Below are positions 1 to 37,067 of a stretch of 37,067 bases of DNA, piece by piece. The first letter of the stretch is position 1, and each line of letters opens with the position of its first letter. A program made the translations under genes and the position numbers. The notes beneath the pieces were generated by a model that was not told the DNA's origin, did not search any database, and was given only the letters and a program-made list of their open reading frames with translations. Source of the DNA: an uncultured Bacteroidota bacterium (GTDB lineage: Bacteria > Bacteroidota > Bacteroidia > Chitinophagales > Chitinophagaceae); contig CAIRZD010000046.1 of assembly GCA_903882965.1 (NCBI GenBank), forward strand, positions 1 through 37,067, given 5' to 3'.

Positions 1-25
1 AAAGGCTAACACTTTAAAGAAAATA

Positions 26-61
26 TCATAAAAAATGCCCTTGCTAAATAACAAGGGCATT
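26..61 (-). terminator. Rho-independent terminator of the dcw operon
   Basis: A perfect 10-bp stem (34-43 pairing with 52-61, AATGCCCTTG with its complement) encloses an 8-base loop. Read on the minus strand it lies just after the ftsZ stop and is followed by a run of five T (complement of 29-33). This is the expected shape of an intrinsic terminator and marks the 3' end of the division operon. The other direction has a weaker T-rich tail, so it may also act on the plus strand. Confidence 0.8.
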
Positions 62-82
62 CCTTTAATATATAATGTGCTA

Positions 83-1717
83 TCAATCTGGCTTTTTACC
101 ATCAAGGAAGGTATTTATGGTTTGAATACCAGCCTGATTATTTTGCTGGTCATTCATACCCACGGTATACCCGCTATAAAAAGAATCTGATGAGCCAGCC
201 TGGTTATCCAGTTTCATATTTTTTCTCATATAAGCCGGTACTGATTCCATTTCATCGTTACTTTCTGTACCCTTTATGTTAAAGCTCATGCGGCGAAGGC
301 GCTCTGCCCTGTCCTCAAGTGCTCTCTTCTGCTCCTCAAATCTTCTTTTTTCTTCTATTTCATCTTCAGAAAGCACACGGTCTCCGATTTTCATGATCAC
401 TGATTCTTTGGCTGGTTCTTCATTTTTTATCAGCAGTTGCATGGGTATCTCATCAGGTCTTTTTTCTTCCTGCATAAATACAGGTGCTTTTTCTTCAACT
501 ACTTCCTGCTTGTCTTCTACAAGTTGTATATAGTTATCTGTTTGTGCAAGCGTGTAAGTTTCTGTTGGTTTGTAGTCTGTGCTATTATTAACGATTGGCA
601 TCTCTACCAATACCGGTGTCATTGTGTATTCAGTTTGCTTTACTGCGGCCCTAACTTCTGTAGGCACTTCCGCCGCTGGTTGCATATCACCAAGTTTTAC
701 AACTATTTTTTCAGGCTCGTTGTTCTTAGCGGGAAAATCAATTTTGATATCCTTATGATTAAATCCAGTAGCAATTACCGTAACTGCTATTTTTTCCTTT
801 AAGTTAGGATCGTGGCCCATACCCAGAATAACGTCACAATTATCTCCGGCTTGTTGTTGTACATATGCCTGTATTGCTTCAGCTTCGTCCATAGTATGTT
901 CAAATTCACCGGCGGCAGAAGTGATATTGAGCAGCAACCATTTAGCGCCACTGATATCGCTATCATTCAATAACGGAGAATTAAGCGCTTCTTCTACAGC
1001 TATTACTGCGCGATTCTCACCGGTAGCAGACGCACTGCCTAATATAGCAACACCGCCATTTTTCATTACCGTACAAACATCGGCAAAATCGACGTTTATC
1101 TGACCGGTAGTAGTGATCACATCGGTAATACATTTTGCAGCGGTGGCAAGTATATCATCTGCTTTTGCGAATGCCTGTGTAAATGGTAAATTGCCAAATT
1201 GCTGGCGCAGCTTATCATTAGAAATGATAAGTATGGTATCAACATGCTCACGCATTTTATCAATCCCATCCTGTGCCTGTTTCATTCTTTTACGGCCTTC
1301 ATAAGTGAAAGGCGTTGTTACGATACCTACGGTAAGTATACCAAGGTCGCGGCATATTTTTGATACCACAGGTGCGCCTCCTGTACCGGTGCCACCGCCC
1401 ATACCGGCAGTGATGAATGCCATGCGGGTATTGACCTTGAGGATTTTAGAAACATCTTCAATGCTTTCTTCGCATGACTGTTTGCCTATCTCCGGGTTAG
1501 CGCCGGCACCAAGACCCTGTGTAAGATGTGGCCCTAATTGTATTTTATTAGCTACCGGGCTCAGAGCAAGTGCTTGTGAATCGGTATTGCAGACTACAAA
1601 ATCAACACCTTCAATTCCGAGGCTGTGCATATAATTTACGGCATTGCTTCCGCCACCGCCTACGCCTATTACTTTAATTATAGACGACTGATTTTTGGGG
1701 ATCTCAAAATGTATCAT
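83..1717 (-). CDS. ftsZ: Cell division protein FtsZ
   Basis: Tubulin-like GTPase that polymerises into the division ring at midcell. The N-terminal domain begins with the nucleotide-binding glycine loop (GVGGGGSNAVN, residues ~18-28) and carries the tubulin signature GGGTGTG at residues 107-113; the T7-loop region follows in the second domain (to ~residue 325). At 544 residues it is much longer than the ~380 of E. coli FtsZ. The extra length is a linker of about 200 residues rich in Glu, Gln and Lys, with an Arg/Glu-rich helical stretch (~455-480). It ends in a short conserved-looking peptide (NTFLDGKKPD), as in many Bacteroidetes, where it would bind partners such as FtsA. It is the last gene of the operon, 69 bases after ftsA, and is followed by a terminator. 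Confidence 0.98.
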   Translation of the reverse strand: MIHFEIPKNQSSIIKVIGVGGGGSNAVNYMHSLGIEGVDFVVCNTDSQALALSPVANKIQLGPHLTQGLGAGANPEIGKQSCEESIEDVSKILKVNTRMAFITAGMGGGTGTGGAPVVSKICRDLGILTVGIVTTPFTYEGRKRMKQAQDGIDKMREHVDTILIISNDKLRQQFGNLPFTQAFAKADDILATAAKCITDVITTTGQINVDFADVCTVMKNGGVAILGSASATGENRAVIAVEEALNSPLLNDSDISGAKWLLLNITSAAGEFEHTMDEAEAIQAYVQQQAGDNCDVILGMGHDPNLKEKIAVTVIATGFNHKDIKIDFPAKNNEPEKIVVKLGDMQPAAEVPTEVRAAVKQTEYTMTPVLVEMPIVNNSTDYKPTETYTLAQTDNYIQLVEDKQEVVEEKAPVFMQEEKRPDEIPMQLLIKNEEPAKESVIMKIGDRVLSEDEIEEKRRFEEQKRALEDRAERLRRMSFNIKGTESNDEMESVPAYMRKNMKLDNQAGSSDSFYSGYTVGMNDQQNNQAGIQTINTFLDGKKPD

Positions 1718-1786
1718 GTCTTATTAGTTTGTGAGTTAGTAAATATGTGGTTAGTTGTGAGTAGTAATTTTTAGATTCTTTTGCTT

Positions 1787-3199
1787 TTAACTTATTTCCT
1801 GATCTTCAACATCTTCAAACATTTTCATGAATTTTCCTTTAAGTCCATCGAAAAGTTTTTTTACATTGTCGTTCCGTTTTCGCACCTTTTGCCTGTTGAT
1901 CTCATCCTGTATTTCCGGAATTTTTTCTTCGACATGCGGCACCGAATCAGGGATATCATTCATTATTGGTTTAAGTTCTTCTGAGTTTATCCGGATGAAA
2001 TTCCCACCCTCTCCAGTAAAACGCATTTTGCCGTTTTCGAAATCATGATAGCCACGTAAGATGAGGCCGATACATGTAGAATACATAGGGTTCATTAATG
2101 ATTCGGCATGGCCACCTGCAAGGTGCTCGTTTGGATAACCAATGCGTGCACCCATACCGGTGACAAACTCAGTAAGTTGAGTAATATGCTTCAATTGTGC
2201 GCCACCACCGGTAAGTATGATACCACCATACAAACGCTTGTCGAGGTCAATTTGTTTCAGGTGATACATAACATAGTCGAGTATCTCCTGCATACGCGCC
2301 TGTATAATATGTGCCAAGTTCTTTACCGAAATTTCTTTTGGAGGTAAGCCTCTTAACCCCGGTATAGTAATATAGGCATTACTATTAGCTTCATCAGCAA
2401 GGGCGGTACCAAACTGCACCTTCATTTGCTCTGCCTGGGCGCGCAATACACCAAGACCGTTGCGAATGTCGTTGGTAATATTTACACCGGCATATGGTAT
2501 AACGGCGGTATGCTTTAGTATACCATCGAAGAATACTGCCATATCGGTAGTGCCGCCGCCTATGTCTACTATAGCAACACCGGCTTCAAGATCTTCATCG
2601 TTCATAACTGAAGCTGCTGAGGCTAATGGCTGTAATACAAGATCGCGGGTGATGAGGCCGGACTTATCGACACAACGCTTTATATTTCGGATAGCGTTAC
2701 GGTCCCCCGTAATGACATGAAAGTTAGCGCCGATCTTAACACCACTCATACCGATAGGATCGAGTACATAAGCGGTATTATCTACCGTAAAATCCTGGGG
2801 AACGATATCAATGATCTGATCGCCAGCGGGAATATATGTTTTGTTCTGATCCCGAACGAGCATATCAATATCATCCTGGCTGATCTCAATATCAGAGTTT
2901 GAACGTACACGGTCGCCACGCGTCTGGAGGCTTTTGATATGCTGCCCTGCTATACCCACATATACCTCTTTTAATTCAAGGTTGGGATTGGACAGCAGAC
3001 ATCTTTCAAAAGCCTGCTCTATAGAACGAATACATTGCTCTATATTCATGACCACGCCATGACTCACACCAGCTGAGTCTGCGCGTCCAAAGCCGAGTAT
3101 CTCGACTTTACCGTACTCATTTTTTCTGCCTGCAATTGCAACCACTTTTGTGGTGCCTATGTCTAAGCCTACTATAATGGGTTGTTCATTCTTGCTCAT
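1787..3199 (-). CDS. ftsA: Cell division protein FtsA
   Basis: Actin-family ATPase that tethers FtsZ filaments to the inner face of the membrane. The actin-type phosphate-binding loops are visible: GLDIGTTKV near residues 11-19 and DIGGGTTD at 212-219. The SHS2 (1C) subdomain typical of FtsA lies between them, roughly residues 84-163. The C-terminus has a linker and then an amphipathic Lys/Phe/Met helix (KKLFDGLKGKFMKMFED, about 445-461), which fits the membrane-targeting helix. Length (470 aa) is somewhat above the E. coli protein (420) because of the C-terminal linker. It sits between ftsQ (21-base gap) and ftsZ, the usual order. Confidence 0.97.
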   Translation of the reverse strand: MSKNEQPIIVGLDIGTTKVVAIAGRKNEYGKVEILGFGRADSAGVSHGVVMNIEQCIRSIEQAFERCLLSNPNLELKEVYVGIAGQHIKSLQTRGDRVRSNSDIEISQDDIDMLVRDQNKTYIPAGDQIIDIVPQDFTVDNTAYVLDPIGMSGVKIGANFHVITGDRNAIRNIKRCVDKSGLITRDLVLQPLASAASVMNDEDLEAGVAIVDIGGGTTDMAVFFDGILKHTAVIPYAGVNITNDIRNGLGVLRAQAEQMKVQFGTALADEANSNAYITIPGLRGLPPKEISVKNLAHIIQARMQEILDYVMYHLKQIDLDKRLYGGIILTGGGAQLKHITQLTEFVTGMGARIGYPNEHLAGGHAESLMNPMYSTCIGLILRGYHDFENGKMRFTGEGGNFIRINSEELKPIMNDIPDSVPHVEEKIPEIQDEINRQKVRKRNDNVKKLFDGLKGKFMKMFEDVEDQEIS

Positions 3200-3220
3200 A
3201 TCGCGGAGGTTTAAAAATTA

Positions 3221-4318
3221 TTAATTGCTTTTGTTTTGAGGGTACACATATTTAGGCGCTTTCTTTTTTTTATCCTTGTCGTTTGTTTTTGATTTTATTG
3301 TTTGCTGTTTTGTCTTCTTCACCGGACCTTTCTTCGAGGGCGTATTTTTTGAATTTTTAGCTGTTGCTTTTGTAACGGGTTTAGCAACTTTTTTTGAAGC
3401 TGTTTTAGCAGCAATCAGTTTTGCAGTTTTAACTTCTGCTAGATGCACAGAATCTTTTGCATCATTCTTTGCTTCGGTCTCCACAATACTGTTTATCCAG
3501 TTCATCTTATCTACAGCCTTATCACCTGGGCCATTATATGGAAGGGCAGGTGATGCGACCACCTGGTTTTTAAATCGCAGATCAAACGTCTCGTATTTAT
3601 CCCAGCCTATTCGGTTTAAAATATTTTTATAAAACAGGAAGAGGTTATTGAACTTCTCTTTCATCCCAGATACATCGCCAAACAATATCTTCTGTTCTCC
3701 GAGTACCGGAACCAATTCGAAAGCGCCAACAGAATCAACGATCACTTGTGATATCTGTGCATTCCAAAAAGAATCAGCCTGTATAGTGTTTACTAAACTG
3801 ACGATCTGTTTCCTTAATGCCCAACTTATACTGTCGTTCATCAGCTCAGGCACATTTGTTACTACCGTAGTATAGTATATATAGTTTTGAGACAAAGGCA
3901 TTATGCTAAGTGTGCCATCGAGATAATAACTCTTGCTATCCTTCTGGAATATCCTTGCTACCGGCAGCCTCTGTGTCACATACATTTGTAATACACGGTT
4001 GTTATCAATAAACACCTGCGCATGCGCCACCCAAGGATCAGCCATGATGATCTGCTCCATGCTATGAATATCAAGTTTTGATATAGGCGTGTGCATGACA
4101 TCTATATTCCTGTTGTTGATTGTAAGGTCCATGATCTCATTCTCCTCAATAAAATGATACTTCTTATCATTCTTAAAATGTACTGCTACGCTTGTTAATG
4201 TTTTTTCGTCTTCAATTTTAGATGCGCTTACAATTGCAATAATGCAGCCGGTGCTCACCACTACGGTAAGGAACACCTGGAGCATTTTACGAATTGATAT
4301 TTTGCGCTTCATTTTCAT
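3221..4318 (-). CDS. ftsQ: Cell division protein FtsQ with a long lysine-rich C-terminal tail
   Basis: Bitopic membrane protein of the divisome that recruits and regulates the septal synthase complex. A short cytoplasmic Lys/Arg-rich start is followed by one membrane segment (~residues 13-32), then a POTRA-like and beta domain on the periplasmic side (~40-255). Sequence similarity is low, as usual for FtsQ, so the call rests on topology plus position between murC and ftsA. The start codon overlaps the murC stop (ATGA, 4315-4318), indicating translational coupling. Odd feature: residues ~297-365 are a low-complexity tail of Lys, Ala, Thr and Ser with no visible fold, making the protein longer (365 aa) than the E. 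coli one (276). Confidence 0.88.
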   Translation of the reverse strand: MKMKRKISIRKMLQVFLTVVVSTGCIIAIVSASKIEDEKTLTSVAVHFKNDKKYHFIEENEIMDLTINNRNIDVMHTPISKLDIHSMEQIIMADPWVAHAQVFIDNNRVLQMYVTQRLPVARIFQKDSKSYYLDGTLSIMPLSQNYIYYTTVVTNVPELMNDSISWALRKQIVSLVNTIQADSFWNAQISQVIVDSVGAFELVPVLGEQKILFGDVSGMKEKFNNLFLFYKNILNRIGWDKYETFDLRFKNQVVASPALPYNGPGDKAVDKMNWINSIVETEAKNDAKDSVHLAEVKTAKLIAAKTASKKVAKPVTKATAKNSKNTPSKKGPVKKTKQQTIKSKTNDKDKKKKAPKYVYPQNKSN

Positions 4319-5673
4319 TTCTTCAACAGTATATTTTTAATTGGTTCTATTAATTTGTCTATATCTCCTGCACCAGCTGTAATAAACATATCCAGTGGTG
4401 CTACCCTTACATAATCCAGCAAACCTTCTTTTGATAATATTGTGTGAGCGGGATTATCCATTTTATCAGCAATTGTTTTTGATGTTATCCCTTCCATTGG
4501 CAATTCCCTGGCTGGATATATATCTAATAAGATCACTTCATCTGCCATATCAAGGCTACGAGCAAAACCATCAGCAAGATCTCTTGTGCGGCTGAACAGG
4601 TGGGGTTGAAAACAAACCACGTTTCTGCGACCAGGGAAGAGATATTTTGCACTCTTAATCAATGCGGAAAGTTCTTCAGGGTGATGCGCATAGTCGTCTA
4701 TGTATACCATTTTATCCGTTTTCACGACATATTCAAAACGGCGTTTCACACCTTTAAAACCGGCTAATTGCTTTTTTATATTTTCATCTTCTATACCAAG
4801 CATATGGCTAACAGCAATAGCAGCTACTGCATTCTCTACATTGTGCATGCCGCCAATCTGCAAATGCAAATTTTCAATGCACCAATCATTACCTTTTACG
4901 CTAAATATATATCCCCCATCTTTTTGCATAATATCATCAGCATATACATCTGCTGCATTATTCTGCAAACTGTAAGTAATTGTTTTAGGGCCCTTCAATT
5001 CATTCTGCCTGTGTAATCCATGCTTAACAAGCAATGTTCCGCCGGGCTTTATGTTTTTTGTGTATTGTATGAAGGCCGCTTCCATTTCTGCCGCTGTACC
5101 ATATATATCGAGGTGATCAGGATCAATTGAAGTAAGCACTGCAACATCAGGATACAACTTTAGGAAGCTCCTGTCATATTCATCTGCCTCTATTACTGCT
5201 GTATCATTTTTACCGCTCCAGTAATTCCGCTCATAATTAACAGATATACCGCCGAGGAATGCATTGCAACCATAACCAGTTTCGCGCAGCAGGTACGCGA
5301 TCATAGTAGATATTGTTGTTTTGCCATGCGTACCTGCAACTGTAATAGCATGCATAGATTCTGTGATCCATTGCAATACATCACTCCGTTTGTAAACAGG
5401 GTAATTCTTATTCTTATACCAATTGAGTTCTGTATGGTCTTTAGGAATAGCAGGCGTATAGATGACTAATTGTGTGGTCTTATCCAGCAGTTGTACGTCA
5501 TCGGTATAATGAATGCTCATTCCTTCTTTTGCTAATTGTATGGTAAGGTCAGTTTCAGTTTTATCATAGCCATTTACAACAGCCCCCTGCTCACGGAAAA
5601 AGCGCGCCAGTGCGCTCATGCCTATGCCGCCTATGCCTATGAAATACACCTTATTGATTTCTCTTACGTTCAT
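4315..5673 (-). CDS. murC: UDP-N-acetylmuramate--L-alanine ligase
   Basis: Cytoplasmic ATP-dependent ligase that adds L-Ala to UDP-MurNAc, the first amino-acid step of the peptidoglycan stem peptide. The N-terminal Rossmann-type loop (FIGIGGIGMSALA, ~11-23) is typical of MurC. The Mur-ligase ATP loop GTHGKTT is at residues 114-120, and the central-domain motif EADEYDRSF and the C-terminal DDYAHHP motif are both present. Length 452 aa is normal for the family. It overlaps ftsQ downstream by 4 bases and follows murG by 34 bases. Confidence 0.97.
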   Translation of the reverse strand: MNVREINKVYFIGIGGIGMSALARFFREQGAVVNGYDKTETDLTIQLAKEGMSIHYTDDVQLLDKTTQLVIYTPAIPKDHTELNWYKNKNYPVYKRSDVLQWITESMHAITVAGTHGKTTISTMIAYLLRETGYGCNAFLGGISVNYERNYWSGKNDTAVIEADEYDRSFLKLYPDVAVLTSIDPDHLDIYGTAAEMEAAFIQYTKNIKPGGTLLVKHGLHRQNELKGPKTITYSLQNNAADVYADDIMQKDGGYIFSVKGNDWCIENLHLQIGGMHNVENAVAAIAVSHMLGIEDENIKKQLAGFKGVKRRFEYVVKTDKMVYIDDYAHHPEELSALIKSAKYLFPGRRNVVCFQPHLFSRTRDLADGFARSLDMADEVILLDIYPARELPMEGITSKTIADKMDNPAHTILSKEGLLDYVRVAPLDMFITAGAGDIDKLIEPIKNILLKK

Positions 5674-5707
5674 ACTTTATTATCTACTTACTATTATATT
5701 TATTCTA

Positions 5708-6811
5708 TTAATTCAAGCCTGCTATCTGAATTACCTTATTGGCGATACGCTCGTCTGCATCTTTTATTGCCATTGTCTTCAAATTTTCTGACATAATTTT
5801 CTGCATATCACTATCCTTCAATATTGATCTTAGTTTATTTACAAGTTCAGTTTTCGCATCACTATCTTTTACAAGTGCAGCAGCATTGCGTTTTACAAGC
5901 GCCATCGCATTGCTTGTCTGATGATCTTCGGCAGCATGTGGATACGGCACAAATATTACCGGCTTACCCACAATGCATAACTCAGCAATCGCAAGCGCAC
6001 CGGCTCTTGATATTACTATATCGGCTGCTGCATAGGCACTATCCATCTCTTTGATAAAATCAAATACTTTTACTTTACTACTGTAGCCGCCTATACGCCT
6101 TTTTGCCTGAGCATGGTATGGTTTACCCGTTTGCCATATCACCTGCACATCTTCTTTCATCAACTCATCTAAACCCTCATCTATACTTTCATTTATAGAT
6201 TTTGCACCAAGGCTTCCACCTACTATCAATATTGTCTTAACATTGTTTTTCAAACCAAATGATGCTATTCCTTCTTCGGACGTCTTGCTCATATCCGAAA
6301 TATTCTTTCGTACAGGGTTGCCGGTAATTATTATTTTATCCTTAGGAAAGAACTGCTCCATATTTTCATATGCCACGCATATTGCCTCAGCTCTTTTGCC
6401 TAATATTTTGTTGCTCTTACCTGCAAAAGAATTTTGTTCCTGTATCAGTGTTGGTATGTTCATGCCCTGCCCTGCATTTAAAACCGGGAAGCTGGCGTAC
6501 CCCCCTACGCCAACTATAACTCCCGGTTTAAACTGCCTGATGATACTTCTTGCCTGCATCTTGCTTTTCAATAATTTAAAAGGCAGAGACAGGTTTTTTA
6601 AAATGCTACCTCTTTGAAAACCTGCAATATCTAGTCCGATGATCTCAAATCCTTCCTGGGGCACCTTTTCCATTTCCATTTTATTCTTAGCGCCTACAAA
6701 TAATAACTGGGTGCCAGGCCTCATGCGTTGCAAGGCATGGCCTATAGCCACTGCGGGGAATATATGCCCGCCTGTTCCGCCTCCTGCTATTATTACACGC
6801 AAATTGTCCAT
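5708..6811 (-). CDS. murG: UDP-GlcNAc:lipid I N-acetylglucosaminyltransferase MurG
   Basis: GT-B glycosyltransferase on the inner membrane face that adds GlcNAc to lipid I, giving lipid II. The N-terminal glycine loop GGGTGGH (residues 10-16) binds the lipid pyrophosphate. A second glycine-rich loop (VGGSLGA, ~199-205) and the nucleotide-sugar binding stretch ending HAAEDHQTSNA are in place in the C-terminal half. Length 367 aa is typical. It starts 1 base after ftsW ends, so the two are tightly coupled, which suits the hand-over of lipid II between them. Confidence 0.97.
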   Translation of the reverse strand: MDNLRVIIAGGGTGGHIFPAVAIGHALQRMRPGTQLLFVGAKNKMEMEKVPQEGFEIIGLDIAGFQRGSILKNLSLPFKLLKSKMQARSIIRQFKPGVIVGVGGYASFPVLNAGQGMNIPTLIQEQNSFAGKSNKILGKRAEAICVAYENMEQFFPKDKIIITGNPVRKNISDMSKTSEEGIASFGLKNNVKTILIVGGSLGAKSINESIDEGLDELMKEDVQVIWQTGKPYHAQAKRRIGGYSSKVKVFDFIKEMDSAYAAADIVISRAGALAIAELCIVGKPVIFVPYPHAAEDHQTSNAMALVKRNAAALVKDSDAKTELVNKLRSILKDSDMQKIMSENLKTMAIKDADERIANKVIQIAGLN

Positions 6812-6812
6812 T

Positions 6813-8117
6813 CTATACTGCCGGTACCGGTTTTTTATTTATAATCGTTTTTTTACGCTTCTTTACTTCGTTAGTCAATGCTTCGGGTGCTATCTCCTCA
6901 CTTGCTTCCTCATCTTCGTACTCCTCTTCTGCATCTTCTTTTGCTGCCTTCTTAGTCCCTTTTTTCCCGCCCTCCATTTCGTCCACATACCTGCTTACAC
7001 TTAGTATTATACCTATGGCGATGCTCGTAAACCATATTGATGAGCCACCCATACTTATCATTGGGAGTGTTAGGCCGGTAACTGGCACCAAGTGAACATT
7101 GACGGCCATATTCAACATGGCCTGAAACACCAGTGTTATACTCAGCCCCACAGCGAGGAATGCTCCGAATGCAAAAGGGCATCTCTTAAAAATGAGGATG
7201 CTGCGCCATAAGAACAATAAGTATAACATAACCACTATTGCACCACCTATAAGGCCATATTCTTCGACTATGATCGAAAAAATAAAATCAGAATAAGGGT
7301 GTGGCAAAAAGTTTTTCTGAAGACTTCTGCCCGGACCACGACCCGTAATACCTCCATTAGCTATAGCAATTTTTGCCTGTTGCACCTGGTATACATCTTC
7401 GCCCTTACCATCTTTTTTCTTTCCGCCTGCAAAATCTTCGATCCTTTGTTCCCATGTTTTTGCACGGCCAAACCCTGTTAGCTTTGAAATAGTAAACAAC
7501 AGTGATATACCCATAATACCAACTGCTGCCAGCAACAATAAATGTTTCACCTGCACCCGACCTATAAAGAATACAATACTGCATGTAGCACCCAACATTA
7601 ATGCTGTAGAAAGATTTGCGGGAGCAATGAGCGCGCAAGTAAACAGCATAGGCAGCAATACCGGGATAAAGCCTTTCTTCAAGTCTTTTATCACATCCTG
7701 CTTCATGCTGAGCACACGTGCAATGAACATGAATAATGCCAGCTTGGCAAGATCAGATGTCTGGAAAGTAAGGTTAATTACCGGCAGCTTTATCCACCGT
7801 GAACCTTCATTAAGACTGGTGCCAAAAAACAGTGTGTATAATAATAACGGCAGGCTTAATAAATAAAGGATAACCGCTACTTTGGCAAACTTTGTATAAT
7901 TTACTTTGTGCACCCAATAAGTAATGAGTAACCCCAATCCCAACACCATCACTTGCTTCACAAGGTAGTAACTTGAATTTTTTTCCATTCTATAAGCAAG
8001 CGACCCCGTACTGCTGTATACCGCCAGCAGGCTGATAAACGAAAGGACGACAACCACGCCCCAGATCACCTGGTCGCCCTTTGTTTTTGTAAGCAATTGT
8101 TTTATACGGTCTGCCAT
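6813..8117 (-). CDS. ftsW: SEDS-family peptidoglycan polymerase FtsW
   Basis: Multi-pass SEDS glycosyltransferase that polymerises lipid II at the septum together with the class B penicillin-binding protein FtsI. About ten hydrophobic segments are visible. The RodA/FtsW signature region is present (NGGITGRGPGRS, then LPHPYSDFIFSIIVEEYGLIG), as are the later VTGLTLPMISMGGSS and the closing membrane helix (residues up to ~375). The last ~50 residues form a charged cytoplasmic tail with an acidic Glu/Asp run and a Lys-rich end, longer than in E. coli FtsW. FtsW rather than RodA is chosen from its place in the dcw operon between murD and murG. Confidence 0.95.
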   Translation of the reverse strand: MADRIKQLLTKTKGDQVIWGVVVVLSFISLLAVYSSTGSLAYRMEKNSSYYLVKQVMVLGLGLLITYWVHKVNYTKFAKVAVILYLLSLPLLLYTLFFGTSLNEGSRWIKLPVINLTFQTSDLAKLALFMFIARVLSMKQDVIKDLKKGFIPVLLPMLFTCALIAPANLSTALMLGATCSIVFFIGRVQVKHLLLLAAVGIMGISLLFTISKLTGFGRAKTWEQRIEDFAGGKKKDGKGEDVYQVQQAKIAIANGGITGRGPGRSLQKNFLPHPYSDFIFSIIVEEYGLIGGAIVVMLYLLFLWRSILIFKRCPFAFGAFLAVGLSITLVFQAMLNMAVNVHLVPVTGLTLPMISMGGSSIWFTSIAIGIILSVSRYVDEMEGGKKGTKKAAKEDAEEEYEDEEASEEIAPEALTNEVKKRKKTIINKKPVPAV

Positions 8118-8162
8118 AACTTTTTAAAATTCCAAATCACGAATTCTGATCATTCAAAATCT

Positions 8163-9518
8163 TTATAAATTTTTCACAGCTTCTTTAAACTGAGCTCCTC
8201 TATCTTCATAATTTTTAAACAAGTCGAAACTTGCACATGCCGGCGCCAACAATACCACATCGCCATGATCTGCTAAAGAATATGCAGCATTTACTGCCTC
8301 ATCTGTGCTTTTTGTATCCACTATTGTACTCACAACACCATCAAATGCAGCGTGTATAGGAGAGTTATCTACGCCCATGCAAACAATAGCTTTTACCTTC
8401 TCTTTCACCAACTCCAATATTTCAGTATAATCATTCCCTTTATCCTGCCCGCCAAGTATCAATACCACCGGTTTTTTCATGCTCTCCAGTGCAAACCAAA
8501 CGGAGTTTACATTAGTGGCTTTACTATCATTAATGTATTCCACCCCTCTGATGGTAGCCACATATTCCAGGCGATGTTCCAACCCCTTGAAGCCCGCGAA
8601 AGTTTCCCGGATCTTTTCTTTCCTCACGCCTGCAATGCGCGCAGATATTCCCGCTGCCATACTATTATATTGATTGTGTTTGCCTTTTATTGAAAGGTCA
8701 TGTATAGACATATCGAGGTTATCCCCTTCGTAGTCTATGTGCAGGCGGTCGTTGTTGATATATCCGCCTTCATTACCTGCGTTGTTCTCGTTCATTGTGA
8801 AGTAAATTGTAGTAGCGTGAATGGAATGGGTTGTTATGAATTCTTTTATTACGTTGTCGTCGTTGTTTACTATAAAATAGTCGTCTGCGTTTTGATATTT
8901 TGTTATTTTGAATTTTGATTCAACATAATTTGCAAAAACGTAATCATACCTGTCTAAATGATCCGGTGTAATATTTAACAGTACAGCAACATCTGGCCTG
9001 AACTGATGAATATCATCAAGTTGAAAACTACTTACTTCCATCACATACCACTTGCATGGCTGTTCTGCAATTTGCCGGGCGAAACTGTAACCTATATTAC
9101 CTACCATTGCCACATCATAATCAGCATCTTTCAGTATTGTATAAGTAAGTTTTGTAGTGGTGCTCTTGCCGTTACTCCCGGTTATTGCTATTATTTTACT
9201 GTCTCCCTTATACCGGAAACCAAATTCAATCTCGCTGCACACTTCAATTCCTGCAGCCCTCACCTGCTTCATGATAGCAACCTTTTCACTAATGCCCGGG
9301 CTCTTTACAAGGCATACGGCATTTAATATTTTATCACTGGTATGTATCCCCTCTTCAAATTCGATTCCATTTAGCGTTAATACCTCTTTGAAATTATCTT
9401 TTATAATTCCGCCATCACTTACAAACACATCCCAGCCTTGTTGCTTTCCCAGCAAGGCCGCGCCTACACCGCTTTCAGCGGCGCCCAGGATCACGAGGCG
9501 TTGTGTGTTTATACTCAC
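8163..9518 (-). CDS. murD: UDP-N-acetylmuramoyl-L-alanine--D-glutamate ligase
   Basis: Cytoplasmic Mur ligase that adds D-Glu to UDP-MurNAc-L-Ala. The N-terminal UDP-binding loop reads VILGAAESGVGAA, and the ATP loop GSNGKST is at ~residues 114-120 of the form chosen here. I start it at GTG 9518-9516, which overlaps the mraY stop in TAGTG and gives the expected ~451 residues. An in-frame ATG at 9575 would add 19 residues (starting [10 protein letters not shown]) that overlap mraY and do not resemble a MurD N-terminus. C-terminal motifs (NDSKATN, LILGGQDKG, LLAPACASFD) are intact. Confidence 0.95.
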   Translation of the reverse strand: MSINTQRLVILGAAESGVGAALLGKQQGWDVFVSDGGIIKDNFKEVLTLNGIEFEEGIHTSDKILNAVCLVKSPGISEKVAIMKQVRAAGIEVCSEIEFGFRYKGDSKIIAITGSNGKSTTTKLTYTILKDADYDVAMVGNIGYSFARQIAEQPCKWYVMEVSSFQLDDIHQFRPDVAVLLNITPDHLDRYDYVFANYVESKFKITKYQNADDYFIVNNDDNVIKEFITTHSIHATTIYFTMNENNAGNEGGYINNDRLHIDYEGDNLDMSIHDLSIKGKHNQYNSMAAGISARIAGVRKEKIRETFAGFKGLEHRLEYVATIRGVEYINDSKATNVNSVWFALESMKKPVVLILGGQDKGNDYTEILELVKEKVKAIVCMGVDNSPIHAAFDGVVSTIVDTKSTDEAVNAAYSLADHGDVVLLAPACASFDLFKNYEDRGAQFKEAVKNL

Positions 9519-10789
9519 TATTGCAGTTTTAATGTTACTATACTCATTATAGCCAGCAGGATACCAATGATCCACATGCGTGCTACTATTTTTGATTCAT
9601 GATATCCCAATTTCTGGTAGTGGTGATGCAGGGGGGCCATTTTAAATATGCGTCTTCCTTCACCGTATTTTTTCTTTGTACGCTTGAAATACCATACCTG
9701 TAACATCACCGATACAAGCTCTATAAAAAATATTCCGCAGATGATGGGTATCAAAAATTCTTTGCGCACTATAATAGCAAGAGATGCTATAATCCCACCC
9801 AAAGCAAGGCTACCTGTATCGCCCATAAATACTTGGGCAGGGTAGGCATTGTACCATAAAAAGCCTACGCAAGCGCCCACAAACGCACCAATAAAAATGG
9901 ATAGCTCGCCAAGGTTCGGGATATTCATAATGTTCAGGTAACCTGCGAAAAGATAGTTGCCGGATACATATGCGAATACACCAAGACAAACCCCGATAAT
10001 TGCAGACACACCCGTAGCAAGCCCGTCAATGCCATCTGTAATATTTGCGCCGTTTGACACAGCTACAATAAGAAAGATCACAAACAGTATGTAAATGATC
10101 GGAGTTGTTATTTCTACATATTTTTCTCCAAATATTTTTGCAATCTTTTCATACCTGAATTCGTGGCCCTTTACAAATGGTATGGTAGTAGTTGCAGTTC
10201 TTACATTCACATATGCTGCCACTTTCCCATTATCTTCCTTACGCGTAAATTGGCCCGGCTCCAGTTTTTCTGCTGCACTGCGCAACCCATTTCCGCCATC
10301 TGTTACTTCCCTGCTGATTACCACATGATTATTATAGTACATGGTAACGCCGATAATAATGCCAAGACCTACCTGGCCCATCACTTTAAACCGGCCGGCC
10401 AGGCCTTCTTTATTTTTTTTGAATACTTTGATATAATCATCAAGGAAACCAACCAGCCCCAACCATATTGTGGATACGAGCATCAGCACTATATATACAT
10501 TGAGTACTCGGGCAAATAATAATGTGGGTATGAGGATGGCTGCAATAATTATCAGCCCACCCATGGTTGGTGTGCCTCTCTTTTGTGCTTCTCCCTGTAA
10601 ACCCAGATCACGAACTGTTTCACCTATCTGCTTACGTTGCAAAAATGCTATCAGCCGCTTACCCATGAGCATAGATATAACAAGCGACATAATTATCGCC
10701 ATAGCCACGCGAAAGGTGATGTAGTTAAACACACCGGCACCCGTCAGGTGAAATGTATCGCGTAAATATGTGAACAAATAATACAGCAT
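9518..10789 (-). CDS. mraY: Phospho-N-acetylmuramoyl-pentapeptide transferase MraY
   Basis: Integral membrane enzyme that transfers phospho-MurNAc-pentapeptide to undecaprenyl phosphate, making lipid I. The RGTPTMGG motif (~71-78), the catalytic aspartate pair in GFLDDYIK (~114-121), [15 protein letters not shown] and the late APLHHHYQ motif are all visible among about ten membrane helices. At 423 aa it is longer than E. coli MraY (360). The extra ~60 residues form a soluble loop at about 150-220, which I recognise as common in Bacteroidetes MraY. It lies 8 bases after murE and its TAG stop overlaps the murD GTG start. Confidence 0.97.
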
Positions 10790-10797
10790 ATTGCCTG

Positions 10798-12264
10798 TTA
10801 TCTATTTAATGTTTCAAATGCCTCTGTTAATACTTCCCGGTCATCAAAATGGTTTCTTACTCCATTTATTTCCTGGTATGTTTCGTGTCCTTTACCTGCC
10901 ACGAGCACTATATCGCCTGCCTGTGCGAGTGAGCATGCTACTTTTATTGCTTCCCTCCTGCTGGTGATACGCAGGCTTTTTCTTTTTTGCGGCGATGTAA
11001 GGCCCTCCTCCATTTCATTTAATATCTGCTCCGGATCTTCAGTGCGCGGATTATCAGAAGTGAGTATCGCTTTATCACTATGCTCACAAGCTACCTGCGC
11101 CATTATAGGGCGCTTGGTTTTGTCACGGTCACCACCGCAGCCGACCACGGTAATTAATTGCTGCCCGTCTTTTCTTAACTGGTTTATCGTGGCCAGTACA
11201 TTTATCAGCGCATCGGGGGTGTGTGCATAATCAACTATACCCAATATCTTTTCCTTCGGCGACATATAAGTTTCAAACCGACCAACGGCACCCTGCAACC
11301 CACTCAATATTGCAAGCACATCCATCTTATCTTGGCCCAACAATTTTGCAGCACCGTATACTGCCAGCAGATTATACGCATTGAAAGTGCCTATCAATCT
11401 GAAATGAGCTTCCAGTCCGTCTATTGACATTATTAAGCCGGTAAGATTATTTTCGAGTACTTTTCCTTTAATACTTGCGGGCACTCGCAAACTATATGTA
11501 TGTTTATCTGCCTTAGTATTCTGCAGCATCACCATACCCCTCTTATCATCAGCATTTGTAAGTGCAAATGCATCCGAGGGCAATTCATCGAAAAAGAGCT
11601 TCTTTACCCGTATGTATTCATCAAATGTTTTATGGTAATCAAGGTGGTCGTGTGTAATATTTGTAAACACGCCTCCCACAAAACGGATACCCGCTATGCG
11701 ATGCTGATGAATAGCGTGTGAACTCACCTCCATAAACACATACTGACAACCGGCATCTGACATCTCACGTAATAAACTTTGGATAGAAATTGCATCAGGC
11801 GTAGTATGCGTGGCAGTTACAGCCTTATCATGTATATGGTTTTGCACTGTGGAAATCAGCCCACTCTTGTGCCCCAATGCTTCAAATAGTTTGTATAATA
11901 ATGTTGCTGTAGTAGTCTTACCGTTAGTGCCTGTTATACCTACAATTTTTAATTGCCTTGACGGGAAATCATAAAAAGCATCTGCAATCAATCCCACCGA
12001 TGCAGCACTATCTGCTACCTGTATATATACCGTACCTTCCTTTATTTCCCGGGGCAGCGATTCACAAACTATCACCGACGCCCCCAGTGTTATAGCTTTA
12101 TCTATAAATGCATGCCCATCAGACAAAGTACCACGAACAGCAATGAATACGCTACCAGTCTCAACCTTGCGTGAGTCTATACACAAGTCGCGGACAGTAG
12201 TAGCCATATCACCGATTACGGTGATGGCTTTTACGTTTATCAATATGTCGCGCAGTATCCGCAT
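10798..12264 (-). CDS. murE: UDP-MurNAc-L-Ala-D-Glu:meso-diaminopimelate ligase MurE
   Basis: Cytoplasmic Mur ligase for the third residue of the stem peptide. The ATP loop GTNGKTT is at residues 112-118, and the carbamylated-lysine region and C-terminal domain are complete (488 aa). The substrate-specificity motif DNPR at ~404-407 is the one associated with meso-diaminopimelate rather than L-lysine, fitting a Gram-negative wall. The ATG overlaps the ftsI stop by one base (TGATG at 12262-12266), so translation is probably coupled. Confidence 0.97.
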
Positions 12265-14354
12265 CAGCTTAATTGCAATATTATATTTTGCCCTTTTGTT
12301 ATTAGTGTTCCCGGTGTTAACGATTGTAAATGCACTTTCCCTCTCCCCTTCACAGTTACCTGCAAGCCACTATTTTCAAGCATATACACAGCATCCTTCA
12401 GGCTCATCCCGGTTACATCCGGCACTATATTCCGGTATAGTTTTCCGGGCGTTATAGCTATATGTTTGTTTGAGTCTGCTTTCATTTCCATCAATGTATT
12501 CATATGATCGTTTGGCAATGAAGCTTGTTTTCCAAGTGCATTAAGCATTACACGATAATTTCTCGCTGTTGCTTCTTTTGCAGGGATCACAGATGTGCCT
12601 TTTTTTGCCATGCTATCCAATGGGCCTTCCCATGCACCCATATTCTCAGAGAATATTTTATCTGCCACCATTCTGAAAACAGGTGCTGCAATAGCGCCGC
12701 CATAATATTCTTTTGAATGCGCTTTGGTACGTATCACTACACAAATTGTATACTTTGGCTCCTCAGCCGGTAAAAAACCAACAAATGACCCCTGGTAAAC
12801 CCCATCAGTGTATCTTATACCCTTATCCGCCACTTGCGCAGTCCCGGTCTTACCCGCCATTGTATAGTATGGCGATTCAATACCTTTGGCTGTGCCCTCC
12901 GTAACAACCGCACGCATACATTTTTGCAGTTGCGCTACTGTACTTGAATCACCTACCTCTTCTATAACAACCGGCTGAAATGTTTTTACTTCTTTGCCAT
13001 ATTCTTTTATTGCGCTTACCAGGTAAGGCTTCATCATTTTACCATTATTCGCTATTGAGTTATAGAGCATGCAAGTATGTAATGGTGTTATCATTACACC
13101 ATAACCGGTAGCCATCCAAGGGAGCGAGGAATTGCTCCATTGCGGATTGGCTGGGCTTATTACCACCGTGCGGCGCTCACCAAGCAGGTCTATACCGGTT
13201 AGCTGATCAAGGTGTAGTTTCTTTAGATGGTCTACATATTTCCCCGGGTTATCTTTGTAATAAGTATATGCCAGCTTAGCCATCGCAGCATTGCTCGATT
13301 CTGCATATGCCTTCCATATTGGCATTACATGCAGCCCTAAGTGAGAGTCTCTCATTACCCTGTTCCCAAAATGAATCAATCCACCTTCTGCATCCACTGT
13401 ATTATCTACAGTTATGTATTTATCATTGATCAGTGATAACAGTGTCACTAACTTAAAGGTGGATCCCGGCTCTGTAGGAATGGTTGCGTAATTAAAATCT
13501 TCCTGGTAACTACCATCCTTTTGCCTGCCCAGGTTCACAAGGGTACGGATCTTGCCTGTCTTTACTTCCATCACAATGCAAGTGCCATACTGGCATTCAA
13601 ACTTATCCAGTATACTCATCAGGGCATGTTCTGCAACGTCCTGTACATTTATATCTATTGTAGTAACAATGTCCTTGCCGTTCACAGGGTCTACTTCAGA
13701 ACCTTCTATAGGGACCCACACATTGCCGGTGCTTTTCTGTACTACCCGGCGGCCATTCTCTCCTATCAGTTCCTTATTGTATTTTGCTTCAAGTCCGGTC
13801 ATATTGCTGTCACGAAACTCACCGATCACACGTTTTGCAAGAAGGTCGTACGGCATCATTCTCTTTTCCTTCGAGTCTTCTATAAAACCACCATAACCCT
13901 TTCCTTTATTAAAAATCGGGAATGTGCGTAATGCTTCATATTGGTAATACTTTAGTTTATGCCCCAGCTGGTAATACTTATCCTCATCATTGTATGCCCG
14001 CACAAATTCTTCCTTGTATTGCTCAGGTGATTTATCCATAAATAACCGGGACACACAACGCGAAAGCGAGTCAATATTTTTAGAGAAAAGCCCTGAGTCC
14101 ATTACAGAAAAGTCAATATGCACATCAAATTCAGGTATGGACGAGCTCAGCAATACTCCTTCTTCTGTATATATGTTACCACGCTCGGCCATTAAGGTAT
14201 CAAAGCGTGTATGCATTTCCTTTGCCATAGCACGTAACTTGGGGCCTTCCTTTATTTGTATCATCGCCGCCTTTATAATAATAGCACAGCCAAACAAGCA
14301 AATGCAGGTAAAAGCGATGTACACCCTAAACCGTATGTCTTTCTTAATATTCAA
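12264..14354 (-). CDS. ftsI: Class B penicillin-binding protein FtsI (PBP3-like) with one PASTA domain
   Basis: Septal transpeptidase partner of FtsW. A short cytoplasmic start and one membrane anchor (~10-32) are followed by the dimerisation domain and then the transpeptidase domain. The catalytic motifs are STFK at 298-301 (nucleophile Ser298), SSN at 353-355 and KTG at 502-504. Residues ~641-696 form a single PASTA domain (starts VPDVTGMSLKDAVYMLE), which E. coli FtsI lacks but Bacteroidetes proteins often have. Length 696 aa. It is preceded by the ftsL-like gene (17-base gap) and overlaps murE by one base. Either 'ftsI' or 'pbp2B/spoVD-type' would be an acceptable label. Confidence 0.95.
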   Translation of the reverse strand: MNIKKDIRFRVYIAFTCICLFGCAIIIKAAMIQIKEGPKLRAMAKEMHTRFDTLMAERGNIYTEEGVLLSSSIPEFDVHIDFSVMDSGLFSKNIDSLSRCVSRLFMDKSPEQYKEEFVRAYNDEDKYYQLGHKLKYYQYEALRTFPIFNKGKGYGGFIEDSKEKRMMPYDLLAKRVIGEFRDSNMTGLEAKYNKELIGENGRRVVQKSTGNVWVPIEGSEVDPVNGKDIVTTIDINVQDVAEHALMSILDKFECQYGTCIVMEVKTGKIRTLVNLGRQKDGSYQEDFNYATIPTEPGSTFKLVTLLSLINDKYITVDNTVDAEGGLIHFGNRVMRDSHLGLHVMPIWKAYAESSNAAMAKLAYTYYKDNPGKYVDHLKKLHLDQLTGIDLLGERRTVVISPANPQWSNSSLPWMATGYGVMITPLHTCMLYNSIANNGKMMKPYLVSAIKEYGKEVKTFQPVVIEEVGDSSTVAQLQKCMRAVVTEGTAKGIESPYYTMAGKTGTAQVADKGIRYTDGVYQGSFVGFLPAEEPKYTICVVIRTKAHSKEYYGGAIAAPVFRMVADKIFSENMGAWEGPLDSMAKKGTSVIPAKEATARNYRVMLNALGKQASLPNDHMNTLMEMKADSNKHIAITPGKLYRNIVPDVTGMSLKDAVYMLENSGLQVTVKGRGKVHLQSLTPGTLITKGQNIILQLS

Positions 14355-14371
14355 TTTTACTATTCAATTTT

Positions 14372-14773
14372 TTAATCTTCTTCTTTCGGTTTCGGATCCT
14401 GTGGTTTATTTATTTTATAGGCCGGCAACAAAGACGGCTTCAATCCTATTTTTTCTGCACTTTTAATTACCTGCGTTTCTGTTTTTACATACATCAATTG
14501 CGATTTGGTATCCATATACTTCCATCGCAGTTCCTTTAATGTTTTGTTTTGGGCATTCATCTCCCTTTGCATTTCTATTGCACGATGACTGTTGCTGATA
14601 TACAATACGCATAACAGCGCTATAAAGGCCAGGAAAGGAATATTATTGACAATAGCTTTATAAGATACTTTCTCCACCAACGACCGCCAGTCGCTTCTCA
14701 CCCGCTGCGCGGGCGTCAGCACTTCCTGCGGCTGACTGTTCTGCTCCTCGTTACCCATACTCTTTATAAACAA
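14372..14773 (-). CDS. ftsL: FtsL-like small divisome protein
   Basis: A 133-residue bitopic protein with a charged cytoplasmic N-terminus, one membrane helix (about 44-61) and a periplasmic coiled-coil stretch (~63-110). This is the FtsL architecture, although the sequence itself is barely conserved, so the name rests on topology and on its place between rsmH and ftsI. FtsL would bridge FtsQ to FtsW/FtsI. The proline/lysine-rich end (KPQDPKPKEED) is disordered. The start could equally be the ATG at 14758 (MGNEEQ), five codons in; I cannot decide from the sequence. Confidence 0.82.
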   Translation of the reverse strand: MFIKSMGNEEQNSQPQEVLTPAQRVRSDWRSLVEKVSYKAIVNNIPFLAFIALLCVLYISNSHRAIEMQREMNAQNKTLKELRWKYMDTKSQLMYVKTETQVIKSAEKIGLKPSLLPAYKINKPQDPKPKEED

Positions 14774-14786
14774 ACCCGCTATGGGG

Positions 14787-15692
14787 TCAAATTTTTTCTG
14801 CTATTCTTAATCGCGCGCTTCGTGAACGTGGATTACTTTTTATTTCTTCCTCACCGGGTTCTATCGGTTTGGCATTAACAGGCTTCAGTAGTGGTTTTAC
14901 CGCTTCTTCATATTCACCTGCTTCATCCCACCGTCCGCGCTTGATATAATGCTTTACTATTCTGTCTTCCAACGAATGAAAGGATATTACACTCAACCTT
15001 CCTCCCGGGTTCAGGCTTATTGCAGCCTGTTGCAAAAATTCTTTCAACACGCCTAACTCATCATTCACTTCTATCCTTAATGCCTGGAACACCTGTGCCA
15101 GGTATTTATTCGGGTTTCCGCCTCTTATTACCGGCCCCAACATTGCTTTCAGTGCCTCTATCGTTTGCACCCCGGCTCCTCTGCGATGTGTTACAATGTG
15201 TTTGGCAAGTTGCTTTGAGTTGCGCACCTCACCGTATTGTTCAAAGAGCAGGTGCAATTGCTGCTCGCTGTATGTTCGCAGCACTTCTGCTGCCGTCAGC
15301 TCAGAGCGTTTATCCATCCGCATATCCAGCGGCCCGTCATAGCGTATTGAAAAACCACGCTCTGCTGTGTCAAACTGAAAAGAGCTAACTCCGAGGTCTG
15401 CAAGTATCCCGTCCACTTCACTATACCCATTCACCCGTAAAAACCTCCTGAGGTATTTAAAATTTTCCTTTACCGGTATCAGCCTTTCATCATCCGGTTT
15501 GTTCTTCCATGCATCTGCGTCCTGGTCAAATGCGATCAACTTCCCTTTTGGCCCCAGCTTTTCTAATATTAACCTGCTGTGCCCGCCTCCGCCGAATGTA
15601 GCATCTACATATACTCCGTCTTCCTTTATTGTTAATCCGTCTACTGCCTCATGTAAAAGAACTGTTGTGTGATAAAACCCCGGATTGGCCAT
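14787..15692 (-). CDS. rsmH: 16S rRNA (cytosine-1402-N4)-methyltransferase RsmH (MraW)
   Basis: SAM-dependent methyltransferase acting on C1402 in the ribosomal P site. The N-terminus (HTTVLLHEAVDGL) and the SAM loop VDATFGGGGHS (~29-39) are characteristic. The later ADLGVSSFQFD, RGFSIRYDGPLDMRMD and SVISFHSLEDRIVK motifs are all intact. Length 301 aa is normal. It lies 2 bases after the mraZ stop, the nearly universal mraZ-rsmH pairing, and is likely repressed with the operon by MraZ. Confidence 0.98.
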   Translation of the reverse strand: MANPGFYHTTVLLHEAVDGLTIKEDGVYVDATFGGGGHSRLILEKLGPKGKLIAFDQDADAWKNKPDDERLIPVKENFKYLRRFLRVNGYSEVDGILADLGVSSFQFDTAERGFSIRYDGPLDMRMDKRSELTAAEVLRTYSEQQLHLLFEQYGEVRNSKQLAKHIVTHRRGAGVQTIEALKAMLGPVIRGGNPNKYLAQVFQALRIEVNDELGVLKEFLQQAAISLNPGGRLSVISFHSLEDRIVKHYIKRGRWDEAGEYEEAVKPLLKPVNAKPIEPGEEEIKSNPRSRSARLRIAEKI

Positions 15693-15694
15693 TT

Positions 15695-16162
15695 TTATAA
15701 ATTTTCAAATGGATTCCCGAAATCATTTGCCACTTCTTCCGCGAGCTTACTAAATCCACCCGCACGCTCACGGAGATAATTATAATAAGTATCTTTATCC
15801 CATAATTCTACTTTATTGCCCTGGGCACTCAACACAGCATCTTTCTTGATTCCGGCATATTCCTGCAATTGTTTTGGCAGCAGTATACGGTCAGCACTAT
15901 CCACATCTACGATCGTTGCCCCATTGAGGAATAATCTTTTGAACTCCCTTACATTAGGCTTGAAATCATTGAGCCGGTTGATCTTTTCACTAATAGCTTT
16001 CCATGTATCAACCGTGTATATACTAAGGCAATTTTCAAACCCACGGTTTATCACAAACTTTTCCCCCATTCCCTCAGCAAGTTGCTTGCGGAAACCCGAT
16101 GGCAACAAGAAACGCCCCTTAGCGTCAATTGCTACTTCATATTCACCGAGAAAGCTGGTCAT
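15695..16162 (-). CDS. mraZ: Transcriptional regulator MraZ
   Basis: First gene of the dcw operon. MraZ is a ring-forming DNA-binding protein with two swapped-hairpin AbrB-like repeats and in E. coli represses its own operon. Both repeats are visible: residues ~5-50 (GEYEVAIDAKGRFLLPSGFRK) and ~80-125 (VDVDSADRILLPKQLQEYAG). Each carries the conserved D-x-x-x-R-x-x-L-P core. Length 155 aa is typical. A run of 10-bp-spaced GTGG boxes directly upstream (16181-16220) is the likely binding site for autoregulation. Confidence 0.97.
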   Translation of the reverse strand: MTSFLGEYEVAIDAKGRFLLPSGFRKQLAEGMGEKFVINRGFENCLSIYTVDTWKAISEKINRLNDFKPNVREFKRLFLNGATIVDVDSADRILLPKQLQEYAGIKKDAVLSAQGNKVELWDKDTYYNYLRERAGGFSKLAEEVANDFGNPFENL

Positions 16163-16180
16163 TTGTGTGTTTTATAATTA

Positions 16181-16220
16181 TTACCACAAAATAACACATT
16201 TTCCCACTTATTTCCACAAA
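16181..16220 (-). promoter_or_regulatory. Putative MraZ operator: four GTGG-type boxes at exact 10-bp spacing
   Basis: On the plus strand the cores CCAC, ACAC, CCAC, CCAC begin at 16184, 16194, 16204 and 16214, each exactly one 10-bp unit apart. On the mraZ strand they read GTGG/GTGT/GTGG/GTGG followed by A/T-rich spacers. MraZ in E. coli binds direct TGGGN repeats with the same 10-bp period just upstream of mraZ. These boxes sit 19 to 58 bases upstream of the mraZ ATG. The outermost overlaps a TAnnTTTG-type -7 element (16217-16224 on the minus strand), so binding there would block transcription. Function is inferred by analogy. Confidence 0.65.
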
Positions 16221-16224
16221 AATA
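16217..16224 (-). promoter_or_regulatory. Candidate Bacteroidetes -7 promoter element for the dcw operon
   Basis: TATTTTTG matches the Bacteroidetes -7 consensus TAnnTTTG exactly on the minus strand and lies 54 bases upstream of the mraZ start. I see no good TTTG -33 element at the usual 19-21 base distance, so this is tentative. It overlaps the outermost MraZ-type box. Confidence 0.4.
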
Positions 16225-16235
16225 ACAATACATAT

Positions 16236-16244
16236 TTATCCACA
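16236..16244 (+). promoter_or_regulatory. Perfect DnaA-box 9-mer TTATCCACA
   Basis: The 9 bases match the strongest E. coli DnaA box exactly. It lies in an A/T-rich stretch between mraZ and bamD and is accompanied by several weaker NNNTCCACA relatives on the same strand (16319-16347 region, read as complement). It could be a DnaA regulatory site, part of an origin, or simply a further MraZ-type GTGG box. Confidence 0.4.
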
Positions 16245-16318
16245 CTTTCATATATGGCCTCAAATACATGCTGGTAAAGGCTTTTAAGGTTGTTTTGCAA
16301 TTAAAAAGCAGAAAACAG

Positions 16319-16354
16319 TGTGGATTGATTGTGGATTAGTGTGGATTGGCGTGC
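16319..16354 (+). repeat. Three phased TGTGGATT direct repeats between mraZ and bamD
   Basis: TGTGGATT occurs at 16319-16326, 16330-16337 and 16340-16347, with a fourth partial GTGC core at 16351. Spacings are 11, 10 and 10 bases, that is one helical turn. The orientation is opposite to the GTGG boxes next to mraZ and points towards bamD. It may be a second MraZ-type operator or a DnaA-box cluster. Nothing else in the ~340-base intergenic gap looks coding. Confidence 0.6.
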
Positions 16355-16485
16355 AAAACATAGAATAAGTAGGTTATTGTAGATCTCCAGACCGATAATT
16401 CCTGCCCGAACTCTATTTACTTATTAAACATTATTACTGGCATATTTTAACAAAACCACTTTACGCAAAAACCCGACTTTTTGAA

Positions 16486-16493
16486 TATATTTG
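16486..16493 (+). promoter_or_regulatory. Bacteroidetes -7 promoter element for bamD
   Basis: TATATTTG is an exact match to TAnnTTTG, 9 bases before the bamD ATG at 16503. Transcription would start within a few bases of the start codon, so the message may be almost leaderless. No clear -33 TTTG is visible. Confidence 0.45.
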
Positions 16494-16502
16494 CCCTCCC
16501 GT

Positions 16503-17318
16503 ATGCAACTACGCCTTAGAAATTTATTGTATTTATCTGCTGTTTTGATGCTGCTAAGCTCCTGCGGTGATTATGAAAAGATCCGCAAAAGCAGTGATGT
16601 GAACTATAAGCTCACAAAAGCTAATGAGTATTTTGATAACAAAAGCTACCAACACGCCAATGAGCTCTATAAAGAGCTTATGCCTGTAATGAAGAGCACA
16701 CGCAACTACGAAGCGCTCTTCTATAAATATGCCTATACGTTTTATTATCTTAAAGATTATGTAGAGGCTTCCTACTACTTTAAGAATTTCACCGAATACT
16801 TCCCCATCAGTAAAAATGCCGAAGAGTGTGAATATATGAGCGCTGTATGCCTTTATAAATATGCACCCAAATACACACTTGATCAAACCAATACTGTAAA
16901 AGCGCTTGAAGCTATGCAGTCATATGTAAATAAATATCCAAAGTCAACCAGAGTAGCGGATGCTAATACATATATAGACAATTCCCGCAAAAAGCTGGAA
17001 CTAAAACAAGCTGATGCGGCCAGGCTCTATTTTAACATAAGCCAGTACAAAGCAGCCGGTGTGGCATATAAAAGCGTGCTGCGCAACTATCCTGAGTCGC
17101 CAAGCGCTGACCTTTACCAATTTATGATCATGAAGTCGCTATGCAAGTATGCAAAGATCAGTATTCCCGAAAAACAGGAAGAACGATATGCCAGTGCAAT
17201 AAGCGCTTACAATGAATTAAAAGATACTTATCCAAAATCTCCGTATCTTGCAGACGCGGATAAGCTTTATAATGACGCAAACGATAAAATAAAAAAAATA
17301 CGCGATGAGCACAAATAG
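16503..17318 (+). CDS. bamD: Outer membrane assembly lipoprotein BamD
   Basis: TPR-type lipoprotein of the BAM complex, which inserts beta-barrel proteins into the outer membrane. The N-terminal signal peptide ends in a lipobox (LSSC, lipidated Cys21). The rest is made of helical tetratricopeptide-like repeats (for example ANEYFDNKSYQHANELYKE, then YVEASYYFKNFTEYFP), the YfiO/BamD pattern. Length 271 aa. I use the ATG at 16503; an upstream in-frame TTG (16491) overlaps the likely -7 promoter element and would spoil the signal peptide start. The 3' end overlaps rpoZ by 14 bases, a pairing I know from other Bacteroidetes. Confidence 0.93.
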   Translation: MQLRLRNLLYLSAVLMLLSSCGDYEKIRKSSDVNYKLTKANEYFDNKSYQHANELYKELMPVMKSTRNYEALFYKYAYTFYYLKDYVEASYYFKNFTEYFPISKNAEECEYMSAVCLYKYAPKYTLDQTNTVKALEAMQSYVNKYPKSTRVADANTYIDNSRKKLELKQADAARLYFNISQYKAAGVAYKSVLRNYPESPSADLYQFMIMKSLCKYAKISIPEKQEERYASAISAYNELKDTYPKSPYLADADKLYNDANDKIKKIRDEHK

Positions 17319-17625
17319 AAGATCACTTGCATCAGTTAACCCACTTGTGGAGACACGCGATGTAATAGCATTAAAAGAAAAAACCGGCAACCTGTATGAA
17401 TCCATTGCAGTTATTGGCCGTCGTGCAAACCAGATATCGGTTGGCATGAAAGAAGAACTTCATCGTAAACTTGATGAATTTACCGTGCACGGAGATAATC
17501 TTGAAGAAGTACATGAAAATAAAGAGCAAATAGAAATATCCCGCATCTATGAGCGTATGGCTAATGCCTCTCTGCAAGCCATAAATGAGTTTAATGAAGA
17601 TCAGATATACTACCGCAAAAAATAA
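17305..17625 (+). CDS. rpoZ: RNA polymerase omega subunit (Bacteroidetes RpoZ/Rpb6 type)
   Basis: A 106-residue small subunit that helps assemble RNA polymerase. The core NLYESIAVIGRRANQISVGMKEELHRKL (given as positions ~30-57) has the family's conserved arrangement of an Arg-Ala-x-Gln-Ile helix. Bacteroidetes omega proteins are divergent from E. coli RpoZ, so the call also rests on the bamD neighbour. It overlaps bamD by 14 bases and is followed by a strong terminator. coaBC, which often comes next in relatives, is absent here. Confidence 0.88.
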   Translation: MSTNRRSLASVNPLVETRDVIALKEKTGNLYESIAVIGRRANQISVGMKEELHRKLDEFTVHGDNLEEVHENKEQIEISRIYERMANASLQAINEFNEDQIYYRKK

Positions 17626-17657
17626 AGAATAAAAAACACCTAACGTTTTAACAAAAG

Positions 17658-17686
17658 AAACCGTCTTTTATAAAGACGGTTTTTTT
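17658..17686 (+). terminator. Rho-independent terminator after bamD-rpoZ
   Basis: An 11-bp stem (17658-17668 with 17672-17682) with core CCGTCTTT, a 3-base loop and a run of T immediately after. It is 32 bases past the rpoZ stop and ends the bamD-rpoZ transcript. The ~210 bases from here to the next gene are A/T-rich, without a coding signal. Confidence 0.9.
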
Positions 17687-17897
17687 GTGCTTATTGGTTA
17701 TGTGATTTTTATATGTGTGACTGTAAACATTTGCAAATAAAGATGTTGGGATGGCATATTATCTAATTTAAAAAATAAAAAGCACGCCTGATTAACCAGG
17801 AATTAATATTATTAAAAAATAACACCTTTTATTCAATCCTGAAAATATTTTTATATAGCTTTAAATCAATTTACCTCTAACAATAATACTGTTCTTT

Positions 17898-20800
17898 ATG
17901 AAAAAACAATTGCTACTCACCTTAGCTTTATTTTTATTCTGCGCTAATATAAACGCACAAATAAGTATCACCGATACCGGGCATTGTACAAGTACTACAC
18001 TTGCAGCTACACTTGTGGGGGAAACATCTATAAATGCAGGGATAGCCGTGGATGATATATACTCCGCTGCTTTGCCAATAGGATTTACATTCAATTTTTA
18101 TGGCACACCAGCTACAGGGCTCGTTATAGGAGACAATGGAAATCTTTCTTTTAACCTTTCGCTTGCCAGTTCTGCCGACCCATGGCAGATTTCCGCCCCA
18201 CTGTTAGGTAATACCAGTGTGCTTAATTGCATATGTGGCCCATGGTGCGATGTATTTGCTCTCGCTGGTGGTACAATTACCTATTCGACGGTAGGTGTCG
18301 CTCCTAATCGGAAATTTGTAGTTGATTATTGCCACGCCGACATGTATAACCCCACTGATTGTCCTGGGCAGTTTCTCACATCTGAGATAATTTTGTATGA
18401 AACAACAAATATTATTGAAGTTCATATCAGAAATCATACTGTATGCACCGGGTGGAATAGCGGTTTTGCAATTGTAGGTGTACAAAATGCAACCGGCACT
18501 GCTGCTACTGCAGCCCCGGGAAGAGATTTTCCTTCAACATGGACGGCTACAAATGAAGCCTGGCGTTTTACTCCTACCGGCTCTACTTCTTATTCCGTAT
18601 CATCAATAACTTATAGCCCGATACCTTATGCAGGCTCTACTATTATTTGGGTCAACACTACCACAGGTTTGGGTATTGGATCCGGCGCTTCAATTGTCGT
18701 TACACCTACAGTAACCACTACATATGAGGCATATGCAACAGGCTGCGATGATACAGCAAAAGCATTTATTACCGTATCACCCGGAAACGGCCCACCTATT
18801 ATGGGTACACCATCGGTATGCATTGGAGACACTACTAATTTAAGTGATGCGATGATTCCAGGTACGTGGAGCAGCAGCAATACGAGTGTTGCACAAGTGA
18901 CCTTTACAGGAAGAGTATGGGGCATAGCTGCTGGCACTACTACAATCTCGTATCAAATCGATTCAGTATGCACTTCCACGCTTGTAGTAACTGTTAACGC
19001 CACACCAACAGGAGGTATTATTATTGGTGCAAATAATGTATGTGTTGGGTCTACAATTACATTATCAGATACTGCCGGAACCGCGGGGGGTACCTGGACC
19101 GTTACTAACAGCCATGCTACTATTGGCAGCACTACCGGCATTGTGACCGGCATAACAAGTGGTGTCGACACTGCCAAATATACAATTACCAATTCATGCG
19201 GCACTGCAAGTGTTTTTAAGGTATTTACTGTCAATCCAATTCCGGCAGTTATATCCGGGACTCCTATTGTCTGCATAGGGCTAACAACGCCTTTATCTGA
19301 TGCCTCCGGAGGCGGTACATGGAGCAGCAGCAATACTGGTGTGGCAACTGTAACGTCAGGAGGTTTGGTCACCGGTGTTAGTGCAGGCACTGCAAATATT
19401 ACCTTTACAATTACATCATCCGGTTGTTACAAGACGCTCACAGTAACAGTAACGCCTACACCCTCTATTATACTCGGCACAAAAACAATTTGTCTTGGTG
19501 GCACAACTTCATTATCCGACACTGTAAGTGGAGGCACATGGTATAGCAATAATACTATAATTGCTACCGTAGGCTCATCTACAGGTATTGTCACCGGTCT
19601 TTCACTTGGCACTGCAACCATTGTTTATTATATAGGTACAAGTGCCTGCAGTCAAAATACAGTAGTTACAGTTGATCCAAACCCTACTGCAATTACAGGA
19701 ACAATGACTATGTGTATCGGACTTACAACTAATCTCACCGATGGCGTACCAGGCGGCACATGGAGCAGCAGTAATACTGGTGTTGCCACTGTTGGCACCG
19801 CTGGCCTGGTTACAGGAGTAAGCTCCGGCACTGCAAATATTACTTATCAAATTGGGGCGAGCTGTTATACTGTTGCTACAGTTACTGTCAATACAGCTCC
19901 GGCTATTATATCAGGCACAAAAACAATTTGTCTTGGAGGCACTACTACATTAACAGATTCTATAGGCGGCGGCACATGGAGCAGCAGTAACATAATTGTT
20001 GCTACTATTGGTTCGGGATCAGGTGTTGTAACCGGCAATGCATCCGGTACATCTACTATCACCTATACTATTGGAACAGGATGCTTTGTAACTACTATTG
20101 TTACCGTAAATGCAGGCACAGCACCTATTACCCCAGCAGGACCAGTGAACATTTGCCTTTTCGGAACAGCCTCGTTAAGTGATGCTACAACCGGAGGTAC
20201 CTGGAGCAGTTCAAATACTACCGTTGCGGTCATTGGCACTAATGGTATTGTTACAGGTCTTGCGATCGGAACAGCAAATATATCTTATATCCTTTCCTCT
20301 GGTTGTTATACGACAAAAACCGTTACTGTCAATACCTCTCCGACCATTATATCCGGCCCATCAACAATATGCTCCGGCGACACTGCCTATTTCAGTGACG
20401 CCACAACCGGTGGTACATGGTCTAGCAGTAATACGAGCGTGGCGGAGGTTTTGGGAGTATACGCATCCGGCGAAGGTGTTTTAGGAATATCCGCTGGTAC
20501 GGCAACTATTTCCTATATTATCGGCACCTGTTATGCCACTAAAAATATTACAGTGAATGCCAGCCCAACAGCAATTAATCCTAGCGCTGCAGTGAGTATT
20601 TGTCTTGGAGGAACTACAACATTGAGTGATGGTACAGGCGGCGGCACATGGAGCAGTTCCAGTAGTATTATTGCTTCAGTAGGGTCTGCCGGCCTTGTTA
20701 CCGGCCTTGAGGTAGGAACAACAAATATCTCCTACATTCTTCCTACAGGATGTTATGCTACAAAAACTGTTACTGTAAACACTGCCCCAACAGCTATTTT

Positions 20801-21962
20801 ACCTGCCAACCCACAAGTTTGTGTCGGTAGCACAATTACACTCACCGATGCCACGAGCGGTGGTGTATGGAGCAGCAGCGCAACAGGCACCGCAACCGTT
20901 TCGGGCGGTATAGTAACTGGTGTCGCAACAGGTACTGTAACAATTTCTTATGCTATCGGCACCTGCTATTCAACCACTACTGCTACCGTAAATCCAAACC
21001 CCACTGCAATCAACCCGGCAGGCTCTGTAAGTATTTGTCTTTTGGGCACAATATCATTAAGTGATGGCACTGCGGGTGGTACATGGAGCAGCTCCAATAC
21101 ACTTATTGCGGGTGTAGGTACTTCCGGTACTGTTACCGGCTCCGCGATCGGAACAGCAAATATCTCTTATATACTTCCCACAGGATGTTTTGTAACCAAA
21201 ACGGTTACTGTTAATAATGCACCTACTCCCATATCACCCGCTACAGCAACAGTATGCACCGGCAGTACTGTTACATTGTCAGACACTACATCTGGTGGCG
21301 TTTGGAGTAGCAGCACAACCGGCGTAGCTACTGTTTCAGGAGGGGTAGTTACTGGTATTGCAACAGGCACAGCCACTATTACTTATGCAATAGGGGCCTG
21401 CTATGCTACAGCCACCGTGAGTGTTGGCCCAAGCCCGGCAGCTATTACGCCGGTACCCGTTAGTATATGTCTTGGTGGCAACGCTACTTTAACTGATGCT
21501 ACAGGCGGTGGCGTATGGAGCAGCAGCAATGCAGGCATAGCATCAATTACATCGGGTGGTGTTGTTACCGGAAATGGAGTTGGTACAGCTACTATTTCTT
21601 ATACCGCCGCAGGATGTTCTGCAACTGCTATCGTTTCCGTAAACACGGCTCCTGGCTCTATTTTACCGAGCAACCCAACTGTGTGCGCAGGCAGTACAAT
21701 TACTTTAACAGATGCAACATCAGGTGGCATATGGAGCAGTGGCGGACCGGCTATTGCAACAGTTGTGGGTGGAGTAGTTACAGGTGTAGTTGCGGGCACT
21801 GCCAATATATCTTATTCTATAGGCTATTGCTCTTCTTTTACAACAGTTACGGTTAATGCTACTCCCGCTGCTATTACACCTACTCCGGTTACAGTATGCT
21901 TAGGCGGCACAGCTACTTTAACAGATGCAACAGCAGGTGGTGCATGGAGCAGCAGTGCTTAA
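17898..21962 (+). CDS. Giant Ig-like repeat surface protein, N-terminal part (ends at an in-frame TAA)
   Basis: Signal peptide MKKQLLLTLALFLFCANINA (1-20) is followed by a ~280-residue N-terminal beta-rich region. Its early part contains IGFTFNFYGTPATG and GDNGNLSFN, a pattern seen in secreted Bacteroidetes proteins. From ~residue 298 come tandem BIG2-type Ig-like repeats of about 74 residues. Each has a Cys-x-G-x-T-x-x-L-x-D opening, a GGxWSSS strand, a VTG turn and an ISYxIGxC closing strand. Fifteen repeats begin in this part, the last being broken by TAA at 21960-21962. The same frame continues to 26864 with the missing repeats and the secretion domain, so this 1354-residue product would lack its type IX sorting signal. 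The role is probably as a surface adhesin or filament (inference). Confidence 0.85.
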   Translation: MKKQLLLTLALFLFCANINAQISITDTGHCTSTTLAATLVGETSINAGIAVDDIYSAALPIGFTFNFYGTPATGLVIGDNGNLSFNLSLASSADPWQISAPLLGNTSVLNCICGPWCDVFALAGGTITYSTVGVAPNRKFVVDYCHADMYNPTDCPGQFLTSEIILYETTNIIEVHIRNHTVCTGWNSGFAIVGVQNATGTAATAAPGRDFPSTWTATNEAWRFTPTGSTSYSVSSITYSPIPYAGSTIIWVNTTTGLGIGSGASIVVTPTVTTTYEAYATGCDDTAKAFITVSPGNGPPIMGTPSVCIGDTTNLSDAMIPGTWSSSNTSVAQVTFTGRVWGIAAGTTTISYQIDSVCTSTLVVTVNATPTGGIIIGANNVCVGSTITLSDTAGTAGGTWTVTNSHATIGSTTGIVTGITSGVDTAKYTITNSCGTASVFKVFTVNPIPAVISGTPIVCIGLTTPLSDASGGGTWSSSNTGVATVTSGGLVTGVSAGTANITFTITSSGCYKTLTVTVTPTPSIILGTKTICLGGTTSLSDTVSGGTWYSNNTIIATVGSSTGIVTGLSLGTATIVYYIGTSACSQNTVVTVDPNPTAITGTMTMCIGLTTNLTDGVPGGTWSSSNTGVATVGTAGLVTGVSSGTANITYQIGASCYTVATVTVNTAPAIISGTKTICLGGTTTLTDSIGGGTWSSSNIIVATIGSGSGVVTGNASGTSTITYTIGTGCFVTTIVTVNAGTAPITPAGPVNICLFGTASLSDATTGGTWSSSNTTVAVIGTNGIVTGLAIGTANISYILSSGCYTTKTVTVNTSPTIISGPSTICSGDTAYFSDATTGGTWSSSNTSVAEVLGVYASGEGVLGISAGTATISYIIGTCYATKNITVNASPTAINPSAAVSICLGGTTTLSDGTGGGTWSSSSSIIASVGSAGLVTGLEVGTTNISYILPTGCYATKTVTVNTAPTAILPANPQVCVGSTITLTDATSGGVWSSSATGTATVSGGIVTGVATGTVTISYAIGTCYSTTTATVNPNPTAINPAGSVSICLLGTISLSDGTAGGTWSSSNTLIAGVGTSGTVTGSAIGTANISYILPTGCFVTKTVTVNNAPTPISPATATVCTGSTVTLSDTTSGGVWSSSTTGVATVSGGVVTGIATGTATITYAIGACYATATVSVGPSPAAITPVPVSICLGGNATLTDATGGGVWSSSNAGIASITSGGVVTGNGVGTATISYTAAGCSATAIVSVNTAPGSILPSNPTVCAGSTITLTDATSGGIWSSGGPAIATVVGGVVTGVVAGTANISYSIGYCSSFTTVTVNATPAAITPTPVTVCLGGTATLTDATAGGAWSSSA

Positions 21963-24900
21963 GGTATAGCCTCTGTTTCTGCAGGTGGTGTGGTTACAGG
22001 TAATACTGTAGGCACTGCTACTATTAAATATACTATTGCCGGTTGCTCTGCAAGTACAATTGCTACTGTAAACACTGCACCCGGATCTATACTGCCTGCT
22101 AACCCTACCGTATGTACCGGTGGAACAGTAACACTGTCAGATGCTACTTCTGGTGGCATATGGAGCAGCAGTACACCTGCTGTTGCAACAGTTTCCGGCG
22201 GTATTGTATCAGGCGTAACTGCCGGCACAGTCACTATATCTTATTCCATAGGCACCTGTTCTTCTACTACAACAGTTACAGTTAATGCCACGCCTTCCGC
22301 AATTAACCCTAGTCCGGTTACTGTTTGTCTTGGTGGCACAGCTACTTTAACAGATGCAACCGGTAGCGGCGCATGGAGCAGCAGCGCTTCTGGCATAGCT
22401 TCAATTACTGCCGGCGGTGTGATTACCGGAAATTCAGTTGGCACAGCTACTATATTATATACAATTGCAGGATGCTCTGCATCTACGGTTGCTACTGTAA
22501 ACACAGCCCCCGGCATAATATTACCGGCAAATCCACAAGTATGCACCGGCAGTTCAATTACTTTAACTGATGCAACATCAGGTGGTATATGGAGTAGCAG
22601 TGCTACAGGCACTGCTACTGTTTCAGGTGGTATTGTCACCGGTGTCACCGCAGGTATAGCTACTATATCTTATGCTATAGGCACTTGTTCTTCCACTACA
22701 ACAGTTACAGTTAACCCTACCCCATCTGCTATTAATCCTACCCCTGTAAGCGTTTGTGTTGGCAACAACATTACACTTACTGATGCAACCGGAGGTGGCG
22801 CATGGAGCAGTGTTGCCCCATCTGTAGCTACTATTTCGGCTGGCGGTGTTGTTACAGCTGTTTCTGGTGGTACTGCTACTATTTTATATACGGCAGGTGG
22901 TTGCTCAGCGGCAACAATTGTTTCTGTAAATACAACCCCGACTGCAATAACTCCTGCCGCACCAACTGTTTGCCTGGGCGGCTCTACCACATTATCTGAT
23001 GCGATCGGAGGAGGCATATGGAGCAGTAGCGCTACTGGTATTGCAACTATTTCTGCAACAGGGACTGTTACAGGAGTTGCTACCGGGGTATCTACTATTT
23101 CTTATACCATTGGCACATGTTTCATAACTACTACAATTACTGTGAATCCTGTACCTACAGCTATTAATCCTACTCCTGCTATTGTTTGCCAAGGTGGTAC
23201 TATTACATTAACAGATGCTACCGGTGGAGGTGCATGGAGCAGTAGCGCTACAGGTATTGCTTCCATAACTTCAGGTGGTGTTGTTACGGGCGTTACCTCA
23301 GGCACTGCTACTATTGCATACACAAATGGTTTTGGTTGCTCCGCAGCTACAATTGTTACTGTTACCACCCTTGGTTCGGCCGGAACAATTCTCGGGCCAT
23401 TAACTATCTGCCAGGGTTCATTTGATATTTACATTGATTATACACCCGGCGGTGTGTGGAGCATGAGTAGCGGAATAGGTGTCATTTCATCCGTTGGTGT
23501 TGTAGATGCACTTACCCCGGGAACAACTAATGTGATCTATACTGTTACGAATGTGTGTGGCTCTGTTTCAACAACAAAATCAATCACCATAGTGCCTGCC
23601 ACCACTGGTGCAGGAACAATTACCGGCCCGTCAAATGCCTGCGTAGGCTCTTCAATCACCTTATCTGATGCAACTGCACCCGGTGGCGACTGGACCAGCA
23701 CTAACGGCCATGCCAGTGTAGGTTCGTCTACAGGTATTGTTACAGGTATGTCTGCAGGCTTAGATACTATTATTTACACACTCACAACTGTATGCGGCAC
23801 CTATACCACCAGTGCTACAGTTAATGTGGATGCCACTGCTACCCCATCACCAATTTCGGGGCCTTCAACAGTTTGTGTTGCATCAAATATCACATTGTCT
23901 GATGCTGATGCCGGCGGTGCCTTTAGCAGCAGCAATGCACATGCCACCGTGGTACCGGGTACTGGAGTGGTTACCGGGATTACTCCGGGATTAGACACCA
24001 TTACCTATACCACATTTAATGGCTGCGGGCTTGGCACAACATCAAAGATCATTACTGTTATTCCTGCTGCTAGTGCAGGAACTATTTTAGGGCCATCGGC
24101 TGTTTGCCCCGGCTCTGTTATTCATTTGACAGATGCAACAGGTGGTGGTGCATGGAGCGCTACAAACGGCGATGCAACAATAAATGCTACCGGCCATGTT
24201 AGTGGTATAACAGCAGGCATAGATACTATTGCCTATACGATCACCGGTGCCTGCGGTACATCCAGCACAACGAAAACAGTCACCATCAATCCATTGCCAA
24301 ATGCAGGTACAATTCTTGGACCGGATAGTGTATGCCTTGGCTCAACAATTACATTGTCAGACCTTATCACAGGAGGTAACTGGAGCACAGGCAATAGTAA
24401 TGCTACAGTTAGTGCAACAGGTGTAGTTACAGCCGTTTCAATCGGAACTGATCCGATTTCTTACCCTATTACAAATACTTGCGGTACTACCTACACATCT
24501 AAGATCATCACCATTTCCACACTTGGTGACCCCGGTGTCATTACCGGCATCTCAAATGTATGTATCGGCTCTGCCATTACTTTAACTGATACTGCACCCG
24601 GTGGCATATGGCTCAGCAGCAATGGTACTGCCGCGCTTATTGGCCCGGGTATTGTTTCCGGTATTTCAACTGGTATTGATTCTATCTTCTATGTGGTCAT
24701 AAATGCTTGTGGAACAAATGAAGCCCGTAAGATCATCAACGTCAATCCTATCCCTATAGTACCGGCTATTACCGGGCCTACCAGCCAATGCAGCGGAACA
24801 ATTATCACACTTACTGATGGCATACCCGGCGGCGATTGGAGCAGCAGTGACCCAACTATTGCCAACGTTGGTATTACAACCGGAAACGTTACCGGAATAG

Positions 24901-26160
24901 CTGCCGGAATAGCAACAATTACTTATAGTGTAACAAATATTTTTGGTTGCGCAGCAAGTGTTACCTCACCTGATACTGTTAACCTGATTCCTTCCGTAAG
25001 CCCAATAACAGGCGCTACGAATATATGTCTTGGTGCAACTACAGCTTTAAATGATGCAAGCTCAGGAGGCATATGGAGCAGTAGCAACACATCAATAGCC
25101 ACAGTCGATGCATCAGGCAATGTAACAGGAACCGGTGCCGGTGTTGCCTCTATAAGCTACACTGTGTCAAACATGTGTGGCGCTACATCTGCTACATACG
25201 GGATAACAGTTAACCCGCTGCCTGTGATCGCAGCAATAGGTGGCAGTTCAAACGAATGTGTTGGGGCAACTACTACATTAACTAATACTACCGGCGGCGG
25301 CATCTGGAGCAGCAGTGATACTACTATTGCATCAATCAATTCTGCTACCGGAGCTATTACAGGTATAACACCGGGCATTGTAACCATCGTTTATTGGGTA
25401 AGCAATAGCTTTGGTTGTGCTTCTTCAGTTACAACTTCATTTACAGTTAACGCATTACCAGCTGTAGCAGCAATAACCGGTACAACAAATGAATGTATTG
25501 GCGCAACAAATGTCCTTGCAAATATTACGCTAGGCGGTACATGGTCAAGTAGCGATAATACTATTGCCACTATCGACCCTGTTGACGGGAAAGTACTAGG
25601 TATTGCAGGCGGGGTCGTAACTATTTTCTATACTATAACAAACGCAGCCGGATGTGCTGCAGCTGCAACTACTCCTGACACTGTTAATATAATGCCTGTT
25701 TCCTCTCCGATAATGGGTGCGGCCGGAGTTTGTCAATGGTCAACGACTACCTTATCAGATGCTGTTTCAGGAGGAGTATGGATTAGTACTGACAATACAA
25801 CAGCTACAATAGATCCGGTTACTGGCTTGGTTACCGGTGTTGCTACAGGCACAGACCTCATAATATATACCGTAATAAACAGCTGTGGCTCCGTATCTGA
25901 TTCTACAGCTATCACAGTTAACCCTGTTCCAATTGTTTCACCAATTACAGCCACCTATTCCACCGTATGCTCAGGCACATCAATTACATTGAGTGATGCC
26001 ACACCGGGTGGCTTATGGGTAAGCATTAATACTTCAATCGCTTCTGTAAGTTCTACCGGTGTAGTAACCGGCCTTTCTACAGGTACAGATACAATAATGT
26101 ATGCAATCACAAACAGCAGTGGCTGCTCCGGCGAAGCAACATATGTAGTTACAATAGCAC
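18790..26160 (+). repeat. Tandem array of ~33 Ig-like coding repeats (~223 bp each)
   Basis: I count 33 copies of the GGxW...VTG...TISY unit by eye across the two halves of the giant gene; the span divided by 33 gives ~223 bp (74 codons). Repeats ~9 to 21 alternate between two subtypes. One opens with LPANPxVCxGS; the other opens with NPxPVSVCLGG. This implies duplication of two-repeat (~445 bp) blocks. Repeats 22-33 are more diverged and longer. Such DNA is prone to recombination and to assembly collapse. Confidence 0.85.
21960..21962 (+). other. In-frame TAA interrupting the giant repeat gene
   Basis: The frame of 17898 runs unbroken to 26864 except for this one codon. Repeat 15 reads SSA-stop-GIAS where the sister repeat at ~22370-22410 reads SSASGIAS, with TCT at the matching codon. 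A single C-to-A change in a TCA serine codon would produce TAA. No frameshift is needed, and coding quality is equal on both sides. It may be a recent nonsense mutation, a sequencing or assembly error, or a recoded stop. Confidence 0.9.
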
Positions 26161-26864
26161 CGGCGCTCCCATCAATTGATATTACACCTGCCTCTGCAAC
26201 ACTTTGCCATGGCAATCCTGTGAATATGCATGTAAGCACTGCAGTTACCGGGATGTCATATCAATGGTTGCGCAACGGCAATATTATCCCCGGCGCTACA
26301 AATTCCGGTTATACTACTGATTCTGCCGACACCTATTCCCTGATTGTAAGTAATGGCACATGTAGTGAAACCCTTGCCGGAACAGTGGTATCTGCACAAC
26401 CACATCCTATTGTATCATTTACCGCACCTAATACCTTGTACACCGGTTCATTCTACGCTTACCAGTGGTATAAAAATGGAGTTTTGATACCCGGGGCTAC
26501 AAGCAGTGTTTTTGACGAATCAAGCAACGGGCTCTATTCAGTTGTTGTTACAGACATCAATGGCTGCACTGATACATCTTCCAGCTTTATGGTTACCGGT
26601 GGCGGCACCACGGGCATAGGTGCTACGCCTACAGTTACCGGTATCAGGATTTATCCGAACCCTGTTACCTCGGTGCTGTCTGTAGAAGCTGCTGAAAAAG
26701 TGAACGTACGATTACTCAGTATAGATGGCAAAGTACTGATCGAGCAGAAAGATGCAACAAGCATAGATGTAAGTATGTTGCCAAATGCACTCTACCTTAT
26801 CATGATCTACGATGAGAACAATTTATTATTGATGACCTCTAAATTTGTAAAAGCAGATCAATAG
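21963..26864 (+). CDS. Giant Ig-like repeat surface protein, C-terminal part with type IX sorting domain
   Basis: In-frame continuation of the upstream part; a separate start could only be the GTG at 21990, inside a repeat and with no signal peptide. It contains the rest of repeat 15 and repeats 16-33 (to ~26160). Two further Ig-like units follow with the pattern YQWxxNGxxIPGAT (at ~26260 and ~26460). The end is a ~75-residue type A Por/T9SS sorting domain: IYPNPV box, RLLSIDGKVL strand, LPNALYLIMI strand and the closing KFVKAD. The CTD would direct outer-membrane export and surface attachment, but only if joined to the upstream signal peptide. Whole gene: 2988 codons plus stop if the TAA is read through or is an error. 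Confidence 0.85.
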   Translation, partial: GIASVSAGGVVTGNTVGTATIKYTIAGCSASTIATVNTAPGSILPANPTVCTGGTVTLSDATSGGIWSSSTPAVATVSGGIVSGVTAGTVTISYSIGTCSSTTTVTVNATPSAINPSPVTVCLGGTATLTDATGSGAWSSSASGIASITAGGVITGNSVGTATILYTIAGCSASTVATVNTAPGIILPANPQVCTGSSITLTDATSGGIWSSSATGTATVSGGIVTGVTAGIATISYAIGTCSSTTTVTVNPTPSAINPTPVSVCVGNNITLTDATGGGAWSSVAPSVATISAGGVVTAVSGGTATILYTAGGCSAATIVSVNTTPTAITPAAPTVCLGGSTTLSDAIGGGIWSSSATGIATISATGTVTGVATGVSTISYTIGTCFITTTITVNPVPTAINPTPAIVCQGGTITLTDATGGGAWSSSATGIASITSGGVVTGVTSGTATIAYTNGFGCSAATIVTVTTLGSAGTILGPLTICQGSFDIYIDYTPGGVWSMSSGIGVISSVGVVDALTPGTTNVIYTVTNVCGSVSTTKSITIVPATTGAGTITGPSNACVGSSITLSDATAPGGDWTSTNGHASVGSSTGIVTGMSAGLDTIIYTLTTVCGTYTTSATVNVDATATPSPISGPSTVCVASNITLSDADAGGAFSSSNAHATVVPGTGVVTGITPGLDTITYTTFNGCGLGTTSKIITVIPAASAGTILGPSAVCPGSVIHLTDATGGGAWSATNGDATINATGHVSGITAGIDTIAYTITGACGTSSTTKTVTINPLPNAGTILGPDSVCLGSTITLSDLITGGNWSTGNSNATVSATGVVTAVSIGTDPISYPITNTCGTTYTSKIITISTLGDPGVITGISNVCIGSAITLTDTAPGGIWLSSNGTAALIGPGIVSGISTGIDSIFYVVINACGTNEARKIINVNPIPIVPAITGPTSQCSGTIITLTDGIPGGDWSSSDPTIANVGITTGNVTGIAAGIATITYSVTNIFGCAASVTSPDTVNLIPSVSPITGATNICLGATTALNDASSGGIWSSSNTSIATVDASGNVTGTGAGVASISYTVSNMCGATSATYGITVNPLPVIAAIGGSSNECVGATTTLTNTTGGGIWSSSDTTIASINSATGAITGITPGIVTIVYWVSNSFGCASSVTTSFTVNALPAVAAITGTTNECIGATNVLANITLGGTWSSSDNTIATIDPVDGKVLGIAGGVVTIFYTITNAAGCAAAATTPDTVNIMPVSSPIMGAAGVCQWSTTTLSDAVSGGVWISTDNTTATIDPVTGLVTGVATGTDLIIYTVINSCGSVSDSTAITVNPVPIVSPITATYSTVCSGTSITLSDATPGGLWVSINTSIASVSSTGVVTGLSTGTDTIMYAITNSSGCSGEATYVVTIAPALPSIDITPASATLCHGNPVNMHVSTAVTGMSYQWLRNGNIIPGATNSGYTTDSADTYSLIVSNGTCSETLAGTVVSAQPHPIVSFTAPNTLYTGSFYAYQWYKNGVLIPGATSSVFDESSNGLYSVVVTDINGCTDTSSSFMVTGGGTTGIGATPTVTGIRIYPNPVTSVLSVEAAEKVNVRLLSIDGKVLIEQKDATSIDVSMLPNALYLIMIYDENNLLLMTSKFVKADQ

Positions 26865-26878
26865 AGCCTCTTCTTGTT

Positions 26879-26919
26879 ATAAATAGAAATGCCCCGAAAA
26901 TCGGGGCATTTCTATTTAT
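26879..26919. terminator. Bidirectional terminator between the giant gene and bcp
   Basis: A 19-bp perfect inverted repeat (26879-26897 with 26901-26919) encloses a 3-base AAA loop. It lies 15 bases after the giant gene stop and 17 bases before the 3' end of the convergent bcp gene, so it serves both. T-rich tails are built into the outer stem on either strand. Confidence 0.9.
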
Positions 26920-26935
26920 AGTAACTAATATTATT

Positions 26936-27397
26936 TTAAATACCCCACATCTCCATTATTTGCTCAGAATGATTTTTGCTTTCCACCTTATCAATAATAT
27001 GGTCTATTTTCCCTTTTTCATTTATCAGGAAGGTGGTGCGAAGGATTCCCATATAATATCGTCCCATGAAAAACTTCTCAGCCCATACCCCATAATCGTT
27101 GATTATCTTTTTATCGGGATCCGCCAAAAGTGTAAATGGAAGCGAGTATTTCTTCTCGAATTTTTTATGACTTTTTTCATTATCTGCACTTACACCCAGG
27201 ATAACTATACCCTTTTGTTTCAATACCGTATAGTTATCTCGCAGATTACAAGCCTCTTTGGTGCAAGTCTCGGTATTATCTTTAGGGTAAAAATACAATA
27301 CTACCTTCTGTCCTTTGTAATCCTTCAGTGAATGTACTTTTCCATCCTGGTCTGTAGCAGTAAAATCAGGTGCTTTATCTTTTGGTTTTAGCGTCAT
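26936..27397 (-). CDS. bcp: Thioredoxin-dependent peroxiredoxin, Bcp/PrxQ type
   Basis: Cytoplasmic thiol peroxidase that reduces hydrogen peroxide and organic hydroperoxides. The peroxidatic Cys45 is in DNTETCTKEAC with resolving Cys50 five residues on, the atypical 2-Cys arrangement of E. coli Bcp. The preceding YFYPKD and the N-terminal APDFTATDQDGK match the AhpC/TSA fold. Length 153 aa is normal. It begins 14 bases after the M23 peptidase gene ends, in the same direction, so the two probably share a transcript. Confidence 0.95.
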   Translation of the reverse strand: MTLKPKDKAPDFTATDQDGKVHSLKDYKGQKVVLYFYPKDNTETCTKEACNLRDNYTVLKQKGIVILGVSADNEKSHKKFEKKYSLPFTLLADPDKKIINDYGVWAEKFFMGRYYMGILRTTFLINEKGKIDHIIDKVESKNHSEQIMEMWGI

Positions 27398-27411
27398 AAT
27401 TGTTGTGTATA

Positions 27412-29190
27412 TTATCTTGTGAAAGCTAAATTATATGTAGCTGTATTCCCGTTTTCATCTTCTGCCTTAAATACAAGTTTATGCTTTCCTTTGGGACAAT
27501 GCTCATCAAACTTATAAAAGAAGCTATCGCCATGCTGCTCAAAACATATCCATTTACCATCCAGGTAACCGCTGAAGTTTTTTACGGAAGTCTTATCATC
27601 CTTTACATCAAAAGCTATTTGTTTAGCCCTGCTTAAATTAGCACCACTCTTTTGCATGGAATAAATTACGGGTGCTGTAGTATCTACATCCAGCCAGTAA
27701 GTACCAAAGTTGCGCACTTTTGCTTTATACCAGCCGTTGTCTTCAAAGCTTGCTGCCCGCCCGTCTATATCTCTGTCGTCCGTATACATCATTACTATCT
27801 TACTCCGCAAATCAAAAGGTATTGGTTTATTCGGCTTTATCTGTAATTCGAAATAATGATGTACCGGTACAAAAGAATAATGAAGCCTATACTCATTGGA
27901 ATATCCTTGCGGGTAAGGTGTTTCATTAAACACAAAATCAACATCGTCATACAATTGTTTACTATCTAAAGAAAAAGCAACGTTGGCATTCTTAAAATTA
28001 TTTTCCTTGTTTACATAAAATTTTATAGGCTCAATATCCGGAGGATAATTATGTCGAGTACCTAATTCTTCAGAATCGCGTCTTATATAAAACAAAAGGG
28101 TGGTAATGTTATTTTTGTCGTCTGTAACTACTATTTTTATTTTGTGGATACTATTATCAGTCAAGCGAATACGCCCTTTGTCACTATTTAAAAATTGATA
28201 GATGCCATCTAAATGATTTCCCGGTAGTTTGAATAAACATTGCACCCATTTACGATTAAACTCCTTTGTTTTATAATCCGAATAAGCGTTAATGAATCTT
28301 GTCTCGTCATAACCAATATCATCTAACCTTATCTCGCATTGCAAGTTATCATCCATAAATAACTGTGCGGTCAGGAAAGCTAGAGTATTATCACTACCGT
28401 CCATAAAGTCATTTACATTCAATCCTACACCTAACATGGTTGCATCGGCAATTATTGTATCACTACTAACATAGGTAGCATTACTAGCACTACCCTCATT
28501 CTCGTTGATTGTGTCTAGAAAATATTTTGCGCCCTTTTTCCTAATAGATACAATAAATGGAGCATTTTCATAAATGCTACCACTTAAATCATATATAGCT
28601 AAATCAGAAGGCACAGGTGCAATATTATCTACGATTGCCAATCCAAACAATTCAGGGTTTAGCGGATGCTCCGTTTTTGTATTCCTGATCTCAAAATGCA
28701 GGTGTGGTGCAGTTGATGCTCCTGTATTTCCACTCCATGCTATTTGCTGCCCCTTCTTTACAGGGAATTGGTCGGGAGATAATTGTATATCTACATCCCA
28801 ACGTTTTTTTTCATACTGCTCCTTCTTAACATATTTCTGTAAGGCTGGTGTAAAATCACTCAGGTGTGCATACAATGTAGTATAACCATTAGGGTGTGTA
28901 ATATAAAGCCCATGCCCAAATCCGCCCTTCTCCATTTTTATACGCGAAATATACCCGTCGGCAGCGGCATGAACTGGTTGGCCTTCTTTTCCCAGAGTTT
29001 TAATATCTACCCCGCTATGAAAATGCCCTGGCCGGCACTCTCCAAAATTCCCTGCCAAAAATATAGGTATATCCAAAGGGTTCCGGAAATAGGTCTGAGG
29101 ATACGGCACACTATCTGTTACAGCCTTTTTTTGCGCTTTACAAAATACAGGTGCCAATAAAAAAACGGATACAAGAATTCGTATGCTCAT
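27412..29190 (-). CDS. Secreted M23 (LytM-type) peptidase-domain protein
   Basis: Signal peptide (~1-19, ending CKAQ) then an M23 metallopeptidase domain near residues 40-185. The zinc ligands appear intact: HSGVD (His58 and Asp62) and HLH (His163/His165), plus the catalytic-site histidine in LYAHL (His109). M23 enzymes cut peptide crosslinks in peptidoglycan; if active it would act in the periplasm on the wall. The remaining ~400 residues are beta-rich with no family I can name, including a closing Ig-like strand pattern (KLVFKAEDENGNTATY). Length 592 aa, a size I associate with Bacteroidetes M23 proteins. Upstream of bcp, probably the operon's first gene. Confidence 0.92.
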   Translation of the reverse strand: MSIRILVSVFLLAPVFCKAQKKAVTDSVPYPQTYFRNPLDIPIFLAGNFGECRPGHFHSGVDIKTLGKEGQPVHAAADGYISRIKMEKGGFGHGLYITHPNGYTTLYAHLSDFTPALQKYVKKEQYEKKRWDVDIQLSPDQFPVKKGQQIAWSGNTGASTAPHLHFEIRNTKTEHPLNPELFGLAIVDNIAPVPSDLAIYDLSGSIYENAPFIVSIRKKGAKYFLDTINENEGSASNATYVSSDTIIADATMLGVGLNVNDFMDGSDNTLAFLTAQLFMDDNLQCEIRLDDIGYDETRFINAYSDYKTKEFNRKWVQCLFKLPGNHLDGIYQFLNSDKGRIRLTDNSIHKIKIVVTDDKNNITTLLFYIRRDSEELGTRHNYPPDIEPIKFYVNKENNFKNANVAFSLDSKQLYDDVDFVFNETPYPQGYSNEYRLHYSFVPVHHYFELQIKPNKPIPFDLRSKIVMMYTDDRDIDGRAASFEDNGWYKAKVRNFGTYWLDVDTTAPVIYSMQKSGANLSRAKQIAFDVKDDKTSVKNFSGYLDGKWICFEQHGDSFFYKFDEHCPKGKHKLVFKAEDENGNTATYNLAFTR

Positions 29191-29197
29191 TAAAAAG

Positions 29198-29230
29198 CAA
29201 GTTAGTATTAAACATGGATTGTAGCAAAAA
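29198..29230 (-). promoter_or_regulatory. Candidate promoter for the M23 peptidase-bcp unit
   Basis: On the minus strand TTTTTG (29230-29225) is followed after 20 bases by TAACTTG (29204-29198), one base short of the Bacteroidetes pair TTTG / TAnnTTTG with the right spacing. The element ends 7 bases before the ATG, implying a very short leader. Confidence 0.35.
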
Positions 29231-29244
29231 GTTAATACTGCTTC

Positions 29245-29865
29245 CTATTTCTTTATGTATATAGTTGACATCACAAACCCGTTCATGAAAAATTTTTGCG
29301 TCATAATTTCATATCCATGCACTGCAAAACAAGCATCTGCATCCGGCAGTTGGGAAGCTTCAATTCCGCAACTAGCTCTGAAAAAAAAGTACATGATCTT
29401 CAATAATCCTTTTTGCCAAAACACATTCGTATTCTGAAAATCGCAATGCAGCCATTTGCCGCCAGGCTTCATATGGCTATCTATAGTCGAAAATATTTTC
29501 CGCAAACTGTTGTCAGTAAAATTGTCGAAAAGAAAAGGAGTTAGCACTACTTCAAAGGCACCATCCAGAATCACAGATTCTACTGGTGATGTTATAAAGG
29601 TTACTTTGTTTTTCCCTACTTGGCGTGTATTTGCAAGGGCTGTCATTTTTGCTGATGCATCAATATAAATGATACTGAGCCCTGATGGATGTATTTTAGT
29701 TATTTCTTCCAGCACCCACCCAGTGCCTCCGCCCACAATAAGGATATGCGCATCTGCAGGAATAAATCTTACGAGGTACCCTTGTGCGTTTGTCAGTGCC
29801 TTACCATAAACCAACCTAGCAAGGCGGTCATAAAAAAAAGCTATAGTGTCGTAATTACGTTTCAG
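29245..29865 (-). CDS. Class I SAM-dependent methyltransferase, unknown substrate
   Basis: Rossmann-type methyltransferase with the SAM loop ILIVGGGTGWVLEEI (~41-55 of the longer form), an acidic post-strand-2 residue (YIDASAKM) and a central VVLTPFLFDNF region. The substrate is not deducible. The first standard start codon is TTG at 29814, but coding sequence clearly extends upstream in frame (KRNYDTIAFFYDRLARL, a normal opening for this family). It reaches a CTG at 29865-29863 with no ATG, GTG or TTG before the in-frame TAG. I therefore start it at that CTG, giving 206 aa. Either CTG/ATT initiation or loss of the ATG is possible. Confidence 0.8.
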   Translation of the reverse strand: MKRNYDTIAFFYDRLARLVYGKALTNAQGYLVRFIPADAHILIVGGGTGWVLEEITKIHPSGLSIIYIDASAKMTALANTRQVGKNKVTFITSPVESVILDGAFEVVLTPFLFDNFTDNSLRKIFSTIDSHMKPGGKWLHCDFQNTNVFWQKGLLKIMYFFFRASCGIEASQLPDADACFAVHGYEIMTQKFFMNGFVMSTIYIKK

Positions 29866-29918
29866 ATGAATACAATTCTACCCTAAAAGTAGATAGTATT
29901 TCATAAGTAGCCACTGCT

Positions 29919-31202
29919 TTATTTATTAAAAACAGTGTACTTAACCTGGAATTGCATGTAATCGCGGTCAGTATATTTATCGGTGAGCGTAAAAATGTTA
30001 TTTACGCCTCTACGGTAAGAGACTGCGGCTTTAATCCTTTTTGTAAGGGCATATTCAGTTTTCCCCATCAGGCCTATATCAAAACCCGGGGCTACCTGTA
30101 TATTACCACGGTCAACATTATCTGTAATTGCCGGTCTTTTATCAACAAGCATTTGCTGAAAATCAGGGCCAACGGCTATCGACACACGACTAATAATTTT
30201 AAAACCTATGGCCGGGCTTACCTGTGCATAGTAAATGTTATAATTCTCATTATAATTTTTCACGTCAGGCTCCCATACTATATTATTACTGTTATTTGAA
30301 GTAGTATTTTGATCTCTCTCAGAATTGATGGTTGTGGTTCCCGAGCCAGTAGTTCTGGCGCCGGTAATTCCCGTACCGGTAGTTCTTGCACCGCTAGTCC
30401 TGGCACCAGAAATATTTGCACCGCCGCCATTACCAACGCTAACCGGATTATAAGTGGCATTGGGAATTGATTCAGAATTACTGCTACTTGTAAATGCTAC
30501 ATCGCTCTCTATATACACCTTATCGCTAAGCATCCTGCGTATGGCAGCACCTGCCGTATAACCGGTATTCTGGCCGCCAGAGTTATAGCCACCCAATAAA
30601 GTAATTGATACCGTAGGTATTTTCTTTACTGTTTCTTCTTCCTGTTTAAAAGTATTATAGCCTTCTTTTACAGCCACATCTATCTTTTTAGTCTGGGCTT
30701 TTACTTTATTATTCGTGCCCCCTGCAAGGAAACTGAATCCCTCATTTTGTTCATGCGCCGTTTGTAAAGAAACCTGGTTTAATCTCACATGAAACCATTC
30801 GCTTACATTTTTATCCTGTTTGTTTTTATCCTGTTTGTTATTTTCTTTACTGTTATTATTATTTGCAGAAGCATATGCTATCTCTTTGTGCGAAGAGATT
30901 TCGATTGTTGTTTGGCTGGCTGCTTTAGGAGCCAATTGCGAAGATTTTCTGATGTGAGTAAGTTCCGTTTTTGCATTTGTTGGCAAGGATATACCATGCT
31001 GTAACAAGGAGGTACTGCCCATAGCCAGAGCTACAGATGCAGCCATACCTGCCAGTGGTATCCACCACCACATTATTACCCTGCGTTTTTTCGCACTGCC
31101 TTCCAACTTCTCTGCGAGCGAGTCCCAGTTACCGGACTTGTAAGCAAAGTCGTTCTGATCAAATTTTTGCCTGATCAGTTCGTCAAATTCTTTTGGCTTC
31201 AT
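29919..31202 (-). CDS. Membrane-anchored partner of an ECF sigma factor, possible anti-sigma/outer-membrane barrel hybrid
   Basis: Encoded directly after, and overlapping by 20 bases, the sigma factor gene, the usual place for its regulator. The N-terminus (~1-41) is short, charged and helical (FDELIRQKFDQNDF...WDSLAEKLEG) and cytoplasmic. One membrane helix follows at ~43-63, then a long Asn/Lys-rich periplasmic linker. The C-terminal ~220 residues alternate like an outer-membrane beta-barrel and end in a barrel-like strand (FQVKYTVFNK). Residues ~265-292 are a Gly/Ala/Arg/Thr low-complexity repeat (GARTTG units). I recognise this architecture from Bacteroidetes but cannot assign a named family. 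Whether it inhibits the sigma factor is inference from position. Confidence 0.75.
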   Translation of the reverse strand: MKPKEFDELIRQKFDQNDFAYKSGNWDSLAEKLEGSAKKRRVIMWWWIPLAGMAASVALAMGSTSLLQHGISLPTNAKTELTHIRKSSQLAPKAASQTTIEISSHKEIAYASANNNNSKENNKQDKNKQDKNVSEWFHVRLNQVSLQTAHEQNEGFSFLAGGTNNKVKAQTKKIDVAVKEGYNTFKQEEETVKKIPTVSITLLGGYNSGGQNTGYTAGAAIRRMLSDKVYIESDVAFTSSSNSESIPNATYNPVSVGNGGGANISGARTSGARTTGTGITGARTTGSGTTTINSERDQNTTSNNSNNIVWEPDVKNYNENYNIYYAQVSPAIGFKIISRVSIAVGPDFQQMLVDKRPAITDNVDRGNIQVAPGFDIGLMGKTEYALTKRIKAAVSYRRGVNNIFTLTDKYTDRDYMQFQVKYTVFNK

Positions 31203-31764
31203 ACGTCACTTTTTGTTGTTCACTTTTTATTATTTTCTTCTGGAGTGTATTTCTCGCCTGGTGCACATGCCAGTGAGAAGTACCTTCGCTTATTTCCAAC
31301 TGTTCTGATATTTCTTTATGGTTGTAACCTTCAAAAACAAAAAGGTTAAATACGGTTCTTGTCATAGCGGGTAGTGCCTGTATCACTTTCACAAGTTCCT
31401 TAAATTCCATATGCTCTATCGCTTCATTGCTTACTGAAATATTACTTTCTTCGGCGGGTATGGATTTTACATGCATACTCATTTCTTCCTTAAGGGAGGT
31501 GCTCCTTAAATAATCGAGGCATGTATTAACCATTATCCGTTGCATCCAGCCAGGGAAAGAGCCGGCATTTTTAAAATTATCTATCTGCGTGAACACTTTG
31601 AGGAAACCATCATTAAGTAGCTGTTCCGCATCCTGCATATTCTTTGCATACCTTGCGCATACCTTCAGGAATATGCTATAGTATACCTTATACAGGTGTT
31701 CCTGTAATGCCCGGTCTTTTTTCCGGCACCCTGCTATGATTTCCTGTTCAGAATATGCGGGCAT
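31183..31764 (-). CDS. ECF-type RNA polymerase sigma factor
   Basis: A 193-residue sigma-70 family protein with only regions 2 and 4, as in extracytoplasmic-function sigma factors. Region 2 (~24-89) includes the DAEQLLNDGFLKVF helix and the NTCLDYLR end. Region 4 (~126-178) has the helix-turn-helix EGYNHKEISEQLEISEGTSHWHVHQARNTL. It resembles the Bacteroidetes SigA/RpoE-like group found next to membrane regulators. The start ATG at 31764 gives the normal short N-terminus. It overlaps its likely partner gene downstream. Confidence 0.93.
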   Translation of the reverse strand: MPAYSEQEIIAGCRKKDRALQEHLYKVYYSIFLKVCARYAKNMQDAEQLLNDGFLKVFTQIDNFKNAGSFPGWMQRIMVNTCLDYLRSTSLKEEMSMHVKSIPAEESNISVSNEAIEHMEFKELVKVIQALPAMTRTVFNLFVFEGYNHKEISEQLEISEGTSHWHVHQARNTLQKKIIKSEQQKVTYEAKRI

Positions 31765-32354
31765 AAGATTAAGTCAAAAGTCAAAGGTCAAAACCCTGAA
31801 GCGCCTGGCCTTATAAATAGTAATTTACTAAAAAATTGTCATATACTGTTTCATTTAACGTCATTGCACTGATTCCTGTAGTTTCTAATATAATAATAGT
31901 GTTTTCAGGGGCTGTACTATACAGGGTTTTGGCCATTACCGCCTTGTATATACCACATTCCATTTTAAGAACTCTCAATAGGTTGTTGCTATTTAAAAAT
32001 GCGCCTTTTACCATCCGCACTAACCACTCTTACTATTATAGACGAGTATTGGGGGATAAATCTTGGGTGCGGGTAAAAATAATTTTTCATTTAAAATTAG
32101 CATTTTTAATATAAGTGTCATTTTGAGTTGATCTGATGTTGAATATTTCGGCTGAGCTATGCTTTTCTGTATAGTTAAGGATGAATTTTGATCAACATTC
32201 ATTTTAGCGGGTCATTTTTTGTTGCATTTTTAGGCTATCTATTTATTGTAAATATTCATATTTAATGTTGTCGCAGAATGTCCCAAAATGTCGTGGTTTA
32301 TCTCAGTTTTATCTCGTTTTTATCACGCGTGATTTTTGTAATGTCTGAACCATG

Positions 32355-32376
32355 ACCTGCCTGCTGCCAGGCAGGT
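32355..32376. repeat. Perfect inverted repeat (REP-like hairpin)
   Basis: ACCTGCCTG at 32355-32363 pairs with its exact complement at 32368-32376 across a 4-base loop. There is no T run and no gene directly upstream, so it is unlikely to be a terminator. GC-rich CCTGCCTG palindromes are common dispersed elements in Bacteroidetes, from memory. Confidence 0.65.
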
Positions 32377-32555
32377 TTACCTTATTAAAAGATTTACCTG
32401 ATTTCGTCCAGTTGATTTCAAAGAGCTTTTTCTGTTGAAAATTTTTTCACGCAGAGCGCAAAGAAAAATCGCAAAGTACCGCAAAGCTTATATGGATGCA
32501 GTTGAAGTAAAGTTAGGATGGGGTTTTGAGATGTATTGAGAAGTGTATACACCTA

Positions 32556-32610
32556 TTTAGAGGCCTCACCCCGGCCCTCTCCGGGGGAGAGGGTGAGGTG
32601 GAATGAGCGC
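32556..32610. repeat. 55-bp hairpin repeat, copy 1 (downstream of the toxin-antitoxin pair)
   Basis: Matches 33359-33413 at 54 of 55 positions in the same orientation (single difference at 32603, A versus G). The core is an imperfect palindrome (CCTCACC and CCTCTCC arms pairing with GGAGAGG and GTGAGG), so it folds into a strong GC-rich hairpin unlike the surrounding A/T-rich DNA. Confidence 0.9.
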
Positions 32611-32686
32611 AGTGAGATCCCTCTTAGTGTTGGAAAATAATATCAATAATATAAGAACAAACGATAATGGAGAAAAAAGCGGCTAT

Positions 32687-32992
32687 TTATTTTGATCTTT
32701 TCCTTTTTAGTATTGCCTTTTGGTTGCGGCTACTGTGAAAAACAGCATAAACAAATACTTTATTGGCTACAATTTCAAAAGCAATAATATACGGAAAATG
32801 CCTTAATGTAACCCTGCGGTAGTTTTTAACAACACTACCATAATAACCTGGATGAACTTCCAACTGATTATAACATATAACCAATTCTTCTAAAAAACGT
32901 TCGCCCAAACCTTCCTGCCTGGCTTCATACCAGATATAAGCCTCCCCAACATCTGTTTCAACCTGTGAATTAAAGATGAGGTTGTAATTCAT
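32687..32992 (-). CDS. RelE/ParE-superfamily toxin
   Basis: A 101-residue small basic protein with the fold pattern of RelE/ParE toxins: helix pair DVGEAYIWYEARQEGLGERFLEEL, then strands with YRRVTLRHFPYIIAFEI and VFVYAVFHSSRN, where the late Arg and His residues resemble the family's active-site region. RelE-type members cut mRNA in ribosomes and ParE-type members poison gyrase; the sequence does not say which. The ATG overlaps the antitoxin stop (TGATG at 32990-32994), the standard coupled arrangement. Flanking 55-bp repeats suggest the pair is an accessory insertion. Confidence 0.88.
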   Translation of the reverse strand: MNYNLIFNSQVETDVGEAYIWYEARQEGLGERFLEELVICYNQLEVHPGYYGSVVKNYRRVTLRHFPYIIAFEIVANKVFVYAVFHSSRNQKAILKRKRSK

Positions 32993-33237
32993 CAGGCGAC
33001 TTTTTTCTTTTTCCTGATATTATTATGCATTGTCTGCCAATCGATGCCTTTATCCTTTCCACTTAACAAAGCGGCCCTGCGTTCTTCGATAATTTCCAGT
33101 TGTGTTTCGGTAAAAGCAGGAGCGGTATTACTTTCTTTAATTTCGTCTTCAAGCAGTGAATAAAGTGCAGTCACTTTTTTTTCATTTGCCTCTGCCAGAT
33201 AAGTGAGCAAGTGGTCTCTTTTCATTGCTGCTGTCAT
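32992..33237 (-). CDS. Putative antitoxin of the RelE/ParE-type pair
   Basis: An 81-residue charged, helical protein directly upstream of and overlapping the toxin gene. It has no clear DNA-binding motif that I can name. The C-terminal half (RRAALLSGKDKGIDWQTMHNNIRKKKK) has the pattern of small 'addiction module' antitoxins, where this segment wraps the toxin. The real start may be the Met at codon 5 (MKRDHLL). Function is inferred mainly from position and size. Confidence 0.75.
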   Translation of the reverse strand: MTAAMKRDHLLTYLAEANEKKVTALYSLLEDEIKESNTAPAFTETQLEIIEERRAALLSGKDKGIDWQTMHNNIRKKKKVA

Positions 33238-33358
33238 AATGCTGCCTTTTTACAAATTTAAGGAAATAAATTATAGATCAACCAGACATTTAAAACGGCA
33301 TTTCTTGAGTTCTTTGTACATGCCAATGACGTCTGTTTGGCTGTGAGGATGCAGATAT

Positions 33359-33413
33359 TTTAGAGGCCTCACCCCGGCCCTCTCCGGGGGAGAGGGTGAG
33401 GTGGAGTGAGCGC
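33359..33413. repeat. 55-bp hairpin repeat, copy 2 (upstream of the toxin-antitoxin pair)
   Basis: Direct copy of 32556-32610 with one mismatch. Together the two copies bracket the toxin-antitoxin genes about 800 bp apart. An open frame across this copy is an artefact of the GC-rich repeat. Confidence 0.9.
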
Positions 33414-33471
33414 TGAGAAGATTCCTCCCTGCCGGAGAGACAAAACAAAAGAAAGCAATAATTAAACGCAA

Positions 33472-33495
33472 ATAGCCGACCTAAAGGCCGGCTAT
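33472..33495 (-). terminator. Likely terminator downstream of rplT
   Basis: A 10-bp stem with one mismatch (33472-33481 with 33486-33495) and a TAAA loop lies 21 bases after the rplT stop on the minus strand. The following T content is modest, so it is a fair but not strong terminator. Confidence 0.6.
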
Positions 33496-33516
33496 CCTAT
33501 ATAAATATGATAATAA

Positions 33517-33831
33517 CTATTTTACTTCTGCAACCAGTTTCTTGAAGGATTCCGGCTCGTTCATAGCCAGGTCAGCAAGTACTTTGCGGTTAAGATCGAT
33601 GCCTTTAGCAGCGAGCTTGCCAATGAACTGTGAATAGCTCATGCCTTCTTCACGTACTGCAGCGTTGATACGCACGATCCATAAAGAACGGTAATCGCGT
33701 TTCTTCAACTTACGGCCAACATACATATAGCCCTGACCTTTCTCTAATACGTTTTTGGCAACGGTATATACGTTTTTACGTTTACCATAGAAGCCTTTTG
33801 CTTCTTTCAGTATTTTCTTCCTTCTCGCGCG
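33517..33831 (-). CDS. rplT: Ribosomal protein L20, 5'-truncated at the chimeric join
   Basis: Binds 23S rRNA early in 50S assembly. The visible 104 residues run from [20 protein letters not shown] to the end [10 protein letters not shown] and match L20 closely. The usual first ~10 residues (MPRSVNxVAS type) and the start codon are missing: upstream of the serine at 33832-33834 the frame runs into GC-rich DNA of the xylanase gene. The expected upstream neighbours rpmI and infC are also absent. As L20 is normally essential, the break is best read as an assembly join rather than a real deletion. Confidence 0.93.
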
Positions 33832-33835
33832 TGAA
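33820..33835. other. Join between two unrelated genomes (probable assembly chimera)
   Basis: To the left lies Bacteroidetes DNA encoding rplT; to the right, without spacer, GC-rich DNA encoding the interior of a GH10 enzyme. Both genes run on the minus strand and both are cut here. The shared stretch around TCACGCGCGAGAAGG makes sense in both genes, so a short overlap could have joined two contigs. Confidence 0.85.
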
Positions 33836-34134
33836 ATCGGCTTGCAGCTGTTCGTCGGTGGTGTCGATGTCGTGTTCGGTGATGGAGATATCAAGCCCGA
33901 GCGCGGCGAAGCGGTCGAGGATCGCAAGCATCCGCTCGGGCGGCGTGGGCGTGCCGTCGAAGTGCGACTGCAGACCGAGACCGGTGATGGGCGCGCCGCG
34001 CTCTTTGAGAAAGCGGAGCGTCTGTTCGAAATGGTCCTGGTGATGCCCATCCGTGCCGCAGGCGGAGAGAATCGCGTAGTCATTCAGCGTGAGGCGCACG
34101 TTGGGGTCGTGCTGGCGCGCGAGCTTGAACCACG
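33832..34134 (-). pseudogene. GH10 endo-1,4-beta-xylanase, C-terminal piece in shifted frame
   Basis: Continuation of the xylanase gene after a 1-base deletion at 34133-34134. In this frame the catalytic barrel goes on as [18 protein letters not shown], then [10 protein letters not shown] and [10 protein letters not shown], where the Glu in ITEHD is the expected nucleophile. It stops making GH10 sense after QADFTRE because of the join to rplT, so the last barrel strands, including the usual late WGxxD motif, are missing. From its condition the fragment cannot encode an active enzyme in this assembly. Confidence 0.8.
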
Positions 34135-35286
34135 GGCCATTTCGTCTTTTCCCAGCAGGTCCATCACGTCGTGGTTGCTGTAAGGCTCGTTGATAACATC
34201 CCAGTCCGCGAGGCGGCCTTTCCAGGCGTCGACCTCGTCCGCGATGTGCGCGGTGATTCGCCGGCGGAGGGCTTCGGGGTTGTCCTTGAGCGTGATGACG
34301 TCACGCGGCATGTTGAGCCACGAGGGCCAGATGAGGTTGTGGCCGCGGATCTCAATGTTGCGCGTGCGCAGCCAGTCGGCGGCGCGAAGGGTGTTGGCGC
34401 GGTTGGCGGGGGTGTCCCAGACCGGCCATTTGAGGTCGTTTTCAAACACGACGCGCGTGAAGGTCTTTTCAACGACGGCACGGTAGCGGTCCCCGTCGGC
34501 ATCCTGCCGCAGCAGGTCCTTCGCTGTGACGGCGGAACCCCAGGCGAAGGCGTGGCGCCGCATGGACACGGTGATCCGGGCGCCGGGCACGGGGCGGCCC
34601 GCCGAGTCGGCAATAACGACCGTGAGGTCGCCCTTTCGCAGCTGCTCGATACGTGCGGCAGCGGCAGTGCGCCACGGCGCGTCGGGCGCCTGGCCCTCGT
34701 AGACGATCCGCGTGCGCGGGAGTTTCGCCATGTCGTACGTGGGGCCGAAAGAGTAGACTTCGAAATCGGCGATCTCGACAGTTTGAATCTGCGTGCCAAG
34801 GTGGAAACCGGCGCTGGCTTGGCCGGCCTCGTAGGCGCTGATGGATTTAAACGGCAGGAAATACTCGTTCCATTCACGGCCGAGGCCGAGATCGAAGCTG
34901 AGCGCCTTGTCGTAGGGCGGCCCGGCTTTCTCAAAGATCACGCCAACGCGGCCGCCGCCGGTTTCGTTCTTGGCGCTGAGCGTGCGGGCGTAGAAGCGCG
35001 CCCAGAGCACCTCGCCTTTCTGGACGTTGCGCGTGGTGCGGAACTGAAACTGGATGGCCCAGGGTGGGTCGGGGCGGGCGGCGACTTCGCAGCGCAGGGC
35101 CTCGGGAAAGGGCTGGCCCTCGACCGGCACGCGCATCAGCGTCCCGCAGGACGAGGCGGAGGGACTGCGCATTGTGGCAATCGCGTGCGGAGGAACGATC
35201 AGAACGCCGCCTTCCGGAGTCGGCGTGGCGGTGGCCAGAACGCCTGCGCATGTGAACCAAGCGAGCCAGGCGAAACGGAGCATCAT
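34084..35286 (-). CDS. GH10 endo-1,4-beta-xylanase, N-terminal piece (frameshifted)
   Basis: Secreted glycoside hydrolase that would cut xylan backbones. From the ATG at 35286 it starts MMLRFAWLAWFTCAGVLATA, a clear signal peptide. An AAGGA ribosome-binding site stands 5 bases upstream, so I reject the longer start at 35328. Residues ~25-190 form a jelly-roll, carbohydrate-binding-like domain. The GH10 barrel follows, with AFAWGSAV, FENDLKWP, RGHNLIWPSW and WDVINEPYS, whose Glu is the acid/base catalyst. The frame breaks at 34133-34134, leaving a false C-terminus. GC-rich codon use and the Shine-Dalgarno sequence differ sharply from the Bacteroidetes genes on the left. Confidence 0.88.
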   Translation of the reverse strand: MMLRFAWLAWFTCAGVLATATPTPEGGVLIVPPHAIATMRSPSASSCGTLMRVPVEGQPFPEALRCEVAARPDPPWAIQFQFRTTRNVQKGEVLWARFYARTLSAKNETGGGRVGVIFEKAGPPYDKALSFDLGLGREWNEYFLPFKSISAYEAGQASAGFHLGTQIQTVEIADFEVYSFGPTYDMAKLPRTRIVYEGQAPDAPWRTAAAARIEQLRKGDLTVVIADSAGRPVPGARITVSMRRHAFAWGSAVTAKDLLRQDADGDRYRAVVEKTFTRVVFENDLKWPVWDTPANRANTLRAADWLRTRNIEIRGHNLIWPSWLNMPRDVITLKDNPEALRRRITAHIADEVDAWKGRLADWDVINEPYSNHDVMDLLGKDEMARGSSSRASTTPTCASR

Positions 35287-35628
35287 AAACATCCTTGGGT
35301 GGAAAAGTGCGACAAAACAACCCCACATTCAATTTTTCAAAAACTGTAGCGGTTCTGGTCGATTCGGGCAAGGTTCCTGTGTTCCTCAAAGCCGCGGACC
35401 TGCTGAATCTCTGTACATCCGGGGCTACGACCCAGACGCCTTTTTCCAGCCTTCTCCTTGACACGTTCGACTCGATCTTCAATGCTTCGGGCGGTCGATT
35501 CTCGAACGGATTCGCCGGCTGCTGGCACTCGTTCCGCGAGTTCAAGGACGGCGTACGCGACTAGGTGCGCAACCACCTGGCGGGGGAATGATGCTATACT
35601 CGGCCCGTCTCGGGAAAGGCGATGGCCC
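35287..35628. other. Intergenic region between divergent xylanase and hydrolase genes
   Basis: About 340 bases with no convincing gene; several overlapping open frames on both strands (for example 35295-35564) have no recognisable domain and are expected in GC-rich DNA. It should hold the two divergent promoters. Confidence 0.5.
35592..35600 (+). promoter_or_regulatory. Extended -10 sigma-70 promoter for the SGNH hydrolase
   Basis: TGCTATACT is an extended -10 element (TGn plus TATACT) 28 bases before the hydrolase ATG. No TTGACA-like -35 is seen at 17 bases. It is an E. coli-like promoter, unlike the TAnnTTTG elements of the left part, again pointing to a different host. Confidence 0.4.
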
Positions 35629-36279
35629 ATGAAACTTGCCAAGGGAAGCAAACTGGTTGTGATCGGCGACTCCATTGCCGACGCCGGCCGGACAAAGGAA
35701 CCGGTTTCCGAGGGGCTGTTCGATCCACTCGGCCGCGGCTTCGTCACGCAGGTCGAAGCGCTGCTCGGCGCGACCTATCCCGAGCGTCGCATCCGCGTGG
35801 CAAACGTCGGTTGCAGCGGTCACACGGTGCGCGACCTGAAGGAACGCTGGGACCGCGACGTCCTGGCGATCCAGCCCGATTGGCTGGCAGTCCTGATTGG
35901 CATCAATGACGTCTGGCGGCAGTTCGACCTGCCGCGCATGAAGGAAACGCACGTGGGCCTTCGGGAGTACGAGCGCACGCTGGAGGAGCTGCTGCGGCGG
36001 ACGCGGCCGGGCCTGTCCGGGCTGGTCCTGATGACGCCGTACTTTATCGAGCCCAACCGCCGCGACCCCATGCGCCGGCGTATGGAGGCGTACGGCGCCG
36101 TGGTGAAACAGCTTGCGAAACGCCACGACGCCGTGCTGGTGGACCTGCAGGCCGCGTTCGACCGCATCCTCCGACGCCAGCATCCGGCCTCGCTGGCGTG
36201 GGACCGCATTCATCCCAACCAGACCGGGCATATGGTGATTACCCGCGCCTTCCTGACCGCCCTCGGATACCAGTGGTGA
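35629..36279 (+). CDS. SGNH/GDSL-family hydrolase
   Basis: Esterase/lipase-fold enzyme of 216 residues. The blocks are complete: GDSI with catalytic Ser15, glycine block near Gly64 (NVGCSGHT), GIND with Asn93, and DRIH with the Asp192/His195 pair. There is no signal peptide, so it probably acts in the cytoplasm. Members next to GH10 xylanases often remove acetyl groups from xylan or its fragments, which would suit this context, but that is inference. An in-frame extension to 35458 lacks family resemblance; the ATG at 35629 puts the first strand directly before GDS. The next gene begins one base after its stop. Confidence 0.92.
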   Translation: MKLAKGSKLVVIGDSIADAGRTKEPVSEGLFDPLGRGFVTQVEALLGATYPERRIRVANVGCSGHTVRDLKERWDRDVLAIQPDWLAVLIGINDVWRQFDLPRMKETHVGLREYERTLEELLRRTRPGLSGLVLMTPYFIEPNRRDPMRRRMEAYGAVVKQLAKRHDAVLVDLQAAFDRILRRQHPASLAWDRIHPNQTGHMVITRAFLTALGYQW

Positions 36280-36280
36280 T

Positions 36281-37067
36281 ATGTCCCTGCACCCGGACAG
36301 CAGGCTTACGCCAGAGATCGAGGACGAACTGCGCCGCGTGATCGACGCCGGGTCTGCCGACGACCTTGCGGCGCTGGCGCACACCGATCCCGCCTTCCAG
36401 GGCGGCGGGTTCCGCGCCAGCAACATGGCCGCGCTCCGCGCTCGTGCCTGCCAGCTGGCCACCGGTGCCGCGCCGGTTTCCGACGCGTTGCGCCGCCAGC
36501 TCGCGGCCCGGTCGCTCAACCGCCCGCTGGTCGGGCTCCTCTCCACTGGTGCCCTGGCAGACCTGCGCCACGAGCTGGCAGCGCGTTTCGGCGGCCCGCG
36601 GCTGCTGCTGGCCATGCTGGTGGACGAGCGCGCCGAGGTGCGCGAACTGGCCACGCGCTGGCTGCGGCAGGAACCGGTCTTCGTGGCGATCGATCCGGAA
36701 GCCGCGGCTACGCGCCTGCGCGAGGCGCTGGCCCGCCTGCTGGAGGGGGCCGGCACAGAGGCTGCTGCTGCTACGCCGGTCACACGCGAGGCGTGGCAGG
36801 ACGCGCGGGAGAACCTCGAGCAGCAGGTGCGCGACGTCCGCGTGGAAGCGCGGCGGCTGAAGGGTGTGGACGACCGCCTGGCGCGCAACCGAGAGCAGCT
36901 CGCCGCCTGCGAGCGCGAGCGGGACGAGGCACAGACACGCGCCACGGAAGCCGAGTCTCGGGCACGCGCCGCGATACGCGAACGCGAGGCCGCCCAGACT
37001 GAGCTGGCGCGAGAGCTGCGCCACCGCGAGGAGCGCCTGCTGGCGGCGGTGGAGACGCGCCTGGCCA
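36281..37067 (+). CDS. Coiled-coil protein of unknown function, runs off the window
   Basis: An open frame from ATG 36281 to the last base (262 codons, no stop). It begins one base after the SGNH hydrolase stop, so the two are probably translated together. The first ~165 residues are helical and Ala/Leu/Arg-rich, with repeated short helices that could be HEAT-like (MLVDERAEVRELATRWLRQEP). Residues ~170-262 form a strongly charged coiled coil of Arg/Glu/Ala heptads. I do not recognise the family; the missing C-terminus may hold the informative domain. Confidence 0.8.
   Translation, partial: MSLHPDSRLTPEIEDELRRVIDAGSADDLAALAHTDPAFQGGGFRASNMAALRARACQLATGAAPVSDALRRQLAARSLNRPLVGLLSTGALADLRHELAARFGGPRLLLAMLVDERAEVRELATRWLRQEPVFVAIDPEAAATRLREALARLLEGAGTEAAAATPVTREAWQDARENLEQQVRDVRVEARRLKGVDDRLARNREQLAACERERDEAQTRATEAESRARAAIREREAAQTELARELRHREERLLAAVETRLA

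Follow-up and report, generated by a model that had tools for sequence, protein, structure and literature searches.

A single in-frame TAA interrupts a reading frame that is best explained as a single gene encoding a giant surface protein of ~2990 residues, secreted by the type IX system and made up of a signal peptide, an N-terminal domain, an array of immunoglobulin (Ig)-like repeats, and a sorting tail. We favor the interpretation that this TAA marks a nonsense allele that arose very recently in a surface-protein gene that has many paralogues (probability roughly 0.55), with a base error in the assembly as a close rival. The gene lies within the window, the 37,067-nucleotide stretch of DNA analyzed here, which is contig C46 of a 508-contig draft metagenome-assembled genome (4.82 Mb, 95.3% complete, 2.6% contaminated). 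We refer to its product as an adhesin, a name based on anatomy alone.

Translation of the plus strand from 17898 to 26864 confirmed the first-pass annotation of a ~9-kb frame that is open except for one TAA (21960 to 21962, plus strand) in Ig repeat 15. The final stop is a TAG at 26862 to 26864. The upstream part comprises 1354 codons, and 1633 codons follow the internal TAA, or 1624 when counted from 21990, the first GTG past it. Based on the frame's own base composition, the chance of an open run is ~9e-32 for 1354 codons and ~5e-38 for 1624 codons, values that make chance an implausible explanation for the length of either half. On either side of the internal TAA, third-position GC is 0.318. 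The repeat listing of the gene places this TAA within the 15th Ig unit, a count that omits the first two listed rows, which belong to the N-terminal domain, and one doubled row. The earlier statement that the sister repeat carries serine at this codon is correct for the next same-phase repeat but not for the preceding same-phase repeat, which has alanine, or the directly following unit, which has proline.

The upstream part (17898 to 21962, plus strand) starts with a putative Sec signal peptide (17898 to 17963, plus strand), recognized by eye, and continues through the N-terminal domain (about residues 24 to 300 of the giant protein) and Ig-like (Big_2) repeats 1 to 15 to the TAA. The downstream part (21963 to 26864, plus strand) stays in the same frame and carries the rest of repeat 15, more Ig-like repeats, a type IX secretion C-terminal sorting domain (PF18962; 26649 to 26825, plus strand), and the TAG, directly after which lies a palindrome (26878 to 26920, plus strand) that is probably a transcription terminator. 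Big_2 (PF02368) matched both halves, at 152.9 and 133.5 bits relative to a Pfam cut-off of 22.8, and Por_Secre_tail (PF18962) matched the downstream half at 34.9 bits (cut-off of 27; 2e-8). The division proposed in the first-pass annotation, with the signal peptide upstream and the sorting domain downstream, therefore stands, with the signal-like start judged by eye. According to PMC12618676, a Sec signal peptide and a C-terminal sorting domain together define type IX substrates. The downstream part has the sorting domain, but the two elements do not occur on one polypeptide here, since the TAA separates them.

Three intact homologues are collinear with the gene across the stop, which implies that one continuous frame is ancestral. 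In the same genome, an open paralogue on contig C16 (L051:349-7809, 2486 amino acids) aligns with residues 818 to 2988 at 59% identity; homologues in two relatives (G013:C12 and G004:C25) are each 57% identical. Since all three frames are open at this position, looking for the same stop in related genomes, a check raised by the first-pass annotation, did not find it among these collinear homologues. Like the window gene, the C16 paralogue consists of an Ig-like array and a type IX sorting tail, although it differs in having a glycine-rich N-terminal region, an intact frame, and a TAA after the tail. A fourth homologue (G021:C100; L061, a 2208-codon frame) has the same N-terminal domain ahead of its Ig-like repeats (50% identity over residues 1 to 2119) but lacks an internal stop, and its last part falls outside the alignments listed. 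The intact collinear homologues (59%, 57%, and 57%), together with the equal third-position GC on both sides, argue for a young nonsense allele.

The N-terminal 300 residues matched sequences in 50 of the 60 relatives searched (E ≤ 0.001). The strongest of these matches were mostly in frames of ~830 to 1160 codons, and the weak ones included other repeat proteins. Named records with this domain came almost entirely from metagenome-assembled Bacteroidota (7 of the 80 kept loci were labeled Flavipsychrobacter), and none exceeded 58% identity in a search that may omit the window's own or very near records. Given that the N-terminal domain and the array with its tail are each matched elsewhere, the gene combines parts seen elsewhere. 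A literature search at the level of abstracts turned up no description of this gene, which does not prove that none exists.

The place between omega and bcp (window positions 17626 to 26935) is a variable site, occupied by the adhesin in the window and by no gene in seven relatives. In these 7 of 19 relatives' genomes, bamD, omega, and bcp lie together with 75 to 224 bases between omega and bcp; one of the 19 (G006; L048:389-1699) has a different 436-codon ORF at the site, and in 11 of the 19 omega was not seen in the examined flank around bcp. The gene names bamD, omega, bcp, and rpmI are partly presumptive, with Pfam supporting bamD (YfiO-like) and bcp (AhpC-TSA). The variability of this site is consistent with a young nonsense allele, as are the many Big_2 and sorting-tail matches in this genome (at least 146 and at least 150 scored, respectively).

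The TAA is the only lesion in the frame, which indicates that it is either young or not real. When random substitutions were simulated starting from this sequence, with free drift assumed and indels ignored, a second stop arose after a median of 39 substitutions (0.44% of sites) and in 95% of cases by 158 (1.8%). If the allele is real, as we infer, the gene carries one very young nonsense lesion in the sequenced population, and translation would end at the internal TAA. The resulting 1354-residue product would be expected to enter the periplasm but, lacking the required sorting tail, not to cross the outer membrane; the downstream part would have the tail but no signal peptide. Since signal and tail would reside on separate parts, this copy should yield no normal surface protein. 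The cell may tolerate such a lesion because its genome has many similar arrays, making the gene probably redundant.

Other arrays in the genome are broken in a comparable manner. Scanning Ig arrays for repeats that continue across a stop or a change of frame identified four breaks (two stops and two frameshifts) in 128 kb of arrays from the same genome (G000; 45 stretches, 35 arrays). Besides the window gene, these are an in-frame TGA that splits a giant Ig-repeat frame on C302 (L176:5539-5541; array L176:7-9738), a frameshift on C320 (L177, about 1819 to 1858), and a frameshift on C445 (L172, about 17172 to 17206; array on the minus strand). The C302 array resembles the window gene in being a giant Ig-repeat frame with one in-frame stop and the sorting tail on its downstream part, but it is another gene, its TGA falls in a conserved GGxW motif region, and it starts at a contig edge. 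The pieces flanking the breaks in this genome are open for hundreds to thousands of codons.

In seven relatives, by comparison, two breaks were found in 463 kb (69 stretches, 92 arrays). Both are in-frame stops in G013, a relative with about 30 contigs: a TGA at L238:12790-12792 (array on the minus strand) and a TAA at L241:8305-8307 (plus strand). The array stretches of G002, G004, G007, G010, G012, and G030 contained no breaks, nor did a further 27 kb from 80 loci in named records, which lie outside the 463 kb. The G013 arrays, like the window gene, are Ig-repeat frames each split by one in-frame stop, although they are other genes with stops at other positions in the repeat. These two further stops in a relative argue for a young nonsense allele and against a base error. 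The excess of breaks in the window's own genome (P = 0.023, binomial test on array length) is based on six events and fell to 3 versus 2 (P = 0.063) without the window gene, whose break had put it in the sample. The stretches were chosen from different searches in the two groups and cover part of each genome's arrays, so sampling differs between own genome and relatives.

These same data bear on the close rival, in which the real gene is intact and the TAA arose as a base error in the draft metagenome assembly. We assign this explanation a substantial, if lesser, probability. Breaks are commoner in this assembly than in its relatives, which could mean poor sequence: there are four of them, isolated and of mixed kinds, in the 128 kb of arrays, and the genome is a draft in 508 contigs. 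A single lesion is visible in each of the six broken arrays over the portion available, with those on C302 and C445 running up to a contig edge, whereas some of the six should show several if they were long-lived pseudogenes. Conversely, ~61 kb of non-adhesin sequence from the same assembly, compared with relatives, contained no convincing broken gene, which argues against base error only weakly because ~1.9 would be expected at the arrays' rate of 31 per Mb. Nine candidate rows, each with one supporting subject, emerged from this baseline, and we judged all of them spurious. Six on the window (17290, 17373, 31002, 33631, 33682, and 33745) lie inside open ORFs; three on L178 (499 to 655) fall within 160 bases, where the sole frame of at least 80 codons has 80 and reads on the opposite strand.

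The first-pass annotation had also raised an error in repetitive DNA. If this is taken to mean that repeats were collapsed, it is unlikely, since an exact-match search of the window and 44 other stretches of the same genome revealed no second copy of any word of ≥14 bases that spans the stop. None of the gene's 30-mers recurred in the own-genome stretches tested. Contig C130 shares with the gene a 24-base word (21933 to 21956) ending 3 bases short of the stop, an observation that favors base error; given that no shared word spans the stop itself, however, misjoining or repeat collapse is an unlikely origin of the TAA.

The contig does contain a demonstrable fault, in that its right end (33777 to 37067) is a false join. 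GC content shifts from 0.419 to 0.667 at about 33,834, where a ribosomal protein L20 gene (PF00453) is joined to foreign-looking, high-GC DNA carrying a GH10-like ORF (34084 to 35328). The L20 part was matched in 31 of the 34 other genomes of the genus, and all 31 matches start at query position 147, which corresponds to window position 33834. Moreover, the 58 bases from 33777 to 33834 (minus strand), at the edge of the join and outside the gene, match exactly the final 58 bases of C278, another contig in this assembly, which holds the L20 start and, upstream of it, a frame that we take to be L35. The shift in GC, the common match edge, and the C278 overlap together identify the false join. 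It leaves the adhesin gene untouched but means that the draft contains errors, and a chimeric contig with a false join at about 33.83 kb counts in favor of base error and against a real allele; on the other hand, a join is another kind of fault and lies ~12 kb away from the TAA.

A restart at GTG 21990, making the downstream part a gene of its own, is very unlikely. This GTG lies 27 bases past the stop, behind GGTGGT, and the exact GGTGGTGTG is unique within the gene. The looser pattern GGnGGnGT[G/T], however, occurs seven times in the gene, such that the context of the GTG is close to ordinary repeat sequence. The start would also fall in the middle of an Ig unit, no signal peptide was apparent by eye, and the ancestral frame runs through the position of the stop.

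Programmed readthrough or recoding of the TAA, giving two product sizes, is less probable still. Open reading frame extends to either side of the stop, and the RNA around it folds slightly better than shuffled sequences (z = -1.81; 13 of 200 as good), a weak point in favor. Nevertheless, TAA is an ordinary terminator in this genome: it ends 9 of the 17 other ORFs checked in the window and, right behind the sorting tail, the C16 paralogue, and such normal usage had been named in the first-pass annotation as an argument against recoding. Among 35 tRNA matches in this 95.3% complete genome, 33 had a readable three-base anticodon, none of them UUA, CUA, or UCA. The other breaks in the genome comprise one TGA and two frameshifts, which one recoding cannot explain, and the three collinear homologues have no stop at this position. 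Thus, neither a stop kept in these homologues, nor a stop-reading tRNA among the readable matches, nor abnormal use of TAA was found. Of the options listed in the first-pass annotation, a recent nonsense mutation and a sequence error remain, whereas neither terminator use nor the tRNAs, the homologues, or the mix of lesions lends support to readthrough or recoding.

The two unreadable tRNA matches are a tRNA-like gene on C252 (Rfam, 52.1 bits) with an odd anticodon arm and a weak match on C10 (31.4 bits). As judged by eye, a UUA anticodon does not seem to fit the loop of the C252 gene, and we set this gene aside as a suppressor. This gene (L164:1501-1584, minus strand; G000:C252) lies near small ORFs and an ORF that we presume to be resolvase-like. 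Among the matches listed in the other 34 genomes of the genus, those to a 201-base stretch of C252 were short (up to 41 bases). The C252 stretch may represent mobile-element or phage DNA in the bin.

Returning to the young nonsense allele, the finding as it stands matters little: what is broken is a single gene in a draft genome that has many like it, and the lesion is ordinary whether it is an allele or an error. It does advise caution, in that a clean single in-frame stop in a giant metagenome-assembled gene does not constitute evidence for recoding. Should the lesions prove both real and recurrent, they would suggest that this group of Bacteroidota gains and loses surface proteins rapidly. 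A broader proposal, which we consider improbable, is that the giant type IX-secreted repeat proteins of the genus are switched off singly by young stops or frameshifts and that the window gene has been caught in the off state. If true, the surface proteins displayed by each cell line would be a shifting selection from a large, redundant repertoire.
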